A stretch of DNA of 64,000 nucleotides from contig CAIONS010000060.1 of assembly GCA_903859715.1 (NCBI GenBank), positions 1 through 64,000 on the forward strand. The letters are read 5' to 3'. Shown here in pieces: positions 1 through 64,000 of the stretch. Made by a program: the position numbers and the translations under genes. The notes under the pieces are model-generated. The model was not told where the DNA came from. It did not search any database and worked only from the letters and a program-made list of their open reading frames with translations. The stretch is from an uncultured Opitutia bacterium. Its GTDB lineage: Bacteria > Verrucomicrobiota > Verrucomicrobiia > Opitutales > Opitutaceae. Every line of letters begins with the position of its first letter. Position 1 is the stretch's first letter.

Positions 1-78
1 TGGCTCGATGCCCTTCAGGGCTTCAAGACCAACTTTGGCTTTCAGATCGGGACTGTGCAGACGTCGTTTCTTTGACAT
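1..78 (-). CDS. IS3-family transposase OrfA, N-terminal 26 residues (partial)
   Basis: Minus-strand ATG at 78-76 gives a peptide starting MSKKRRLHSPDLKAKVGLEA, followed by LKGIEP, and is cut by the window edge. This is the start of the HTH_Tnp_1 helix-turn-helix domain of IS3-family OrfA proteins, which bind the terminal repeats and are normally joined to the DDE OrfB by -1 frameshifting. Only the first helix is visible, so the subgroup cannot be fixed. The terminal repeat at 117-141 supports the call independently. Confidence 0.75.
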   Translation of the reverse strand, partial: MSKKRRLHSPDLKAKVGLEALKGIEP

Positions 79-141
79 TGGGATCGTTGTTCTGAGTTTG
101 GATTAACGATCCGTCCTGTCCAACTTTTGGGGTCCACTTCA
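1..141 (-). mobile_element. IS3-family insertion sequence, one terminus (rest lies outside the window)
   Basis: Read on the minus strand, 141-117 has the look of an IS3-family terminal inverted repeat: it begins TGAAGTGGACCCCAAAAGTT and runs on into GGACA, a pattern typical of IS3-group ends. About 60 bp further in, an OrfA-type start codon follows at 78, the usual distance from the left terminal repeat. The element boundary therefore lies at about 141. The other end, orfB and the target duplication lie beyond the left edge of the window. The insertion separates yqgE from its 5' end. Confidence 0.8.
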
Positions 142-599
142 TGCTGATGTCGTCGCATGGTACGGATGGCGCGATGGGCGTGGTCCTCAACCGCCCGCTC
201 GGTCAACGGTTGGGCGAGTTGAACGGGGAGTTCGCGCTCGGCCCGCTGGCGGCGGTGCCGCTGTACAGCGGCGGGCCGGTGGAGACCAAGCAGTTGTTGC
301 TGGCGGCGTGGCGGACGCGGGAAGACGGATTTCAGCTGCACTTTGGCATCGAGCCGGAAAAAGCGGCGCAGTTGTTGGGGGAGGAAGGCACGCATATCCG
401 GGCGTTTTTGGGTTACTCGGGCTGGTCGAAGGGTCAGCTGGAGAATGAGCTCAAGCAGAACACCTGGGTCGTGGCGGACGTCCCGGTCGATTTGCTTGAT
501 CATCCGCAGGATGACGGACTTTGGCGGGGCGTGCTTGGGGGCATGGGCGACGACTGGCGCCTGCTGGCCGACGAGCCGGACGATACGAGCCGGAACTAG
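141..599 (+). pseudogene. yqgE: YqgE/AlgH family protein, 5' end removed by the IS3 insertion
   Basis: The 152-residue reading frame matches YqgE/AlgH (DUF179/UPF0301) from the conserved GAMGVVLNRPLG segment near its start, through the GGPV loop and the GYSGW motif, to the C-terminus. Family members normally have about 25 more residues in front, with an AHPSLRDP-like strand. That part is missing here. The first base of the apparent ATG (141) is the last base of the IS terminus, so the start codon is a product of the junction. No Shine-Dalgarno is visible. A stop at 93-95 limits any longer form to IS sequence. The gene is probably inactive, or yields an N-terminally shortened protein if transcribed from the IS end. 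Confidence 0.8.
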
Positions 600-623
600 G
601 ACACTACCCGCCGGACATTTCGG

Positions 624-652
624 TTGACAGGGCCAAGGGTGCGCTCTGTTTT
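624..652 (+). promoter_or_regulatory. Candidate sigma-70 promoter for rpmJ-rpmE
   Basis: A perfect -35 hexamer TTGACA at 624-629 is followed after 17 bp by a poor -10 (TGTTTT, 647-652), about 10 bp before the rpmJ start. No palindrome resembling a Zur box is evident, although zinc-free L31/L36 paralogs are often Zur-controlled in other bacteria. Confidence 0.4.
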
Positions 653-662
653 GGTTTCTTTT

Positions 663-788
663 ATGAAAGTCGTTTCCTCCATCAAATCTGCCAAGAAGCG
701 TCACCCGGCCTGCCAAGTGGTGCGCCGCAAGGGCAAGATCTACGTCATCAACAAAGTCGAGCCGCGCTACAAGGCGCGTCAGGGCTGA
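663..788 (+). CDS. rpmJ: 50S ribosomal protein bL36, zinc-free (C-) type
   Basis: A 41-residue protein beginning [18 protein letters not shown] and ending with the typical RYKARQG tail. It belongs to the large-subunit protein bL36, in the KgO-like branch in which the CxxC...C..H zinc ribbon has been lost: only one Cys remains. bL36 sits near the peptidyl-transferase region and joins late in 50S assembly. It lies 19 bp upstream of rpmE, the usual partner in C- ribosomal protein operons. The start is fixed by the family N-terminus. Confidence 0.93.
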
Positions 789-807
789 TCAACCTCCTAT
801 TCCCGCC

Positions 808-1059
808 GTGAAAGCCGAAGGCCATCCCATTCTCAACAACGTCTGCTACCTCGATATCGGTACCGGCAGGCGTTTCCTCACCAAGTCCACGATGAAATCC
901 GCCCGCAAGGAGCAGATTGACGGCGTGGAGTACTTCATCGTCGCCCGCGACGTCACGATGGACTCGCATCCCGCCTACACCGGCGAGAAGCGCCTCGTCG
1001 ACACCGCCGGCCGCGTCGAGAAGTTCACCTCGAAGTTCAAGCGCGTGACGAAGAAGTAA
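808..1059 (+). CDS. rpmE2: 50S ribosomal protein bL31 type B (zinc-free)
   Basis: 83 residues with the L31 signature: GHPILNNVCYLD at the N-terminus, FLTKST, and the VDTAGRVEKFTSKF end. It has the insertion and length of type B (C-) L31 and lacks the zinc-binding CxxC. bL31 bridges the two ribosomal subunits. Translation starts at GTG 808; no ATG is available in frame. It forms a two-gene operon with rpmJ and is followed by a strong terminator at 1085-1111. Confidence 0.93.
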   Translation: MKAEGHPILNNVCYLDIGTGRRFLTKSTMKSARKEQIDGVEYFIVARDVTMDSHPAYTGEKRLVDTAGRVEKFTSKFKRVTKK

Positions 1060-1084
1060 CCCGCGGTTGCTTCGGTCATTTTCC

Positions 1085-1111
1085 AAGCCCTCCGTTTCGG
1101 AGGGCTTTTTT
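1085..1111 (+). terminator. Rho-independent terminator after rpmJ-rpmE
   Basis: A perfect 10-bp stem AAGCCCTCCG / CGGAGGGCTT around a TTT loop, running directly into a T tract. Confidence 0.9.
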
Positions 1112-1147
1112 GTTGCCCGCAGGTTGGTCGCGCTGCCTGTGTGAGGC

Positions 1148-1789
1148 GTGCCCGCGACCAAACTTATCTGCCTGGACTGTGACAGTACGCTGAGCGCCAT
1201 CGAGGGCATCGATGAGCTGGCCCGGCTGCGCGGGCTGGCGGTGCTGGGACGGGTGGAGGAGATGACGAACGACGCCATGGAGGGCCGCCTGCCGGTCGAG
1301 AGCGTGTTTGAGCGCCGCCTGGAACTCATCGAGCCGCGAAGCGAGGACCTTGCGGCGGTGGGGCGGCAGTATGTCGCGACGGTGGAGCCGACGGCGCGCG
1401 ACACGATTGCGGCGCTGGTGGCGCGGGGGTGGACCGTGGTGATCGTGAGCGGCGGGTTCACACAGGCGATCCAGCCGCTGGCGGATTACCTCGGCGTGAC
1501 GCGGATCGTGGCGGTGGAGTTGTATTTTACGCCGGAAGGCAGCTATGACGGCTTTGATGAGTCGGCGCCGACGGCGCGCTCGGGCGGCAAGGCGGAGGTG
1601 CTGGCCCGGTTGCGCGAAGAGCTTAAACCGGAAACCACCGTGATGGTGGGCGACGGTGTGAGCGACCTGGAGGCGAAGCCGCAGGTGGACCGGTTTATTG
1701 GTTTCGGCGGGTATGTCGTCCGGCCCAAGGTCAAGGCCGGGGCGGATGCGTTCATCGTTTCGCTCGCCGAGCTGCTGAAAATCCTATGA
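1148..1789 (+). CDS. serB: Phosphoserine phosphatase (HAD superfamily)
   Basis: 213 residues, about the length of the catalytic domain of SerB without the N-terminal ACT-like extension. HAD motif I is DCDST (residues 10-14, nucleophile Asp10 and acid Asp12), motif II is SGG (101-103), motif III Lys is K148 in GGK, and motif IV is GDGVSDLE (168-175). It should hydrolyse L-3-phosphoserine to serine in the last step of serine synthesis. The motif set with an alpha-helical cap after motif I fits SerB better than other HAD enzymes, but a related HAD phosphatase is possible. Translation starts at GTG 1148. The stop overlaps the next gene by 4 bp (ATGA), so the two are probably translationally coupled. 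Confidence 0.8.
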   Translation: MPATKLICLDCDSTLSAIEGIDELARLRGLAVLGRVEEMTNDAMEGRLPVESVFERRLELIEPRSEDLAAVGRQYVATVEPTARDTIAALVARGWTVVIVSGGFTQAIQPLADYLGVTRIVAVELYFTPEGSYDGFDESAPTARSGGKAEVLARLREELKPETTVMVGDGVSDLEAKPQVDRFIGFGGYVVRPKVKAGADAFIVSLAELLKIL

Positions 1790-3123
1790 TCACGCCGCCG
1801 TTTTTTGCCACGGCCGGGCTGGAAGCGATTCCGCCGGTGCTGCTGGCGCCGTTCGGGCTGCTGCTCCTGCTGATTGCGATCATGCCGCTCACGCCCAGCC
1901 GGGCGCACCACTGGTGGGAGCGGAATTATCCGTTCGTGTCGGTGGGCCTGGCCGTGCTGGTGGGCGGTTACTACCTGCTGAAAGTGCCGGCGGGGGCCGC
2001 CACGCTCGCTCACTCGCTGCACGAATACGTGTCGTTCATCGCGCTCATCGGGTCGTTGTTTGTGGTGGCGGGGGGAATTCACCTGCGGGTGAAGGGCGAG
2101 GCGACGCCGCTGGAGAATGTCGCGTTCCTGCTCATCGGCGCCGGGCTGGCGAATGTCATCGGCACGACCGGCGCGTCGGTGGTGCTGATCCGCCCCTGGA
2201 TCCGGATGAACAAGATCCGCATCAGCGCCTATCACATCGTGTTTTTCATCTTTGTGGTCTCGAACGTGGGCGGCGCATTGACGCCCATCGGCGATCCACC
2301 GCTGTTTCTGGGGTATCTGCGCGGCGTGCCGTTTTTCTGGCTGATCGAACACCTGTGGGCCGAGTGGCTGGTGACGCTGGGGCTGATTCTGGCGGTGTTT
2401 GCCGCCTTCGACCGACGGAGTTTCAAGCATATGCCGGCGCAAGTGCAGGGCCAGGTGACGCAGCACCGCGACACCTTCAAGCTGGAAGGCCTGCCGAATC
2501 TCGGCCTGCTGGCCGTGATCGTGGCCGGAGTGTTTCTGCCCGAGCGCTATTTTATCCGGGAGCTGGTCATGCTCGGCGCGGGGGCGGCTTCGCTGCTGAC
2601 CACGCCGAAGGAGATTCACCGGCAGAACCACTTTAATTTCGGTCCGATCAAGGAGGTGGCGTTCCTGTTCATCGGCATCTTCACGACGATGATGCCCGCG
2701 CTGAACTACCTCGAGGCGCACGGCAGCCAGCTCGGCTTCACCCGGCCCAGGCAGTATTATTACGCGACGGGCGGGCTGTCGGCGGTGCTGGATAACGCCC
2801 CAACCTACGTGAACTTCCTGAAGCTGGCCGAGACGACCTTTGTGGACGAGACCGCGGTCGAGCAGGGGGAGGGCAGTGGCAGTTACGACCGGCGGGCGGT
2901 GGCGGTGCTGCTGAAAACGCACTCGCCCATCGTGGCCGCGATCAGTCTCGCGGCGGTGTTTTTCGGGGCGATGACCTACATCGGCAACGGACCGAACTTC
3001 ATGGTCAAATCCATCGCCCAAGGCGCCGGCGTGCACGCACCGGGGTTCTTCGGCTACATCTTCAAGTACAGTCTGCCGATCTTATTGCCGATCCTGCTGC
3101 TGGTGGGATGGATTTTTCTATGA
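1786..3123 (+). CDS. nhaD: NhaD-type sodium/proton antiporter
   Basis: 445 residues with about 11-12 hydrophobic segments and conserved ion-transporter-superfamily stretches: NVIGTTGASVVLIRP (about residue 123), VSNVGGALTPIGDPPLFLGYLRG (about 158) and DNAPTYVNF (about 340). These match the NhaD/UIT-type sodium:proton antiporter family, which exchanges Na+ for H+ across the inner membrane. It overlaps serB by 4 bp. A charged insert of about 20 residues follows DNAPTYVNF. Assignment to this branch of the ion transporter superfamily is firm; the ion is inferred from the family. Confidence 0.82.
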   Translation: MITPPFFATAGLEAIPPVLLAPFGLLLLLIAIMPLTPSRAHHWWERNYPFVSVGLAVLVGGYYLLKVPAGAATLAHSLHEYVSFIALIGSLFVVAGGIHLRVKGEATPLENVAFLLIGAGLANVIGTTGASVVLIRPWIRMNKIRISAYHIVFFIFVVSNVGGALTPIGDPPLFLGYLRGVPFFWLIEHLWAEWLVTLGLILAVFAAFDRRSFKHMPAQVQGQVTQHRDTFKLEGLPNLGLLAVIVAGVFLPERYFIRELVMLGAGAASLLTTPKEIHRQNHFNFGPIKEVAFLFIGIFTTMMPALNYLEAHGSQLGFTRPRQYYYATGGLSAVLDNAPTYVNFLKLAETTFVDETAVEQGEGSGSYDRRAVAVLLKTHSPIVAAISLAAVFFGAMTYIGNGPNFMVKSIAQGAGVHAPGFFGYIFKYSLPILLPILLLVGWIFL

Positions 3124-3151
3124 CCGGAAGCCTGCGCCTAAAACTCCGGAG

Positions 3152-3240
3152 TTTTTACAGAAGGTCGCAAAGGACGCAGAGAGAAAACCGAAGAATACCG
3201 ATGGGGCCTTTCTTCGCGCTCTTTGCGATCTTCTGTAAAA
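3152..3240. repeat. Imperfect inverted repeat ('gcaaag' family) between convergent genes
   Basis: Arms at 3152-3186 and 3209-3240 pair over about 30 positions, with a shared core TTTTACAGAAG-TCGCAAAG. The repeat separates the converging nhaD and gdhA and could act as a bidirectional terminator. The same sequence style recurs at 31739-31912 and 54340-54430. Confidence 0.75.
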
Positions 3241-3253
3241 TCCGGGCCGCGGG

Positions 3254-4528
3254 TTACGGAAACAGCCCGCGGGCGGCCTTGGCCTCGGCGACGCGGCCGA
3301 TGCCGAGGGTGAGGGCGGCGAGGCGGCGGCTGAACTTGAACTTCCGCTTCTGCGCGTCGACGGACTCCTTGGCCTTGTCGAGCATGCCGTAGAGTTTCGT
3401 GAGGACCTCGTCGCGGGTCCAATAGAAGCTGGAGAGATTCTGCAGCCATTCGAAGTAGGAGACGATCACGCCGCCGGAATTGCAGAGCACATCGGGGATG
3501 ATCTCGATGTCGCCGCGACTTTCGATGAGCTTGTCGGCGGCGTTGGTGGTCGGCCCGTTGGCCGCTTCGGCGAGCAGGCGGCATTTGAGCTTGGGGGCGT
3601 TTTTATCGGTAATCACGCGCTCGAGCGCGGCGGGCACGAGGACGGTGCACTTGAGCTCGAGCAGGGCCTCGTTGGAGATGGGCTCGGCGCCGTCGAAGTC
3701 CTTGAGGACCTTGGCGTATTGGATGTAGGCGAGGGCCTTCTTGATATTGATGCCCTTGGGATTGTAGACGCCGCCGGTGTAATCGGAGATGGCGATGATC
3801 TTGGCCCCGAAGTTCTCGAGGGCGAGGGCAGTCTCGCTACCGACGTTGCCGAAGCCCTGGATGGCGACGGTGGCCTTGGTGATCGGGACCTTCATGTCCT
3901 CGAGGTACTTCTTGATGAGGTAGGCGACGCCGGCGCCCGTGGCTTCACGGCGGCCCTGCGAACCGCCGAGGGCGATAGGCTTGCCGGTGACGACGGCGGG
4001 AGAGAGATGGCCGACATGGGTGGAGTAAGTGTCCATCATCCAGCCCATGATCTTTTCGTTGGTGCCGACATCGGGCGCGGGCACGTCCATGTGCGGCCCG
4101 ACAAAGTTTACCATCTCCTGCATGTACCGGCGGGAGAGATGCTCGAGCTCGGATTCGGAGAGCTGCTTGGGATCGACGATAACGCCGCCCTTGGCGCCGC
4201 CGTAAGGCAGGCCGACGAGCGAGCACTTCCAGCTCATCCACATCGCGAGTGCGGCGACCTCGCCGATGGTGACGTCCTGATGGAAACGGATGCCGCCCTT
4301 GGACGGGCCGGTGGAGACATTGTGCTGGACGCGATAGCCCTCGAAGACGGTGACGCTGCCATCCATCCGCCGGACGGGCAGGGTGACGGCGAGACAGCGG
4401 CGGGGATACTTGGTGCGATCCCGGATGGCCTCGGGAAGGTTGATGGCGTCGGCGGCCTGGTCGAACTGGCGGCAGGCCATTTTGAAAACGTCAGAATCGT
4501 AGAGACTGGAGATAATCGCTTTGGACAT
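3254..4528 (-). CDS. gdhA: Glu/Leu/Phe/Val dehydrogenase (glutamate dehydrogenase)
   Basis: 424 residues, the standard length of hexameric NAD(P)-dependent glutamate dehydrogenases. The N-terminal substrate domain carries GPSKGGIRFH (74-83) and PYGGAKGG with catalytic Lys113. The Rossmann domain carries the dinucleotide motif GFGNVGSETA and the EAANGPTT segment. It should interconvert glutamate and 2-oxoglutarate plus ammonia. No sequence feature seen here settles NAD versus NADP. It is a single gene on the minus strand, with a gene-free divergent region (4529-4676) before the plus-strand gene at 4677. Confidence 0.88.
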   Translation of the reverse strand: MSKAIISSLYDSDVFKMACRQFDQAADAINLPEAIRDRTKYPRRCLAVTLPVRRMDGSVTVFEGYRVQHNVSTGPSKGGIRFHQDVTIGEVAALAMWMSWKCSLVGLPYGGAKGGVIVDPKQLSESELEHLSRRYMQEMVNFVGPHMDVPAPDVGTNEKIMGWMMDTYSTHVGHLSPAVVTGKPIALGGSQGRREATGAGVAYLIKKYLEDMKVPITKATVAIQGFGNVGSETALALENFGAKIIAISDYTGGVYNPKGINIKKALAYIQYAKVLKDFDGAEPISNEALLELKCTVLVPAALERVITDKNAPKLKCRLLAEAANGPTTNAADKLIESRGDIEIIPDVLCNSGGVIVSYFEWLQNLSSFYWTRDEVLTKLYGMLDKAKESVDAQKRKFKFSRRLAALTLGIGRVAEAKAARGLFP

Positions 4529-4676
4529 GGAACAAACGGGTTGAGGGGCGGTTGAGGTGGGGTACCGATCCGATTGACCCGAACTTGGGCCAAAGCCCCG
4601 GGTTTAGCAATTGGCTTCCGGTCAAGCCGCACCTTCAATGACCCGCACTAATCGCGCTGAAAACGGCGCATGATAC

Positions 4677-6101
4677 ATGGGTGTGTTGCTCAAATTCTTC
4701 CGCTGGCTCTTTGAAAAGACCGCCACGGCCGGCCTCATTCTCGGGCTGGCGCTGGCGGCCTGCGGGCTGTGGTTTTTCCTGAAGGACAATGTGGATTTCG
4801 ACGAGTGGCGGCACGACGTCCTGCGCACGCTCACCGGCGAGCGGGCCAAGGTGCAGTCCGCACTGGACGACGTGCAGCACCGGTTGAACCAGACGACGGC
4901 GGGCATTGCGGCGGAGCAGGAGCACATCCGGCAAACGGACAAGGTGATCGTCCAGCTGAAGGAGCTCGACAGCACATGGGACCGGATCACGGGGGACGCG
5001 CAGCAAAAGGCCAACCTGGAGCGGCGGGCGAAAATGGAGCAGGTCAACACGGACGCGGCGGCGCGAATCGTGGCGCTGCAGACGGAGTTCAAGCGCACGA
5101 CCTGGGAACGCGACGGGTTGGAAATCGCGCTGGGCAAGATCGACGTGCAGCTGAAGACCATCGAATCGAAGCGCTCGAAGGTGCTGCATTACCTGGAAGT
5201 GGCTTGGAATTACCGCGTGGGCCGTCTCACGGTGAAACAATGGGTGCTCATCGCGCTGGGACTTTATTTCTTCGGGCCCACCTTGGGAAAACTCGCGATG
5301 TACTTTTTCGTGGCGCCCCTGATCACGCGTGGCCGGCCGGTGCGGCTGGCCGAGGCGTTGCCGGAGATGCCGGGCGTCGGGCCAAGCCATGTGTCGGCGG
5401 ATGTGACACTTCAGCCGGGAGAGCGGCTGTGGGTGCGGGAGAAATTCCTGCAGGCTTCCGACGAGGGCTTGGTGCGAAAAACCCGGTTCCTGCTCGACTG
5501 GCGGATTCCCTTCACCTGCCTCGCGAGCGGCTTGGTCGAGCTGGTGGAGATGCGGAACCGGCGGATCGAGGGCGGCTATGGCTGCACGCTCTCGAACCAG
5601 TCCGATCCGCACAGCGAACTGGCGGTGATCCTGCTCCGGCCGGGCGTGAGCATCGTGCTGCGGCCGAGTTTTCTGGCGGGGATTGCGCGGGCGGACAGCC
5701 AGCCGCTGGTGATCCGACGGCGCTGGCAGCTCTTTCGCTGGCAGTCGTGGGTGACGCTGCAGTTCCGTTTCTTTGAATTTGTCGGGCCCTGCCGCCTGAT
5801 CGTGGCCGGCAGCCGCGGGGTTCGCGCGGAATGGCTGGCGAATCGCGAGGGCAATCCGCATCCGGCGCGCCGGGCCAACCAGGATGCGACCATCGGGTTT
5901 ACGCCCAACCTCGACTATCAGCCGGCACGGGCGGAGACGTTCTGGAGTTACTACCGCGGGATGAACCCGTTGTTCGACGATCTCTTCGCGGGGCAGGGAT
6001 TGTTTCTCTGCCAGCAAGTCTCGGCGGACGGCGACGCCAAAAAGGCCCGCAAGTTTTGGTCGAATGTCTGGGGCGGGATGCTGAAGGTGTTTGGGTTGTG
6101 A
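4677..6101 (+). CDS. Membrane-anchored coiled-coil protein of unknown function
   Basis: 474 residues. There is a transmembrane helix at about residues 17-36, then a charged Gln/Lys/Glu-rich coiled coil at about 50-165 rich in heptad-like spacing, a second hydrophobic helix at about 188-212 (QWVLIALGLYFFGPTLGKLAMYF), and a soluble C-terminal region of about 260 residues with beta-strand character. The C-terminal part faintly recalls AIM24-type domains, but I cannot confirm that. The layout suggests an inner-membrane protein with a periplasmic coiled-coil loop and cytosolic C-terminal domain. It stands alone between gdhA and uvrB. Confidence 0.7.
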   Translation: MGVLLKFFRWLFEKTATAGLILGLALAACGLWFFLKDNVDFDEWRHDVLRTLTGERAKVQSALDDVQHRLNQTTAGIAAEQEHIRQTDKVIVQLKELDSTWDRITGDAQQKANLERRAKMEQVNTDAAARIVALQTEFKRTTWERDGLEIALGKIDVQLKTIESKRSKVLHYLEVAWNYRVGRLTVKQWVLIALGLYFFGPTLGKLAMYFFVAPLITRGRPVRLAEALPEMPGVGPSHVSADVTLQPGERLWVREKFLQASDEGLVRKTRFLLDWRIPFTCLASGLVELVEMRNRRIEGGYGCTLSNQSDPHSELAVILLRPGVSIVLRPSFLAGIARADSQPLVIRRRWQLFRWQSWVTLQFRFFEFVGPCRLIVAGSRGVRAEWLANREGNPHPARRANQDATIGFTPNLDYQPARAETFWSYYRGMNPLFDDLFAGQGLFLCQQVSADGDAKKARKFWSNVWGGMLKVFGL

Positions 6102-6130
6102 AGGAGGAAACCCGGAAACCAGGATCAGGT

Positions 6131-6172
6131 ATGGAGCAGGAGGAACTGACCGGAAAGATCATCGGCGCCTTT
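6131..6172 (+). pseudogene. Possible fragment of a GxxExxY-family protein
   Basis: A 14-codon start MEQEELTGKIIGAF resembles the conserved N-terminus of GxxExxY (PD-D/EXK-like) proteins, which are common in Verrucomicrobia. After that the match ends abruptly and the frame runs into uvrB. It may be a decayed remnant or chance. Confidence 0.25.
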
Positions 6173-6249
6173 CGCTTCCGTTACTGTCCAAGTAAAACGC
6201 GTCGAACCGGAGTTGCCTTCGCGGGCATAGCAGATTGCTTCCGGGGTTC

Positions 6250-8289
6250 ATGGCTTCTCTCTTCAAACTCAAGGCCGATTACGAACCCAAGGGAGACCAG
6301 CCGCAGGCCATCGAGCAGCTCGTGGCTTCGATCAAGGGCGGCAACCAACACCAGACGCTGCTGGGCGTGACGGGATCGGGGAAGACGTTCACGATGGCGA
6401 ACGTCATCGCGCAATGCGACCGGCCGACGCTGATCATCTCGCACAACAAGACGCTCGCCGCGCAGCTCTACTCGGAATTCAAGAATTTCTTCCCGGACAA
6501 CGCGGTCGAGTACTTCGTCAGCTATTACGACTACTACCAGCCGGAGGCTTACATCCCGTCGAGCGACACCTTCATTGAGAAGGATTCGTCGATCAACGAG
6601 GAGATCGAGCGGCTGCGCATCGCGACCACGAGCTCGCTGGTATCGCGGCGCGACGTGATTGTCGTGGCCAGCGTATCGTGCATCTACGGTCTCGGTTCGC
6701 CCGAGGAGTTCACTTCGATGCGGATTCCGCTGCGGCGCGGCCAGCCGTTCGGCCGGCACCGGTTGCTGGAGCGTCTCGTGGACAATATCTACGAGCGGAA
6801 CGACTACGAACTGAAGCCCGGGCGCTTCCGGGTGCGGGGCGACGTGGTGGACATCATGCCTGCCTACATGGAGAATGGCCTGCGCGTGGAGTTTTTCGGC
6901 GACGACGTGGAATCGCTCAGCGAGTTCGAGCCCCTGACGGGCGAAATCCTGCGGCCGCTCCACCAGTTCGATCTTTATCCGGCGAACCAGTACGTTACGA
7001 GTCGCGGCAAGCTCGAGCCGGCCATTGCCGCCATCAAGGCGGAGCTGGATGAGCGCGTGGCATTCTTTGAAAAGAACGCCCAGTATCTCGAAGCCCAACG
7101 GGTGCGGATGCGCACCAACTATGACTTGGAAATGCTGCAGGAGATGGGGTTTTGCAGCGGGATCGAGAATTACTCCCGCCATCTCACGGGGCGAAACGCC
7201 GGCGACCGGCCGTTCTGCCTCATTGATTTCTTTCCCAAGGATTTCCTGCTGATGATCGATGAGAGCCACGCGACGGTCCCGCAGATCGGCGGGATGTACA
7301 ACGGCGACCGCGCGCGCAAACAGACGCTGGTGAACTTCGGGTTTCGGCTGCCCTCGGCGCTCGACAATCGGCCGCAGAGCTTTGCGGAGTTTCAGCAGGT
7401 CACCGGGCAGACCCTGTATGTGTCGGCGACGCCCGCGGAGTTTGAAATGAAGCTGTCCACCGTGGTGGCGGAGCAGCTGATCCGGCCGACAGGTCTATTG
7501 GATCCCCTGATTACGCTGCGGCCGTCCAAGGGCCAGGTAGAGGATCTGATCGGCGAAATCCGCCGGGCGACCGGGGCGGGGGAGCGCGTGCTGGTGACGA
7601 CACTGACGAAGCGGCTCTCCGAGGACCTGACCAGTTTTCTGCGCGAGGCGAAGATCCGCGTCGAGTACCTGCACTCCGACATCGACGCCATCGAGCGGGT
7701 GGAAATTCTGCGCAACCTGCGGCTGGGCAACTTCGACGTGCTGATCGGCATCAACTTGTTGCGGGAAGGCCTCGATCTGCCCGAGGTCGCGCTGGTGGCG
7801 ATCCTCGACGCGGACAAGGAGGGCTTTCTGCGCAGCGAGACGAGCCTGATTCAGACGGCGGGCCGGGCGGCCCGGCATGAAAAGGGCCGGGTTATTTTCT
7901 ACGCGGACAACCTGACGGAATCGATCAAACGCACGATTGCGAAGGTGACCTACCGCCGGGAAAAACAGCTCGCCTACAACGAGGCGAACGGGATCACGCC
8001 GCACAGTGTGAAGCGCTCGGCGCAGTCCAGTCTGCGCACGTACGATGGCTCCGGCAACCAGGAGGAGGCCGTGGTGGCCGAGGCGGTCGACGATGTCGCG
8101 GCCGTGATTGCCGAGCTGGAAGACGAAATGCAGGAGGCGGCGGGCAAACTAGAGTTCGAACGCGCAGCGGTGCTGCGCGACCAGGTCAACGCGCTCAGGT
8201 CGGGCGATTATAAGAAATCCGCGCGAACGGCGGGTAGTAACTACCCGACCCGGAGCGGCGGGAAAGCGAAGGGAAAATCCCGGCGGTGA
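6250..8289 (+). CDS. uvrB: UvrABC excinuclease subunit B
   Basis: 679 residues, normal for UvrB. Walker A is GVTGSGKT (about 39-46). The damage-probing beta-hairpin region YYDYYQPEAYIPSSDTFIEK follows. The SF2 motifs include IDESHAT and QTAGRAARHEKGRVIFYAD, and a C-terminal UVR motif (ELEDEMQEAAGKLEFERAA) contacts UvrC. UvrB verifies bulky DNA lesions delivered by UvrA and recruits UvrC in nucleotide excision repair. ATG 6250 is preferred over a TTG at 6235 because MASLFKL fits the family start. Confidence 0.97.
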   Translation: MASLFKLKADYEPKGDQPQAIEQLVASIKGGNQHQTLLGVTGSGKTFTMANVIAQCDRPTLIISHNKTLAAQLYSEFKNFFPDNAVEYFVSYYDYYQPEAYIPSSDTFIEKDSSINEEIERLRIATTSSLVSRRDVIVVASVSCIYGLGSPEEFTSMRIPLRRGQPFGRHRLLERLVDNIYERNDYELKPGRFRVRGDVVDIMPAYMENGLRVEFFGDDVESLSEFEPLTGEILRPLHQFDLYPANQYVTSRGKLEPAIAAIKAELDERVAFFEKNAQYLEAQRVRMRTNYDLEMLQEMGFCSGIENYSRHLTGRNAGDRPFCLIDFFPKDFLLMIDESHATVPQIGGMYNGDRARKQTLVNFGFRLPSALDNRPQSFAEFQQVTGQTLYVSATPAEFEMKLSTVVAEQLIRPTGLLDPLITLRPSKGQVEDLIGEIRRATGAGERVLVTTLTKRLSEDLTSFLREAKIRVEYLHSDIDAIERVEILRNLRLGNFDVLIGINLLREGLDLPEVALVAILDADKEGFLRSETSLIQTAGRAARHEKGRVIFYADNLTESIKRTIAKVTYRREKQLAYNEANGITPHSVKRSAQSSLRTYDGSGNQEEAVVAEAVDDVAAVIAELEDEMQEAAGKLEFERAAVLRDQVNALRSGDYKKSARTAGSNYPTRSGGKAKGKSRR

Positions 8290-8309
8290 ACTACAGAGCT
8301 GTTTGAATG

Positions 8310-8364
8310 TGGAACTCAGGAAATCAGGAATAAGGCATCTGATTTCCTGAGTCCCTGAGTTCCA
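8310..8364. terminator. Inverted repeat between convergent uvrB and hpt, probable bidirectional terminator
   Basis: Arms TGGAACTCAGG (8310-8320) and CCTGAGTTCCA (8354-8364) are perfect. An inner AAATCAG / CTGATTT pair (8321-8327, 8339-8345) continues the stem. It lies between the two converging stop codons. Confidence 0.6.
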
Positions 8365-8371
8365 GATTACT

Positions 8372-8935
8372 TCAGGGTGACTTCTGGCGCTCGGCTTTGA
8401 GGACGCCGATGCTGGTCAGGTTCCGGTAGCGCTCGGCGTAGTCCAGGCCATAGCCGACGACAAATTTGTCCGGGATCACAAAGCCGACGAAATCCGCCTC
8501 GAAGGGGACCTGACGGCGGCCCTTTTTGTCGAGGAGCACGCAGACGCGGAGACTGGCGGGCTGGAGCCCGCGAATCATGCCACTGACGAGCGCGAGGGTC
8601 TTACCGGTGTCGAGAATATCGTCGACGATGAGCACATGGCGGTCGGTGACATCGAGGGTCAGGCTGTGCACGAGCTTGGGTTTGCCCTGGGATTCGGTGG
8701 CGTTGCCGTAGCTGGAGATGCGGATGCAATCGAGGCGGACGGGGTTGTCGATCTGGCGCAGAAGATCCGCGGTGAACAAGATGGCGCCGTTCATAAGGGC
8801 GATCACGGTCAGTTCCTCGCTGCCATAGACGCGCTTAAGCTCGGCGCCGAGTTCCCGCACGCGCTGGCGGATGGCTTCCTCGCTCACGAGGACGGTTTCG
8901 ATGTCGGGGTGCAGGGCAGGGGTAGATGCGGCCAT
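8372..8935 (-). CDS. hpt: Hypoxanthine phosphoribosyltransferase
   Basis: 187 residues. The PRPP-binding motif is VLIVDDILDTGKTL. Upstream are the flexible-loop region SSYGNATESQGK and the NGAILFTADLLR segment, and the C-terminus has the PDKFVVGYGLDYAERYRNL motif typical of Hpt. It salvages hypoxanthine and guanine to IMP and GMP using PRPP. The start is set at ATG 8935 (MAASTPALHPD); the longer open frame upstream is Arg-rich and non-coding in character. Confidence 0.93.
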   Translation of the reverse strand: MAASTPALHPDIETVLVSEEAIRQRVRELGAELKRVYGSEELTVIALMNGAILFTADLLRQIDNPVRLDCIRISSYGNATESQGKPKLVHSLTLDVTDRHVLIVDDILDTGKTLALVSGMIRGLQPASLRVCVLLDKKGRRQVPFEADFVGFVIPDKFVVGYGLDYAERYRNLTSIGVLKAERQKSP

Positions 8936-8991
8936 GATGCGAAGGTCCGAGCGAGACAAACGGCGTCGGGCGTGGCAAGCCCGCCGAGGGC

Positions 8992-9111
8992 GGGAAGCAC
9001 GAAGGTCGAAATCCGAAATTCGAAGCGGAGCCACCCAGCAAACGATCACTTCGATACAGGGCCAGGGGCCGCACTCTAGTCGAATTTCGAATTTTCCCGC
9101 TTCGTGCTTCC
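8992..9111. repeat. Inverted repeat of the 'gaagcacgaaggtcgaa' family
   Basis: Arms at 8992-9024 and 9080-9111 are imperfect reverse complements sharing GGGAAGCACGAAG / CTTCGTGCTTCC and runs of TTCGAA. It fills most of the 253-bp gap between the divergent hpt and the ABC ATPase gene. A GCGGC-rich palindrome follows at 9112-9128. Related copies occur at 45656-45694 and 46869-46901. Confidence 0.65.
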
Positions 9112-9188
9112 GCGGCGTCCGCCGCGGCCGTATTCCTTTGACTTGGCTGGAGGCGAAACCTTGTTTCGGCGGCGATTAACCCGCGCGC

Positions 9189-10259
9189 ATGATTTCCATC
9201 CGCATTCAGAACCTGACCAAGCGCTTTGGGACAGTGACGGCGCTGCACCACCTGGATCTGACGATCAATCCGGGTGAATTGTTTTTCCTTCTCGGACCCA
9301 GCGGTTGCGGCAAAACCACGCTCCTGCGCAGCCTGGCAGGGTTCTATATCCCGGAGGAAGGGCGGATCTTTTTTGGCGACGAGGAAGTGACCCGGCTTGC
9401 CCCGCACAAGCGGAACACCGGCATGATGTTTCAGAGCTATGCGCTCTGGCCGCACCTGACGGTGGCGGAGAACGTGGCGTTCGGGCTCGAGGAACGAAAG
9501 GTCGCGAAGCCGGAGCTCAAGCGGCGCGTGGCTGAGGCGCTGGAGTCGGTGCGCATGGCGTCATATGCGGAGCGGCGCCCAAACCAGCTTTCCGGCGGCC
9601 AGCAGCAGCGCGTGGCGCTGGCGCGGGCACTGGTGATCCGGCCGCGCTGCCTGCTACTCGACGAGCCGCTGTCCAATCTCGATGCCAAGCTGCGGCTGGA
9701 AATGCGCATGGAAATCCGCCGGATCTGCAAGGAGTTCAAGCTGACGACGGTCTATGTGACGCATGACCAGAAGGAGGCACTGTCGATCTCCGATCGCATG
9801 GCGATGATGGATGGCGGGAAAATCCTGCAGGTTGGTTCGCCCGGGGAAATCTACCGGCGGCCCGCCTGCAAGACCGTCGCGAATTTCATCGGGGAGACGG
9901 ATTTCGTCGCCGGCAAGGTCACGGGGCTGTCCGGCGGCCGGATCACGATCGAGACAGCAATCGGCCGCTTTGAGGGCGTGGCGGGGGATCCCGCCGCGTC
10001 CGTTGCCCTGAACGATACGGTCACGCTCTCCATCCGCCCGGAGTGCTGGACGCTCAGCCGGGAGCGACCCACGGGAAATGCGGTGGCGGGACGAATCGGT
10101 GAGTCGGTGTATCAGGGCGAAGTCGCGCAGTATGATTTTATCACCGGCGGCCATACGCTGAAGATGCTCGAGCTGAATCCGCGGTTTCTCGATCCCGCGA
10201 CGTGCGGGGAGCTCTTCGCCAGCGTGGCGCCGGAGGACGTGGTCGTGTTGCGAAACTGA
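9189..10259 (+). CDS. ABC transporter ATP-binding protein, iron(III)/AfuC-FbpC type
   Basis: 356 residues. The order is Walker A GPSGCGKTT (about 38-46), Q-loop MMFQSYALWPH, signature LSGGQQQR, Walker B CLLLDEPLSNLD, H-loop YVTHDQ, then a C-terminal TOBE-like domain of about 120 residues with SIRPE. This matches the CUT1/Fe3+ class of importer ATPases. It is followed after 9 bp by the cognate solute-binding protein gene. The matching membrane permease is not here but at 25642-27336 on the other strand. Substrate (ferric iron or another oxyanion/metal complex) is inferred from the family. Confidence 0.85.
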   Translation: MISIRIQNLTKRFGTVTALHHLDLTINPGELFFLLGPSGCGKTTLLRSLAGFYIPEEGRIFFGDEEVTRLAPHKRNTGMMFQSYALWPHLTVAENVAFGLEERKVAKPELKRRVAEALESVRMASYAERRPNQLSGGQQQRVALARALVIRPRCLLLDEPLSNLDAKLRLEMRMEIRRICKEFKLTTVYVTHDQKEALSISDRMAMMDGGKILQVGSPGEIYRRPACKTVANFIGETDFVAGKVTGLSGGRITIETAIGRFEGVAGDPAASVALNDTVTLSIRPECWTLSRERPTGNAVAGRIGESVYQGEVAQYDFITGGHTLKMLELNPRFLDPATCGELFASVAPEDVVVLRN

Positions 10260-10268
10260 GGGACGCGC

Positions 10269-11900
10269 ATGATCAAGCGGACGATCATGATCGTGGCGCT
10301 GGTGGCGGTCGTGGCGCTGCCGTTTTTGCTGCGCTCCAAGCAGGCCGCGCCGGAGCGGGCCGATGTGACGCTGGTCATCATCACGCCGCACAACGAGGCC
10401 ATCCGGTCGGAATTTGCCCGGGGCTTCCGGAAATGGTATCACGAGCGCACGGGCAAGACGGTGCTGCTGGACTGGCGGGTGATCGGCGGCACGAGCGACA
10501 TCACGCGATTTCTGGAGGCCGAGTATGTGGCGGCGTTCCGGAATTACTGGACGGAAAAACTGGGCAAACCGTGGAGCGCGGAAATCCAGGCGGGATTCAC
10601 CAACCCGAAACTCGCGGCCGATGCGCCCGCTGTGGTGCGGGAGGCGCGCCGCGCATTTCTTGAATCCACGGTGACCTGCGGCATCGATCTGTTTTTTGGC
10701 GGCGGCAGTTACGATTTTGTCCGTCAGGCCGACGCGGGACGGCTGGTGCCATCGCAGCTGCTGCAGGTGCATCCCGAATGGTTTGGCGACGACGTGATTC
10801 CGCAGACCTATTCCGGCGAGGTTTACTGGGACCGGCAGGGATTGTGGTTTGGCAATGTGCTGAGCACGTATGGGATTCTTTATAACCGGGATTCCATCGC
10901 CCGGCTGGGCATCCCGTCGCCGCCGGCCCGCTGGGACGACCTGAAGGATCCGCGACTGGTGGGGGAAATCGGGCTGGCCGATCCGACCAAGAGCAGCTCG
11001 ATCGCGAAGGCGTTTGAAAACCTGATCCAGCAGAAAATCCAGAAACGGCTGGCGCTGCTGCGGCAGGCAAACGGAGGGCTCACGACCAAGGATTTGGAGG
11101 CCCAGGCGGTGCGGGAAGGCTGGGGCACTGGCCTGCAGCTGATCCAGCTGATCGGGGCCAATGCGCGGTACTTCACCGACAGCTCGCAGAAACCGCCGAT
11201 TGATGTCTCGCAGGGGGATTGCGCGGCGGGCATCGCGATCGATTTTTATGGCCGGGCGCAGGCCGAGGTGACGGAGGAGCGCGGCACGGGAAGACCCAGG
11301 CTGGTGTTTGTGGCCCCGCATGGCGGCTCGGTCGCCTCGGTGGATCCCATCGCATTGCTCCGGGGAACGAAAAACCGCGAGGTGGCGGAAGCGTTCATCG
11401 AATATACGCTGTCGATGGACGGGCAGAAGCTGTGGAACTTCAAACCCGGCACGCCGGGCGGGACGGAGCGGTTTGCCCTGCGGCGGATGCCGCTGCGGAA
11501 GGATTTTTATGCGCACAGCGAATGGAAACAGTACCGCAGCGATCCCGACGCCTCGCCCTTCGACGACGAGGATCATCTCGTCTATCGACCGGAGTGGACG
11601 GGCGGCCTGTTTCGGGAGCTGGCGTTCGTGATCCGGGTCATGTGTCTCGACACACACGACGAGCTGGCAGCGGCGTGGCGGGAAATCATTCGGGCGGGGA
11701 TGCCGCCGGCGGCGCTGGAGGCGCTCGGGGATATGTCGGCGATCAGCTACGGGCAGATGGACATCATCAAGCGGACGCTCAATTCCAAGGACAAGGTCGA
11801 CGAAGTCCGGCTGGCCAAGGAGCTCGCGGCCCGGTTTCGCGAACAATACCGCCGGGCGGCTGAGATCGCCCGGCTGGCTCCGCGACCGGCACCACACTGA
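10269..11900 (+). CDS. ABC transporter extracellular solute-binding protein (iron-type, long form)
   Basis: 543 residues with an N-terminal hydrophobic signal (residues 5-22) and no lipobox Cys. Recognisable binding-protein segments are VTLVIITPHNEAIRSEFARGF, FFGGGSYDFV, GLWFGNVLSTYGILYNRDS and WDDLKDPRLVGEIGLADPTKSS, typical of class II Fe3+/putrescine-type receptors. It is about 200 residues longer than FbpA, mainly through an insert after the first strand and a charged C-terminal extension. It is the periplasmic receptor for the ATPase encoded immediately upstream. Its stop overlaps the start of the next gene (TGATG). Confidence 0.82.
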   Translation: MIKRTIMIVALVAVVALPFLLRSKQAAPERADVTLVIITPHNEAIRSEFARGFRKWYHERTGKTVLLDWRVIGGTSDITRFLEAEYVAAFRNYWTEKLGKPWSAEIQAGFTNPKLAADAPAVVREARRAFLESTVTCGIDLFFGGGSYDFVRQADAGRLVPSQLLQVHPEWFGDDVIPQTYSGEVYWDRQGLWFGNVLSTYGILYNRDSIARLGIPSPPARWDDLKDPRLVGEIGLADPTKSSSIAKAFENLIQQKIQKRLALLRQANGGLTTKDLEAQAVREGWGTGLQLIQLIGANARYFTDSSQKPPIDVSQGDCAAGIAIDFYGRAQAEVTEERGTGRPRLVFVAPHGGSVASVDPIALLRGTKNREVAEAFIEYTLSMDGQKLWNFKPGTPGGTERFALRRMPLRKDFYAHSEWKQYRSDPDASPFDDEDHLVYRPEWTGGLFRELAFVIRVMCLDTHDELAAAWREIIRAGMPPAALEALGDMSAISYGQMDIIKRTLNSKDKVDEVRLAKELAARFREQYRRAAEIARLAPRPAPH

Positions 11901-14134
11901 TGAAAGTCGGGCGACTTCCCTGGGCGAGCCTTCGAGCGGATGTCATGCTTGTGGGGCTGATGATTGTTGCCATGGGGCTGTGGCCGGTAGGGCGGTGGTG
12001 GGCGGGGTCGAGATTGCTCGAGAACCGTCCGCATTTTTGCATCGAGATGTTCAGTGACACGGACTCGGTCGCCCAATTGTTCTACGATGGCGGAGAGGGC
12101 ATCAACGAGGCGCAGTCCGATACCTTGTTTGTCCGTCACGGGCAGATCAACCGGCTGGTATTCACGGTTTCCGTCCCGGTCATCAAGGGAATCAGGTTTG
12201 ATCCGCTGACCTCGGGAGGCACGGTTCGGATTTCTCGCGTTTGGTATGAGGATGCCACCGGAACCCGGGTGATCGAACTTCCAACGGAAGGGTTCAAGCC
12301 GGCGAATCAGATCGCCAGTATCACCCAGACTGGGGCAGCGGTCACGGTGGTCATGCCTGCGGGCGTGGACGATCCGCAGTTGGTGCGATCCTGGGCGACG
12401 CCTTTGGTTTTCCCCGGGCGGCCTCCGCCCTGGATGGCGATCGGGCTTTTGGTCGCGGGCTTGGGTGCGGTGGTCGTTGCGCTGAGCAGCAGGAAGCCGA
12501 TCACGCTGAGCGGCGCGGGTGCGGCGGCGGTGGGCGTCGCGCTCGTAACTGTGACATTTCTATGGCCCCTGCACCGGACGCTGGATTATCCGCTGTGGGA
12601 CGAGGCCAATTATCTCGGCTGGGGACAGAATTTTTGGCGCACGGGAAACCTGGGGGAAATCGCGGGATCGCCGGGATATCACCTGTGGTACGCAGCCTTG
12701 AGCACACTCTGGGGCGGGGGTGCCGCGATCTTCGCGAGCCAGTATGCCCTGAAGGGCCTGCTGGCAGGGCTGACCTTGGTGGTGGCCCGGCGTTGGTTCG
12801 ATTCGTGGTTGGTCGCCGGCCTGGTCGCCGTGAGCGTCGCACTCTCGCAGTGGCAGCTGACCTTTCCGCTCTTGGTTTATCATGCGGCGTTTGCCTGCTT
12901 CCTCGGGGCGATTGCAGTGGCTGACCGGAGCCGATGGGCGGCGATCGGATTGCTGGCGCTGGCGGCGCTGACCCGGCTCGAATATGCCTTCGCCGCGATG
13001 GTCACTGTGACGCTATGGTGGGCCGTCTGGCGCCGAACCGCGGTCCCGGGAAATTCGGCCGAAAGGTCACGGCGATCCCTCGGGATGAAACTGGGAGCGT
13101 TTCTTCCTCTACTCTTAGCGGCTTACGCCACATGGCATGTGCAAGGCTGGGCGTTGGGCGGTCAGCGAGGGTGGTTCGCGTTTCAGCAGCACTACACGGT
13201 CGGGCTGGCGGAGACCGGACAGCTCCCGGGCCTGAATCCCTGGCTGGATTATCCCGGAATTATTAAACGGGATTTCCCCGGGGCTCATTCCTTGGCGGAG
13301 GCGTGGCGCATCAATCAAGGCGCGGTGATGCACCATCTCGGGAGAAACCTTGCGGCGGTCCCAGCCCGGTTGGGGGATTTTTTTATCACGCCGCATCCTG
13401 GTCGTTATGGCTGGATGATGGCCCTGACCCTTGGCCTGGCGGCGTTAGCGGGAGCAGCGACGTTTTCGTCTGGCGGACAACTCAGTTTCGCCGACTGGGT
13501 GCGGCCTCGACGTTGGGGCATCGCGGTCACCCTGGCAGGAGCGGTGGCTACGCTGCCGGGGATGATGGTCTACGCCAAGACGGCCTACCTGCTGCCGATG
13601 ATCCCTCTGGTGTGGCTGTTGATCGCGGTCAGCGCGGCGTGGGTGAGATCGAACCTGCCTGCGACCGAGGGGCATGCCCGTAGCTGGGTCGGGGCCGTCG
13701 GGCTCACTCTGATTGGCTCTGCCGTAGCGCTCACTGCGCCGCGGCCACTGGCGGTCCCGCAAGCCCAACCGGTGCGTCAGGATCTCGCCGTCATCCGCCG
13801 GGAATGTCCGCCACCGGCAAGGCTGCTCGGCTTGGGATCAGAATCCTATGCGGTGTACCTCGGTCCCGGTTATGCGGGAATCGAGCCGCTCAACAGTGGC
13901 GTCGGCCGCGCCAGCACGGGTCCCGAGGCGACCTTGGCGCAGCTGCTGGAGTATTATCATCCCGACGCCATCCTGGTGACGGACATGTGGCGTGCCTCCG
14001 CCTTTTTAAACTCAAAGGAGTTGGATGGTCTGCTTAAACAAGGGTGGCGCAAAGTTCCACTGGCCGAGGGAGAATTGTACCTGGCGCGAACGGTTCCCTC
14101 ACCGAGTCAGGACCGGGATGCAGGACGCCGGTAG
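11900..14134 (+). CDS. Multi-pass membrane glycosyltransferase-like protein (GT39/ArnT style)
   Basis: 744 residues with a first TM helix at about 15-31, an extra ~130-residue periplasmic beta domain, then about 10-12 TM helices. The first large loop after residue ~230 contains LDYPLWDEANYLGWGQ, which resembles the acidic DE-containing loop of GT-C fold enzymes that use polyprenyl-phosphate sugars. The C-terminal part is a soluble domain. It would transfer a sugar in the periplasm; the acceptor is unknown. The start codon overlaps the upstream stop by one base. The last 28 bp overlap the convergent GNAT gene. Confidence 0.65.
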   Translation: MKVGRLPWASLRADVMLVGLMIVAMGLWPVGRWWAGSRLLENRPHFCIEMFSDTDSVAQLFYDGGEGINEAQSDTLFVRHGQINRLVFTVSVPVIKGIRFDPLTSGGTVRISRVWYEDATGTRVIELPTEGFKPANQIASITQTGAAVTVVMPAGVDDPQLVRSWATPLVFPGRPPPWMAIGLLVAGLGAVVVALSSRKPITLSGAGAAAVGVALVTVTFLWPLHRTLDYPLWDEANYLGWGQNFWRTGNLGEIAGSPGYHLWYAALSTLWGGGAAIFASQYALKGLLAGLTLVVARRWFDSWLVAGLVAVSVALSQWQLTFPLLVYHAAFACFLGAIAVADRSRWAAIGLLALAALTRLEYAFAAMVTVTLWWAVWRRTAVPGNSAERSRRSLGMKLGAFLPLLLAAYATWHVQGWALGGQRGWFAFQQHYTVGLAETGQLPGLNPWLDYPGIIKRDFPGAHSLAEAWRINQGAVMHHLGRNLAAVPARLGDFFITPHPGRYGWMMALTLGLAALAGAATFSSGGQLSFADWVRPRRWGIAVTLAGAVATLPGMMVYAKTAYLLPMIPLVWLLIAVSAAWVRSNLPATEGHARSWVGAVGLTLIGSAVALTAPRPLAVPQAQPVRQDLAVIRRECPPPARLLGLGSESYAVYLGPGYAGIEPLNSGVGRASTGPEATLAQLLEYYHPDAILVTDMWRASAFLNSKELDGLLKQGWRKVPLAEGELYLARTVPSPSQDRDAGRR

Positions 14135-14559
14135 ACATCGGGATCGAGCTTTTCCATGTAGCGATCCGGATGGGCGACGGCAGTGAAGCCGTGGCGGGCG
14201 TAAAGCGAATGGGCGTCGCGGGTGACCAGGTTGAAGCGGCGGAGGTTCTGCAGTTTCGGATGTTCCAGCGTGGCCTTGATCGCGGCCTTAGCCAAGCCAT
14301 GCCCGCGATGGGGCTCGAGCACATACACATCGCAAAGGTAGGCGAACGTGGCGTGGTCGGTGATAACGCGCACCAATCCGACCTGGGCGTTATCGGCGGT
14401 GTAGATCCCGAGGCAGAACGATCCGGTGAGTGCGCGGGCGACGGTTTCTCGCGAAATACCCGCGGCCCAGTAGCTGGTGGTCAGGTACGCGTGGATGGCG
14501 TCGACATCGAGCCGGGCAGGGTCGTCCGAAATGACGTAGGCGCCGTGCGTGATTTCCAC
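14107..14559 (-). CDS. GNAT family N-acetyltransferase
   Basis: 150 residues. The acetyl-CoA binding motif A is seen as DVYVLEPHRGHGLAKAAIKATLEH, and a C-terminal FNLVTRDAHSLYARHGFTAV matches the GNAT beta-6/7 region. A small acetyltransferase of unknown substrate. The start is GTG 14559 (VEITHGAYVIS). It lies 3 bp downstream of rpe and is probably co-transcribed; its 3' end overlaps the convergent glycosyltransferase gene by 28 bp. Confidence 0.85.
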   Translation of the reverse strand: MEITHGAYVISDDPARLDVDAIHAYLTTSYWAAGISRETVARALTGSFCLGIYTADNAQVGLVRVITDHATFAYLCDVYVLEPHRGHGLAKAAIKATLEHPKLQNLRRFNLVTRDAHSLYARHGFTAVAHPDRYMEKLDPDVYRRPASRS

Positions 14560-14562
14560 GGG

Positions 14563-15219
14563 TCAGGCCAGGCTGGAAATGTCAGCCGCGAACTTGGCGC
14601 GATCGGCGGCGCGATAGAACGATGTGCCGGCGACAAATGTGTCCGCGCCTTCCGCCCGGCATTCGGCGGCCGTGGCCACATCGATGCCACCATCGACCTC
14701 GAGGCGAAACGTCAGACCAAGTTCGCGGCGACGGTCGGAAATCCGACGCAATTTCGGCATCACGTCCCGTCGAAACGGCTGGCCGCCGAAACCGGGCTGC
14801 ACCGTCATCACGAGCACCAGGTCAACCAAGGGCAGCACAGGCTCAATGGCAGTGGCGGGCGTGCCGGGATTGAGGACGATGCCGCACTTGCAGCCGAGCG
14901 CCCGGATCCGGGCCAGTGTGCCGGCGTGGTCGTAAGCCGGCTCGATGTGGATGCTGATCTGATTGGAGCCGGCATGGGCGAAGGCCTCGATGTAGCGGTG
15001 CGGCTCATCGAGCATCAGGTGAGTGTCGAAGAACAGCTTCGAACCCGGACGGATCGCCGCGACCGTCTGCGGCCCAAAGGAAAAGTTCGGGACGAAGTGC
15101 CCGTCCATGATGTCGAGATGGATCCACGACAGGCCGAGTTCCTCCACTGCGCGAACACTCGCCCCGAGCTGGGCGTGGTCACCGGCCAGCAGCGAGGGAG
15201 ACAGGATGGGTGCGTGCAT
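14563..15219 (-). CDS. rpe: Ribulose-phosphate 3-epimerase
   Basis: 218 residues, a complete TIM barrel. Motifs in order: ILSPSLLAGD with the loop Ser, HLDIMDGHFVPN (metal/catalytic His and Asp), FDTHLML, MTVQPGFGGQ and the C-terminal EVDGGID with the second catalytic Asp. It interconverts ribulose-5-phosphate and xylulose-5-phosphate in the pentose phosphate pathway. The start at ATG 15219 (MHAPILSPS) is chosen because the open frame beyond it is Arg-rich shadow sequence overlapping lptE. Confidence 0.94.
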   Translation of the reverse strand: MHAPILSPSLLAGDHAQLGASVRAVEELGLSWIHLDIMDGHFVPNFSFGPQTVAAIRPGSKLFFDTHLMLDEPHRYIEAFAHAGSNQISIHIEPAYDHAGTLARIRALGCKCGIVLNPGTPATAIEPVLPLVDLVLVMTVQPGFGGQPFRRDVMPKLRRISDRRRELGLTFRLEVDGGIDVATAAECRAEGADTFVAGTSFYRAADRAKFAADISSLA

Positions 15220-15224
15220 GGCGC

Positions 15225-15737
15225 TCACCAGACGTCGAGGACGGTGTGGGAAATCTTCTGAGCGATGGCCTCCGCGAGCAGCGGCAGGGTCTGATACTCG
15301 GATTGCAGCTGACCGCTGTCGGTGTAGGCATCGCGCGTCACGCTGACCTTGCGGGCGGTGAAGAGCTCCTTGCCGGTATGATTGTCGCGCAAGGTGCACT
15401 CGGTGGTGAGCGTCAGGGCGAATTTTCGCGCCAAGCCGGTGTCATCCTCGCGCGCGGCGGTGACATCGCGGTGGAAGTCGTGGATCACGACGCGGAGGGT
15501 GGCGTCGGCCTCCTCCGCGGAATTCACCAGCGTCACGCGTCCGTCATGGAGGAAGGCTTCGCGAAGCTGCGTGCTCACAATGGCCTGGGCCTGGGGCAGG
15601 AGGGTCTTGTTCGAGGCCGGCTCGACATACAGGGTGGTGAAACCGGGCTTGGCGTCCGTGCCGAGCTGATAGTGCGCGCAGCCGGCGAAGCAGAGTGCGG
15701 CGGCGAGCAAGCCAACGAAAATAGGGCGGAGAGCCAT
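15225..15737 (-). CDS. lptE: LptE-family LPS-assembly lipoprotein
   Basis: 170 residues with a signal peptide ending in FAGC (Cys20), an acceptable lipobox. The body reads as a LptE-like fold: GFTTLYVEPASNKTLLPQAQAIVSTQLREAFLHDGRVTLV, then a beta-rich C-terminal half. In the outer membrane LptE plugs the LptD barrel that inserts lipopolysaccharide. LptD is not in the window. It sits between bamD and rpe in the minus-strand envelope cluster, 5 bp before rpe. The family call rests on overall pattern because LptE sequences are poorly conserved. Confidence 0.72.
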   Translation of the reverse strand: MALRPIFVGLLAAALCFAGCAHYQLGTDAKPGFTTLYVEPASNKTLLPQAQAIVSTQLREAFLHDGRVTLVNSAEEADATLRVVIHDFHRDVTAAREDDTGLARKFALTLTTECTLRDNHTGKELFTARKVSVTRDAYTDSGQLQSEYQTLPLLAEAIAQKISHTVLDVW

Positions 15738-15747
15738 GCGCTGGTCA

Positions 15748-15856
15748 GTTGAAAGTTGAACGGTGAAAGTTGAAAGCCGGAAACGGAACTAACTTACGGC
15801 CATTGGACCATCCGGACTTCGACCGGTCTTTCAACCTTCAACCCATCACTTTCAAC
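15748..15856. repeat. Inverted repeat of 'gttgaaagttgaa' units
   Basis: Arms at 15748-15776 and 15828-15856 are imperfect reverse complements made of GTTGAAAG / CTTTCAAC units. It fills the gap between bamD and lptE. A related single-sided stretch (gagttgaaagatgaaag) occurs near 61090. Confidence 0.65.
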
Positions 15857-15858
15857 CC

Positions 15859-15880
15859 TGATCGCCGGAAGCGGCGATCA
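15859..15880 (-). terminator. Hairpin at the end of bamD
   Basis: Perfect 9-bp stem TGATCGCCG / CGGCGATCA with a GAAG loop. The bamD stop codon is in its right arm. No clear T tract follows, so it may act with the neighbouring repeat rather than as a canonical terminator. Confidence 0.5.
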
Positions 15881-16918
15881 GAACAGCCAGAAGTGCTTCT
15901 TGTGCGGCGCGGTCTCGACGGGTTTGCCCGAAGCCTTGGCCTCGACGGTGGCGAGCATCACCTTGGCGCGCTTGGCGACGTCCGAGTCAGGATAGGCGGT
16001 GATGGCCTCGTTGTAGAATACCTTGGCGGCGACATAATTGTCGCGCTTGTAGAAATAGAAATCGGCGATCTTGATTTTACTCTCGGCCAACAGCTTTTTC
16101 ATCGTGTCGACTCCCTTCGCCGCCTCGCCGATCTTGATGTCACTCGGGTAGAGAATCATGAAGTCCTCGTAATACGTGATGGCCTCCAGGGTGGAGGCCT
16201 GGTCGTAGTAGGGACCCTGGACGAGCGAGGCGTTGGCCTTCGCGATCAGCAGATAGGCCTCGGGCGCGAGCAGGCTCTGCGGGTAGGTGTTGATCATCCG
16301 GTCGAGGGCATTGATGGCGTCCTCCGTGTTCTTCAGCAGCAAATGACCGCGGGCGATAGTCATCAGCGCGAGCGGACCGTAGTCCCCGTAGGGCGCGTCG
16401 ATGAGAACAACCTCAAGGAAATCGATGCCGCGGCTGCGGGCGGTGAAGCCCGGGATGATGCCCCAGAGCCGGGGACGGCCGCCATCGACGAGGATGGAGG
16501 CGATGCGGTAGAGTTCACCGATGATCTCATTGAAACGCTTGGTATTCGGGTAACGGCCGACGACCTGCTGAAACGCATCGAAGGCATCAATGTACTGCTT
16601 CCGCGCCAGGCGCAGCTTGCCGACCCGGTAAAGGGCCTCGGGCGCATACACTGAATTGGGATATTTCTTGCCGACCTTTTGGTAGCTGCTGATCGCCGAG
16701 TGAATGCTCCCGTTTTCCTCGGCGGTCCGCGCCTTGTTCATGAGCTCGACGGCATTGCGGCTCTCGCTCCCGGTGACGCCCGCGAGCGCGCCGCCTTCAA
16801 TCCGCCAGCCGGTCTGGGGACTCCACACCAATTCAGCCGCGAGGCGGCCGGGCAGGCAGGAAAGGACGGTCGCGAGAATGAGCCCGAATGGCAGGCGACG
16901 GAGCAAGAAAGGAAACAT
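15878..16918 (-). CDS. bamD: BamD-like outer-membrane assembly TPR protein
   Basis: 346 residues. There is an N-terminal signal (residues 5-28) and then at least four TPR-like repeats: AISSYQKVGKKYPNSVYAPEALYRVGKL, AFDAFQQVVGRYPNTKRFNEII, AINALDRMINTYPQSLLAPEAYL and AAKVFYNEAITAYPDSDVAKRA. This is the BamD/ComL pattern, the BAM-complex lipoprotein that docks BamA. It is longer than E. coli BamD (245). The only lipobox candidate is the weak VLSC, and an Ala-X-Ala-type site follows, so lipid anchoring is uncertain. It sits 11 bp downstream of fabH. Confidence 0.75.
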   Translation of the reverse strand: MFPFLLRRLPFGLILATVLSCLPGRLAAELVWSPQTGWRIEGGALAGVTGSESRNAVELMNKARTAEENGSIHSAISSYQKVGKKYPNSVYAPEALYRVGKLRLARKQYIDAFDAFQQVVGRYPNTKRFNEIIGELYRIASILVDGGRPRLWGIIPGFTARSRGIDFLEVVLIDAPYGDYGPLALMTIARGHLLLKNTEDAINALDRMINTYPQSLLAPEAYLLIAKANASLVQGPYYDQASTLEAITYYEDFMILYPSDIKIGEAAKGVDTMKKLLAESKIKIADFYFYKRDNYVAAKVFYNEAITAYPDSDVAKRAKVMLATVEAKASGKPVETAPHKKHFWLF

Positions 16919-16929
16919 GATGATGGAAA

Positions 16930-17922
16930 TTACCAGCGAATCAGCGCGGACCCGTAGGTCAAGCCCGCCCCAAATGCGACCAAGAGGGTGATGTCCCCGG
17001 ACTTGATGCGACCGGCCCGGCGGGCCTCGTCGAGGGCGATGGGAATGGAGGCGGACGAGGTGTTCCCGTAACGGCCCACGTTGACGTAAAAGCGCTCCAT
17101 GGGGAGCTCAAGGTACTGGGAGATGGCTTCGATGATGCGAAGGTTGGCCTGATGGGGGATCACGAGCCCAATCTGATCAGCCCGCAAATGATGTTGTTCC
17201 AATATATCCCGCGCCGCCTCTTCCATGGCGCGGACGGCGATCTTGAAGACTTCCTTGCCCTTCATCTTGAGGAAATGATCGCCGGCGGCGATCGACTCGA
17301 GCGTGGCCGGGGACGAACTGCCGCCGCGCGGGATGCACAGGAGGTCGGCGCTGTCGCCATAGGCGCCGAGCCGGGTGCCGAGCAGGCCGATCCCGGGCTG
17401 GTCGCTCAAGCCGACCACGGCGGCGCCGGCACCGTCGCCAAACAGCACGCAGGTGGTCCGGTCCTTCCAGTCGACGATGGAGGAAAGCTTTTCCACGCCG
17501 ATGACGAGTGCGCGGCGGTAGCGGCCGCAGCTGAGCATGGCGCAGGCGGTGTCGAGTGCGTAGACGAAACCGGAGCAGGCGGCGTTGAGGTCAAAGCAGG
17601 CGGCATTGGTCGGCACGCCGAGCTTGTGCTGGATGGTGCATGAGACGGCCGGCACGGTCTGGTCCGGCGTGACGGTGGCGACGATCAGGAGATCGATGTC
17701 GGCGGCGGTGAACTTGGCGTCGGCGAGGGCGGCCTTGGCGGCGGCCACGGCCATGTCGGACGTGGCCTCGCCCGGGGCGGCGATATGGCGCTCGCGGATG
17801 CCGCTGCGGGAGAAGATCCATTCGTCCGAGGTGTCGACCATCGTGGCGAGATCGGTATTGGTGAGGATCCGCTCGGGCGCATAAGAACCGGTGCCGAGGA
17901 TGACAGTGGAGGCGGTGGCCAT
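16930..17922 (-). CDS. fabH: 3-oxoacyl-ACP synthase III (KAS III)
   Basis: 330 residues. The catalytic triad is visible: Cys116 in NAACSGF, His in VIPHQANLRI (about 255) and Asn in YGNTSSAS (about 285). The N-terminus ILGTGSYAPERILTN is typical. FabH condenses acetyl-CoA with malonyl-ACP to start fatty-acid synthesis. It follows plsX after 37 bp in the conserved rpmF-plsX-fabH order. Confidence 0.96.
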   Translation of the reverse strand: MATASTVILGTGSYAPERILTNTDLATMVDTSDEWIFSRSGIRERHIAAPGEATSDMAVAAAKAALADAKFTAADIDLLIVATVTPDQTVPAVSCTIQHKLGVPTNAACFDLNAACSGFVYALDTACAMLSCGRYRRALVIGVEKLSSIVDWKDRTTCVLFGDGAGAAVVGLSDQPGIGLLGTRLGAYGDSADLLCIPRGGSSSPATLESIAAGDHFLKMKGKEVFKIAVRAMEEAARDILEQHHLRADQIGLVIPHQANLRIIEAISQYLELPMERFYVNVGRYGNTSSASIPIALDEARRAGRIKSGDITLLVAFGAGLTYGSALIRW

Positions 17923-17959
17923 GAAAGGGAGAGGGTGAGGGAGGATGGGGAGCCGCGGC

Positions 17960-19018
17960 TCAGACGCTGGCGGTGTCGCGCAGGCGCTCGTTGGCCAGGG
18001 CGATGTCGGCCTCGATGCGATGGTTCATGTCCGACTTGATGATCTGGCTGGCGGCGTGGATGGCGCTCTTGATGGCGTGGCGGTTGGAGGAGCCGTGGGC
18101 CTTGAGGATGTTGCCCTTGAGGCCGAGCAGCGGGGCGCCGCCGTAGCGCTCGGGATTGATGCGCTCCTTGAGGGCGCTGAAGGCGGATTTGGCCAGCAGG
18201 GCGCCGGTGGCGCGCATGGGATTGGCCTGCAATTCCTCGCGCAGCATGCTGGAGAAGAAGCGCACGAGGGACTCCCAGCTCTTGAGCATGATGTTGCCGA
18301 CAAAGCCGTCGCAGACGACGACGTCGACATGATCGGCAAACACCTGGAAGCCCTCGATCGGGCCGGCGTAGTTGATGATGTCGCCGGCCCGGCGGAGCAA
18401 CTCGTTGGTCTCGGTGATGAGGGCGTTGCCCTTGCCGTCCTCGGTCCCGATGGTCATGAGGCCGACGCGCGGCGAGTTGATGCCGAGCACGGCCCGGCAG
18501 TAATGGCTGCCGAGAATGGCGTTGTGCACGAGGTGCTCGGGCTTGGCCTCGGGATTGGCGCCGGCATCGATCAGGACAAAGTGACCGTTTTCCCGGGGCA
18601 CGACCGCGGCGAGAGCCGGACGGGCGACGCCTTCCATGGTTCGCAGCCGGAGGGTGCCGCAGGCCATGAGTGCGCCGGTATTGCCGCAGCTCACCACGAC
18701 GCTGGCATGGCCCTCCTTGACGAGTTCGATGGCCCGGACCATCGAGGAATCCTTCTTCCGCTTGAGGGCCATCAACGGCTTGTCGTCCATCGTGACGACC
18801 TCCGAGGCGTGATGGATGATCACATGATGGCGGCGGCTGATGCCGGCATCATGGAGGAGCGGGCGCAGGATGGCCTCATCCCCGACCAAGGTCACGGGGT
18901 TGAGCGCGGGATACTGGCGCAAGGTCAGCTTGACGGCCTCGACCACCTCGGCAGGGCCCATGTCGCCCCCCATGGCATCGACTGCAATGCGCCCGGTGTC
19001 GCCGGAAGAAGTGCCCAT
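17960..19018 (-). CDS. plsX: Phosphate acyltransferase PlsX
   Basis: 352 residues beginning with a short Ser/Gly-rich lead and IAVDAMGGDMGPAEVVEA, the PlsX signature. Later segments SCGNTGALMA and LIDAGANPEAKPEHL are also typical. It makes acyl-phosphate from acyl-ACP for the PlsY step of phospholipid synthesis. It lies between rpmF and fabH, reading leftwards. Confidence 0.96.
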   Translation of the reverse strand: MGTSSGDTGRIAVDAMGGDMGPAEVVEAVKLTLRQYPALNPVTLVGDEAILRPLLHDAGISRRHHVIIHHASEVVTMDDKPLMALKRKKDSSMVRAIELVKEGHASVVVSCGNTGALMACGTLRLRTMEGVARPALAAVVPRENGHFVLIDAGANPEAKPEHLVHNAILGSHYCRAVLGINSPRVGLMTIGTEDGKGNALITETNELLRRAGDIINYAGPIEGFQVFADHVDVVVCDGFVGNIMLKSWESLVRFFSSMLREELQANPMRATGALLAKSAFSALKERINPERYGGAPLLGLKGNILKAHGSSNRHAIKSAIHAASQIIKSDMNHRIEADIALANERLRDTASV

Positions 19019-19051
19019 CGCGAGGATGGCGGGGGATGGAAAACGCGAGGT

Positions 19052-19231
19052 TTAGACCTCGACGTTAAGGATCTGACGGCCGCGATACATGCCGTTCTTG
19101 GGGTTCACCCGGTGAGGGCGAAAAGCGCTGCCGTCCGTCGGGTCCTTGGCGAATTCAGGAGCCTTAAAGGCGTTGGCGGCGCGGCGGTTGGCGCTGCGGC
19201 GTTTGGATTGTTTGCGTTTCGGATTGGCCAT
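19052..19231 (-). CDS. rpmF: 50S ribosomal protein bL32, zinc-free form
   Basis: 59 residues beginning MANPKRKQSKRRSANRRAAN, the bL32 N-terminus. The C-terminal half, where Cys pairs normally bind zinc, has no cysteine at all. ATG 19231 is chosen because the longer frame to 19318 is Pro-rich shadow. It leads the rpmF-plsX-fabH transcript, 33 bp before plsX. Confidence 0.95.
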   Translation of the reverse strand: MANPKRKQSKRRSANRRAANAFKAPEFAKDPTDGSAFRPHRVNPKNGMYRGRQILNVEV

Positions 19232-19441
19232 GGGAGGAAGGAGGTTGGGAGGGTGGAGGGGCGATGGGAAAAGGCCCGCGCGTCGTGTGTAAGGTGGCTG
19301 AGTAAAGGGCGGCGCCAAAGCGGGTCAAGCGCGATAACCGCGGGAAAATCAGCGGCTAAAAACGACGGAAATCCAGCGCGCGCTGGACGGCGGCGGAAAG
19401 GGCGTCAAGCCTCCGCCCCGCCGAACGCCGGCCACGCCCTT

Positions 19442-20299
19442 ATGTCGCCTACCTTTCTTCAAATCATCCTGTTGGGACTTATCCAAGGGGCGGCCGAGCT
19501 TCTGCCGGTCTCCAGTTCGGCGCATGTCATCGTGGCCGAGAAACTCATGGGACTGGACCCCGCCCGGCCCGAAATGACCTTCCTGCTGGTGATGCTCCAC
19601 ACGGGCACGATGTTTGCCGTGATCGCGTATTTCTGGCGGGCCTGGCGGGAGAATTTCTTCGGCAGCGCGGCGCACTTGAAAGAGACGGTCAAACAGGTGG
19701 CCGTGGCCACCCTGTGCACGCTGGCGGTGGGTGGGCTGCTGAAGCTGGTGATCGAGAAAGTCATCCTCGGGGGCGACAAGGCGGAGTTCGAGCAGCTGTT
19801 TGCCTCGCTGCCGTTGATTGCCGGCGCGCTGGTGGCGTCGGGTGCGCTCATTCTGATTGCGGCGATGCGGACGTCACGCGACACCGGACGCAGCGAACTC
19901 ACGCTGCGTGATGCCGGATGGATCGGCGCTGTCCAGGGCAGCATCGTGATCCGCGGATTTACCCGCTCGGGCACGACGATCTCGACCGCCATGCTCACCG
20001 GAGTAGGGAGGCGGCGGGCCGAGGAGTTCAGTTTTGCATTGGGGGTGGTCATCACGCCTCCGGCCATCGCGCTCGAGGCCTGGCGCCTGCTGAAATTCCA
20101 TGGGACGATCGCGAGCCCGTTCCATCTGGGGCAACTGGTGCTGCCCGGGCTGATCGGCATGATCGCGAGTTTTCTCGCCGGCCTGCTGGCCTTGCGCTGG
20201 CTTTCGCGCTGGCTTGAGGCCGGACGCTGGCAGTATTTCGGCTATTACTGCCTTGGAGCGGCGGCGGTGGTTGCCCTGCTGGCGCATCGCGGATTCTGA
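19442..20299 (+). CDS. uppP: Undecaprenyl-diphosphatase (bacitracin resistance)
   Basis: 285 residues, about 7-8 TM helices. The two active-site motifs are QGAAELLPVSSSAH (about 15-28) and RGFTRSGTTIS (about 177-187). UppP dephosphorylates undecaprenyl pyrophosphate so the lipid carrier can be reused in peptidoglycan and O-antigen synthesis. Start ATG 19442; the much longer open frame on its 5' side is antisense to plsX and not coding. It is divergent from rpmF across a gap of 210 bp (19232-19441) that should hold both promoters; I see no clear motif there. Confidence 0.94.
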   Translation: MSPTFLQIILLGLIQGAAELLPVSSSAHVIVAEKLMGLDPARPEMTFLLVMLHTGTMFAVIAYFWRAWRENFFGSAAHLKETVKQVAVATLCTLAVGGLLKLVIEKVILGGDKAEFEQLFASLPLIAGALVASGALILIAAMRTSRDTGRSELTLRDAGWIGAVQGSIVIRGFTRSGTTISTAMLTGVGRRRAEEFSFALGVVITPPAIALEAWRLLKFHGTIASPFHLGQLVLPGLIGMIASFLAGLLALRWLSRWLEAGRWQYFGYYCLGAAAVVALLAHRGF

Positions 20300-20375
20300 T
20301 CGGTCGCCGCGAGGCTCGCGCAGGATCATTTGTAATTGCAGGTCGCCGCGCGGTCGGCTCTTTCAGGCTTCGCGC

Positions 20376-21422
20376 ATGACCGAACTCGCCGCGCTTACCT
20401 CGCAACTCACCACCGGACGGGATCTCACCGCCGCTGAAGTGACGGCTGTGGCCGCGGTGCTCGCTTCGCCCGAGGTGGCGGATGAGGCCAAGGCGGCGTT
20501 TCTCACGGCGCTTTCCCATAAAGGTGAAACGGCCGCGGAGGTCGCGGCGTTTGCCAGGGCTTTTCGCGGGATGGCGGTAAATCCGGGGGTGGAGGCGTGG
20601 GCGGGCCGCGCGATCGATGTCGTTGGCACGGGTGGCGACCATGCGGGCGGGTTTAATATTTCCAGTCTGGTCACGCTCGTGCTCGCGAGTGCCGGGGTCG
20701 TCGTGATGAAGCACGGCAACCGTGGGATCACCTCCAAGTGCGGCAGCGCCGACCTGCTTGCCGGCCTAGGTGTCAATCTGGAGGCCTCGCCGGAAAAAAT
20801 CCGTGGCGCGCTGGATGAGCTTGGCTTTGCCTTCTTTTTTGCGCCTGCGTGGCACCCGGCCTTCAAAGCCATCGCGCCCACGCGCAAGGCGCTCGCGGCA
20901 CGCGGCCAGCGCACGATTTTCAATATCCTCGGTCCGCTCATCAATCCCGGCCGGCCGGCGCATGCCTTGGTCGGGGTCGCGACGGCTCCACTGGTGGAAA
21001 AGATCGCAGCGGCGCTCGACGCACTGGGCCTTGAGGCAGGACTGGTAGCGCACGGGATCATCGCGGCGAATCGCGGAATCGATGAACTCACGTCTGCCAC
21101 CACCAACCGCGTGCGTGGCGCCGGCCGGCTGCGCGAACTTTCGGCGGAATGGAAGGCGGAGGATTTCGGGCTGACGGTGTCGCCGTTTGCCGATCTGCAG
21201 GGGGGCGACCTTGCGGCCAATCTGGCGATCACGGACGCCGTGCTGTCCGGGCGCGGTCCGACCGGGCTGATCGATACCATCGTGCTCAACGCCGCGACAG
21301 GACTCTGGATCAGCGGCCGGGTTGCAACCGTGCGTGACGGTTTGGTGCCGGCGCGGGAGCTACTGCTGGGCGGTGCCGTCGCGATGAAAATTGCGGCGAC
21401 GCGGGAGTTCTACCGCTCATGA
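20376..21422 (+). CDS. trpD: Anthranilate phosphoribosyltransferase
   Basis: 348 residues. The glycine-rich PRPP loop is GTGGDHAGGFNIS, followed by MKHGNRGITSKCGSADLLAGLG, FFFAPAWHPAFKAIAPTRKAL and the RTIFNILGPLINPG segment, all diagnostic for TrpD. It transfers phosphoribose from PRPP to anthranilate in tryptophan synthesis. Start ATG 20376 (MTELAALTSQL). No other trp gene is in the window. The stop overlaps the glmM start by 4 bp (ATGA). Confidence 0.94.
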   Translation: MTELAALTSQLTTGRDLTAAEVTAVAAVLASPEVADEAKAAFLTALSHKGETAAEVAAFARAFRGMAVNPGVEAWAGRAIDVVGTGGDHAGGFNISSLVTLVLASAGVVVMKHGNRGITSKCGSADLLAGLGVNLEASPEKIRGALDELGFAFFFAPAWHPAFKAIAPTRKALAARGQRTIFNILGPLINPGRPAHALVGVATAPLVEKIAAALDALGLEAGLVAHGIIAANRGIDELTSATTNRVRGAGRLRELSAEWKAEDFGLTVSPFADLQGGDLAANLAITDAVLSGRGPTGLIDTIVLNAATGLWISGRVATVRDGLVPARELLLGGAVAMKIAATREFYRS

Positions 21423-22747
21423 ACCGGAGTTATTTTGGCACGGACGGCGTGCGCGGACCCTATGGCGGCCCGCTCATCAACGAAGTTTTTGCGGAGCGGC
21501 TTGGATTCGCGGCGGCTGCTTGGCTGGCGAAAAAGGGTCGGGTGTTCATCGGGCGTGACACCCGCAGTTCGGGCGCCTCGCTCGAGGCTGCGGTGGCGCG
21601 CGGACTGCGGGCCGGTGGCGCGGAGCCGGTTTCGCTGGGCATTGTGCCTACGCCGGCCGTGGCCCGCGCCGTGCGGACGGATGGCGCCGTGCTGGGAGTT
21701 GTGATCACGGCCTCTCACAATCCGGCGGCGGACAACGGCATCAAGTTTTTCGGTCCCGGCGGAGTGAAGCTGACCGACGCCGAGGAATATAGCATCGAAC
21801 AGCTGCTGTCGGCGGCGGTGGCACCAGTATCGGAGTTCGGGCGTCTGCCGACCTTGGACGCCTCGGCTGCCTATATCGCGGCAGCGGCCAAGCTGCTGCC
21901 GGCCCAGGCGCTCCGCGGCTGGCGCATTGTGCTCGACACGGCCAACGGTGCGACGTGTGCGACCAGTCCTGTGGTTTTCCGTGGCCTGGGTGCCGAGGTG
22001 ATCGGCCTGGGGGATTCGCCCGACGGGCAGAACATCAATGCGGGCGTGGGCAGTGAACATCCGGCCCAGCTCGCCGCCAAAGTGAAGGCGAGCGGGGCCC
22101 GACTGGGAGTCGCCCACGATGGCGATGGCGACCGGTGTGTCGTGTGCGATGAACTGGGCAGCGTGCTCGACGGTGATGAACTGCTCACGCTGCTGGCGAC
22201 CCATGCACTCGCGCGCGGGACGCTCGTGAACAAGACACTGGTCGTGACGGTGCAAAGCAATCTGGGCGTGGATGCCGCGATCACCGCCGCGGGCGGCCGG
22301 GTCAGCCGGACCTCGGTCGGCGACCGGTATGTGATCGAGGGGATGGCGAAGGAGCGGGCGACGCTGGGCGGTGAGTCGAGCGGTCATATCATTTGCTCCG
22401 AAATCTCGCCGACGGGCGACGGGCTTGTAGCGGCGCTCAAGGTGATCGAGGTTATGCTGGAGACCGGAAAACCGCTGTCGGAGTTGCGGCGAGTGCTGGT
22501 GAAGTTTCCCCAACTCACCGCGGCGCTCACCGTGGCGGAGAAAAAGCCACTCGACTCGCTGCCGGTGTTGAGTGCGGTGATTCGCGTGCTGGAGTCCGAG
22601 CTTAGGTCGCAAGGTCGCGTGCTGGTGCGCTATTCCGGCACGGAGCCGAAGCTGCGGCTGCTGATCGAAGGCCCGAGCGAGGACGTGGTGCGGGCCGGGC
22701 TCGCGCGACTGGAAGCGGCGGTCCGGGCGGAATTGACGGTGAGCTAA
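21419..22747 (+). CDS. glmM: Phosphoglucosamine mutase
   Basis: 442 residues. The phospho-serine loop is TASHNP (Ser99), the Mg-binding loop is DGDGDR and the sugar-binding loop is GGESSGH. RYSGTEPKLRLLIEG is the C-terminal phosphate-binding motif. The start YFGTDGVRG is typical of GlmM rather than phosphoglucomutase. It converts glucosamine-6-P to glucosamine-1-P for UDP-GlcNAc, and so for peptidoglycan and LPS. It is coupled to trpD by a 4-bp overlap. Confidence 0.95.
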   Translation: MNRSYFGTDGVRGPYGGPLINEVFAERLGFAAAAWLAKKGRVFIGRDTRSSGASLEAAVARGLRAGGAEPVSLGIVPTPAVARAVRTDGAVLGVVITASHNPAADNGIKFFGPGGVKLTDAEEYSIEQLLSAAVAPVSEFGRLPTLDASAAYIAAAAKLLPAQALRGWRIVLDTANGATCATSPVVFRGLGAEVIGLGDSPDGQNINAGVGSEHPAQLAAKVKASGARLGVAHDGDGDRCVVCDELGSVLDGDELLTLLATHALARGTLVNKTLVVTVQSNLGVDAAITAAGGRVSRTSVGDRYVIEGMAKERATLGGESSGHIICSEISPTGDGLVAALKVIEVMLETGKPLSELRRVLVKFPQLTAALTVAEKKPLDSLPVLSAVIRVLESELRSQGRVLVRYSGTEPKLRLLIEGPSEDVVRAGLARLEAAVRAELTVS

Positions 22748-22820
22748 ATTTCGCAGGGAAGTGGCGGAAGCTTACTCTGACGTTGACCCGTGGGATTGAA
22801 CGAACCTGCTCCGTGATGCC

Positions 22821-23444
22821 GTGCCTGAGATCACCCTCGCATCACTCGACGACCGGCAGCGGAAGCTGATCGAGAATGCGCGCATTGCCTCGGGGTGCGG
22901 GCAGCTCGGGTATGTGATCGCGGTGACGGGAGAAATCCTGCGCGAGATGCCGGCCTGTGTGGCGGCGCGGCGGTTGCAGCGTGACGCGCAGCTGCGTCAA
23001 TTCGAGAGGCAGGGCGGGTTGCTGGCCAAGGTCAAAGGATGGGCCGGCGTGGTTGCATTCCTCCTGAGCCCAACTCCGAAGCACGCGGGGCAAACGCTGG
23101 CGGCAGCGGAAAAATTGCTCGAGCGCGATCCCACGAGTGTGCCGGCCCTGAAGCTATTGGCGGACGCGGCCTTGGAGTTGGGCTGGCCGGAGACGGCGGC
23201 ATTTGCCCGCGAGGCGGTGCGGGAATTGCGGCCGAAGGATCAGGACAACCTGATTGCGCTCGGCGAAGCGTGGCTCGGGGCGGGCCGGCCGGCTGAGGCG
23301 CTGCAGCTCGCGGAGGAAGTTCTGCGGCTGCGCCCGGTGGATGGCCCGGGATTAGAGCTTCTGCGTCAGGCTTCGATCGCGCAGACCGTGGCGGCGGGTC
23401 ACTGGGATTCGATCGGGACGTTTCGCGAGAAGCTGCGGAGTTGA
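22821..23444 (+). CDS. TPR-like protein of unknown function
   Basis: 207 residues, Ala/Leu/Arg-rich, helical. At least two TPR-like units can be seen: AGQTLAAAEKLLERDPTSVPALKLLADAALELGWPETAAFAREAVRELRPKDQDNLIALGEAWLGAGRPAEALQLAEEVLRLRPVDGPG. The sequence DLLA-like hydrophobic stretch near residue 70 (GVVAFLLSPTP) is too short to be a sure TM helix. Start GTG 22821 is tentative. It lies 73 bp behind glmM with the repeat at 23464 after it. Confidence 0.65.
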   Translation: MPEITLASLDDRQRKLIENARIASGCGQLGYVIAVTGEILREMPACVAARRLQRDAQLRQFERQGGLLAKVKGWAGVVAFLLSPTPKHAGQTLAAAEKLLERDPTSVPALKLLADAALELGWPETAAFAREAVRELRPKDQDNLIALGEAWLGAGRPAEALQLAEEVLRLRPVDGPGLELLRQASIAQTVAAGHWDSIGTFREKLRS

Positions 23445-23463
23445 GCGTTGGCCGGCTTCAAGA

Positions 23464-23488
23464 CCAGCCTCCTTATGTCGGCTGCTAC
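23464..23488. repeat. Family A repeat, copy 1
   Basis: 25-bp unit beginning CCAGCCTCCTTATGTCGGCT, one mismatch from the other four copies (27454-27478, 27499-27523, 50360-50383, 54446-54470). The CTA at 23485-23487 is the stop codon (TAG) of the minus-strand gene ending here. Confidence 0.85.
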
Positions 23489-23757
23489 ATCCCTGCTTGG
23501 GAAAACTTCCGCCAAAGGATCACGGCGGCGATGGCGGGGAGTCCGAAGATCGCCAGGAAGACGGGCAGTTCCTCACGGACTCCGTAACCGGCGCGGGTAA
23601 CGCCAACGTACATGTTACAAGCGGCGACGATCAGCCATAGTGGCAGAAAAAGCCGGGCTCCGAGCGTCCGCGCGCCGGGTCCGCCGACTGTGCGGCCGGC
23701 CAGAAAACAAAGCCCGAGCAGCAGGAAGCCTCCGAGGATAATGAGCAGGGTGCGCAT
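23485..23757 (-). CDS. Small three-helix membrane protein, unknown function
   Basis: 90 residues: MRTLLIILGGFLLLGLCFLAGR forms a first TM helix, LPLWLIVAACNMYVGVTRAGYG a second, and LPVFLAIFGLPAIAAVILWRKF a third. I do not recognise the family. Start ATG 23757; the upstream frame is shadow of the cupin gene. The stop codon is provided by a family A repeat. Confidence 0.6.
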   Translation of the reverse strand: MRTLLIILGGFLLLGLCFLAGRTVGGPGARTLGARLFLPLWLIVAACNMYVGVTRAGYGVREELPVFLAIFGLPAIAAVILWRKFSQAGM

Positions 23758-23792
23758 GGGATGCGGGGGATCGGCCGGACGATAAGCCGAAG

Positions 23793-24158
23793 CTACGGGT
23801 CGATACGCTTGAGCTGATCCTTGGTGAAGGCGTTGCGGGTGTTGCCGGTGTTGAGCGTGCTGGCGGGTTCGAACAGCACGACCTCGGTTTCTTCCGGCGC
23901 ATAGGGCTGATGCTCGACTCCGCGGGGCACGATATGGAACTGGCCGGCGCCAATCTTCACGACGCCCTCGCGCAGTCGCATGTGCAGCACGCCGCGGTGG
24001 ACGAGGAACAGTTCGTCCTCGTGGTCGTGATGATGCCAGACGAATTCGCCGAGGAGCTTCACGCACTTCACCAGCTGGCCGTTGAGTTCACCGACCACAT
24101 GGGGATCCCAATGGGTCGTGATCCGGGCAAACGCGCGGTCGAGGTCGACGGGATTCAT
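23793..24158 (-). CDS. Cupin-domain protein
   Basis: 121 residues, a single conserved beta-barrel. Metal ligands are likely in VWHHHDHEDELFLVHRG (His/His/Glu) and VPRGVEHQPYAPEE (His). Similar small cupins sit beside many unrelated genes; the role is unknown. The start overlaps the stop of the upstream GNAT gene by 4 bp (ATGA), so the two are probably co-translated. Confidence 0.85.
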   Translation of the reverse strand: MNPVDLDRAFARITTHWDPHVVGELNGQLVKCVKLLGEFVWHHHDHEDELFLVHRGVLHMRLREGVVKIGAGQFHIVPRGVEHQPYAPEETEVVLFEPASTLNTGNTRNAFTKDQLKRIDP

Positions 24159-24676
24159 GGCGTGAGCTTTTTGAAGAAAATCACCGTGAGATGCAGGCGG
24201 CCGTCCGGGGTGCAGGCGTAGTCAGGAATCGCCCCCGCAACGCTCCAGCCCAGCTTCCGGTACAGCGCCTCGGCGGGTTGATCCGGTTCGGTGTCGAGGT
24301 ACAGCAAAGTCCGGCCGGCGGCACGGGCCTCGGATTCAATGGCCGACATCAGAAGGCGGGCATGTCCTTGGCGTCGGGCCGAGGTGTGGACCAGGAGCTT
24401 TTGCACTTCAGCCCGGTGCAGTCCATTGGGTTTCAAGCACAGACCGAGCTGGATGCTGCCGACAACCATGGATCCGTCGCGGAGGATGAGCAGCAGGCGG
24501 GAGCCTTGGTTGACGTCACTGATCACGCCGTGCCAAAAGCGCTGGGCGATGTCGGCTGAAAGGGGACGGAGAAATCCGATGGAGGCGCCGTCGTTCACGG
24601 CATCTTGGAGCAACGTCACCAGTTGCGGGAGCAAGGCGAGGGCCTGGGCCTCGGTGAGACGTTCGAGGGTGGGCAT
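24155..24676 (-). CDS. GNAT family N-acetyltransferase
   Basis: 173 residues. The acetyl-CoA motif is QKLLVHTSARRQGHARLLMSAIESEA, and YLDTEPDQPAEALYRKLGWS follows as in aminoglycoside/antibiotic-type GNATs. Substrate unknown. Start ATG 24676 (MPTLERLTEAQ); the long open frame beyond it is antisense-like shadow of the EamA gene. Operon with the following cupin gene. Confidence 0.85.
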   Translation of the reverse strand: MPTLERLTEAQALALLPQLVTLLQDAVNDGASIGFLRPLSADIAQRFWHGVISDVNQGSRLLLILRDGSMVVGSIQLGLCLKPNGLHRAEVQKLLVHTSARRQGHARLLMSAIESEARAAGRTLLYLDTEPDQPAEALYRKLGWSVAGAIPDYACTPDGRLHLTVIFFKKLTP

Positions 24677-24683
24677 CGGGAAA

Positions 24684-24704
24684 GGCGGGGTCAGCGACCC
24701 CGCC
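24684..24704. repeat. Family B palindrome, contains the stop codon of the EamA gene
   Basis: Perfect palindrome GGCGGGGTC-agc-GACCCCGCC. The TCA at 24691-24693 is the TGA stop of the minus-strand EamA gene, so the last few residues of that protein (VGRGR) are repeat-encoded. Confidence 0.85.
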
Positions 24705-25554
24705 CTACATCGGAGGAGTGCCTCTCGGCGATCCATACGCCGAGGATCATCAGCGCGCCGCCGATCAGCAGGCGGGGCAGGTTGGCGTGTTCGCCGAAGA
24801 AAAGCAGCGAGCAGGCGATGCCGAGGGGGATCTTGGCGTTGTTGAACACGGCGAGGGTGCCGGTATTGACGCGGGTCGCGCCGACATTCCACCAGAAGAA
24901 GCAGAGGCCGGAGGAAATCATGCCGAGGTAGGCGAGGATGCCCCATTGCGTGAGCGTGAGGTGAACGGCGGTCCAGTGGGTGAAGAAAATCGACCCGAGG
25001 GCGCAGGCGGCAACGGCGCCGGCGTAGGGCAACGCGAAGAGGGAGGCGCTGCTGATGGAGGCGGCGAGTTTTCCGCGTTCGTGCCGCCATGCGACCTGGC
25101 CGGCAGCGAAGCACACGTTCGCAATCTGGATCAGCCAAAAGCCCTTGAGGAGATCGCCTTGGAGCGGGTTGTTGAAGCAAACCGTGGCAGAACCCAGCAG
25201 GGCGAGTATGGCCGCAAGGAGGTAGCGCGCATACAGCCGTCGTTCGGCCAGGGCATCGATCAGGGCGAGGTAAAGCGGCGTGGTGAGCGTGAAGAGCACG
25301 ACGGCGTACGCCGGCAGATAGACGTAGGAACGCTGGTAGAGCAGGTACATCAGGCCGAATTGCACGGCGCCGATGAGCGTGAGCCGCCACGCGGTCCGCA
25401 GGGTCACCGCGGAAAGGCGCAGGAACGGAAGGAACACCACCAGGGCCAGCACGAGCCGCAGCGTGGCGATGGCGGTGCTGTCGATGCCGGCGAGCTGCTT
25501 GGTGAGCCCGAAGGAAAAAGCCCAGATGAGGGAGACGAGGAGCAGGAGGTACAT
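24691..25554 (-). CDS. EamA/DMT-superfamily transporter
   Basis: 287 residues with about ten TM helices in two EamA halves: starts LLLLVSLIWAFSFGLTKQ and AILALLGSATVC, and a second half from about residue 150. The family exports or imports small metabolites (amino acids, nucleotide sugars and others); the substrate cannot be read from sequence. The C-terminal tail is encoded by a family B repeat. Confidence 0.87.
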   Translation of the reverse strand: MYLLLLVSLIWAFSFGLTKQLAGIDSTAIATLRLVLALVVFLPFLRLSAVTLRTAWRLTLIGAVQFGLMYLLYQRSYVYLPAYAVVLFTLTTPLYLALIDALAERRLYARYLLAAILALLGSATVCFNNPLQGDLLKGFWLIQIANVCFAAGQVAWRHERGKLAASISSASLFALPYAGAVAACALGSIFFTHWTAVHLTLTQWGILAYLGMISSGLCFFWWNVGATRVNTGTLAVFNNAKIPLGIACSLLFFGEHANLPRLLIGGALMILGVWIAERHSSDVGRGR

Positions 25555-25641
25555 GGGGCTTGTTTTACGTGAGGGAAAAACGAGACAACGGAAGGTTCAC
25601 CACGAAGCTCACGAAGGTTTCCGATCCCCAGTCATGAGCGT

Positions 25642-27336
25642 TCATACCCGGAAAAGGGCGCCGAGTTTTTTGCCCAGCAGGACGCTCAGGCCGGCGAGAG
25701 TGATGCCGAGGAAGACCATGGCCCAGACCCCGAGCGCGCTGGCGATGAATTTGCCGTCACCGAGGAGCTGGAAGAGCTCCATGATGGCCTTGGTGATCGG
25801 ATAAAAGGCCTGCTTCTGCGCCAGGATGAGCGAGTCGCTGACCTCGAGCATCGCGAAGGCAAAGGCGAGCAGGCCGCCGGCGATGAGGTTGGCCATGATG
25901 AGCGGGAGCGTGACCTTGATCATCGCCTTCAACGGCGGGCAGCCGAGGTTCTGGGCGGCTTCCTCGAGGGTCTCGCTGGTCTGCTCAAAGCCGGCGGCGG
26001 CGGCGCGGACAACGTAGGGCAGCCGGCGCACCGAGTAGGCGATGATGAGGAGAACGGTCGGGTCGCGCACGGGATTGAGGAACGCGAAGAGCCGGCCTTC
26101 CTGCGACATGGCGAGATAGCCGAAGGCGAGCACGAGTCCCGGCACGGCCAGCGGCAGCATCGCGAGAAAGTCGAGCACCTGCCGGCCGGCGATCCTGGAG
26201 CGCACCACCACATAGGCGATCGCGATGCCGAGGAGGAGGTCGATGACTGTGGAGATGCTGGCAAACTTCAGGCTGTTGGCGATCGCAGGCACGGTGAGGT
26301 CGTGGCCGAGGGCGAGGCGGAAATTATCCAGGGTGAAGGCGTGGGGCACGACGGTGGCGTACCATTCGCGGGAGAACGCGACGAGGATCACACCGACATG
26401 GGGCAGGATGGCGAAGCCCACCACACCGGCAAAGAGGGCGGTGCACAGGAGGGCCGGTCCGCGGGGCAGGGCGCGCGGTCCGCCCGAGCTGGTGGCCTTG
26501 GCCATCATGGCATAACCGGCGCGGCCGAACAGGCCCTTGCCCAGCGCGTAGATCGCGATGGAGCAGGTGAGCATGAGGGCGACGAGGGCGAACGGGAACG
26601 GGTTGCCGCCGATGTCCCGCAGCCCGTAGTAAATCTGGACGCTGGTCACGCGGGCGTAGTCAAAGATGAGCGGTGTGCCGAGTTCGGTGAACGACCAGAT
26701 GAAGACGATGGTGCCGCCCGCGAAGAGGCCCGGCCGGATGAGCGGCAGCGTGATCTTCCAAAAGCGCCGGAAGCCGGTGCAGCCGAGATTCTGGGCGGCC
26801 TCCTCCATGGCGGGATCGATGTTGGCGAGGGCGGCGACGGCGTTGAGGTAGATGATGGGATAGAGCGATAGGGCCTCGACGAGGGCGATGCCCCAGAACT
26901 GGTTCGCGGCAAACCAGTCGAAGGTCCAGCCATGCGGCCGCAGGCCGAGTTCGATGATCAGGGCATTGAGCGCGCCGTATTGGCCGAAAATCTGCCGGAT
27001 GCCGATGGCACCGACAAACGGCGGCAGGATCATCGGGATGAGCACCAGCGAGCCCAGCAGGCCCTTGCCGGGGAAAACAAACCGGTCGCTGATGAAGGCC
27101 AGGGGCAGCGCGACGAGCAGGGCGAGCGTGGTCGTCGCGCAGGCGATCAGGAAGGAGTTGATGAGGCCGTCGCGATAGGTCGGATCGGCGAGCAGTGCGG
27201 TCAGGTAGGAAAAGGTCAGGTGGCCGTCGGCGTTGATGAAGCCGCCCTTCAGGATCTGGCTGATGGGCCACAGGAAAAACACCGCGAAAAAGGCGGCGGT
27301 GAACCCAAAGACGATGCGCGCAAACGTTTTCGACAT
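25642..27336 (-). CDS. Iron-type ABC transporter permease, fused two-domain
   Basis: 564 residues, about 12 TM helices in two homologous halves. The cytoplasmic EAA loop, which couples to the ATPase, occurs twice: MEEAAQNLGCTGFRRFWKITLPLIRPG and LEEAAQNLGCPPLKAMIKVTLPLI. This is the FbpB/AfuB fused permease pattern. It probably serves with the ATPase and binding protein at 9189-11900, an orphan pair lacking a permease, 14 kb away. Here it follows mntR across a 250-bp gap with a strong hairpin. Confidence 0.85.
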   Translation of the reverse strand: MSKTFARIVFGFTAAFFAVFFLWPISQILKGGFINADGHLTFSYLTALLADPTYRDGLINSFLIACATTTLALLVALPLAFISDRFVFPGKGLLGSLVLIPMILPPFVGAIGIRQIFGQYGALNALIIELGLRPHGWTFDWFAANQFWGIALVEALSLYPIIYLNAVAALANIDPAMEEAAQNLGCTGFRRFWKITLPLIRPGLFAGGTIVFIWSFTELGTPLIFDYARVTSVQIYYGLRDIGGNPFPFALVALMLTCSIAIYALGKGLFGRAGYAMMAKATSSGGPRALPRGPALLCTALFAGVVGFAILPHVGVILVAFSREWYATVVPHAFTLDNFRLALGHDLTVPAIANSLKFASISTVIDLLLGIAIAYVVVRSRIAGRQVLDFLAMLPLAVPGLVLAFGYLAMSQEGRLFAFLNPVRDPTVLLIIAYSVRRLPYVVRAAAAGFEQTSETLEEAAQNLGCPPLKAMIKVTLPLIMANLIAGGLLAFAFAMLEVSDSLILAQKQAFYPITKAIMELFQLLGDGKFIASALGVWAMVFLGITLAGLSVLLGKKLGALFRV

Positions 27337-27453
27337 CGGCGCGCAGTGTGGTTGCGGCGCGCGGCGCGCGGCAAGGCGGAAGTCGGGCAGGACGGTTGCG
27401 GAGGGCGGATACCGGAAACCGGATGGTTCGGAGAGCTGAACTGCGAAGACGAG

Positions 27454-27523
27454 GTAGCAGCCGACGTAAGGAGGCTGGGGCAGGCCGTTCAGCTCAAGCC
27501 AGCCTCCTTACGTCGGCTGCTAC
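27454..27523. repeat. Pair of family A repeats forming a perfect 25-bp hairpin
   Basis: Two 25-bp units, at 27454-27478 (inverted) and 27499-27523 (direct), are exact reverse complements with a 20-nt loop. It lies in the gap 27337-27587 between mntR and the permease and may act as transcription terminator or mobile BIME-like unit. Otherwise that gap shows only low-complexity Gly/Cys-coding sequence and no gene. Confidence 0.9.
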
Positions 27524-27587
27524 AAACGCCGGCGCTCTTTCGTCCTGCTCAGGCTATCCGGTATCCGCCCTCGGCAATCGTGCCCGG

Positions 27588-28040
27588 CTACGGCGTAGTC
27601 CGACGCACGTGCCGCTCGAAGGCGGCGAGCGTCTGAGGGCTGACGTGGTGCTCGATGCCCTCGGCATCCAGCTCCGCGGTTTTTTCCGGAATGCCGAGGG
27701 CGCGCAGGAAGGCGACCACCACGGCATGCCGCCGATGGCACTCGGCGGCCAGGCGCCGGCCGGCCTCAGTCAGGAAGATGGCGCGGTAAGGGCGCGCGAT
27801 GACGTAACCGTCCCGCTGCAAGCGGGCCAGCGTGCGGTTGACGGTCACGTGGGTGACTCCGAGCCGGCGAGCCAGGTCCACGACCCGGGCCTCGCCCTGG
27901 GACGCGGCAAGGTCGGCGATCGCCTCGGCGTAGTCCTCGGAGATTTCGGACGCGTGCTCGCGCCGGGTCTGGCGCAGGCTCTCGGCCTGCAGGGCCGAGG
28001 GCCGCACGAGCTTCCGGGTTGGTCGGGAGGACGGTTTCAC
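27588..28040 (-). CDS. mntR: Manganese-responsive transcriptional regulator MntR (DtxR family)
   Basis: About 150 residues with the long N-terminal extension of E. coli-type MntR. The winged helix has DLARRLGVTHVTVNRTLARLQRDGYV, followed by the metal-dimerisation part with HRRHAVVVAFLRALGI, AELDAEGIEHHVS. His, Glu and Asp ligands of the DtxR/MntR family are in place. With Mn(II) bound it should repress mntH. The start is GTG 28040, or TTG 28052; no SD decides it. It is divergent from the outer-membrane protein/mntH operon. Confidence 0.88.
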   Translation of the reverse strand: MKPSSRPTRKLVRPSALQAESLRQTRREHASEISEDYAEAIADLAASQGEARVVDLARRLGVTHVTVNRTLARLQRDGYVIARPYRAIFLTEAGRRLAAECHRRHAVVVAFLRALGIPEKTAELDAEGIEHHVSPQTLAAFERHVRRTTP

Positions 28041-28065
28041 GGCTGGAAGCAAAGCAAGGATTCAG

Positions 28066-28104
28066 TTGACAAGTCGAGCGGAGATTATGTAGCACTAGCT
28101 ACAT
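28066..28104 (+). promoter_or_regulatory. Promoter and MntR operator for the mntH operon
   Basis: A -35 TTGACA sits at 28066-28071. The palindrome ATGTAGCACTAGCTACAT (28087-28104, perfect 7-bp arms) covers the likely -10 (TAGCAC, 18-bp spacer). Its TAGC-N4-GCTA core equals the core of the E. coli MntR box as I remember it. A repressor bound there would block transcription. The ATG at 28106 follows at once, so the transcript may be leaderless. A further GCTACATC half-site lies at 28117-28124. Confidence 0.7.
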
Positions 28105-28105
28105 C

Positions 28106-28957
28106 ATGTTGAAAAAGCTACATCGCCTGCCTTTCATCCTTGCGACAGTCGCCGGGCTGGGGGCGGACCCGATCCGGGCCGGGGAGCCGCAGGCGGCAAC
28201 CATTCCGGCCGGGGCGGTGGCGGAAGGTGCCCCGGCGGCCGGAGCGCTCCGTGACCTGCAAAGCGACCGGCCGGACGTGACGGAAAGCCCGTATACGGTG
28301 GATGCCGGTCATGCCCAGCTGGAGATGGATTTCGCCAACCTAGCAATCAACCGGGAGGACGGCACGCGGACGGTGGCCTGGGGGGTGGCGCCGTTCAACC
28401 TGCGGCTGGGCCTGACTCCGAGCGTCGAACTGGGCCTCTTCCTGGAACCTTTCCGGCAGGTGACGGCGACCGCGCCCGGAGACGCCCGGGCCACCGCCAG
28501 CGGCATGGGGGATTTTACGCTGCGGGCCAAATGGAACTTTTCGGGCAATGATGGTGGACCGGCATTCGGGCTGATCACCGACCTGAAATTGCCGACGGCG
28601 GCGCGAAGCCTGGGCGACGATGCGGTGGAGGAAACGGTGCTCCTGCCGGTGGACCTGGAATTCGGCGGATGGGACCTCGGCGCGATGACCGGGGTGGATT
28701 TTCGCCGGGGCATCAGGACAGGCCGACGGGGGGTGTGGATCAACAGCATCACGACCGGCCATGCCCTTGCCGGCAGCCTTGCGGGCTACGTCGAGCTCGC
28801 CTCCCAAACCGGGGAGGGCGCGCAGGTAGCCACGTTTGACACGGGTCTGACGTACAAGCTCGATGCCAACACCCAGCTTGATATCGGCGCCCAGTTTGGG
28901 CTTTCCCGCGGGGCCGACGATCTGCTGATTTTCAGCGGTCTTACCCGCCGGTTCTGA
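28106..28957 (+). CDS. Outer-membrane transporter-like beta-barrel protein in the manganese operon
   Basis: 283 residues with a signal peptide (about residues 1-24) and a beta-rich body: alternating strands, SDRPDVTESPYTVDAGHAQLEMD near the start (the SDRPD...T.SP..V opening of MetA-pathway/transporter-like barrels), GDFTLRAKWNF, TGLTYKLDANTQLDIGAQFGLS and a C-terminal phenylalanine (TRRF). I expect a porin-like barrel. It directly precedes mntH by 13 bp and is under the same MntR-type operator, so it may admit Mn(II) through the outer membrane. That role is inference. Confidence 0.65.
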   Translation: MLKKLHRLPFILATVAGLGADPIRAGEPQAATIPAGAVAEGAPAAGALRDLQSDRPDVTESPYTVDAGHAQLEMDFANLAINREDGTRTVAWGVAPFNLRLGLTPSVELGLFLEPFRQVTATAPGDARATASGMGDFTLRAKWNFSGNDGGPAFGLITDLKLPTAARSLGDDAVEETVLLPVDLEFGGWDLGAMTGVDFRRGIRTGRRGVWINSITTGHALAGSLAGYVELASQTGEGAQVATFDTGLTYKLDANTQLDIGAQFGLSRGADDLLIFSGLTRRF

Positions 28958-28970
28958 ACCGACTGACTTT

Positions 28971-30371
28971 ATGAGCGACGTTCCACCCGATACTTCCCCG
29001 TCCGAGAGCGGCTGGCATACACCGGCGGCGGCACCCAGCCTGCCTGAGTCACATCGCAGCATTACGGTGCCCGCGGATGCCTCGTTCTGGCGGAAGGTGC
29101 TCGCCTTTTCCGGACCGGGATTTCTGGTCGCCGTCGGCTACATGGATCCGGGCAACTGGGCCACGGACCTCGCGGGCGGAGCGAAATTCGGCTACACACT
29201 CCTTTCCGTCATCATGATTTCCAATCTGATGGCGATCCTGCTCCAATACCTGTGCATCAAGCTGGGCGTGGCCACCGGCCGGGATCTGGCGCAGGCTTGC
29301 CGGGATCACTATTCCCGTCCCACCGTATGGTTCCTCTGGATCCTGTGCGAGCTGGCCATCGCCGCGTGCGACTTGGCGGAGGTAGTGGGGTCGGCGATCG
29401 GACTGCAGCTGCTCTTCGGCATTCCGCTGGTTTGGGGCTGTGTCATCACCGCATTTGACGTGATGATCGTGCTGCTGCTCCAGCACCGCGGCTTTCGGCA
29501 CATCGAGGCGCTGGTGATCGCGCTGATCCTGACCATCGGCGGATGCTTTGCGGTGGAACTGTTCGTGGCGAAGCCGGACCTGGGCGGGGTCATGGCCGGG
29601 TTCATCCCGCGGCTCGAGATCCTGCGGAACTCCGAGATGCTGTACGTCGCGATCGGCATCCTCGGAGCCACGGTGATGCCGCACAACCTCTACCTCCATT
29701 CATCGATCATCCAGACCCGGAAATTCCTGCAGAATTCGGCGGGCAAGGCCGAGGCGATCAAGTTCGGCGCGATCGACTCCACCTTTGCCCTGATGTTCGC
29801 GCTCTTCATCAACGCCGCCATTCTTGTGCTGGCCGCGGCGGCGTTTCACGGCAACGGCCATGAGCAGGTCGGCGAGATCCAGGAAGCGTATCACCTGCTC
29901 GACGGCGTGCTGGGAGTCACTTTCGCGGGTACGCTGTTTGCCCTGGCGTTGCTGGCCTCCGGCCAGAATTCCACGCTCACCGGCACGCTGGCCGGTCAGA
30001 TCGTGATGGAGGGATTTCTCAACATCCGCCTGCGCCCCTGGCTGCGGCGGCTGATCACGCGGGCCATCGCCATCGTGCCGGCTGTGGTGATCATCGGCAT
30101 TTACGGGGAAAGCAAAAGCACCCAGCTGCTGGTCGGCAGCCAGGTGTGCCTGAGCATGCAGCTCGGTTTCGCCTGCTGGCCGCTCATGCGTTTTACGGGC
30201 GATCGCGCCAAGATGGGAGAGTTTGTGAATTCCTGGTGGATCAGGCTCCTGGGGTGGGCCACCACGCTTGTCATTATCGTGCTTAATGTAAAACTGCTCG
30301 CCGACATCCTGCTGCCAGACCCGTGGAGCCAGTGGCTCTACGCGCATCTCGGTCTGCCCCCTTCCACCTAA
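28971..30371 (+). CDS. mntH: Divalent metal (Mn/Fe) transporter, Nramp family
   Basis: 466 residues, about 11 TM helices. The metal-binding motif DPGN is in GYMDPGNWATD (about 58-68), and the TM6 motif MPHNLYLHS is at about 236-244. GQNSTLTGTLAGQIVMEGFL is also conserved. It imports Mn(II) with protons. The soluble N-terminal ~40 residues are longer than in E. coli MntH. Its position behind the outer-membrane protein, opposite mntR, supports manganese. Confidence 0.93.
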   Translation: MSDVPPDTSPSESGWHTPAAAPSLPESHRSITVPADASFWRKVLAFSGPGFLVAVGYMDPGNWATDLAGGAKFGYTLLSVIMISNLMAILLQYLCIKLGVATGRDLAQACRDHYSRPTVWFLWILCELAIAACDLAEVVGSAIGLQLLFGIPLVWGCVITAFDVMIVLLLQHRGFRHIEALVIALILTIGGCFAVELFVAKPDLGGVMAGFIPRLEILRNSEMLYVAIGILGATVMPHNLYLHSSIIQTRKFLQNSAGKAEAIKFGAIDSTFALMFALFINAAILVLAAAAFHGNGHEQVGEIQEAYHLLDGVLGVTFAGTLFALALLASGQNSTLTGTLAGQIVMEGFLNIRLRPWLRRLITRAIAIVPAVVIIGIYGESKSTQLLVGSQVCLSMQLGFACWPLMRFTGDRAKMGEFVNSWWIRLLGWATTLVIIVLNVKLLADILLPDPWSQWLYAHLGLPPST

Positions 30372-30383
30372 GCCAGATTTTCC

Positions 30384-30827
30384 ATGTACCGTAAAATACT
30401 CGTCGCTCTGGAGAACGGGCGGGCCGATGACACACTCGTGCCGCACATCGCGGAACTGGCCCGGCGGCTGGGCTCGGAGCTGCTGCTGGTGCATGTGGCC
30501 GACGGGTGGGCCGCCCGCAATTTCAACCAGCTCAAGCTGGCCGAGTCGGCCGAGATGAAGGCGGACCAGGCCTACCTCGACGGTGTGGCAGCGCGGTTGC
30601 GCAGCGGCGGCCTGACGGTGGGCAGCGAACTGGTGCTCGGAAATCCGCCGACGGAGATCCTGAAGACGGCCGAGGCCCGGGCGTGCGATCTCATCGCGAT
30701 GACCTCGCATGGCCACAAATTGATCGGGGATTTTTTCCTGGGCAGCACGATCGACAAGGTGCGGCACAATACGACAATTCCCATCCTGGTGGTCCGGGCG
30801 GGCAGCGGGACGGCGGCGCCGTTCTGA
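30384..30827 (+). CDS. Universal stress protein (UspA family)
   Basis: 147 residues starting MYRKILVALENGRADDTLVPHIAEL with the Rossmann-like Usp fold. The ATP-loop region is at the C-terminus: MTSHGHKLIGDFFLGSTIDKVRHNTTIPILVV. Cytoplasmic. It follows mntH after 12 bp and is probably part of that operon, which suggests a link between metal supply and stress survival. Confidence 0.88.
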   Translation: MYRKILVALENGRADDTLVPHIAELARRLGSELLLVHVADGWAARNFNQLKLAESAEMKADQAYLDGVAARLRSGGLTVGSELVLGNPPTEILKTAEARACDLIAMTSHGHKLIGDFFLGSTIDKVRHNTTIPILVVRAGSGTAAPF

Positions 30828-30850
30828 ACGACAGAGAAAGTGGCACACGC

Positions 30851-31735
30851 ATGAGTCTGACGGACAGCCACGTTCATCTCTATCCGCCGGCGGTGAACCG
30901 GCATCCGCCCGGCTGGGCGAAGAAGCAAGGCGAACCGCACTGGGCGCTGCTCTGCACGCGTCGGCGCAAGGACGGCCGGGCGGTGCAGGGATTTCCGGGC
31001 GTGGCGGCATTGCTCCGCGCCATGGATGCGGCGGGCGTCGCACGGGCGGTGCTGCTCGGCTGGTACTGGGAAAAGCCGGAGACCTGCGCGCAGCAAAACC
31101 GTTTTTATGCGAGCTGTGTGCGGGCGCATCCCGACCGGCTGGCGGCGTTTGCCACCGTCCAACCTGCGGCCGGACGAAAGGCGGCGTTGGACGAAGTGCG
31201 GCGCGCGGCGGGCGAGGGATTGCGCGGATTGGGCGAGCTCTCGCCGCATTCCCAGGGATACCGGGTGGACGATGCGATCTTCGGGGCCGTGCTGAAGCTG
31301 GCGGCGAAACTCAAGCTGCCGGTGAATCTGCATGTGACGGATCCGGACAGCCGAGATTATCCGGGGCGTGTGGCGACGCCATTGAAAGATTTCGTGTGGC
31401 TGGCGCAGAAACACCCGGAGACGACATTCATCCTCGCTCACTGGGGCGGGCTGCTCCCGTTGCGAAATCCAGCGGCGCTCAAATTGAAAAACCTATTCTA
31501 CGACACGGCCGCATCACCGCTGCTTTACGATGAGGGAATATGGCGGAAATTTCTGACGCAGGTGCCGGCCGAGCGCGTGCTTTTTGGCTCGGATTATCCG
31601 CTGAACGCCTATCCGCGAATCGATGAGGAGCCGGTGATGGCCCGGTTGGTGGCCGAGTTGCACCGGTCCGGGCTGACCGCGGATCAGTTGCGCGCCGTGG
31701 CCGGCGGCACTGCGGCGCGACTGCTCAAGCGGTGA
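30851..31735 (+). CDS. Amidohydrolase (TIM-barrel metal hydrolase)
   Basis: 294 residues. The metal-binding pattern starts with DSHVHLYPP (HxH, residues 6-8), then HVTDPDSRDYP with a barrel His, ILAHWGG (second His) and FGSDYPLNAY with a catalytic Asp. This is the amidohydrolase_2 (PF04909) family, which includes decarboxylases and lactonases; substrate unknown. The start ATG 30851 is 23 bp behind uspA. It is the last gene of the mntH transcript. Confidence 0.82.
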   Translation: MSLTDSHVHLYPPAVNRHPPGWAKKQGEPHWALLCTRRRKDGRAVQGFPGVAALLRAMDAAGVARAVLLGWYWEKPETCAQQNRFYASCVRAHPDRLAAFATVQPAAGRKAALDEVRRAAGEGLRGLGELSPHSQGYRVDDAIFGAVLKLAAKLKLPVNLHVTDPDSRDYPGRVATPLKDFVWLAQKHPETTFILAHWGGLLPLRNPAALKLKNLFYDTAASPLLYDEGIWRKFLTQVPAERVLFGSDYPLNAYPRIDEEPVMARLVAELHRSGLTADQLRAVAGGTAARLLKR

Positions 31736-31738
31736 GAT

Positions 31739-31912
31739 TTACCACGAAGGGCACGAAGCACACGAAGATCGTCCATCCGATCCATACATTTCACCGCAAG
31801 GAGCGCGAGGCCGCGAAGACAGAAGCCTGATTGCTTGGTTCGGAGCTTCGCGTCCTTCGAGCTCTTTGCGGTAAAAAATCAGGTGGCTTGGGCTTCGTGA
31901 TCTTCGTGGTGA
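31739..31912. repeat. Nested inverted repeat of 'cacgaag' and 'gcaaag' units
   Basis: Outer arms (31739-31769, accacgaagggcacgaag; and 31892-31912, cttcgtgatcttcgtggt) enclose inner arms at 31790-31818 and 31846-31877 (caccgcaaggagcgcg / ctctttgcggt). It fills the gap between convergent genes. The same style is seen at 3152-3240 and 54340-54430. Confidence 0.7.
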
Positions 31913-31929
31913 AAATGAATTGGGTCCGA

Positions 31930-33135
31930 TCAAGGCGCGAGCGGAGCGTTGGGGTGGTTCGGGCCGAAGTGCATCAGGATTACCAGCGGTTCGCATGGAC
32001 TGAGGTTCACCACTTGGAGGCCATTACACGCGGCCGACTCACTCACAAAGAATTCGTCGGCACTCGGCTGGCCGTAACGCAGCATCGTCGCAGACTCGAC
32101 GGGGAAGGCCCCGAAACGGCCATGACCCTGGATCGCGATGCAGCCGAAGGCGACGGGCTCGACGAGTGAGACAGAGCTACCCGGCGGCAGGGTAAACTCC
32201 TTGGCGCTGAAATACGGATTGCCGTAGGTGATCCACGTCACGCTGGCCGGCGAAGGCGCGGCGGGATCCGGCAGGGGCGGACGGAAGTAATGCCGTTTGT
32301 AATGTGGATCGGTATTTTTCTCCCAGTCCATCAGGGACAGGAGCGTGTCGAGATCGGTGCGTCCCGGCGGACAGTTCTCGTCCAGAAAGGAGCGGGGATA
32401 AATTTCGCCGGCGACAATGTTCTCATGGACGGAGTTCACGTCGCTGTTCCATTGCGGCTCATAGGTGAGGACCGATCCCGGGGCGTGAACGACGCCGGGC
32501 GGAGTATACCAGCCGGTGCCGAGTTCGATCCGGTGGGCGCGCGACAACTCGGTGATGCGGGTGTCGCCGGCTTCGAAGCGAGAGAGGCGCTCGCGCACCT
32601 CGGCCCGCGTGCAATCCGGGTCGTAGCCGAAGTAGGTGTGGGGAAACGAGCCGAGATGGTTGTTCAGCTGGCGCGGGAAGAAATAAGCCTCGGGTTTGCC
32701 GAGCCGGCCAATGGCGGCGGCTGCGTCAAACCCCAGATGCAGGTGGTGAAAGAGCGGCGTCTGGTAGTCGAAGAACTTGGAATAGACCGGCCAGCCGCCG
32801 TGCCGGCGGATGAGTTCGTCGCCTACGAGCGCCGCGCCCAGTTCGGCCTGGGTGTCGGCGAGGGTGAATTTCTCCTCCGGACGATTGGAAAGTGGCAGCA
32901 CCTGGCTCAACCCCTCATCCGGCGCGGCGAGCGGGCCGTTCATGCAGCGGATGACCGAGCTGAACCAGCGTTCCTTGATCGAACCGCGGGCCGTGCCGAG
33001 CGCGTAGTAGTCGTCCGGGTGGAGCCGGAGACGCCGGCCGGCCTGTCCAAAACGGCGGGGAACGAAGATGGGAATAAGGCGGAGGACGCCTTGGCCTTGA
33101 TCGAAGGTGGAGTGAATGCGCTCGCGCAGGCTCAT
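31930..33135 (-). CDS. Cupin-fold sugar-phosphate isomerase-like protein (ManA-like)
   Basis: 401 residues. It looks like a type-I mannose-6-phosphate isomerase relative: KPEAYFFP-type strand, HLHLGFDAAAAIG, HAPGSVLTYEPQWNSDVNSVHENI (candidate metal and active-site residues) and a C-terminal barrel ending in a HFGPNHPNAPLAP-like segment. The central TRAEVRERLSRFEAGD resembles the helical insert of ManA. The sequence is divergent, and the exact substrate is not clear. Start ATG 33135 (MSLRERIHSTF); the frame beyond it is atypical. Confidence 0.6.
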   Translation of the reverse strand: MSLRERIHSTFDQGQGVLRLIPIFVPRRFGQAGRRLRLHPDDYYALGTARGSIKERWFSSVIRCMNGPLAAPDEGLSQVLPLSNRPEEKFTLADTQAELGAALVGDELIRRHGGWPVYSKFFDYQTPLFHHLHLGFDAAAAIGRLGKPEAYFFPRQLNNHLGSFPHTYFGYDPDCTRAEVRERLSRFEAGDTRITELSRAHRIELGTGWYTPPGVVHAPGSVLTYEPQWNSDVNSVHENIVAGEIYPRSFLDENCPPGRTDLDTLLSLMDWEKNTDPHYKRHYFRPPLPDPAAPSPASVTWITYGNPYFSAKEFTLPPGSSVSLVEPVAFGCIAIQGHGRFGAFPVESATMLRYGQPSADEFFVSESAACNGLQVVNLSPCEPLVILMHFGPNHPNAPLAP

Positions 33136-33278
33136 GGGGTTGGGGATGGCCGGAAGCTGGTGATTTCCGAAGCGGGCGCAATCTTTCCAATCTCCAAGTG
33201 CCGCCTCGCGCCGATTCGATTCCATGCATGCGGAGACTTCGGAGGCGCGACTAAGGCCGGCCCTGTTTCGGGCAGGTA

Positions 33279-34538
33279 TTACAAGCGTAGCTGGTCCGGG
33301 CAGGTTGACAAAGCCCATGAGACCACGGGGCTGCGCGGGTGGGGAATGATGATCTGAAGGCCTGTGCTCAGTCCGGATGGCAAGGCCACGGGTATGGTCA
33401 AGACGGGCAGGCCGCCGATGCTGGCGGGGGTTGTGAGTGTCAGGATCCTCAGTCGGTTTGCCAGGGTGCAGTCGGCTTTGGTCAGGGCGGCAAAGGGCGA
33501 CGCGGGCAGGATTAGAAAATCGAACGTGCGGAAATACTGCTTGAAAGCGTTTCGGATCGTGGCGGTGGCGTGTTGGGCGGTGCTGCGTTGTGCGGTCGTC
33601 AGGCTATGTACGCGGTTGAGGCGTTGCCAGACGCCGGGGTCGTAGCGCTCGCGATATCGCTCGGCCCAAGGGTGGTGAATGGCCCAGGCTTCGTCGGCGA
33701 CCGTGGTGTTATAGGCGTCAACGCTGGCGGAAAAGGCCGCGAGCAGAGCGTCCCGGGTCGTGGCATCGGCAGCCGGAGCCAACGTTGCAGCGGCCTCGCG
33801 ACAGGCTGCAGCGACTTCGGGGTCGAGCCCGGGTAATTCCAGATAGCAGCCACCGGGTGCCTCCAGGCTCGCGGGCAACCCGATCAGGGCGGTGATCGCA
33901 GTCTTCATGTCGCCAGCGGTGGCCGTGAACCAGCCAGCGGTGTCGTAGCTTGGCGCCAGTGGAAACGCATCGGCGATGAGCGCGTCGTGCGGTGTTAGTC
34001 GAAAACCGAACAGTTCGCAGAAAGCCGCCGGCAGACGCACGGAGCCGCCGGTGTCGGTGCCGATGGCCAGCGGGGCGATGCCGGCGGCAACGATCGCGGC
34101 CGAGCCGCTGCTGGAGCCGCCCGTAGTCCGGCCGGGAAAGCGGGGATGCTCGCAATCGCCGTAATGCGGGTTCTCGCCCGTGATGCCGTAGGCAAATTCA
34201 TGCAGGTGCGTCCGGCCGGCCAAAACCCCGCCCGCGTCCTGCAACGCCCGGACCATGGCACAGTCCTGATCCGCGGGTGGAAAAACCTCGGGAAGAAACG
34301 TGGAGCCCGCAAACATGGGCTGTCCGGCCAAGGGAAAAAGATCCTTCAGGAAATACGGCACGCCACCCAGCGGGGCGCCCCGTGAAACCCGGGCGAAAAC
34401 TTCTGCAAGCGCAGCCTCGTCCGGCAGCGCGGCGATGACAGCGGGTTGCTGGCCGGGAGCCAGCCGGGTGCGGATGCGGTGGTGGACCTCGCGGGCGGCT
34501 TCCGCCGGGGGGAGTTGCTGCCACTCGGGGAACGTCAT
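33279..34538 (-). CDS. Amidase signature family hydrolase
   Basis: 419 residues. The Ser-cisSer-Lys machinery is visible: FLKDLF (Lys), TTGGSSSGSAA (cis-Ser) and GTDTGGSVRLPAA (nucleophile Ser). It hydrolyses amide bonds; substrates in the family range from aryl amides to allophanate and Gln-tRNA. Start ATG 34538 (MTFPEWQQLPP). It diverges from an NMT1-type receptor gene, suggesting a role in using a nitrogen compound. It is not GatA: no gatB or gatC adjacent. Confidence 0.85.
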   Translation of the reverse strand: MTFPEWQQLPPAEAAREVHHRIRTRLAPGQQPAVIAALPDEAALAEVFARVSRGAPLGGVPYFLKDLFPLAGQPMFAGSTFLPEVFPPADQDCAMVRALQDAGGVLAGRTHLHEFAYGITGENPHYGDCEHPRFPGRTTGGSSSGSAAIVAAGIAPLAIGTDTGGSVRLPAAFCELFGFRLTPHDALIADAFPLAPSYDTAGWFTATAGDMKTAITALIGLPASLEAPGGCYLELPGLDPEVAAACREAAATLAPAADATTRDALLAAFSASVDAYNTTVADEAWAIHHPWAERYRERYDPGVWQRLNRVHSLTTAQRSTAQHATATIRNAFKQYFRTFDFLILPASPFAALTKADCTLANRLRILTLTTPASIGGLPVLTIPVALPSGLSTGLQIIIPHPRSPVVSWALSTCPDQLRL

Positions 34539-34605
34539 GCGGGGAGGCTTGATGCTGACTGGACTCGGAGCAACTCCGAGAGACGGCGAGGAATCAAGAC
34601 ATGAA

Positions 34606-34705
34606 GTAGGGCGGGTCTCTGCCCCGCCAATCTCACGCACGATGTCTGCCCATGCGGCGCAGGTGTTTTACGTCAACCGCAGAGGGCGGGTCAGAGACCC
34701 GCCCT
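34606..34705. repeat. Two family B palindromes in a divergent intergenic region
   Basis: 34606-34628 (GTAGGGCGGGTCTCTGCC...) and 34683-34705 (AGGGCGGGTC-aga-GACCCGCCCT, perfect). They lie in the 218-bp gap (34539-34756) between the divergent amidase and receptor genes, with otherwise no clear promoter. Confidence 0.75.
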
Positions 34706-34756
34706 GCTCATTCACTTGGGGCTCGCGCTGTGCGGCGGGCGGTTTCCAATGTGGGC

Positions 34757-35755
34757 ATGCGTCGCGTTTTTCTGACCGTCTCCGGCTTGAGTCTGGTGCT
34801 CTTCCTGCTGGCGGGCTGTGCCCGGCAGGAAGCCCCAGTTACACCTGCGGCGGGGTTGTGCAGGGTGGTGCTGCAGACGGACTGGTTTCCCCAGGCGGAA
34901 CACGGGGGATTCTACCAGGCGCTGGCGAAGGGATATTACCGCGAAGCCGGGCTGGATGTGGAAATCCGGCCGGGCGGCCCCGGCATGGCCATCAAGCTGG
35001 ATGTGGCGAAGGGCGTGGCGGATTTCGGCATGTACCGCAGCGACGACATCATCGTGGCTGCGAGCCGGGGTATGCCGCTGATGATTGTCGGCGCGGTGCT
35101 GCAGCACGACCCGGAAGGCCTGCTCGTGCATGAGGCGAGCCCGGTCCGGACGCTCGCGGATCTCAGCGGACACAGCGTGATCGCCCCGCCGAGCATGACC
35201 TGGATTCCCTATGTGCAGAAAAAATACGGCATCAAGTTCGACCTGCGCCCGCTCACCTACAGCGTCACCGCCTTTCTCGCCGACAAGGAGACGATCCAGC
35301 AGTGCATGATGACCAGCGAGCCCTTCTTCGCGCGGCAACATGGCGCCAAGGTCCGCGTGATCCGCATCGCGGATTCCGGCTACGATCCGTACCACACGAT
35401 CATGTGCCGGCGGGAGCTGGTGCGGACGAATCCGGAACTGATCCGGGCCTTTCTGGCGGCGTCGATCCGAGGCTGGCACGACTACCTGGAGAATGACCCC
35501 GCGCCGGCCTTTGATCTCATCCGGAAGCGCAACACACAGATGTCGCTGGCACAGCTGACCTTTTCACGGGGAGAACTGATCGCGCATGCCCTGGTGACGG
35601 GCGACGCCGCGCACGGCGAAGAGATCGGAAAGATCACTCTTGCGCGGATCGCGCAGCAAATTGCGACGTTGTCGGAGTTCAAGATCCTCGAAAAACCCGT
35701 GACCGCAGAGAGCGTGGCCAATCCGGCATTTCTGCCGTCGGCCGGATTGCGCTGA
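34757..35755 (+). CDS. NMT1/SsuA-type ABC substrate-binding lipoprotein
   Basis: 332 residues. Signal peptide with lipobox LLAGC (Cys at about 20). Then VLQTDWFPQAEHGGFYQALAKGYYREAGLDVEIRPGGP and KGVADFGMYRSDDIIVAASRGMP, the NMT1/THI5-like fold that binds taurine, sulfonates, riboflavin or thiamine-pyrimidine precursors. No permease or ATPase is next to it, so it is an orphan receptor. Start ATG 34757 (MRRVFLTVSG). Confidence 0.82.
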   Translation: MRRVFLTVSGLSLVLFLLAGCARQEAPVTPAAGLCRVVLQTDWFPQAEHGGFYQALAKGYYREAGLDVEIRPGGPGMAIKLDVAKGVADFGMYRSDDIIVAASRGMPLMIVGAVLQHDPEGLLVHEASPVRTLADLSGHSVIAPPSMTWIPYVQKKYGIKFDLRPLTYSVTAFLADKETIQQCMMTSEPFFARQHGAKVRVIRIADSGYDPYHTIMCRRELVRTNPELIRAFLAASIRGWHDYLENDPAPAFDLIRKRNTQMSLAQLTFSRGELIAHALVTGDAAHGEEIGKITLARIAQQIATLSEFKILEKPVTAESVANPAFLPSAGLR

Positions 35756-35798
35756 TAATCTTTGTCACCGCGGAATTTTCTCCCCAAATCCTTTTCCC

Positions 35799-36260
35799 AT
35801 GAATCCTGAAGCCAAACTCGCCGAACTCGGTCTCACGCTCCCGAATCCGCCCGCCGCCGCGGGCAGCTATGTGCCCACCGTGCGCACGGGCAACCTGCTC
35901 TACTGTGCGGGCACCATCTGCATGGTGGCCGGCCAGATGACGCACACCGGCCAGGTGGGCAAGGAGCAGACCGTTCAGACCGCAAACAAGTCGGCGGAAA
36001 TCTGCGCCTTGAACACGCTCGCCAACATCAAGGCGGCGGTCGGCTCGCTGGACCAGGTGGCGCGCATTGTCTTCGTCAGCGGCTTTGTGAATGCCGTGGA
36101 TGGCTTCACCGACAGCCCGGCGGTGATCAACGGCGCCAGCGATCTTTTCCTGAAAGTCTTCGGCGAGGCGGGCAAGCACGCCCGCGCCGCGGTCGCGGTC
36201 AACGGCCTGCCCAAGGGCTCGACGACCGAGGTTCAGGTCGTGGTCGAGCTGAAGAGCTAG
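35799..36260 (+). CDS. RidA/YjgF family protein
   Basis: 153 residues, YjgF fold: TGNLLYCAGTICMV, the central LANIKAAVGSLDQVARIVFVSGFVNA and the C-terminal R-containing strand HARAAVAVNGLPKGSTTEVQVVVEL, where RidA's enamine-binding Arg lies. It belongs to the longer branch of about 150 residues. It may remove reactive enamine/imine products. It is followed after 34 bp by the ribose-type ABC genes and may be transcribed with them. Confidence 0.87.
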   Translation: MNPEAKLAELGLTLPNPPAAAGSYVPTVRTGNLLYCAGTICMVAGQMTHTGQVGKEQTVQTANKSAEICALNTLANIKAAVGSLDQVARIVFVSGFVNAVDGFTDSPAVINGASDLFLKVFGEAGKHARAAVAVNGLPKGSTTEVQVVVELKS

Positions 36261-36294
36261 GCCCGCGCTTTCTACCCCAACTCCATACCCCATC

Positions 36295-37269
36295 ATGAAA
36301 CGGTTCGCCGCTTTCCTCGGCGCGTGTGCGCTCATTGCCGTCGCGTCGGCCCAAACCTACGACATCGCCGTCGTGCCGAAGGGCACGACGCACGAATACT
36401 GGAAATCCATCCATGCGGGAGCGCTCGCGGCTGCGGCGGAACTCAAGAGCGAAGGCGTGACAGTAAACGTGATCTGGAAGGGTCCGCTCCGCGAGGACGA
36501 CCGGGAGCAGCAGGTGCAGGTCGTGGAGAATTTCACGAGCCGCCGGGTGAGCGGCCTGGTACTCGCGCCGCTGGACGCGCGCGCCCTCGTCGCGCCGACG
36601 GAGGCGGCGGTGCGCGCCGGCATCCCGGTGGTGATCATCGATTCCGCACTGAACTCCCCGGCACCGGTGAGCACGGTTTCGACCGACAACTATCTGGGCG
36701 GCGTGCTCGGCGCGCGGCGGCTGGGCGAACTGCTTGGCGGAAAGGGCAAGGTCATCCTCCTGCGAGTGATGGGTGGATCGACGAGCACGGAGCAGCGCGA
36801 AGCAGGATTCCTCGACACGATGACGAAGGCGTTTCCCGGCATTGAGATCCTCTCCAGTGACCAGCATGCGGGCGCCACGCGTGACACAGCCTACCGGACC
36901 TCGCAGAACCTGCTGAACCGCTTTGGGCGCGAGGTGACGGGTATTTTTGCGCCGAATGAATCATCTGCCACCGGCATGCTGCTGGCGCTGAAGGACGCGG
37001 GGCTGGCGGAGGGCAAGGTCAAGTTGGTCGGCTTTGACAGCGGGACCCAGACGGTGGCGGCGCTCAAGTCCGGCGACCTGCAGGGCCTGGTGGTCCAGAA
37101 TCCGTTCCGGATGGGTTATCTCGGCGTGAAGACGGTCGTGGCCAGTCTGCGCGGCGCGAAGGTCGAGAAAGTGATCGATACCGGCTGCGGCCTGGTGACA
37201 CAGGAGAACATGGCGCAGCCCGCGATGGCCGAACTGCTGCATCCGCCATTGGAGAAGTACCTGAAGTGA
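36295..37269 (+). CDS. Sugar ABC transporter substrate-binding protein (ribose/RbsB type)
   Basis: 324 residues with signal peptide (cut after ASA, residue ~19). The periplasmic-binding fold begins QTYDIAVVPKGTTHEYWKSIHAGALAAAAEL; further ILDAR-like APLDARALVAPTEAAV and IFAPNESSATGMLLALKDAG segments. It would recognise a pentose or another small sugar for the RbsA/RbsC-like partners downstream. Confidence 0.87.
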   Translation: MKRFAAFLGACALIAVASAQTYDIAVVPKGTTHEYWKSIHAGALAAAAELKSEGVTVNVIWKGPLREDDREQQVQVVENFTSRRVSGLVLAPLDARALVAPTEAAVRAGIPVVIIDSALNSPAPVSTVSTDNYLGGVLGARRLGELLGGKGKVILLRVMGGSTSTEQREAGFLDTMTKAFPGIEILSSDQHAGATRDTAYRTSQNLLNRFGREVTGIFAPNESSATGMLLALKDAGLAEGKVKLVGFDSGTQTVAALKSGDLQGLVVQNPFRMGYLGVKTVVASLRGAKVEKVIDTGCGLVTQENMAQPAMAELLHPPLEKYLK

Positions 37270-37295
37270 AGGCTTTGTCGTCGAAGGCATCCGGA

Positions 37296-37356
37296 GTAGG
37301 GCGGGTCTGTGACCCGCTCTCTGCGACGCAGAAGGCGGGTCAAAGACCCGCCCTAC
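37296..37356. repeat. Family B BIME-like double palindrome
   Basis: Two palindromes (37298-37320 and 37334-37356) together form a longer inverted structure from GTAGGGCGGGTC to GACCCGCCCTAC. It lies between the binding-protein and ATPase genes of one transporter and may tune their relative expression. Confidence 0.85.
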
Positions 37357-37366
37357 CGTCAATCGA

Positions 37367-38860
37367 ATGACAACAGCACGCCTCCGCCTTTCCGGCATTC
37401 GCAAGGCCTTTGGCGCCACCCAGGCGCTGCGGGACGTCTCGCTGGAGATTGCCGCCGGGGAAGTGCATGCGCTTGTCGGCGAGAACGGCGCCGGCAAGAG
37501 CACGTTGATGAATGTGCTCAGTGGCGGTCTTTTTCCCGATGGCGGAGCGATGGAGCTGGATGGGGCGCCGTATACGCCGCGCGATACGCTCGATGCGCGC
37601 GACCGCGGCGTGGCGATGATTCACCAGGAGCTGAGCCTCGCGCCGCATCTGACGGTCTGGGAGAACATCATGCTCGGCGCCGAACCACAGCGAGGTGGCT
37701 GGTTGAAGCGGCAGGAGGCCAAGGCGCAGGCGCGAGCGGCGCTGGCCCGCCTGGGCTATGGGCAGCTTGAGCTGGACCGGCGGGCAGGGGATTTTTCGAT
37801 CGCCGAGCAGCAGATCATTGAAATTGCCCGGGCGCTGCGCACCGAGCCGCGCGTGCTGATCATGGATGAGCCGACCAGCAGCCTGGCGCAGGCGGATACC
37901 GAGCGGCTCTTTGCCGTCATCCGCCAGCTGCGTGATCGCGGTGTGAGCGTGATCTACATCAGTCATTTCCTGGAGGAGATCAAACGCCTGGCCGACCGCT
38001 TCACCGTGCTCAAGGACGGCCAGAGCGTCGGCAGCGGGGCGATGGCGGACACTTCGCAGGCGCACTTGGTCCGGCTGATGGTGGGTCGCGAAGTGACCGA
38101 GCTTTATCCGGCGCGCGTGTCTGCGGCCGGACCGACGGTGCTGGCGGTGAGCGGGCTGAACGCCGGGCCGCGCCTGACCCGGGCGGACTTCACACTCGCG
38201 GCGGGCGAGATCGTCGGGGTGGCCGGGCTGATCGGGGCCGGGCGCACAGAGTTGGTGCGGACGTTGTTCGGGCTCGACCACTGCACAGGCGGAGTGGTGA
38301 CGCTGCAAGGCCGCGAGGTGACCGGACAGCCGCCCGGCGCAGGCTGGCGATCCGGCCTCGGCTTCCTGAGCGAGAACCGCAAGGAGGAAGGGTTGATGCT
38401 GACGCTCTCGGTAGCGGAGAACACGGTGTTGCCGAAGCTCGGGAAGTTCAGCCGGCTGGGCTGGTTGAATCGACGCGGGATGGAAACCGCCGCGATGTCG
38501 TGGATCGGCCGGCTTGGCATCAAGGCGCATGGCCCGGCGCAGCGGGTGGGCGAATTGTCGGGCGGCAACCAGCAGAAGGTGGCCCTCGCGCGACTGCTCG
38601 AATACCCGGCGCAGATCTTTCTCCTTGATGAACCGACGCGCGGCATCGACGTCGGCAGCAAGGCGCAGGTTTACGAACTGATCGCCGGGCTGGCCCGCGA
38701 GGGTCGGGCGGTGGTGCTGGTGAGTTCGTATTTACCGGAGCTGTTCGGCATGTGCGACCGCATCGCGGTGATGCGGCGCGGCGAACTGGTGGACTGCCGG
38801 CCGAGCGCGGAGTGGACGGAGCCGTCGCTCATGGCGGTGGCAGTCGGGGCGGCGGCTTGA
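37367..38860 (+). CDS. Sugar ABC transporter ATP-binding protein (RbsA type)
   Basis: 497 residues with two ATPase halves. The first has GENGAGKSTLMN (Walker A), SIAEQQIIEIARAL and LIMDEPTSSL. The second has the degenerate Walker A GLIGAGRTELVR, ELSGGNQQKVALARLL and LLDEPTRGIDVG, as normal in RbsA/XylG-type proteins. It powers uptake of the sugar bound by the upstream receptor. Spacing to the permease gene is only 7 bp. Confidence 0.93.
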   Translation: MTTARLRLSGIRKAFGATQALRDVSLEIAAGEVHALVGENGAGKSTLMNVLSGGLFPDGGAMELDGAPYTPRDTLDARDRGVAMIHQELSLAPHLTVWENIMLGAEPQRGGWLKRQEAKAQARAALARLGYGQLELDRRAGDFSIAEQQIIEIARALRTEPRVLIMDEPTSSLAQADTERLFAVIRQLRDRGVSVIYISHFLEEIKRLADRFTVLKDGQSVGSGAMADTSQAHLVRLMVGREVTELYPARVSAAGPTVLAVSGLNAGPRLTRADFTLAAGEIVGVAGLIGAGRTELVRTLFGLDHCTGGVVTLQGREVTGQPPGAGWRSGLGFLSENRKEEGLMLTLSVAENTVLPKLGKFSRLGWLNRRGMETAAMSWIGRLGIKAHGPAQRVGELSGGNQQKVALARLLEYPAQIFLLDEPTRGIDVGSKAQVYELIAGLAREGRAVVLVSSYLPELFGMCDRIAVMRRGELVDCRPSAEWTEPSLMAVAVGAAA

Positions 38861-38867
38861 ATTTTCC

Positions 38868-39821
38868 ATGAACACCAAATCACTCCTCGCCAAGCTCGGG
38901 CCCTTTCTGGGGCTACTGCTGGTGATTGCACTCTTCTCGATCCCGACGGAGGTGCGTGGCTATTTTCTCACCTACGCGAACTTCAAGATCATCCTTACGC
39001 AGACCGTGATCGTGGCGATCGGTGCGCTGGGCATGACGCTGATCATCGTGAGCGGTGGCATCGATCTCAGCGTGGGCTCGAGCATCGCTTTCACCAGTGT
39101 GGTCGGCGCGCTGCTGATCCAACGGGACTGGCCGACCGCGGTGGTGGTGGCTGCGGTTATTGCGGCGGGAGCGGGCATCGGCCTGCTGAACGGCGTGGCG
39201 ATCGCCGGGCTGCGGATGATGCCCTTCATCATCACGCTGGGCATGCTCGGGGTCGTGCGCGGAGCGGCCAAGTGGCTGGGTGGAAATGAAACGGTCAATT
39301 ACGACACCTCGATCATCAATACCTGGATGACGACGCCGGATCCGTTTGGCTGGTCGTTGCCTGCGGGAGCGTGGGTCGCGGTGGTGGCGGCGATCGGGAC
39401 GGCGGTGATGCTGCGGCAGACCGTGTTTGGCCGGCATATCTTTGCCCTCGGGTCGAACGAAGCCACGGCGCGGCTGTGCGGCGTGCCGACGGTGCGGACC
39501 AAGATCATGATCTATGCGGTGGCGGGTGCGTTCTTCGGACTGGCGGGCCTGATGCAGCTGTCGCGGTTGCGGCAGGGCGACCCGACGGTGGCGGTCGGGC
39601 TGGAACTCGACATCATCGCGGCGGTGATCATCGGCGGCGCGAGCCTCAGCGGCGGGATGGGGACCGTGCTCGGCTCGATGATCGGGGCGCTGATCATGGC
39701 GGTGCTGCGCAATGGCTCGCAGCAGATGGGGTGGCCGACGTATTTCCAGGAAATCATCATCGGGCTGGTGATCATTGCGGCGGTGTTTCTAGACCGGCTG
39801 CGGCAAGCGCGGAACACATGA
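38868..39821 (+). CDS. Sugar ABC transporter permease (RbsC type)
   Basis: 317 residues, about 8-10 TM helices. Conserved segments: MTLIIVSGGIDLSVGSSIAF (the hallmark of RbsC) and ALGSNEATARLCGV, and DIIAAVIIGGASLSGGMGTVLGS. One permease forms a homodimer in this class. Its stop overlaps the next start by 4 bp (ATGA). Confidence 0.94.
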   Translation: MNTKSLLAKLGPFLGLLLVIALFSIPTEVRGYFLTYANFKIILTQTVIVAIGALGMTLIIVSGGIDLSVGSSIAFTSVVGALLIQRDWPTAVVVAAVIAAGAGIGLLNGVAIAGLRMMPFIITLGMLGVVRGAAKWLGGNETVNYDTSIINTWMTTPDPFGWSLPAGAWVAVVAAIGTAVMLRQTVFGRHIFALGSNEATARLCGVPTVRTKIMIYAVAGAFFGLAGLMQLSRLRQGDPTVAVGLELDIIAAVIIGGASLSGGMGTVLGSMIGALIMAVLRNGSQQMGWPTYFQEIIIGLVIIAAVFLDRLRQARNT

Positions 39822-41008
39822 CCAAGTCCGGCGTCGCAGCGATGGCGCGCCCCGGGCGGGCAGCCGGGCGCCGCTATCCCGGTTTGGATCTCCTGCGGGC
39901 GATCGCGATCCTTTGGGTCATGCTCTTTCATGCGATGACGGAAGGCCTCGGCCGGCCCTGGCGGCCGGTGGGCAACCTCGGCTGGATGGGAGTGGATTTG
40001 TTCTTCGTGCTGAGCGGCTACCTGATCGGATCCCAGCTCTTGAAGTCCTATGCGCGTGGTGAAATCCCGGCGATCGGCGCGTTCTACCTGCGCAGGGCGT
40101 TTCGCATTCTGCCGGCCTATTGGGTGGTGCTGGCCTGCTATCTTTTGTTTCCGACGGCGCGGGAGGCGCGGGGGATGCAACCCACCTGGCAATTCCTGAC
40201 CTTCACGGAGAACCTGCTGGTCGATTATCAGCATAACCAGGCATTTTCCCACGCATGGTCGCTGTGCGTGGAGGAGCATTTTTATCTGTTCGTCCCGGTG
40301 CTCATCTGGCTGCTGATGCGACGGTCATCGTGGAAGGTCTCGGCCACGGTGTGCGCCGTTATTTTCGTGGGTGGAATGGCGCTGCGCGCCTGGATCTGGC
40401 GCGATGGGCTGGACGGTGGCGCAGTCCTGGCCACCCAGCCATGGCGGTTCGTTGAATTGATTTACTATCCGACTTACGTGCGGCTGGACGGCTTGATGGC
40501 GGGCATGATCCTGGCCGCGATTCAGTCGTTCAGGTCGGAGTGGTGGCGGCGCGCGATGGACCGGCCTTACTGGCTGCTCGGCGCCGGTGTGGCCGGCATG
40601 GCGGTTGCCATCGGGCTGACCGGGAGCCGGACCGGATTCGGGGGCTGCGTCTTCGCCTTTCCGTTGCTTGGGGTGAGCATGGCGCTGATCGTCGCGGCGG
40701 CAGTGAGCCCGAAAAGTGTGCTGGACCGATTCCGGGTGCCGGGCGCGGGCGGGATCGCGGCGATCACGTTCAGCCTGTATCTGAGTCACAAGATGACGTG
40801 GCACGTCGTCCAGACGCGTCTGCCGCGCCTCGTGGCGGGCGGGGGCTGGCAGGCGTTTGTGGTGTATGCCGCGGCGGCGTTGATGGTGGGGACGGCGCTG
40901 TACCTGCTGGTCGAGCGGCCGTTTTTGCGGCTGCGCGATCGGATGAGGGATCGGCGGGCGACGGTGCCGGCCGCTCGGGTAGAACGGTCGCGAGTCGAGA
41001 CCGTATGA
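39818..41008 (+). CDS. Acyltransferase 3 family membrane protein (OafA/YrhL type)
   Basis: 396 residues, about 10-11 TM helices. Motifs: RYPGLDLLRAIAILWVMLFH (the conserved LR.IA and catalytic His), GWMGVDLFFVLSGYLIG, FYLRRAFRILPAYW and SHAWSLCVEEHFYL. It moves acyl groups onto extracellular polysaccharide or lipid acceptors. It is coupled to the sugar-transporter permease by a 4-bp overlap, which is unusual and suggests one transcript. Start ATG 39818. Confidence 0.9.
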   Translation: MTKSGVAAMARPGRAAGRRYPGLDLLRAIAILWVMLFHAMTEGLGRPWRPVGNLGWMGVDLFFVLSGYLIGSQLLKSYARGEIPAIGAFYLRRAFRILPAYWVVLACYLLFPTAREARGMQPTWQFLTFTENLLVDYQHNQAFSHAWSLCVEEHFYLFVPVLIWLLMRRSSWKVSATVCAVIFVGGMALRAWIWRDGLDGGAVLATQPWRFVELIYYPTYVRLDGLMAGMILAAIQSFRSEWWRRAMDRPYWLLGAGVAGMAVAIGLTGSRTGFGGCVFAFPLLGVSMALIVAAAVSPKSVLDRFRVPGAGGIAAITFSLYLSHKMTWHVVQTRLPRLVAGGGWQAFVVYAAAALMVGTALYLLVERPFLRLRDRMRDRRATVPAARVERSRVETV

Positions 41009-41009
41009 C

Positions 41010-41034
41010 AAGGCGGGGTCGGCGACCCCGCCTT
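41010..41034 (+). terminator. Family B palindrome acting as terminator
   Basis: AAGGCGGGGTC-ggc-GACCCCGCCTT, perfect 11-bp arms, between the converging ends of the acyltransferase gene and argA. No poly-T tract; the last TTA is next to the argA stop. Confidence 0.6.
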
Positions 41035-41038
41035 ACAA

Positions 41039-42382
41039 TCAGGCCAGCTGCTTGACGAGGACCTTGGCGTTGCGGCCGCTGTCGTCGTAGAGCTTCAGAC
41101 GGGCCTCGGGCAGGACTTCCTTGGTCGTCTCTTCGAAGCCAAGCACATTGGAGAAGAAACCGAAGCTTTGCGTGGAGAGGGCGATGACGCGGGTGGCGCC
41201 CCGCTCCTTGGCCATCATACAGGCATATTCGACCATCTTTTTGCCGATGCCGCGGTTGTGGTAGAACGGCAGGACGTAGAGCGAGCCTACCTCGGCGAGG
41301 TCGGGCATGTCGGGGTAAAAATAGAGGGTGACGCAGGCGATGATGTTTTCGTCGATCTCGAAGACGAAGAATTGGTCGATGTTCTTTTCGATGGCCTGCT
41401 GTGTGCGATGGACGAGCTCCTCGCGGCGGACGGCGTTGCGCGTGAGATTGTAGATCAGCCGCACGTCGCTGCGCTTGGCTTGGCGGATCTGCTGGTAGTC
41501 GTTGCCGTAGACCAGCGAGCCGACGCCCTCGCTCGAGAAAATCTCATTGATGAGCCCGTCGAAGATGCGGCCGTCGACGATGTGCACGCGCGGCGTGCCG
41601 GTCTCGATGGCCTTGACGGCGTGCGCGGCCTTGCTGCGGGCGGGCTCGGCGATGAGCTCGGGCTTGTCCTTGAGGATGGTGCGGAGCGCATCGACGGAGA
41701 TTTCCCGGCGGACCTTGCCGTCGATCTCGAGTCCGCCGGACGGCGTGAGGTAAATGATCTTGGTGGCGTGCAATGCCTCGGCGAGCTCGGCGGCGAGGAG
41801 GTCGGAATTGACGCGGAGGGACTTGCCATCGGGACCGAAGGCGACGGGCGAGACGATGGGCACGACCTGCTTGTCGATGAGTTCGCTGATGAAATCCTTG
41901 TCGATGCGCTCCACGCGGCCGGTGAACTGCTGGTCAACGCCCTTGATGATGCCGACGGGCAGGGCGCGGATGGAATTGGTGAGCACGCATTTCAGACTGT
42001 TCTGCGTGAGGCCCTCGATGAGGGCATGGGAAACGCGGGAGGAGGCGCGGATCGCGAGGTCGAGCGTAGCGGCGTCGGTGAGGCCCGTGCCATAGGCGTC
42101 GGTGATCGGGACGTTGCGCAGCGTGGCGAGCTCAATGAGCTGCTGGCCGATGCCGTGGACGAGCAGGACCTTAATCCCGAGGCTGCGGAGGACGGCGATG
42201 TCGACGAGCAGGTTGCCGAGGTTCTCGTCGGCGACGATCGCGCCATCGATGGCGATGATGAAAATCTGGCCCTGAAAACGCGGGACGTATTTCAGGATGC
42301 CGCGCAGGTCCGTGGGCTTGATCGTCGTGGCGATGGCGCTGGACGCAGGAGGCGGAGTGGATTGGCCGTTGCCGGTGCTCAT
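41039..42382 (-). CDS. argA: Amino-acid N-acetyltransferase (N-acetylglutamate synthase)
   Basis: 447 residues: an N-terminal amino-acid kinase domain (FIIAIDGAIVADENLGNLLVDIAVLRSLGIKVLLVHGIGQQ; kinase-fold but catalytically modified) and a C-terminal GNAT domain (VGSLYVLPFYHNRGIGKKMVEYACMMAKERGATRVIALSTQSFGFFSNVLGF). This is the classic E. coli-type ArgA that makes N-acetylglutamate, the first step of arginine synthesis, and is feedback-inhibited by arginine through the kinase domain. ATG 42382 is preferred over an adjoining TTG. Confidence 0.93.
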   Translation of the reverse strand: MSTGNGQSTPPPASSAIATTIKPTDLRGILKYVPRFQGQIFIIAIDGAIVADENLGNLLVDIAVLRSLGIKVLLVHGIGQQLIELATLRNVPITDAYGTGLTDAATLDLAIRASSRVSHALIEGLTQNSLKCVLTNSIRALPVGIIKGVDQQFTGRVERIDKDFISELIDKQVVPIVSPVAFGPDGKSLRVNSDLLAAELAEALHATKIIYLTPSGGLEIDGKVRREISVDALRTILKDKPELIAEPARSKAAHAVKAIETGTPRVHIVDGRIFDGLINEIFSSEGVGSLVYGNDYQQIRQAKRSDVRLIYNLTRNAVRREELVHRTQQAIEKNIDQFFVFEIDENIIACVTLYFYPDMPDLAEVGSLYVLPFYHNRGIGKKMVEYACMMAKERGATRVIALSTQSFGFFSNVLGFEETTKEVLPEARLKLYDDSGRNAKVLVKQLA

Positions 42383-42427
42383 CAATAGTGGTGGGAGGCG
42401 CTGTTCTCGACGATGCGGCGCGGCGCG

Positions 42428-43042
42428 TCAATGCACTTGCAGCGTCCAGGCCTTCGAGGCGCGGGCGCCGACGAGTATGACGTGATACTGCCCGGGCTTC
42501 AGCGCGCCGGCGGGCACGGTGAGCCGGATGAGGTTTTCGCGGCTGCGCGAGAGCAGGCCGCCTTCGAGACGGTCAAAGTCGGGCGCCACGATGATTTCCC
42601 CGCCGCGCACGTAGAGATCGGCGCCGGCCAGCTGCTGCTTGTTGTCGGGGAGCGTGCATTTGAAACCGATGGCATAGGTGAACATCACGTTGGCGGTGGG
42701 CGCGGCGGAGACGCTCACAATCTCGGCGGGGAGCTTCGGCTGGTCGATGAGGGTGTCGCGCAGGGTGGCGGGCAGACCGGCGAGCGCCGAGGAGGTGGGC
42801 GCGCTTTGTCCGGGCGACACGGGATCTACGGGCAGCTCGGCCTCGAGGGTGATCCGCTGGTAGCCGGCATCGAGGAGGCGGACGGTGTTGGCGTGGTCCT
42901 TGATGTCGGCGTAAGGGCGGAAGGCCGGCCCGGCCTTGCGGTAGTGCAGGGTCAGGTAGGTGTAGAGGACGAGGCTGACGACGATCGCCAGGACGATCCA
43001 CTTCATGGACCAGGGCTGGCGGGAGCGGGAGGCGGCGGACAT
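42428..43042 (-). CDS. Membrane-anchored protein of unknown function
   Basis: 204 residues: TM helix WIVLAIVVSLVLYTYLTLHY (about 15-34) and then a soluble beta-rich body of ~165 residues, FRPYADIKDHANTVRLLDAGYQRITLEAELP at its start and GQYHVILVGARASKAWTLQVH at the end. Probably type-II with the body in the periplasm. No family recognised. It lies 45 bp upstream of argA on the same strand and is divergent to proS. Confidence 0.6.
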   Translation of the reverse strand: MSAASRSRQPWSMKWIVLAIVVSLVLYTYLTLHYRKAGPAFRPYADIKDHANTVRLLDAGYQRITLEAELPVDPVSPGQSAPTSSALAGLPATLRDTLIDQPKLPAEIVSVSAAPTANVMFTYAIGFKCTLPDNKQQLAGADLYVRGGEIIVAPDFDRLEGGLLSRSRENLIRLTVPAGALKPGQYHVILVGARASKAWTLQVH

Positions 43043-43128
43043 GGCGGGAGCGGGATTAACTCCGGCCCCGGACGCGGTCGCAAATAAATTTGCGCCGGTG
43101 TCCCGGGGCTGTTTCGTTGCCCAACTTC

Positions 43129-44895
43129 ATGAAACTCTGGTCGCAGTACTTTATCCCCACGTTGAAAGAAAGCCCGGCGGATGCCGAGATCGCCTCGCAC
43201 AAGCTGCTGATCCGGGCGGGACTCGTCAGGAAGCTGGGCGGCGGCCTCTATACCTACCTGCCGCTGGGGCTGCGTGTGATGCAGAAGCTGACCCAGATCT
43301 GCCGCGAGGAAATGGAGCGGGCGGGCGGGATTGAGCTGCAGATGCCGCACCTGCATCCGGCCGAGAACTGGCAGCAGGGTCCGCGCTGGGCGGCGGCCCG
43401 GGAAATCATGTTCCGCGCGGACAGCGCGGGCGAAGGCAAACGCGCGCCGCGGGAGCCGGAGTTTGTGCTCGGGCCGACGCACGAGGAAGTCATCACGCCG
43501 CTGGTAAAGGCGGAAATCACGAGTTACCGCGACCTGCCGAAGAATTTTTTCCAGATTGCGACCAAGTTCCGCAACGAGATCCGGCCGCGCTTCGGTCTGA
43601 TGCGCGCGCGCGAGTTCGTGATGATGGACGCGTATTCCTTCGACACGACGGATGACGGCGCGATCAAGAGTTACCATGCGATGAAGGGCGGCTATGAGGC
43701 GTTCTTCCGGCGCATCGGCGCGACAGCGATCGCCGTCGAGGCCGACACGGGCGTGATGGGCGGGAGTTTTTCGCACGAGTTCATGGTCCCGGCCGAGATC
43801 GGCGACGATGACGTGATCTATAATGAAGAGAGCGGCTACGCGGCCAACCGGGAGAAGGCCACGAGCGCACTCGTGCCGGCCGACCTGAAGGACGCGGCTC
43901 CGGCGGGCGAACTCGAGGAATTTGCCACGCCTGGGGTCGTGACGATTGCGGCGCTGGCGGCGGCGCCTTACTCGGTCGCGGCGGACCAGCAGTTCAAGAC
44001 CCTCGTGTATGTGGGCGACGGAAAACCTTTCCTGGTAATCCTGCGCGGCTGCGACGAACTGGAGGAAGCCAAACTCGGCTCGCTCGGCTTCACGGTTTTC
44101 CGCCCGGCGACGCCGGACGAGATCGAGCCGGTCATGGGCGCCAAGCCGGGCAGCCTAGGCGCGGTCAAAGGCACGATCAAGAACCTCGGGGCGCTGGCCG
44201 GAATCTTTGCGGATCATGCGATCCGCCTCGTGGGGAATGGCGTCACCGGTGCAAACAAGGACGGATTCCATCTGCGGAACGTCAATGTCACGCGCGATCT
44301 GGCGGTCACGCGGTTCGGCGATTTCCGCCGCGTGCGTCCGGGCGAGCCCGATCCGAAGTCAGGCCAGCCGCTGAAGGTGCGCCGGGGCATCGAAGTGGGA
44401 CACATTTTCAAGTTGGGCACCAAGTACTCGGAGAAGTTTGGCGCGACCTACACCGACGACCAGAAGCAGAATCACCTGATGGTGATGGGCTGCTATGGCA
44501 TCGGCATCAGCCGGACGCTGCAGGCGCTCATCGAGCAGTCGCACGATGCCGACGGCATTGTATGGCCGTGGACAGTGGCGCCGTTTCAGGTTCTGATCTG
44601 CGTGCTCGATCCGCAGCTGCCCGAGGCGATGGACCTCGCCCGGTCGCTCGCGGGCGCGGCTGAGCAGGCGGGAGCCGAAGTGCTCATTGATGACCGGGCC
44701 GAGCGGCCGGGCGTCAAGTTCAAGGACGCCGACCTGATCGGGGTGCCGCTGCGCCTGACGATCGGCGGCAAGGGACTCAAGGAAGGCATCATTGAACTGA
44801 AGTGGCGGACCCAGAAAGACGTCGCCAAGGTGCCGCTGACCGAGGCTGCGGCAAAACTGACGGCAGCGGTGCACGAAGCCCAAGCGAAGGCATGA
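43129..44895 (+). CDS. proS: Prolyl-tRNA synthetase (bacterial type)
   Basis: 588 residues. Class II motif 2 is FRNEIRPRFGLMRAREFVMMDAYSF and motif 3 GCYGIGISRTLQALIEQ. Between them (about residues 220-400) is the INS editing domain with KTLVYVGDGKPFLVILRG and GLA-like segments, as in E. coli ProRS, which clears mischarged Ala-tRNA. A C-terminal anticodon-binding domain follows. The start is ATG 43129; the ORF extends further but the family begins MKLWSQYF. Stop overlaps clpS by 4 bp. Confidence 0.96.
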   Translation: MKLWSQYFIPTLKESPADAEIASHKLLIRAGLVRKLGGGLYTYLPLGLRVMQKLTQICREEMERAGGIELQMPHLHPAENWQQGPRWAAAREIMFRADSAGEGKRAPREPEFVLGPTHEEVITPLVKAEITSYRDLPKNFFQIATKFRNEIRPRFGLMRAREFVMMDAYSFDTTDDGAIKSYHAMKGGYEAFFRRIGATAIAVEADTGVMGGSFSHEFMVPAEIGDDDVIYNEESGYAANREKATSALVPADLKDAAPAGELEEFATPGVVTIAALAAAPYSVAADQQFKTLVYVGDGKPFLVILRGCDELEEAKLGSLGFTVFRPATPDEIEPVMGAKPGSLGAVKGTIKNLGALAGIFADHAIRLVGNGVTGANKDGFHLRNVNVTRDLAVTRFGDFRRVRPGEPDPKSGQPLKVRRGIEVGHIFKLGTKYSEKFGATYTDDQKQNHLMVMGCYGIGISRTLQALIEQSHDADGIVWPWTVAPFQVLICVLDPQLPEAMDLARSLAGAAEQAGAEVLIDDRAERPGVKFKDADLIGVPLRLTIGGKGLKEGIIELKWRTQKDVAKVPLTEAAAKLTAAVHEAQAKA

Positions 44896-45197
44896 CGAAA
44901 GCCCAGGCCAAGACCCAGGAAACCTCCGCGCCGCAAGCCGACACGGAACTCGCGCTGCAGGGCGTGTGGCGCGTGGTCGTGTTGAACGACCCGGTGAACC
45001 TCATGTCCTATGTCGTGCTGGTGTTCAAAAAGGTGTTTGGCTTCGACGAGCAAACCGCGCGCCGGCACATGATGGAAGTGCATGAGCAGGGCCGGTCGGT
45101 GGTCTGGAGCGGGTTGCGCGAGAAGGCGGAGGCCTATGCGTTTACGTTGCAGCAATGGCATCTCACGACTGTGCTGGAGGCCGATGAAGCGCATTGA
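44892..45197 (+). CDS. clpS: ATP-dependent Clp protease adaptor ClpS
   Basis: 101 residues. The ClpS core reads RVVVLNDPVNLMSYVVLVFKKVFGFDEQTARRHMMEVHEQGRSVVWSG; the N-end binding pocket Asn/Asp residues (LNDP) are kept. It delivers N-degron proteins to ClpA. Start ATG 44892 overlaps the proS stop. The last 14 bp overlap the DUF2017-like gene. Confidence 0.93.
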   Translation: MTKAQAKTQETSAPQADTELALQGVWRVVVLNDPVNLMSYVVLVFKKVFGFDEQTARRHMMEVHEQGRSVVWSGLREKAEAYAFTLQQWHLTTVLEADEAH

Positions 45198-45645
45198 AGT
45201 CAAACTGGCGCTGCCAGTCGTCGCGCCGCTGCTCGATGTGATCAAGGGCATGGCCGACAGCCTGCGGCGGAACCTGGCGGCGCCGCTCGGGCTGACGGAC
45301 CTCGACAACGAGTTCAGCTCGGCGTGGGCGGATGAACTGGTCGCGGCGCAAAACGAGGATGTGCAGACGCTGCTGGCCCTGTTCAACGATGAGTTCTTTG
45401 CGGACGGCGTGATCGCCTTTGACGAGGACAACGCCGAGCAGATTGTCCGGGCGACGGCGGCGGTGCGGCTGAGGCTGCGGGAATATTACCTGAAACCGCT
45501 GGGCGACGAAACACTGGAGAGCGGCAACGTGGAGCTGGAGCAGCTGGACGAGCCGCTGCGGAAGGCGTTCATGTGCTACCTGTTTCTGGCGACGATCCAG
45601 GAGTTGATCATCCAGCATTTGGATTCGAGTATTCTGGAGTCGTGA
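45184..45645 (+). CDS. DUF2017-like protein paired with ClpS
   Basis: 153 residues, acidic helical: AWADELVAAQNEDVQTLLALFNDEFFADGVIAFDEDNAEQIVRATAAVRLRLREYYLKPLG. It overlaps the end of clpS by 14 bp. The DUF2017 family follows clpS in Actinobacteria, and the synteny is why I propose it; sequence similarity is only moderate by eye. Function unknown; a role in ClpS substrate handling is inferred from position. Confidence 0.6.
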   Translation: MKRIEVKLALPVVAPLLDVIKGMADSLRRNLAAPLGLTDLDNEFSSAWADELVAAQNEDVQTLLALFNDEFFADGVIAFDEDNAEQIVRATAAVRLRLREYYLKPLGDETLESGNVELEQLDEPLRKAFMCYLFLATIQELIIQHLDSSILES

Positions 45646-45655
45646 TTGCCGAGAA

Positions 45656-45694
45656 GCACGAAGGTTGAAGTTCGAAGCTCGAAGGAATTTCGAA
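45656..45694. repeat. Family D repeat (left copy beside the low-GC gene)
   Basis: Sequence like agcacgaaggttgaagttcgaa with ttcgaac at its end. It is inverted relative to the copy at 46869-46901, so the pair brackets the gene 45870-46781. The gap 45646-45869 contains this and the inverted repeat of the next feature and no gene. Confidence 0.6.
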
Positions 45695-45751
45695 CAACCG
45701 GAGATAGGCGAATTCCAAAGTCTGGCGGCATCTGAACTGAGAATGCAGGAA

Positions 45752-45869
45752 TGAGGGTCTCAGAGTGCTCGGTTCATATCGGCTCGTCGTTGCGCTAGCG
45801 GGTGCTACAATGCTTTAGTCCCTGTCGCCGGCGGGAAATAACCATAGCAGGAAGACGAAGAGACCCTCA
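45752..45869. promoter_or_regulatory. Long-range 10-bp inverted repeat in front of the 45870 gene
   Basis: TGAGGGTCTC (45752-45761) and GAGACCCTCA (45860-45869) are exact reverse complements 98 bp apart. The right arm ends directly at the start codon ATG 45870. Pairing in the 5'UTR would hide the start; there is no separate Shine-Dalgarno. Confidence 0.5.
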
Positions 45870-46781
45870 ATGAGCACCACTTATCGTAAACTGACTCAAT
45901 TTGGCGTGCTGGTGTTTGTTGCCTTGGGACTATTGGGCGCCGCCGAACTCATCTACGGCTCAAGCGATGGCGGAATAAATGTCCCAATTGATTTTTGGGG
46001 GCAAGTAGTGGACCAAACGGGTGCGCCGATCAGCGGAGTTCGCGTGGAATACAGTTACACCACCACCAGTATCGCGTTCGCCTGGGGTGTATCACGGGAC
46101 ACAAGAAAAGTAACTGTAACTGACAAGGACGGTTCGTTTTCAGCCCGGGGCCTTCGCGGCACCTGCCTGAACGTTAACTCCTTATCCAAGGATGGCTATG
46201 TCTCATCGAACCGGTTTCCCACATCGGGGATGATCTATAATTACGCGGGACATACTTCAGAGCCGAAGTTTGTTCCAAAGCAGAACCAACCGGTCGCGTT
46301 TATGTTGCTACGAAAGGAGGTGGCGGAGGCGCTCATACCCTACAACTCACGGCTGCACCTACCGGGTAATGGCATTCCCGTTCGATTTAACCTCGGGACT
46401 GGGCGTCAGGACCCCAAGGGCGAGTTGCAGTTTACACTGCATCGTGACCCTTCGGTCTACGTCTCAGGTCAATTGAAGTGGGAGGTGAAAGTCGAAGTGC
46501 TCGGCGGAGGCATCCAAGAAATGGATGAGAAGAACATCACATTCTATTTGGCCCCCATATCGGGCTATCACTCTGAAGGGGTCATCTGGACTACAAATCC
46601 TCGGGGTTCGGTTTTTATCAAAACCGCGCAAGGTCGGTATTGTCGTTTGAGGATCGAAATTTATCCTAACGACGAGGGTGACTTCGGCAGATGTTTTTTC
46701 GAGGGCTATCTAAACCCCACCGGCTCGCGGAATCTAGAATACCTTCAGGAACTCCCGCCCAACCACACGATTGGGGGATAA
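45870..46781 (+). CDS. Exported protein with a carboxypeptidase-regulatory-like Ig domain, low-GC, unknown function
   Basis: 303 residues. An N-terminal hydrophobic signal/anchor FGVLVFVALGLLGAAELIYG (residues 11-30) precedes an Ig-like domain (INVPIDFWGQVVDQTGAPISGVRVEYSYTTTS...KVTVTDKDGSFSARGLRG) as in carboxypeptidase-regulatory-like repeats. The rest is a beta-rich region without a family I know. Base composition is visibly less GC-rich than neighbours, with more A/T at third positions. Flanked by inverted family D repeats. Probably acquired. Confidence 0.65.
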   Translation: MSTTYRKLTQFGVLVFVALGLLGAAELIYGSSDGGINVPIDFWGQVVDQTGAPISGVRVEYSYTTTSIAFAWGVSRDTRKVTVTDKDGSFSARGLRGTCLNVNSLSKDGYVSSNRFPTSGMIYNYAGHTSEPKFVPKQNQPVAFMLLRKEVAEALIPYNSRLHLPGNGIPVRFNLGTGRQDPKGELQFTLHRDPSVYVSGQLKWEVKVEVLGGGIQEMDEKNITFYLAPISGYHSEGVIWTTNPRGSVFIKTAQGRYCRLRIEIYPNDEGDFGRCFFEGYLNPTGSRNLEYLQELPPNHTIGG

Positions 46782-46868
46782 TATTAGTGTTGCGATATCA
46801 GCCACGTAGTTTGGGGCCAAAAGTTGCAGCCAACTGCACGGCTCAATTTAAAATTGAAGGCCTGAGTT

Positions 46869-46901
46869 CTTTCGAGTTTCGAACTTTGACCTTCGAGCTT
46901 C
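46869..46901. repeat. Family D repeat (right copy beside the low-GC gene)
   Basis: Stretch tctttcgagtttcgaacttt followed by cttcgagcttc, an approximate inverted copy of 45656-45694. Confidence 0.55.
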
Positions 46902-46944
46902 CGCTGGACCTCCACCGGTTCCGCGATTGGCATTTGACGGGAGC

Positions 46945-47098
46945 GGTGGGCGACCTACCTTCGTACCCGACACCCTGCAGTGTTCGAGGTGCTTTCAATA
47001 ACTGCTCTTTGCCTTGAAATTATTACGGGAGCTGAACCCGCCGCGGAAGATGCTAGGCCGTAAACCGGAAAGCAGACGCTGTGGAGGAGGCGCCCACC
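46945..47098 (+). ncRNA. ssrS: Structured non-coding RNA candidate, 6S RNA-like
   Basis: The 379-bp gap 46782-47160 has no convincing ORF but folds as a rod. Perfect 8-bp end stem: GGTGGGCG (46945-46952) with CGCCCACC (47091-47098); continuing CCT-CCTTC with GGAGG-AGG; CAGTGTT (46978-46984) with GACGCTG (47075-47081); perfect TGCTTTC (46990-46996) with GAAAGCA (47068-47074). Above this is an open bubble, then a hairpin CGGG-agctgaa-CCCG (47026-47040). Closing stem, bubble, apical hairpin, the left-strand CCCTGCAGTGTTCG and length (~154 nt) fit 6S RNA, the RNA-polymerase-binding regulator. Strand is the one on which CCCTG...GTTCG lies left. No promoter or poly-T was clear. Confidence 0.55.
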
Positions 47099-47160
47099 TT
47101 AACTTAAAAAGGTCCTGAGCCTTTGGGCATACGGCACACGCGGGGCGTCACTCTTTTATC

Positions 47161-47505
47161 ATGGATCCGGTCTACTACAAAATCCTCCACGTCTTTGCGC
47201 TGCTCGTCCTGACCGCCTGGACCTTTGCGGCTTTCGCCAATCCGGCGCCTGAGACCCGCAAGCAGACGCTGATCATCACGGGCATCGCCAGCCTGCTCAT
47301 GCTCATCAGCGGGTTTGGCCTGGTGGCCAAGGTCTACGGCGGCCATTTCTTCGGCTGGATGATCGTGAAGGTCGTGTGCTGGCTGGTGTTTTCCGCGCTG
47401 GCCGGCCTGGCGTATCGCCGGCCGCAACTGCGGGGCAAGTTTGCGCTGCTCGGCTTCAGTGTGCTCCTCATCGCACTGGTGATGGTGTACATGAAGCCGT
47501 TTTAA
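47161..47505 (+). CDS. Small four-helix membrane protein
   Basis: 114 residues, four hydrophobic segments: VYYKILHVFALLVLTAWTFAAFA, TLIITGIASLLMLISGFGLVAKV, GWMIVKVVCWLVFSALAGLAY and FALLGFSVLLIALVMVYM. No family is certain; it resembles SirB2-like or other small DUF membrane proteins. It is 12 bp ahead of the DNA polymerase gene and may be co-transcribed. Confidence 0.65.
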   Translation: MDPVYYKILHVFALLVLTAWTFAAFANPAPETRKQTLIITGIASLLMLISGFGLVAKVYGGHFFGWMIVKVVCWLVFSALAGLAYRRPQLRGKFALLGFSVLLIALVMVYMKPF

Positions 47506-47517
47506 CCCGGCGGGTTC

Positions 47518-49701
47518 ATGGCTGACACGATCTGCGGACTGTGGATCGCCGAGGATGGCCAGGCGCACCTGACGATGGCGACCCCCGACGGCGGACGTGT
47601 GGAGCGGACGAAGAGCTTCCGGCCCTTTGCCTGGCTCAACGATACGCCGCCGGAGACCAACCTGCACGGATTGAAGATCGAGCGGCTGGCGGGCGAGGGT
47701 CCCTATGACCGCCTGGTGCATGCGGACGACCTGGGAACCTTCGATGCGTTTCTCAAACAGGCGAAGGAAAGGGTCGGAGTGGATGTCATCCGGCCGCTGG
47801 AGAGCCAGTTTTTGTTGCAGCACCGGCAGCGGCTGTATGGCGATCTCAGTTTCGGCCACGTGCGCCGCTGTCAGCTGGACATCGAGACCGCGTCGGAGGA
47901 CGGCAGCTTCAGCGATGCAGGCAAACCCGGGGACCGCGTGCTCGCGATCGGGCTGCGGCTCGGGGGCAAGAACCGGCTGCTCCTGCTGGAGGCGATGACC
48001 GATGCGGCGGAGAAGAAGCTGCTGGAGTCCTTCAATGCGGCGCTGCAGGAAATGGATCCGGATGTGATCGAGGGACACAATCTCTTCAAGTTCGACCTCG
48101 ATTACCTGCGTCAGCGCAGCCGGCGATTCAAGGTGCCGCCGCTGTGGGGGCGCTACGGGCAAAAGGCGACGTTCCGCAACAGCCGGGTCAAGGTGGCGGA
48201 GCGGTGGATCGATTTTCCGCGCTGCGACCTGCCGGGGCGCTCGATCGTAGACACCTACCTGCTGGTCCAGCTCTACGACATCACGACGCGGGAGCTGACG
48301 GCCTATGGCCTGAAGGACGTGGCGGTTTATTTCGGCATCACCGATGAGGACAGCGCGGACCGGACGTACATCGAGGGAAGCAAGATCCACGAGACCTTTG
48401 TGAACGACCGGGCGCGGTTTTGCGCGTACCTCGAGGATGACCTGCGCGAGACGCAGGGACTCGCGGACCAGCTGCTGCCGACCTATTTCGAACAGGCCCG
48501 GACGTTCCCGACGCTGTTGCAGGAGGCGACGCTGCGCGGGGCGACCTCGAAGATCGACCTGCTTTTCCTCGAGGAGTACTATCATGCCCGGCAGGCGTGT
48601 CCGCTGCCGCCGGAAGTGCAGCCGTTCGACGGCGGCTACACGCGGAGTTTTCAGGAAGGGGTGTTTCGCCAGGTGCTGCACTACGACGTCGCGTCGCTTT
48701 ATCCCAGTTTGCTGCTGAGCATCGCGCGCAATCCGAAGAGCGACACGCTGGGGGTGTTCATTCCTCTGCTGCGGCGTCTCCGCAATTATCGCCTGAAGTA
48801 CAAGGTGCTCGCCAAGACGGCGCCGACTGAGGACGAGCGCGCCGAGGCGCAGGCCCGGCAGGCGAGCTTCAAGATCCTGATCAACTCGTTCTACGGGTAC
48901 CTGGGTTTTTCCGGGGCGCGGTTTGGCGATGGGGAGCTGGCGGCCGAGGTCACTCGTCGCGGGCGGGAGCTGCTGCAGGCGCTGATCGCGGAGTTCGCGA
49001 AGCACGATTGCACGATCCTCGAGGCGGACACGGATGGAATCTATCTGGCGTCCCCGAAATTTTATGAGAAGCCGGACGACCTGCTGGCCCTCGTCGCACC
49101 GATCCTGCCCGAGGGCATCGAGCTGGAATACGACGGCCGGTATGAGGCGATGTTCTGCTACAAGATGAAGAACTATGCGCTCTACGACGGGAAAAAGATC
49201 ACGCTGCGCGGCAGCGCGCTGCGGTCCCGGGGCATGGAGCCGTATCTGAAAAAACTCAGCAACCAGCTCATCACGTTTCTGCTGGGCGTGTCGCCGGAGT
49301 CACCGGTGGTGCTGCTGGAGGACTACCGTCAGCGGCTGGCAGTGCGGGCGATGCCGGTGGAGGAACTGGCGAAGAGCGAGACGCTCAACCAGAATCCGGA
49401 GGCCTACGAGCGGTTCATGGCCGAGGGTGGCAAGCCGCGGCGGGCCTCGGCGGAGGCGGCGCTGCAACTGACGCCGCGCCCGCGCATGGGCGAGCGGGTC
49501 AGCTATTACATCACGGCCAAGGCGAAGGGCAAAACCAGCGACTGGCAGCGGGCGAGGGCGCTCGCGCTCCATGATGCGAGCGCGGCACCCTATGACCCGG
49601 GTTATTACACCGACAAACTCGACGACTGGCTGGAACGCTATGGCAGCTTTCTCGGCGTGAAGCCGGCGGTGAGCGACCAGGGCGAGCTGTTTGGCGGGTG
49701 A
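47518..49701 (+). CDS. polB: Family-B DNA polymerase (compact, PolB/Pol II-like)
   Basis: 727 residues. 3'-5' exonuclease motifs: Exo I DIET (121-124), Exo II EGHNLFKFDLDYL (185-197), Exo III YLEDD (304-308). Polymerase motifs: A DVASLYPSLL (390-399), B NSFYGYLG (456-463), C DTDG (504-507). The last seven residues QGELFGG fit a QxxLF beta-clamp-binding peptide, as at the tail of E. coli Pol II. Both activities look intact. At 727 residues it is close to Pol II (783) but with a reduced N-terminal domain. Likely DNA repair or damage-tolerance synthesis; role inferred. Confidence 0.88.
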   Translation: MADTICGLWIAEDGQAHLTMATPDGGRVERTKSFRPFAWLNDTPPETNLHGLKIERLAGEGPYDRLVHADDLGTFDAFLKQAKERVGVDVIRPLESQFLLQHRQRLYGDLSFGHVRRCQLDIETASEDGSFSDAGKPGDRVLAIGLRLGGKNRLLLLEAMTDAAEKKLLESFNAALQEMDPDVIEGHNLFKFDLDYLRQRSRRFKVPPLWGRYGQKATFRNSRVKVAERWIDFPRCDLPGRSIVDTYLLVQLYDITTRELTAYGLKDVAVYFGITDEDSADRTYIEGSKIHETFVNDRARFCAYLEDDLRETQGLADQLLPTYFEQARTFPTLLQEATLRGATSKIDLLFLEEYYHARQACPLPPEVQPFDGGYTRSFQEGVFRQVLHYDVASLYPSLLLSIARNPKSDTLGVFIPLLRRLRNYRLKYKVLAKTAPTEDERAEAQARQASFKILINSFYGYLGFSGARFGDGELAAEVTRRGRELLQALIAEFAKHDCTILEADTDGIYLASPKFYEKPDDLLALVAPILPEGIELEYDGRYEAMFCYKMKNYALYDGKKITLRGSALRSRGMEPYLKKLSNQLITFLLGVSPESPVVLLEDYRQRLAVRAMPVEELAKSETLNQNPEAYERFMAEGGKPRRASAEAALQLTPRPRMGERVSYYITAKAKGKTSDWQRARALALHDASAAPYDPGYYTDKLDDWLERYGSFLGVKPAVSDQGELFGG

Positions 49702-49770
49702 CGGGTGCGCGCGGTGGACTCTGCCGTGACGCCGTTCTGAATGCGGGCGCGAGATGTGCCCGCCCAGCGC

Positions 49771-50298
49771 TTACTTGCTGGTGCTGCGCTTGACCACCCA
49801 GTCGATAATGGCGGCGTCGTTGTTCTCGTGGCGCCAGACCAGGCTCAGGAACTCGGCGGCCAGGATATCGTTTGTCCGGAGGAAGCGACGATCGCCCCCG
49901 CAGCTGTACATGATGGAGGCGGGCATTTCGCCGCGCAGCTTGGCTTTGGCCTTGGGGATGATGCGGGGGAGCCACTCGATGCCCTGGACCGCGGCGGTCT
50001 TGGCCGGCAGCTTGGATTCGTCGAGGAGGGTCGTCGAAGCGCGGCCGCCCTGCACGTTCAGGAAATAATCGCGCCGCACGAGTTCGATGCCGAGGGCGTT
50101 ATCGTAGCCGGGTTCGCCACCGTTGAGCTGATCCTCGGCATAGTCGTACATATGCTGGGCGGTGATGCCGTTGGCCGCGAGGAAGGCGAGCTGAGTGGCG
50201 TCGAAATAGGTGGAGGCATCGCGCTGGCCCTTGGCATAGAGCGCAACGGCCTGATCGTAAACGGCGCGAAATTTCGCAATAAAGTCGTAGTTTTTCAT
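49771..50298 (-). CDS. DUF5069-like protein, unknown function
   Basis: 175 residues. KAKAKLRGEMPASIMYSCGGDRRFLRTNDILAAEFLSLVW with the end NDAAIIDWVVKRS fits the DUF5069 pattern as I remember it. The first half contains helical YDQAVALYAKGQRDASTYFDATQLAFLAANGITAQHMYDYAED. It lies in a single-gene unit convergent with the polymerase gene. Function unknown. Confidence 0.6.
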   Translation of the reverse strand: MKNYDFIAKFRAVYDQAVALYAKGQRDASTYFDATQLAFLAANGITAQHMYDYAEDQLNGGEPGYDNALGIELVRRDYFLNVQGGRASTTLLDESKLPAKTAAVQGIEWLPRIIPKAKAKLRGEMPASIMYSCGGDRRFLRTNDILAAEFLSLVWRHENNDAAIIDWVVKRSTSK

Positions 50299-50359
50299 GA
50301 GGGACTGAAACTATGCCAGAAGGCGTCGTCGCGCAACTTGGGGAGAGGGCGGGGTCGAG

Positions 50360-50383
50360 CCAGCCTCCTTACGTCGGCTGCTG
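50360..50383. repeat. Family A repeat, copy 4
   Basis: 24 of 25 bases of the unit beginning CCAGCCTCCTTACGTCGGCT, between rnr and the DUF5069-like gene, close to the rnr stop. Confidence 0.85.
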
Positions 50384-50396
50384 CTGGCGAAGGAGC

Positions 50397-52805
50397 TTAG
50401 TCACGCACCGGGGCGAAATCGATCAGGCGCTTGAAGCGGTCGACTTTGTCGACGACGACATCGAGGCGGCCGTTGAGGGCGAAGCGCTGCTTGGTACGCC
50501 GGCCGACGAGGGCGGTGCCGTCGTCGCTGAGCGTGTAGTGATCGCCGGTCAGGTTGTCGGCGGAAACGAAGCCGAAGGTCATCGACTCGATCAGCTCGAT
50601 GAAGAAGCCGTTGGCGCGCACATCCGTGATCACGGCGGCGAAACGCGTGCGGGGCTTCTTGTCCAGTTCCCGCTCGAAGAACTCGAGCAGCTTGATCTTC
50701 ACGCTTTCGCGCTCGGCCTCGGCGCTGCTGATTTCCGTCAGGCTGAGATGCTCGCCCAGGCGCTCGATGCGCGGAAGGTCATAACCGGCGCCGCGGGCGG
50801 AGATCGGATGACCGCTGTGCTTCACGAGATAGGACTCGAACACGCGGTGCACGACGAGGTCGGAGTAACGCCGGATCGGCGACGTGAAGTGGGTGTAATC
50901 CTTTTTGTTCAGGCCGAAATGTCCGTCGGGCGTGGCGCGGTAGGCGGCCTTTTTCAGACTGCGCAGCAACTGGGTGCGCAGCGTGTAGCCCTGCGGGTGG
51001 GTGCGCAGCGTGACCAGCAGCTTCACCAGCTCGGCGCGGACGGTGAGGTCGCCGACCTCGATGCCGAAGGTGGCGAGGAGGCTGCGGTATTCCTCCAGTT
51101 TCTCGATGTCAGGTTCGTCGTGGACACGGTAGAGGGAGGGCAGGGAGTGGGTGCGCGTCAGGCGGGCGACAGCCTCGTTAGCGGCGAGCATGAACTCCTC
51201 GATGAGCTGGTGGCTTTCGTCGTGCTCGATTTTCTCGAGACGGTCGGCGTAGCCTTGTTCGTCGACGAAGATCTTCGTCTCGGGCATGTCGAGATCAAGA
51301 CTGCCGCCGGTCATGCGGTCCTTGCGGAGGCGGCTGCCGATGGTCCAGAGGGCGCGGATCCACGTCTTGAGGTCGGTGAGCTCGGCATCGCTCATGTCCC
51401 GGAGCGCGCGGCCGGTTGAGCCCGTCTGGTGCTTGGGCGGGAGCGGCAGGGCGCGGATGCGGGCGAGGTCGTCCTCGAACATGAAGGCGTAGGCCTGCTT
51501 GTACGTGAGGCGCTTGCGGCTGCGGATGACGGTGTTGGCGTAGGTGGTTTCCTTGATCCGGCCATTCCTGGCGAACGTCAGGAAGACCGCCTTGCAGAGA
51601 CGGTCCTGCGCCTCGACGAGGGAGCAGAGGCCGTTGGAAAGCTTTTCCGGCAGCATGGGAATGACCACGCCGACCAGGTAGGTGGAATTGCCGCGGCGCT
51701 GGGCCTCGCGGTCGATGGCGGTGCCGGGGAGCACGTAATGGGCGACATCGGCAATATGGATGCCGATCCGCACGTCACCGCCGTCCAGGGGCTCGTACGA
51801 GAGTGCGTCGTCGAAATCCTTGGCGTCGTCGGGATCGATGGTGAAGACGGATTTCTCGCGGTAATCGAGCCGGTTGGCCAGATCGGCGGGCTGGACGCGG
51901 TCCGGAATGGCGGCGGCCTCGCGCTCGACGTCAGCGGGAAATTCCGTGGCGAGCTCGTACTTGAGGAAAATGCCGAGGAGCTCCGCGCGCGGCTCGTGGG
52001 TCCGTCCGAGCCGGGCGGTGAGGGTGCCGGAAAGTGGATCGCGGCGGTTCTTCCACTCGGCGAGCTGGACGACGACCTTGTCGCCTTCCTTGGGCACGGG
52101 CGTGAGACCGCTGCGTGCGGGTTCACCGACCATGATTTCGTAGCTGAAGCGCGGGTCATCAGGCTGGACGACGAACTCGCGCCGACCGCGGCGCAGATTG
52201 CCGACGATGGTATGACGGTCGCGCTCGAGCACGCGCACGATGCTACCGATCTTTTCGCCGGGCCGGCGGCCACGGCGGCCGGGCGTGATGCGGGCGATGA
52301 CACGGTCGCCGGGCAGCGCGACTCCGGTATCCTCGGGGAAAATTTGCACGGATGGCTCCTTGGCGGCGCCGGGCACATCATCGCGGATCACGAAGGCGGA
52401 ACCGCCGGCGCGAAATTGAATGCGGCCGGTGAGCTCATCCTTGCCGAGCTTGGGTGCGGCGGTGGCGACCGGGTCGGCGGCCGCGGGCGCGGATTTTTTT
52501 GGCTCGGGCCGGTGGTGGCCCTGACTTGCAGGAGGGACAGGGGGCTGGGGGGCGCCGCGTTTCGTCGGAGTGAATACCGGGCGGGTGGTGGTGGAACGCT
52601 CGGGTTCGGGTTTGGCGCCGCGGGCACTGATGCGACCGCTCTTGGCGCGGACGAATTGGCCGGTTTTCAGCAGGAGGCGGACCTCATGAGCCAGCATGGC
52701 GCGCTGTTTTTTAGCGAGACCGAGGCGGCGGGAGAGTTCGAATTCGTTAGCGGGCGAGTAATTTGCCTCGCGCAAATGGGCGAGGAGGCTGTCTCGAAGA
52801 GTCAT
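50397..52805 (-). CDS. rnr: Ribonuclease R (RNB family 3'-5' exoribonuclease)
   Basis: 802 residues. N-terminal helix-turn-helix ~1-60, a Pro/Lys-rich linker (about 65-115), cold-shock OB domains (TGRIQFRAGGSAFVI and DRVIARITPGRR), the RNB catalytic core with TIDPDDAKDFDDALS (metal-binding Asp cluster) and HIADVAHYV, and a C-terminal S1 domain (NGFFIELIESMTFGFV...). RNase R degrades structured RNA and works in mRNA and rRNA quality control. It is divergent from glgA across 76 bp. Confidence 0.95.
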   Translation of the reverse strand: MTLRDSLLAHLREANYSPANEFELSRRLGLAKKQRAMLAHEVRLLLKTGQFVRAKSGRISARGAKPEPERSTTTRPVFTPTKRGAPQPPVPPASQGHHRPEPKKSAPAAADPVATAAPKLGKDELTGRIQFRAGGSAFVIRDDVPGAAKEPSVQIFPEDTGVALPGDRVIARITPGRRGRRPGEKIGSIVRVLERDRHTIVGNLRRGRREFVVQPDDPRFSYEIMVGEPARSGLTPVPKEGDKVVVQLAEWKNRRDPLSGTLTARLGRTHEPRAELLGIFLKYELATEFPADVEREAAAIPDRVQPADLANRLDYREKSVFTIDPDDAKDFDDALSYEPLDGGDVRIGIHIADVAHYVLPGTAIDREAQRRGNSTYLVGVVIPMLPEKLSNGLCSLVEAQDRLCKAVFLTFARNGRIKETTYANTVIRSRKRLTYKQAYAFMFEDDLARIRALPLPPKHQTGSTGRALRDMSDAELTDLKTWIRALWTIGSRLRKDRMTGGSLDLDMPETKIFVDEQGYADRLEKIEHDESHQLIEEFMLAANEAVARLTRTHSLPSLYRVHDEPDIEKLEEYRSLLATFGIEVGDLTVRAELVKLLVTLRTHPQGYTLRTQLLRSLKKAAYRATPDGHFGLNKKDYTHFTSPIRRYSDLVVHRVFESYLVKHSGHPISARGAGYDLPRIERLGEHLSLTEISSAEAERESVKIKLLEFFERELDKKPRTRFAAVITDVRANGFFIELIESMTFGFVSADNLTGDHYTLSDDGTALVGRRTKQRFALNGRLDVVVDKVDRFKRLIDFAPVRD

Positions 52806-52881
52806 AGAGTAATAGCTGCACGGCGCGCAGGCTGTGCTTTCGTTGTTGGCCTGACGAAAGGCGCATGTCTACCGTGGCGCG

Positions 52882-54324
52882 ATGAAAATCGTCCACGTGG
52901 CGAGTGAATTGTTCCCGTATCTGAAGACCGGTGGGCTGGCGGATGCCGTCGCATCGCTGGCCGGCACGCTGGCCGACAATGGCCACGAGGTCTCGGTCTT
53001 CCTGCCCGGCTACCGGACGGCGCTGGAACACAAAGACGCCGCGCAGGCCGAGCGGAAGCTGCGGTTGAAAATCGAGATGGGTGACCAGTTTCTCTCGGGC
53101 GATGTGCGGGTATTTTCGCCACGCAAAAACCTGAACGTCTACCTCGTCTGCCGGGAGGAGTTCTTCGACCGGCGCAATCCCTACGGCAACGGCGAGCGTG
53201 ACTACGAGGACAACGCGGACCGGTTTATTTTCTTCTGCAAGGGCGTCGTCGAGACGCTGCGGCTCGCGGATCTCCAGGCGGACGTGGTGCACAGCCATGA
53301 CTGGCAGGGCGCGCTGCTGCCATTGCTGGTGCGGGACGCCGAGCGGAAGCACGGGGTGACGCTGGCGGTGAAGACGGTCTTCACGATCCACAACATCGCC
53401 TACCAGGGGCTGTTTCCGCGCAGTGTATTCGCGCGGACCAACCTGCCCGAGGATCTCAACCACATGGACGGGCTCGAGTACTACGAGCAGACGAATTTGC
53501 TCAAGGGCGGCATCCTGTTCGGCGATCGCGTGACGACGGTGAGCCCGCGCTATGCGAAGGAAATCCAGACGCCGGAGTTCGGCAACGGGCTCGAAGGCGT
53601 CGTGCAGACACGGGAGCACGACATTGTGGGCCTGCTGAACGGCGTCGACATGGCGGTGTGGAATCCCGCCACGGACGCGCTGCTGCCGGCGCGTTACTCC
53701 ATGGCGAACCTGGCGGGGAAACAGATCTGCCGCGGGGAATTGCTGAAGCACTGCGGCTTCGCGGCGAATTTCAAGGGCCCGGTCTTTGGTGTGGTCTGCC
53801 GCTTCGTGGAACAGAAGGGACTGGATCTGCTGCTCGCGAACCAGGATTTCTTCCTCGCGCAGGACTGCCGGCTGGTCGTGCTGGGGGCGGGCGAGAAACG
53901 GTACGAGGACACGGTGCGGGCCCTGGCCGCGCAGGCGCCGGCGAAAGTTTTCCTCAGCGCGAAACTGGACGAAGGCATGAGCCACCTGATCGAGGCGGGC
54001 AGCGATTTCTTCGTGATGCCGTCGCGGTTTGAGCCCTGCGGCCTGAACCAGATGTATTCCCAGGTTTACGGCACGATTCCGATTGTGAGCCGGGTGGGTG
54101 GGTTGATCGACACCGTGACGGATGCCGACGAATTTCCGGAAGCCGGCACCGGCCTGATGTGCGCTCCGACGGCGGAGAGCCTCGGCGATGCGCTGCACCG
54201 GGCAATGAAGCTTCATGCCGACAAAGCCCGGATGAGTGCGGTGCAACGACGCGGGATGGCGCGGGATTTCAGCTGGAAGGTCGCAGCGGCGGGGTATGAG
54301 CGGCTTTATCAGGAATCGTTGTAG
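52882..54324 (+). CDS. glgA: Glycogen (starch) synthase, ADP-glucose type
   Basis: 480 residues, GT5 family. ADP-glucose binding KTGGLADAV (residues 15-23; Lys15) and HSHDWQGALLPLL. The C-terminal GT-B half has VVCRFVEQKGLDLLL and PSRFEPCGLNQMYSQVYGTIPIVSRVGGL. It extends alpha-1,4-glucan for glycogen storage. No glgB or glgC in the window; stands alone between rnr and the photolyase gene. Confidence 0.96.
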   Translation: MKIVHVASELFPYLKTGGLADAVASLAGTLADNGHEVSVFLPGYRTALEHKDAAQAERKLRLKIEMGDQFLSGDVRVFSPRKNLNVYLVCREEFFDRRNPYGNGERDYEDNADRFIFFCKGVVETLRLADLQADVVHSHDWQGALLPLLVRDAERKHGVTLAVKTVFTIHNIAYQGLFPRSVFARTNLPEDLNHMDGLEYYEQTNLLKGGILFGDRVTTVSPRYAKEIQTPEFGNGLEGVVQTREHDIVGLLNGVDMAVWNPATDALLPARYSMANLAGKQICRGELLKHCGFAANFKGPVFGVVCRFVEQKGLDLLLANQDFFLAQDCRLVVLGAGEKRYEDTVRALAAQAPAKVFLSAKLDEGMSHLIEAGSDFFVMPSRFEPCGLNQMYSQVYGTIPIVSRVGGLIDTVTDADEFPEAGTGLMCAPTAESLGDALHRAMKLHADKARMSAVQRRGMARDFSWKVAAAGYERLYQESL

Positions 54325-54339
54325 GGCTCGGACAGATTT

Positions 54340-54470
54340 TTAACCGCGAAGACGCGAAGATCGATCCGAAGCCAAACTCGCGGCCAAGGACGGTCACTTC
54401 GCGTTCGGCCCTCGCTCCTTGGCGGCTTGGCGATTATTCGAAGGCCCAGCCTCCTTACGTCGGCTGCTAC
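54340..54470. repeat. Family C inverted repeat followed by family A repeat (copy 5)
   Basis: 54340-54430 has loose 'ccgcgaagacgcgaag' / 'cttcgcgttcggccctcgctccttggcgg' complements. 54446-54470 is a perfect family A unit. The 200-bp gap between glgA and phrB (54325-54524) holds these and no other recognisable signal. Confidence 0.7.
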
Positions 54471-54524
54471 TGGACCAGGCTGGGCGGTGCTTGCAAAGGT
54501 GCGGGGCTGACACTTTTTGGTCTC

Positions 54525-55994
54525 GTGCCATCGACGCCCACACTGCTCTGGTTCCGGCAGGATTTGCGCCTGCAGGATAATCCGGCGCTGCACGCTGCGC
54601 TGGCGCGGGGTGCGCCGATCATTCCGCTCTTCATCCTCGATGATGCGGGTGAGGGTAAGTGGCGGTCGGGTGGCGCAGCGCGCTGGTGGCTGCATCAGGC
54701 GCTGGCTTCGCTGGACGCTTCGCTGCGCGAGCACGGCTCGCGGCTGGTGATCCTGAAGGGCAACTCGCGCGCAGTCCTGCGGGAGCTGGTGGTGAGCACG
54801 GAGGCCGGTGCGGTTTACTGGAATCGCCGGTATGAGCCGGCGATCATCGCGCGGGACAAGGCGATCAAGACCGAATTCGCCGCGGGAGGCCTCGATGCGA
54901 AGAGCTTCAATGGTGCGCTGCTGAACGAGCCGCATGCGGTGCTGAACAAGCAGGGGCGTCCGTTTCAGGTCTTCACGCCCTACTGGCGCACGTGCCTGAC
55001 CCTGCCGGTGGCGGCTCCGATCAAATTTGCCGCCCAGGCTTTGCCTGCACCGGGCAAATGGCCGCGGTCGCTGGAGCTGGCGGAGTTGGAGTTGTTGCCG
55101 CGGATCCACTGGGACGGCGGATTGGGTGCGACGTGGCAACCGGGCGAAGCGGGCGCGGCGAAGCGGCTGAAGCAGTTTGCGGGTGCAGCAATGGAGGCTT
55201 ACGCCGAGAACCGCAACCGGCCGGATCTCGATGGCACCTCGATGCTGTCGCCGTGGCTGCACACGGGGGAATTGAGTCCCCGGCAGGTGTGGGCGTCGGT
55301 CAAGGCGCGGTCGAAGGACTCGGGGGTGTTTCCGCCGAGTAACGGCGCGCGGGTGTTTCTGGCGGAGATCGGCTGGCGGGAATTTGCGCACCATCTCCTG
55401 TTTCACTTTCCGCATACGCCGGAGCAGCCGCTGCGCGAGGAGTTTGCGCGGTTTCCATGGGCGGATGATCCGGATGGCGGACGATTGCGGGCGTGGCAGC
55501 GGGGTTTGACGGGATACCCGATCGTGGACGCCGGCATGCGGCAGCTCTGGCACACGGGCTGGATGCACAATCGCGTGCGGATGATCGTGGCGTCTTTTCT
55601 GGTGAAGCACCTGCGCCTGCCTTGGACGGCGGGTGCCGCGTGGTTTTGGGACACGCTCGTGGATGCCGATCTGGCGAGCAACACGCTCGGCTGGCAATGG
55701 ACAGCAGGCTGCGGGGCGGATGCGGCGCCATATTTCCGGGTGTTTGCGCCGGTGCTGCAGGGCGTGAAATTCGATGCCAAGGGCGACTATGTGCGGCGCT
55801 GGGTGCCCGAGCTGGCCCGATTGCCGGCGGAGCACATTCATGCCCCATGGGAAGCGCTGCCGCTCACGTTGGCGGAGGCGGGTGTGACGCTGGGAAAGAA
55901 TTACCCGCATCCCATCGTGGATCATGCGACGGCCCGCGCGGAGGCGCTGGCGGCGTTCAAGCAGTTGCGAACGCGCCGCGTCGGAGAGACGTAA
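54525..55994 (+). CDS. phrB: Deoxyribodipyrimidine photolyase
   Basis: 489 residues. N-terminal Rossmann antenna domain LLWFRQDLRLQDNPAL; C-terminal FAD domain with TGYPIVDAGMRQLWHTGWMHNRVRMIVASFLVKHL and LASNTLGWQWTAGCGADAAPYFRVFAP. It repairs cyclobutane pyrimidine dimers in light. The length and the Trp-rich FAD domain fit class I CPD photolyase. The start is GTG 54525, judged from the VPSTPTLLWFR beginning. Confidence 0.93.
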   Translation: MPSTPTLLWFRQDLRLQDNPALHAALARGAPIIPLFILDDAGEGKWRSGGAARWWLHQALASLDASLREHGSRLVILKGNSRAVLRELVVSTEAGAVYWNRRYEPAIIARDKAIKTEFAAGGLDAKSFNGALLNEPHAVLNKQGRPFQVFTPYWRTCLTLPVAAPIKFAAQALPAPGKWPRSLELAELELLPRIHWDGGLGATWQPGEAGAAKRLKQFAGAAMEAYAENRNRPDLDGTSMLSPWLHTGELSPRQVWASVKARSKDSGVFPPSNGARVFLAEIGWREFAHHLLFHFPHTPEQPLREEFARFPWADDPDGGRLRAWQRGLTGYPIVDAGMRQLWHTGWMHNRVRMIVASFLVKHLRLPWTAGAAWFWDTLVDADLASNTLGWQWTAGCGADAAPYFRVFAPVLQGVKFDAKGDYVRRWVPELARLPAEHIHAPWEALPLTLAEAGVTLGKNYPHPIVDHATARAEALAAFKQLRTRRVGET

Positions 55995-56005
55995 TCCCGG
56001 ATGAC

Positions 56006-56902
56006 ATGAAAATCGTCATTGCCGGTTCCTCGGGTCTGGTGGGCTCAGCGCTGATCCCGGTGCTGCGGAGCCAGGGACATGAAATTCTGCGGCTGGTGCG
56101 GAGCGAACCGAAAGCGTCGGATGAAATCCAGTGGAATCCAGCCAGACGGGAACTCGGCTTGTCCGGAATCGAAGGGGTGGATGCGATCGTGAATCTGGCG
56201 GGAGAGAATGTCAGTGCGGGCCGTTGGACGGCGGCGCGACAGGAGCGGATCCGGACCAGCCGAGTGGATGCGACGGCCACGCTGGTCGGCCTGCTGGCCA
56301 GCCTCGGACGGAAACCCACAGTCCTGGTGAATGCGTCAGCGGTGGGCTTTTATGGGGACCGTGGTGCTGAGATTCTGACGGAGGAGAGTGAGCCGGGCCG
56401 GGGATTTTTGGCCGGGGTCTGCCAGGAGTGGGAAAATCAGGCGGAAGGTGCCGGGCGGGCGGGTGTCCGGACAGTGCGGCTGCGTTTTGGCGTGATCCTG
56501 AGTCCGAAGGGCGGGGCGCTGGCGAAGATGCTTCCGGTGTTTCGCCTGGGGCTCGGCGGGCGGCTGGGTTCCGGCCAGCAGTGGATGAGCTGGGTGAGCT
56601 TGGATGATGCGGTCGGGGCGATCGGGCATGCCTTGGTCAATCCGGCTTGTTCGGGCCCGGTTAATGTCGTGGCGCCGGGTGGGGTGACCAACGCGGAGTT
56701 CACGACCCGATTGGGTCGGGCACTCAGGCGGCCGGCGGTGCTGCCGGTGCCGGCGATGGTCTTGCGGGCGGTGTTTGGCCGGATGGCGGACGAAGCCCTG
56801 CTGGCGAGCACACGGGTGGTGCCGCGCGTCCTAGAGAGAGGCGGATTTGCTTTTCAACATCCGGAACTCGCTATGGCGCTGGATGATCTGCGAGCGGAAT
56901 AG
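56006..56902 (+). CDS. TIGR01777-family NAD-dependent epimerase/dehydratase (YfcH-like)
   Basis: 298 residues, SDR extended fold: start MKIVIAGSSGLVGSALIPVLRSQGHEI (GxxGxxG), VNLAGENVSAGRWTAARQERIRTSR, VNASAVGFYGDRG (YxxxK-like variant YGDR) and a C-terminal domain ending in an ALL-AST motif, FQHPELAMALDDLR. This is the TIGR01777 (YfcH) family; in some bacteria it affects cell division. Substrate unknown. Start at 56006, since an overlapping ATG at 56001 stops at once. Confidence 0.88.
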   Translation: MKIVIAGSSGLVGSALIPVLRSQGHEILRLVRSEPKASDEIQWNPARRELGLSGIEGVDAIVNLAGENVSAGRWTAARQERIRTSRVDATATLVGLLASLGRKPTVLVNASAVGFYGDRGAEILTEESEPGRGFLAGVCQEWENQAEGAGRAGVRTVRLRFGVILSPKGGALAKMLPVFRLGLGGRLGSGQQWMSWVSLDDAVGAIGHALVNPACSGPVNVVAPGGVTNAEFTTRLGRALRRPAVLPVPAMVLRAVFGRMADEALLASTRVVPRVLERGGFAFQHPELAMALDDLRAE

Positions 56903-56955
56903 GGGACAAACTCTAGGCTTCCCATCGCGGGTGCTGGATGTTTTCTTGACGGTTT

Positions 56956-57375
56956 ATGCTGAAAACGTTCGTCATTTTTAAACCCGATTGCATGGAGCAG
57001 CGCCACGTTGGCAACGTGCTGGCGCGCTTCGAAAAAGAGGGTTTCACGATTATTGGCTGCAAGATGGTGCGCCTGTCCGCGGAGAAGCTCCGCGAGCACT
57101 ACGCCCATGTGGCAAGCAAGCCGTTTTACCCGGAGATCGAGCAATTCATGAGCTCGCACCCGGTCATCGTGATGGCGTTGCAGGGCGACAATATCGTCCA
57201 GAAAGTGCGCGACCTGCTCGGGCCGACCGACTCGCGCAAGGCCGCGAAGGGCACGATCCGGGGCGATTTTGGCACCGAGATGATGAAGAACGTCGTCCAC
57301 GCCTCTGACAGCGATGAAAACGCGAAGGCGGAGCTGGCGCGTTTCTTCCGTCCGGAAGAACTTTACGCGCTCTAA
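56956..57375 (+). CDS. ndk: Nucleoside diphosphate kinase
   Basis: 139 residues. The start MLKTFVIFKPDCMEQRHVG has the conserved KPD, and active-site NVVHASDS carries the phospho-acceptor His115. It equilibrates NTP and NDP pools. One-gene unit ending in a strong terminator at 57400-57429. Confidence 0.97.
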   Translation: MLKTFVIFKPDCMEQRHVGNVLARFEKEGFTIIGCKMVRLSAEKLREHYAHVASKPFYPEIEQFMSSHPVIVMALQGDNIVQKVRDLLGPTDSRKAAKGTIRGDFGTEMMKNVVHASDSDENAKAELARFFRPEELYAL

Positions 57376-57399
57376 GGCCTCACTGGCCTGATTTTCCGG

Positions 57400-57429
57400 G
57401 GCGCACTGCAGGCGGTGCGCCTTTTTTTT
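57400..57429 (+). terminator. Rho-independent terminator after ndk
   Basis: Stem GGCGCAC (57400-57406) / GTGCGCC (57415-57421) with an 8-nt loop and an eight-T tract. Confidence 0.88.
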
Positions 57430-57551
57430 GGCCTAAAGGGAAGGACGGCGGCACCGGAGCAGGAAGTTTGGGATGGGATGGCAAGCTTGCTTCGACGGGG
57501 AACAGACTTAGAACTCACGACATAATTGGCGGTCTGAACCTGCTAATCATC

Positions 57552-57683
57552 ATGGCCCGAATCATATTAATGGAAGATGACGATTTGTTCCGCGAGACGA
57601 TCATGCGGGTTCTCACGGAAGCGGGTCACAGCGTAAAGGCGGCGGCCAATGGGTTCGATGGAGTGGCGATCTACCGGACGGAA
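57552..57683 (+). pseudogene. Response-regulator receiver domain, C-terminally truncated
   Basis: Reads MARIILMEDDDLFRETIMRVLTEAGHSV...GVAIYRTE: beta1 with the acidic pair MEDDD, alpha1 and the loop before beta3. Then the match to receiver domains stops at about 57683, before the phospho-acceptor Asp, and an unrelated sequence continues in another frame to a stop at 57749. The break coincides with the 5' end of the truncated primase-helicase, so this is one deletion or misjoin boundary. Confidence 0.7.
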
Positions 57684-57691
57684 TCGGCGCC

Positions 57692-59287
57692 TTGGCTCAG
57701 TTCGTCTTCGAGGCATCGTCGAAAGTGGACTGGCGAGACCGCGGTGTAATCATCCCGATGGATGCGGTCGCCGCAGAAGTGGAGCGTCGCTGGCCCGGCC
57801 GCTGGACCGGCACCTTCGCCGTCGGCGCAATGGGTATCCGGTTCTGGGACCCCATGGCCGCCCTGGACACCGGAGCATGGATTCGTGAGACCGGGGTCCA
57901 GGCGTTCTCCGGCGAGGCTCGGTTCATGCCCTGGGCCGAGATTCTCGGCCAGGAGTTCGTCACCAAATTCGAGCGCGACCGCATCGGCGGCGCGACCGAC
58001 GGAATCTATTTCGACGGCAAGGGATACTGGCTCAGGAATCCGAAGGGGAAGTGGCAGGACTACAACGTAGAGAACCTCCGCCTCTACCTCCGCAGCCGCG
58101 GGCTCCGCGCAGTGTCGCGCCCTGGCGAGATGAGCGAGATCGACCGGGCCGTGGTAAACATAGCGTTCCAGTCCCGGATCACCGGCGCGTTCCCGTTCCT
58201 GTACCGTAACGAAGACCTGGTCACGATCGACGACGACGACTACCTCAACGTGCTGAGGCTCCGCATCGTGATCGCCGACTCCGGCCGGCGGGAGTGGGGC
58301 AGTGGGTTCCCGTGGATCGCGCAGTACCTCGATCAAATCTTCCCCGACGACGTGCAGCGCGACGTCTTCATCGGCTGGCTCGGTCACTTCTATCGCAGCG
58401 CCTCCGCCGGCAAGCTCCGCAAAGGGCAGGCCATGTTCATCGCCGGGCCCCCGGGCATCGGCAAGACGTTCCTCTCGCAGCGGCTGGTCGGCGGGCTCAT
58501 GGGCGGCTTCGCCGAGGCCACGAACTTCCTCCTCGGCCGGACCGAGTTCAATGCGGAGATGTTCATTAAGCCCGTCTGGGCGATCGACGACGGCTCGGCA
58601 CAAGCGGAGGCGCGTGGGCATGAGCTCTACTCCCAAATCGTGAAGAAGGTGGTCGCGAACTACACGCTGACCTATCGCAAAATGTACAATAATCCGATCA
58701 CGCTGCCGTGGGAGGGCCGGATTGTGGTCACGCTGAACGACGATCCCGAGTCGATCGCGATGCTGCCGAACGTGGAAGCATCGATGCTCGAGAAGGTCAT
58801 CTTCCTCAAGGCCGCGCAGACGACCGTGAACTTCGATGGAGCCGAGGAAGCAGTCCGCGCCGAGCTCCCGTGCTTCGCGTCGTTCCTCCGCGACCACAAG
58901 CTGCCGGCACATCTGGTCGGCGACTACCGCTACGGCGTGAAGGCGTACCACCACCCCGAGCTCCTCCAAGAGGCCAAGCTCTCGAGCTCCACGAACTCGA
59001 TCGCCGAGCTCCTCGAGATTTGGCGTCACGACTACTTCCGCCATAGTGATCAGGACAGGATGAATGAGTGGACCGGCAACGTGACCGAGCTCCTGCAGGC
59101 ACTGCACGCCAACGAGTCGATCAAGCCGATCCTGCAGAAGTACATCACCTCCCGCGAGCGGCTGGGCCGGGACATCAACAAGCTGATCAAACAGGGTGCC
59201 GTGAGCTGGCTCACCAAGTCGCCCGGCCATAACTTCAAGAAGGAATACCGGATCACCCGCCCAGACAAGATCGCGAAGGCAGCGTGA
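57692..59287 (+). CDS. Phage/plasmid primase-helicase (SF3, DUF5906-like), 5'-truncated
   Basis: 531 residues readable from TTG 57692. The helicase part has Walker A AGPPGIGKT (251-259) and a Walker B-like PVWAIDDGSA near 300, as in P4-alpha/DUF5906 primases. The first ~240 residues include GDF-like ATDGIYFDGKGYWLRNPKGKWQDYNVENLRLYLRSRG, a middle region. A normal protein has a primase domain in front; here the frame is open through the junction into the response-regulator fragment, in another frame, so the natural start is lost. Replication of an element is the family role. Likely not functional. Confidence 0.75.
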   Translation: MAQFVFEASSKVDWRDRGVIIPMDAVAAEVERRWPGRWTGTFAVGAMGIRFWDPMAALDTGAWIRETGVQAFSGEARFMPWAEILGQEFVTKFERDRIGGATDGIYFDGKGYWLRNPKGKWQDYNVENLRLYLRSRGLRAVSRPGEMSEIDRAVVNIAFQSRITGAFPFLYRNEDLVTIDDDDYLNVLRLRIVIADSGRREWGSGFPWIAQYLDQIFPDDVQRDVFIGWLGHFYRSASAGKLRKGQAMFIAGPPGIGKTFLSQRLVGGLMGGFAEATNFLLGRTEFNAEMFIKPVWAIDDGSAQAEARGHELYSQIVKKVVANYTLTYRKMYNNPITLPWEGRIVVTLNDDPESIAMLPNVEASMLEKVIFLKAAQTTVNFDGAEEAVRAELPCFASFLRDHKLPAHLVGDYRYGVKAYHHPELLQEAKLSSSTNSIAELLEIWRHDYFRHSDQDRMNEWTGNVTELLQALHANESIKPILQKYITSRERLGRDINKLIKQGAVSWLTKSPGHNFKKEYRITRPDKIAKAA

Positions 59288-59294
59288 AATCGTC

Positions 59295-59582
59295 TTGATT
59301 CAGCTCGGCACAGTCATCGAAGAAGTCTCGGCTCCCGGAATCCCGGCCGCTGTGTCGAACTGCACCCCGGCGTCGCCGGAGCCAAATGGACGCGGCTCAA
59401 AAGCTGAGACGAGCTCGTTAATGAATCCCGAGGAAGTGATGGCCCTGTTGAACTACCCCAACCGTGACGCATTCATGCGGATGGCTCGGGCGACGGGGCT
59501 GCCCCGGGTCAGGATCAACCGTCGGGTTATCCGTTTCGATCGTGACACCGTCCAACGCTGGATCCGCCGGCGTTCAGTCTGA
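59295..59582 (+). CDS. AlpA-like helix-turn-helix DNA-binding protein (excisionase-type)
   Basis: 95 residues from TTG 59295, or 53 residues from ATG 59421. The C-terminal MNPEEVMALLNYPNRDAFMRMARATGLPRVRINRRVIRFDRDTVQRWIRRRSV is the AlpA/MerR-like winged helix found in prophage excisionases. The N-terminal 42 residues are low-complexity and may not be translated; the shorter form is at least as likely. It lies between the primase and integrase genes of the element. Confidence 0.65.
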   Translation: MIQLGTVIEEVSAPGIPAAVSNCTPASPEPNGRGSKAETSSLMNPEEVMALLNYPNRDAFMRMARATGLPRVRINRRVIRFDRDTVQRWIRRRSV

Positions 59583-59592
59583 GGGCCACGGT

Positions 59593-60834
59593 CTACTCAG
59601 TTAGTTTTGGACGTAGCGCGAACCACGCCTCGCCCTCGGACTTTGGCTTTGGCACGCGGTAACGTAGGTCGATCTCGCCGACACTATTCCCGGCTTCGGT
59701 GGCGGTCGCCGCCTTGTCGCCGGTGAGCGCGATGCGGTAAGTGATCCACGAGTGCCGGAAGCAATTCTCCGGCAGGTTGATCTCCGCCTTCCGGGCGATG
59801 AGCCGAACTTTCTCCATTGCACCGGCTTCGCAGATTGGCCCCTCCCTCGGTCCCGGGCAGACGTTGAGCCACGCCAACGCCGTCTCGCTCAGGTGAATGA
59901 TCCGGTGAGCTGGCGTGTTCGTCTTCGCGATGGTGACCGACATGAAATTCTCGCCGAGGTTGATGTCCTCCCAGAGCTGCCGCCGTTCCCGGGCGTCGAC
60001 CTTCCCCTGAATCTCATCAGCCCTGACGCCACAGAACCCCGCGATCACGACTGCCGCCAGGTGCTGGGGATGATTCGCCCTGATGTATTCGAGGAAGTCG
60101 CCGTACTCCTTCGGCCGCAGGATGCCGATGGGGTGGGCGGTCTCTTTAGCCCGCTCGGTCTTCTCGATCTCAGGCGTGATGTCATCGGACAGGTGGCCCT
60201 GCCGCTTCGCCCACCGGCAGAGCGTGACGATCCTCTTCCGCAGATCGTTTCGGGTGACGGCATCCTCGGCGAGGTGCAGCACCCGGGTCCAGTCCTGCAC
60301 CGAGACAGTGTCGAGGAAGTACTCGCCAAGTTCGGTCTTCACACGCTTGAGCTTCGACGTGTAGGTCCGGGACCCTCTTTTCTTGGCTGCGTCTTTGGCG
60401 GCGATGAACTGCTCGACCGCGGCGGTCACCTTGATCCTCTTGACGGTCGCGGTTCGCCGGCTTGCCCACTCGGAGCAGATACCCAGAATCCCGGGACCCA
60501 CGAGTTCCCGGGCCTTTGCCCACTCGTTCACGGCGGAGAGGAGCGGGACGCCGTGGGGCTCAACGGTCAGCCTGGCTTCGGTTAGTTCTATCGAGTCCGA
60601 GCGTGAGAGCAGGTGGCCACCGGCGAGTCCATTCGCCAACTGCGCTGCCTTCAACGTAGCATCCTCCTGGGCCTTTTTGAGGTCGGAGTAGGTCTTCTTG
60701 ACCCTGCCGTCTGGCCCGACCCAGGTAACGGCGTAGGCGTAGCCGGATGCGGTAGTGGGGGCCTTCTGCCGATAGATCTTCACGACCACCGATTGCTCCC
60801 GGATCGTGATGGGAAATCGCGGTGTTTTTGCCAT
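59593..60834 (-). CDS. Tyrosine recombinase (phage-type integrase)
   Basis: 413 residues with a SAM-like core-binding domain (about 135-250, AVEQFIAAKDAAKKRGSRTYTSKLKRVKTELGEYF...) and a catalytic domain: Arg in GFCGVRADEI, the FRHSWITYRI box (His and Arg-like) and catalytic Tyr in DLRYRVPKPKSEGEAWF, as in Verrucomicrobial integrases. It should integrate or excise the element at the tRNA-Glu site 96 bp away. Start ATG 60834. Confidence 0.85.
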   Translation of the reverse strand: MAKTPRFPITIREQSVVVKIYRQKAPTTASGYAYAVTWVGPDGRVKKTYSDLKKAQEDATLKAAQLANGLAGGHLLSRSDSIELTEARLTVEPHGVPLLSAVNEWAKARELVGPGILGICSEWASRRTATVKRIKVTAAVEQFIAAKDAAKKRGSRTYTSKLKRVKTELGEYFLDTVSVQDWTRVLHLAEDAVTRNDLRKRIVTLCRWAKRQGHLSDDITPEIEKTERAKETAHPIGILRPKEYGDFLEYIRANHPQHLAAVVIAGFCGVRADEIQGKVDARERRQLWEDINLGENFMSVTIAKTNTPAHRIIHLSETALAWLNVCPGPREGPICEAGAMEKVRLIARKAEINLPENCFRHSWITYRIALTGDKAATATEAGNSVGEIDLRYRVPKPKSEGEAWFALRPKLTE

Positions 60835-60838
60835 TAGT

Positions 60839-60889
60839 AAAAACGGACAAAAACGGACACCCAAGTACCTGTAAAGACCCGTTTGTGTC
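60839..60889. repeat. Iteron-like repeats between integrase start and tRNA-Glu
   Basis: AAAAACGGAC occurs twice in tandem (60839-60848 and 60849-60858) and CCGTTTGTGTC (60879-60889) is an inverted near-copy with one mismatch. Such sites can be integrase arm sites or operator repeats; assignment inferred. Confidence 0.4.
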
Positions 60890-60929
60890 GCCAACTCGAC
60901 CCTGATTTACCTCTGAAGACTCGAAAAGA

Positions 60930-61004
60930 TGGTGCCCCCACGGGGAATCGAACCCCGCTTTGAAGATTGAGAATCTCCTGTCCTAACCGATAGACGATGA
61001 GGGC
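60930..61004 (-). tRNA. tRNA-Glu (CTC anticodon)
   Basis: Minus strand, 75 nt with encoded CCA. Acceptor GCCCTCA pairs with TGGGGGC, anticodon stem GGAGA/TCTTC with loop TTCTCAA (anticodon CTC, reads GAG), T arm GCGGGG-TTCGATT-CCCCGT. The integrase gene starts next to its 3' end, marking it as the attachment site of an element. Confidence 0.93.
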
Positions 61005-61144
61005 GAAAATCGGAGGGCATAGGGTTCGGTTTTCGCGGCGGGCGTCAAGTGTTTTGCCGGAATGCAGTTCAGGCAGCTGAAAGAGGGGAGTTGAAAGATG
61101 AAAGAGCGGGCGTGGGCAGCTCGTAGCCGCTTTGCCGCACGACG

Positions 61145-61164
61145 GCGGATTAGGGATAATCCGC
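61145..61164. repeat. Short palindrome GCGGATTA-ggga-TAATCCGC
   Basis: Perfect 8-bp arms, in the 188-bp gap (61005-61192) between tRNA-Glu and comM. Nothing else is recognised in this gap apart from weak 'gagttgaaag' repeat remnants. Confidence 0.7.
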
Positions 61165-61192
61165 TCTACCTTTCCGCGTGAGGCGTTACGGG

Positions 61193-62734
61193 TCAGTAAA
61201 ACAGGGTCCGGTCCAGGCTGCGGTACTGGATGGCTTCCAGCAGATGAGGCGCCTCGATCTCTTCGACTCCGGCGAGGTCGGCGATCGTACGGGCGACTTT
61301 CAGGATGCGGTCGTAGGCCCGGGCGGACAGGCTGAGTTGCTCCATTGCCTGCTGGAGCAGGTCGCCCAGTGAGGCGTCGATGACGCAGTGGCGCCGGATC
61401 TGGGCGTGGGTCATGCGGGCGTTGGCCGCGACCTTCGTGCCGGCAAAGCGGGCCTGCTGGCGGGCGCGGGCGGTCTCGGTCCGGTTGCGCACGGCGGCGG
61501 AGGATTCGCCGGCTTTCTCGGAGCGAAGTTCACTGAGGGACAGCGCGGGTGCGTCGATATGGATGTCGATGCGGTCGAGGAGCGGGCCGCTGATGCGCGA
61601 ACGATAGCGCTGAATCTGCGTCGGCGTGCAGCGGCACTCGTGCTTCGCGTCGCCAAGATAGCCGCACGGACACGGGTTCATGGCGGAGACGAGCATGAAC
61701 GCGCAAGGCAGGGTGACCTTGCCGGCGCTGCGGGAAATCGAGACTTCGCCGTCCTCCAGCGGCTGGCGCAGGACCTCAAGGGCGGAGCGCTTGAATTCGG
61801 GAAGTTCGTCCAGGAAGAGCACGCCGTGGTGGGCGAGGGAGATTTCGCCGGGGCCGGGAATGGTGCCGCCGCCGAGCAGGCCGACGTCGGAGATCGTGTG
61901 ATGCGGTCCGCGGAAAGGCCGCGTACCCCACATCATTTCGCCGGTGATCGTGCGGCCGGCGGCGGAGTGGATGCTGAGAATCTCGAGCTGCTCGTCGAGC
62001 GTGGGCGCGGGCATCACGGTCGGGATGCGCTTGGCGACCATGGATTTTCCCGAACCAGGCGGCCCGATCATCAGGAGATTATGGGATCCGGCCACGGCCA
62101 CCTCGACGGCGCGGCGCAAGGCCTGCTGGCCCTTGATCTCGGAAAAATCCACGCCGCCGTCGACGGGTGCCGGTTTCGTGCGCAGCCGCGTGGCGGCGGC
62201 GGCGAGCGGTGTGAGCGTGATCTCTCCGCCGAGAAAGCGCATGGCTTGGTCGAGCGAATTGACCTGGCAGACCTCGACGCCGTCGACCAAGGCCGCCTCC
62301 TCGCAGGAAATGGCGGGCAGCAGCAGGCCGCGTTTGCCGAGCCTGCGGGCGAGCCGGGCCATCGCGAGGGCGCCACGGACCGGGCGCGTGGCGCCGGAGA
62401 GACTGAGTTCGCCGGCGATGAGCCAGTCGTCGAAGTGGGCGGCTTTCAACTGGCCGGTGGCGACGAGAATGCCGAGGGCGATGGGCAGGTCGTAGATCGG
62501 TCCTTCCTTCCGCAGGTGACCGGGCGCGAGATTGATGGTGGTGCGGGTGCGCGGGGCGCGAAAGCCGCTGTTGTTGAGCGCGGCGAAGACGCGGTCGCCC
62601 GACTCCTTGACCGCGGCGTCAGGGAGGCCGACCAGAAAAAGTTTGGGGTCTCCGACCTCCCCAGCGTTGACTTCCACATGCACCGGCTCGGCCTCGATGC
62701 CCTGAAGCGCTGCGGACATACAGGTGGCGAGCAT
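61193..62734 (-). CDS. comM: Mg chelatase-like AAA+ ATPase (ComM/YifB)
   Basis: 513 residues. N-terminal Lon-like/ChlI domain: [46 protein letters not shown]+ core: [21 protein letters not shown] (Walker A), FLDELPEF (Walker B) and a C-terminal part with a Cys-rich [19 protein letters not shown] segment and [14 protein letters not shown]-like end. ComM drives branch migration in natural transformation; the gene is common even in non-competent bacteria. Confidence 0.93.
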
Positions 62735-62761
62735 CGGCAGGGCAGCCCGGACAGGGCAGGC

Positions 62762-63625
62762 TCAGACTGACGGGGGCGTGCTGGTGGCGATGCGGGCGCG
62801 AACGATGGCGATGTTTCGCTCGACGGCCTCGAGGTAAACATTGCGGCCATCCGGATAGGGGCGGGCGAGGAAGCGATAGACGGACTGCAGCTGGGTCTCG
62901 AGCTTGGGCCGGATGAACTTGGTCCAGAAGTCGGGCGTTTTCTGGGTCAGATCCTGCGGGGATTTGAACAGGCGCCGGGCGGGCGCCATGCCGAGGAAAT
63001 TATCGGACTCGACGAACTCGTCGAAGAGCACGCCCAGTTTGTCGGGATAATCGGGAGCGGCCATCTGGCCGAGATAGTCGGCGGTCGCTACGGCGCAGCC
63101 GATGAACAGCTCGACCGGGTTTTGAAAACTGAGGCGGCCGATCTCGTTGGTCGGGCCGGTGCAGTTGATGGCGCTGAGCACGCCGGCGATCTCCGGCTCC
63201 TCGGTGCCGATGGTGGGCAGGTAGGTGGCGGCGAAAGCGCAGCTGCGCAGCACGTGGGTCAGGGTGTACTTGGCGCCGGTGCCGCTTTCGTCGGAGCGGA
63301 TCTTGAGATAGCCGGTGTCGTGCAGCAGGGCGGTGACGATCGCGAGTTCGAACTGGCGGGAGGTGAGCGGCGTGATTTCGCCGGATTGCTGCGCGCCCTC
63401 CAGCAGGAAAGTCAGGCACACGGTGGCTTGGAGCGTGTGCTCGAGATTGTGATAACCGAGATCGATGGCCTGGTAGCCGGGATGTTTGCCGGTGTAGAGG
63501 ACTTCGATGTCGAGAAACGCCCGGTCGATGAGTGTAATCCCGGCCGCGGGAAATAGCTGATGAAAAATCCTGCGCACCAAGGCGGCGACAGCGGCGGGAT
63601 TCTTTGTATCGACAGAGTTAAACAT
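62762..63625 (-). CDS. HD-domain phosphohydrolase
   Basis: 287 residues. HD-type metal motif: YHNLEHTLQATVCL (H...H) and LLHDTGYL (HD), as in the HD/PDEase superfamily. Similar to cyclic-nucleotide phosphodiesterases and other HD hydrolases; substrate unknown. It lies 27 bp upstream of comM on the same strand and is divergent to coaE. Confidence 0.82.
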   Translation of the reverse strand: MFNSVDTKNPAAVAALVRRIFHQLFPAAGITLIDRAFLDIEVLYTGKHPGYQAIDLGYHNLEHTLQATVCLTFLLEGAQQSGEITPLTSRQFELAIVTALLHDTGYLKIRSDESGTGAKYTLTHVLRSCAFAATYLPTIGTEEPEIAGVLSAINCTGPTNEIGRLSFQNPVELFIGCAVATADYLGQMAAPDYPDKLGVLFDEFVESDNFLGMAPARRLFKSPQDLTQKTPDFWTKFIRPKLETQLQSVYRFLARPYPDGRNVYLEAVERNIAIVRARIATSTPPSV

Positions 63626-63743
63626 GGCAGCGAAGACAGTAGGGGAAGCGTCTCCGTGGATTCATTCGGGCAACGAGCGTGACGGGATTAAGAATTTGCC
63701 CATTTGACCCGCAAGACCAAAACTAGGGGAAACTACTCAAACG

Positions 63744-64000
63744 ATGATTCTTGGCATTACTGGCGGAATGGGGTGCGGCAAATCGACCGCGGCCGCGCTG
63801 TTTGCCGCTGCTGGATTTCAGCGGATGGACTCCGATGCCCTGATCCGCGAGCAGGTGCTGGTCATGCCGGCGGTGAAAGAGCAGCTCGGCCGGAAGTTTG
63901 GCGCTGGACTGTTTGCGGCCGACGGGTCGGTGGACCGCGCGCAGTTGGCGCAGCGGGTGTTTGCGGATGAGGCTGCGCTGCGTTGGTTGGAGGAGCTGAC
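63744..64000 (+). CDS. coaE: Dephospho-CoA kinase, N-terminal part (cut by window end)
   Basis: 85 residues to the edge. P-loop GITGGMGCGKSTAAALFAAAGFQRMDSDALIREQV is the CoaE signature, with the DSD motif. It makes CoA from dephospho-CoA in the last step of CoA synthesis. The gap 63626-63743 in front has no strong promoter visible. Confidence 0.93.
   Translation, partial: MILGITGGMGCGKSTAAALFAAAGFQRMDSDALIREQVLVMPAVKEQLGRKFGAGLFAADGSVDRAQLAQRVFADEAALRWLEEL

Follow-up and report, generated by a model that had tools for sequence, protein, structure and literature searches.

The locus at positions 46969-47150 on the forward strand of the window, that is, of the whole 64,000-nucleotide stretch of DNA analysed, is with little doubt the 6S RNA gene (ssrS) of an Opitutaceae bacterium (Verrucomicrobiota), and the gene is almost certainly an ordinary one of a kind already known. 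6S RNA is a small bacterial RNA that holds back RNA polymerase; in other bacteria it is established that the RNA limits free RNA polymerase in resting cells.

Covariance-model evidence for a 6S RNA

The Rfam model for 6S RNA (RF00013) matched the 182 nt of the locus with a score of 55.1 bits (E 3.2e-08), the alignment running through model positions 1-187 of 187. The gathering score of RF00013 is 46.4, and the margin of only 8.7 bits was counted against certainty. A scan of the whole window at the Rfam gathering threshold gave two matches, this one and one tRNA, and the RF00013 match was the single one in the whole genome at E ≤10 (3,181,295 bases in 71 contigs, 97.81% complete). We also used a covariance model of our own, built from 48 distinct sequences comprising those of relatives and the window's own. 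When searched against the window's genome at E ≤1, it matched the same locus alone, at 189.8 bits, a score that is high by construction because the window's own sequence is in the model. The parts of the RNA are as follows.

46969-47150, + strand: 6S RNA (ssrS), based on the RF00013 match, the single genomic match and covariation
46969-46994, + strand: closing (terminal) stem, 5' strand, containing CCCTGCAGTGTTCG; partner 47125-47149
47125-47149, + strand: closing stem, 3' strand (consensus helices 1 and 2)
47004-47015, + strand: downstream helix P2, 5' strand (GCTC, CCTT), the presumed product-RNA template (consensus helices 3 and 4)
47109-47120, + strand: P2, 3' strand (AAGG, GAGC), from the consensus structure
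47016-47026, + strand: central bubble, 5' side, unpaired in the consensus structure
47027-47095, + strand: apical arm and loop (consensus helices 5-8)
47096-47113, + strand: central bubble, 3' side, and start of the 3' P2 strand, with a possible 5-bp hairpin ACCUU/AAGGU as a putative release switch

Conservation of the fold in the family

Conservation of the fold was assessed in an alignment of 33 Opitutaceae members (32 distinct sequences). The structure projected from Rfam, which is independent of this alignment, has 48 pairs; 80.2% of its cells were paired, compared to 36-44% for slid versions, and both-side changes occurred in 20 of the 48 pairs. On four of five measures this structure was reached by 0 of 500 shuffles, and on the fifth, further pair types, by an unremarkable 49 of 500. 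Several of the Rfam-projected pairs, such as some midway along the apical arm, are absent in most family members. The RNAalifold consensus, which is derived from the alignment, had 97.5% of cells paired (38-48% when slid) and both-side changes in 14 of 43 pairs, and none of 500 shuffles did as well on any of the five measures. Note that the shuffles ignore relatedness, so that the slid control carries more weight.

Each part of the consensus was well paired in the 33 family rows. For the closing stem (helices 1 and 2), 94.5% and 98.4% of cells were paired, with both-side changes in 9 of 20 pairs. Helix P2, in which 47004-47007 pairs with 47117-47120 and 47012-47015 with 47109-47112, had 100% and 96.9% of cells paired (helices 3 and 4) and both-side changes in 1 of 8 pairs; the corresponding values for the apical arm (helices 5-8) were 92.2-100% and 4 of 15 pairs. 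At the level of predicted structure, these data demonstrate that the canonical 6S rod of closing stem, open central bubble and apical arm is kept in the family with compensatory changes.

The initial annotation of this DNA had called the locus a 6S-like RNA, and had named a search with RF00013 and compensatory changes in relatives as means to check the call. Both bear it out: the entire model is matched above the gathering score (55.1 versus 46.4), and the compensatory changes, at 14 of 43 consensus pairs, support a 6S fold. The likeness it saw between CCCTGCAGTGTTCG (46973-46986) and the conserved 6S left-strand segment is also correct, this motif lying within the 5' strand of the closing stem.

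Occurrence in relatives and in the phylum

Of 57 related genomes, counting the window's own, 50 matched RF00013, each with one copy, and 49 of these exceeded the cut-off. By group, the family contributed 33 of 37 genomes and the order's other families 17 of 20. The window's score is typical of its genus, the 12 members of which score 52.3-59.6 bits; the best score is 77.9 bits in the order and 100.7 bits in a sample of the phylum. Our own model recovered three of the seven genomes missed by RF00013 (G012, G020 and G034), raising the number to 53 of 57. Its search of the remaining four gave no match in G022, G042 and G052, and one of only 12.4 bits at E 0.9 in G053; two of these four genomes are 67% and 50% complete, one is of 0.9 Mb, and G053 is 95% complete. 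The 6S RNA of G005 is identical to the window's and that of G004 to that of G002, and the 48-sequence set leaves G004 and G005 out of the 50 hits as equal to G002 and G000.

In the phylum sample of 194 genomes, at least 104 matched RF00013 at E ≤0.001 and at least 73 exceeded the cut-off. The 57-genome and 194-genome searches were run with the stricter filters used for more than 40 genomes, the phylum search scoring at most 12 candidates per genome, and their counts are lower bounds. The 90 phylum genomes with no RF00013 match include families f30, f24 and f35 among others, and 79 of them have a completeness of 90% or more and a contamination of 5% or less. These lineages may have lost the RNA, or their 6S RNAs may have diverged beyond the reach of the Rfam model and filters, as was the case for the three misses of the family that our own model later found.

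A pattern search of named genomes, based on the promoter boxes described below together with the first 22 bases of the RNA, yielded 49 stretches. These come from records named Opitutus, Opitutaceae, Opitutae, Opitutia, Opitutales, Rariglobus, Verrucomicrobiia or Verrucomicrobia, and 48 of the 49 record titles begin with MAG, indicating that the lineage is mostly known from metagenome-assembled genomes. The pattern itself includes the boxes and the RNA start, and the 49 stretches were kept out of every conservation count. Two of them, L055 and L092, are on two contigs of one MAG (Opitutaceae, new MAG-7), each with promoter boxes and a 6S start; their RNAs differ at 25 of 182 positions in an ungapped comparison. 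The MAG may hold a second 6S gene, or its assembly may be mixed. No title or abstract joining 6S RNA with Verrucomicrobia or 'Opitut' was found in the literature collection searched, beyond which the literature may differ.

Candidate promoter and 3' end

Sequences flanking the RNA contain candidate signals for its transcription.

46934-46939, + strand: -35-like element TTGACG of the candidate 6S promoter, from a pattern common to relatives
46956-46961, + strand: putative -10-like element TACCTT, 7 nt before the RNA start
47151-47157, + strand: T-rich stretch directly 3' of the RNA, a candidate 3' end or termination signal

The layout is promoter-like, with TTGACG, 16 nt, TACCTT and 7 nt preceding an RNA start at 46969. 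Among relatives the -10-like element varies (TACCGT, TACGGT, TAGNNT and others), the box sequences are steady and the intervening bases are highly variable. All 12 genus members have the pattern TTGAC-N17-TANNNT, which was picked after inspecting the sequences, no more than 60 nt ahead of the RNA; so do 30 of the 33 family members (G018, G019 and G029 being the exceptions), but only 3 of the 17 from other families. Across 311,594 nt of family loci (both strands) the pattern has 31 sites, 30 of which are these promoter sites. The stricter form TTGACN, 16 nt, TACSKT occurs 6 times in the window's genome, against 2 for the control, arguing that it does not represent a frequent promoter type. A scan of 46700-47300 on both strands for sigma-70 consensus promoters and terminators returned nothing, TACCTT included; the boxes surfaced solely through comparison of relatives. 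A short intergenic repeat of the type TCGAACTTTGACCTTCGAGC lies just upstream of the promoter candidate at 46879-46898 (+) and again at 45656-45675 (-, 3 mismatches); its 16-base core has 24 matches in the genome with up to 2 mismatches, versus 2 for a control.

At the other end, 31 of the 32 family loci for which flank is available have a TTT no more than 12 nt past the RNA, as do 10 of 16 loci of other families. Together with the closing stem, this TTT could form a termination signal.

Gene neighbourhood

The gene order in the window is clpS, DUF2017, a 303-aa gene, 6S, a SirB-like gene of 114 aa and a family-B DNA polymerase; the Pfam matches are 4.6e-19 for ClpS and 4.1e-06 for DUF2017. 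The nearest neighbour downstream is the following.

47161-47505, + strand: SirB-like membrane-protein gene (114 aa), a neighbour outside the RNA, with a Pfam SirB match below the cut-off (E 2.4e-05)

Its start codon is 11 nt past the last base of the RNA. A SirB-like gene is found in 29 of the 32 other family loci, always downstream on the same strand and with its start 9-168 nt past the RNA, and in 10 of the 11 other genus members this distance is 9-13 nt. Within the flanks examined, which are mostly 1.5-3 kb and in G036 lack the downstream side, 24 of the same 32 loci contain the polymerase, and ClpS and DUF2017 occur in 27 each. The clpS-DUF2017-6S-SirB-like-polymerase neighbourhood is thus largely kept in the family. 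The 303-aa open reading frame (45870-46781), between DUF2017 and 6S, has a weak carboxypeptidase-regulatory-like Pfam match (2e-06, below the cut-off); tblastn found no match to it in any of the 49 other loci, and it is possibly a lineage-specific insertion. A tRNA-Glu with anticodon ctc is located at 60930-61004 (-) of the window (Rfam scan, ARAGORN).

The closeness of the SirB-like gene raises the question of whether the RNA is a cis-regulatory leader, a riboswitch or attenuator of the SirB-like and polymerase genes that scores as 6S by accident. The constant strand and order in the family and the short spacing in the genus are what such a leader would give, but the RF00013 match is full-length, a T-rich stretch separates the RNA from the gene, and 17 of the 20 genomes from other families also have the 6S match, with no SirB-like match at any of the 17 loci (16 of the 17 with at least 726 nt of downstream flank, G037 with 2). 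The RNA thus appears not to be tied to the SirB-like gene, and we consider a leader very improbable. In the genus, a start codon 9-13 nt behind the closing stem leaves little room for a separate ribosome-binding site. An unlikely but conceivable reading is that in the genus the 6S RNA and the SirB-like gene form one transcription unit, in which 6S maturation or polymerase occupancy would set downstream output.

The initially drawn fold

The initial annotation had drawn a rod at 46945-47098, starting 24 nt too early and ending 52 nt too early relative to 46969-47150; an interval ending there leaves out the strands that complete the closing stem and helix P2 on the 3' side. Its left arm (46945-46952) lies in the spacer between the promoter boxes, and so would not be transcribed from the candidate promoter. 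The drawn pairings do exist as a computed fold: ViennaRNA closes 46945-47098 with the 8-bp stem GGTGGGCG (46945-46952)/CGCCCACC (47091-47098) at -60.9 kcal/mol, and only 2 of 200 shuffles were equally stable (z -3.14). The structure conserved in the family is a different one. The computed fold of the drawn interval has 11 of its 50 pairs in common with the Rfam fold, all of them in the apical arm, and only one of the 33 family members, the window itself, has the whole of the outer 8-bp stem, G005 having 7 of its 8 pairs. When the stem was taken together with 6 further outer pairs of the computed fold (14 pairs), 62.4% of cells were paired, versus 47-58% for slid versions; letter shuffles were as high in 2, 3, 3, 8 and 39 of 500 cases on the five measures, and a slid version of the outer stem covaried more than the drawn register (0.145 versus 0.118). 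CGCCCACC owes its conservation to lying within the 6S RNA; its proposed partner GGTGGGCG is not conserved. With the outer stem complete in a single member and barely above its slid versions, we rejected the drawn fold as the conserved structure.

Folding energy of a single sequence was likewise set aside as not decisive: the true interval, 46969-47150, folded alone gave a z of only -1.79, with 11 of 200 shuffles equally stable, so that the wrong interval beats the right one.

For the drawn outer stem, chance pairing fits what the alignment shows, the stem being complete in one member and little better than slid. Extended to the locus as a whole, chance pairing in a gene-free gap, which the initial annotation had itself allowed for, is hardly credible in view of the covariance match, the conservation and the compensatory changes of the canonical fold. 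A decayed or non-functional 6S copy, to which a score below the best in the order and in the phylum sample might point, has a negligible chance of being correct, given a single match in the genome, a score typical of the genus, a sequence identical to that of G005, and the presence of promoter boxes and closing stem.

Proposed mechanism and a possible release hairpin

PMC8876501 describes 6S RNA as a mimic of an open promoter that ties up the housekeeping RNA polymerase; the RNA is set free once the polymerase has made a short product RNA on it, an event that opens helix P2. By analogy with known 6S RNAs, the RNA described here would imitate an open promoter and would occupy the RNA polymerase carrying the housekeeping sigma factor during slow growth. 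As in the rest of the 6S family, it would be released once its 5' bubble/P2 strand has served the polymerase as template for a short product RNA. A plausible template for this product lies around CCTT (47012-47015). According to PMC8414754, a GG occupies positions 4/5 in the product RNAs verified for E. coli, A. aeolicus and R. sphaeroides; applied here, this would place the start of the product RNA at about 47016 (47014-47016).

Copying would open P2, and the freed AAGGU (47109-47113) might then pair with ACCUU (47096-47100) on the 3' side of the bubble and so aid release. This hairpin excludes the CCTT/AAGG half of P2. AAGGU is predicted to sit in P2 with a probability of 0.70-0.77 before in silico blocking, and the predicted ACCUU/AAGGU pair probability is 0.19-0.22 in the free RNA and 0.85-0.98 with 47003-47016 blocked. 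Across the 32 distinct family rows, 90.6% of the hairpin cells were paired (34-57% when slid). Covariation was detected at one pair (3 cells, 2 of 500 shuffles), and two of the five measures were at chance, with 253 and 190 of 500 shuffles. In the 20-nt hairpin segment at least 4 pairs were predicted for 30 of the 33 family sequences and for 14 of the 17 from other families, some of which use different pairs. The mean energy of the segment was -2.78 versus -1.15 for shuffles in the family, and -3.55 versus -1.66 in other families; only 8 of 33 family segments and 6 of 17 others had no more than 5 of 100 shuffles equally stable. A 3'-bubble release hairpin in this RNA is offered as a suggestion from modelling and not as a result.

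Comparison with known 6S RNAs

For a lineage dominated by MAGs, the locus indicates where the 6S RNA probably begins and ends, which promoter it may use and which genes surround it. This information can be used in annotation and for tests in cultured Opitutaceae; the general picture of 6S RNA is unchanged.

The position of a protein gene after 6S on the same strand, in an arrangement conserved in the group, resembles the bicistronic ssrS-ygfA unit of E. coli (PMC2848244). The protein here is a SirB-like membrane protein and not the folate enzyme encoded by ygfA, and co-transcription would here be a conjecture. The release hairpin of gamma-proteobacteria (PMC8876501) has a possible counterpart in the predicted hairpin of the 3' bubble, which in silico is similarly favoured once P2 opens; the predicted hairpin has 5 bp here, compared to 9 bp in E. 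coli. The 6S RNAs of lactic acid bacteria share the canonical rod and a neighbourhood conserved at the family level, according to PMC8414754, although their neighbours are rarA and uspA and the -10 of the Weissella candidates is TATAAT. The closest likeness is to RF00013 and SsrS themselves, with which the RNA agrees in its length, its closing stem with CCCTGCAGTGTTCG, its open central bubble, its apical arm, its end-to-end alignment and its presence as one gene; it differs only in details, these being the GC-rich -10-like TACCTT and the gene neighbours of this family.
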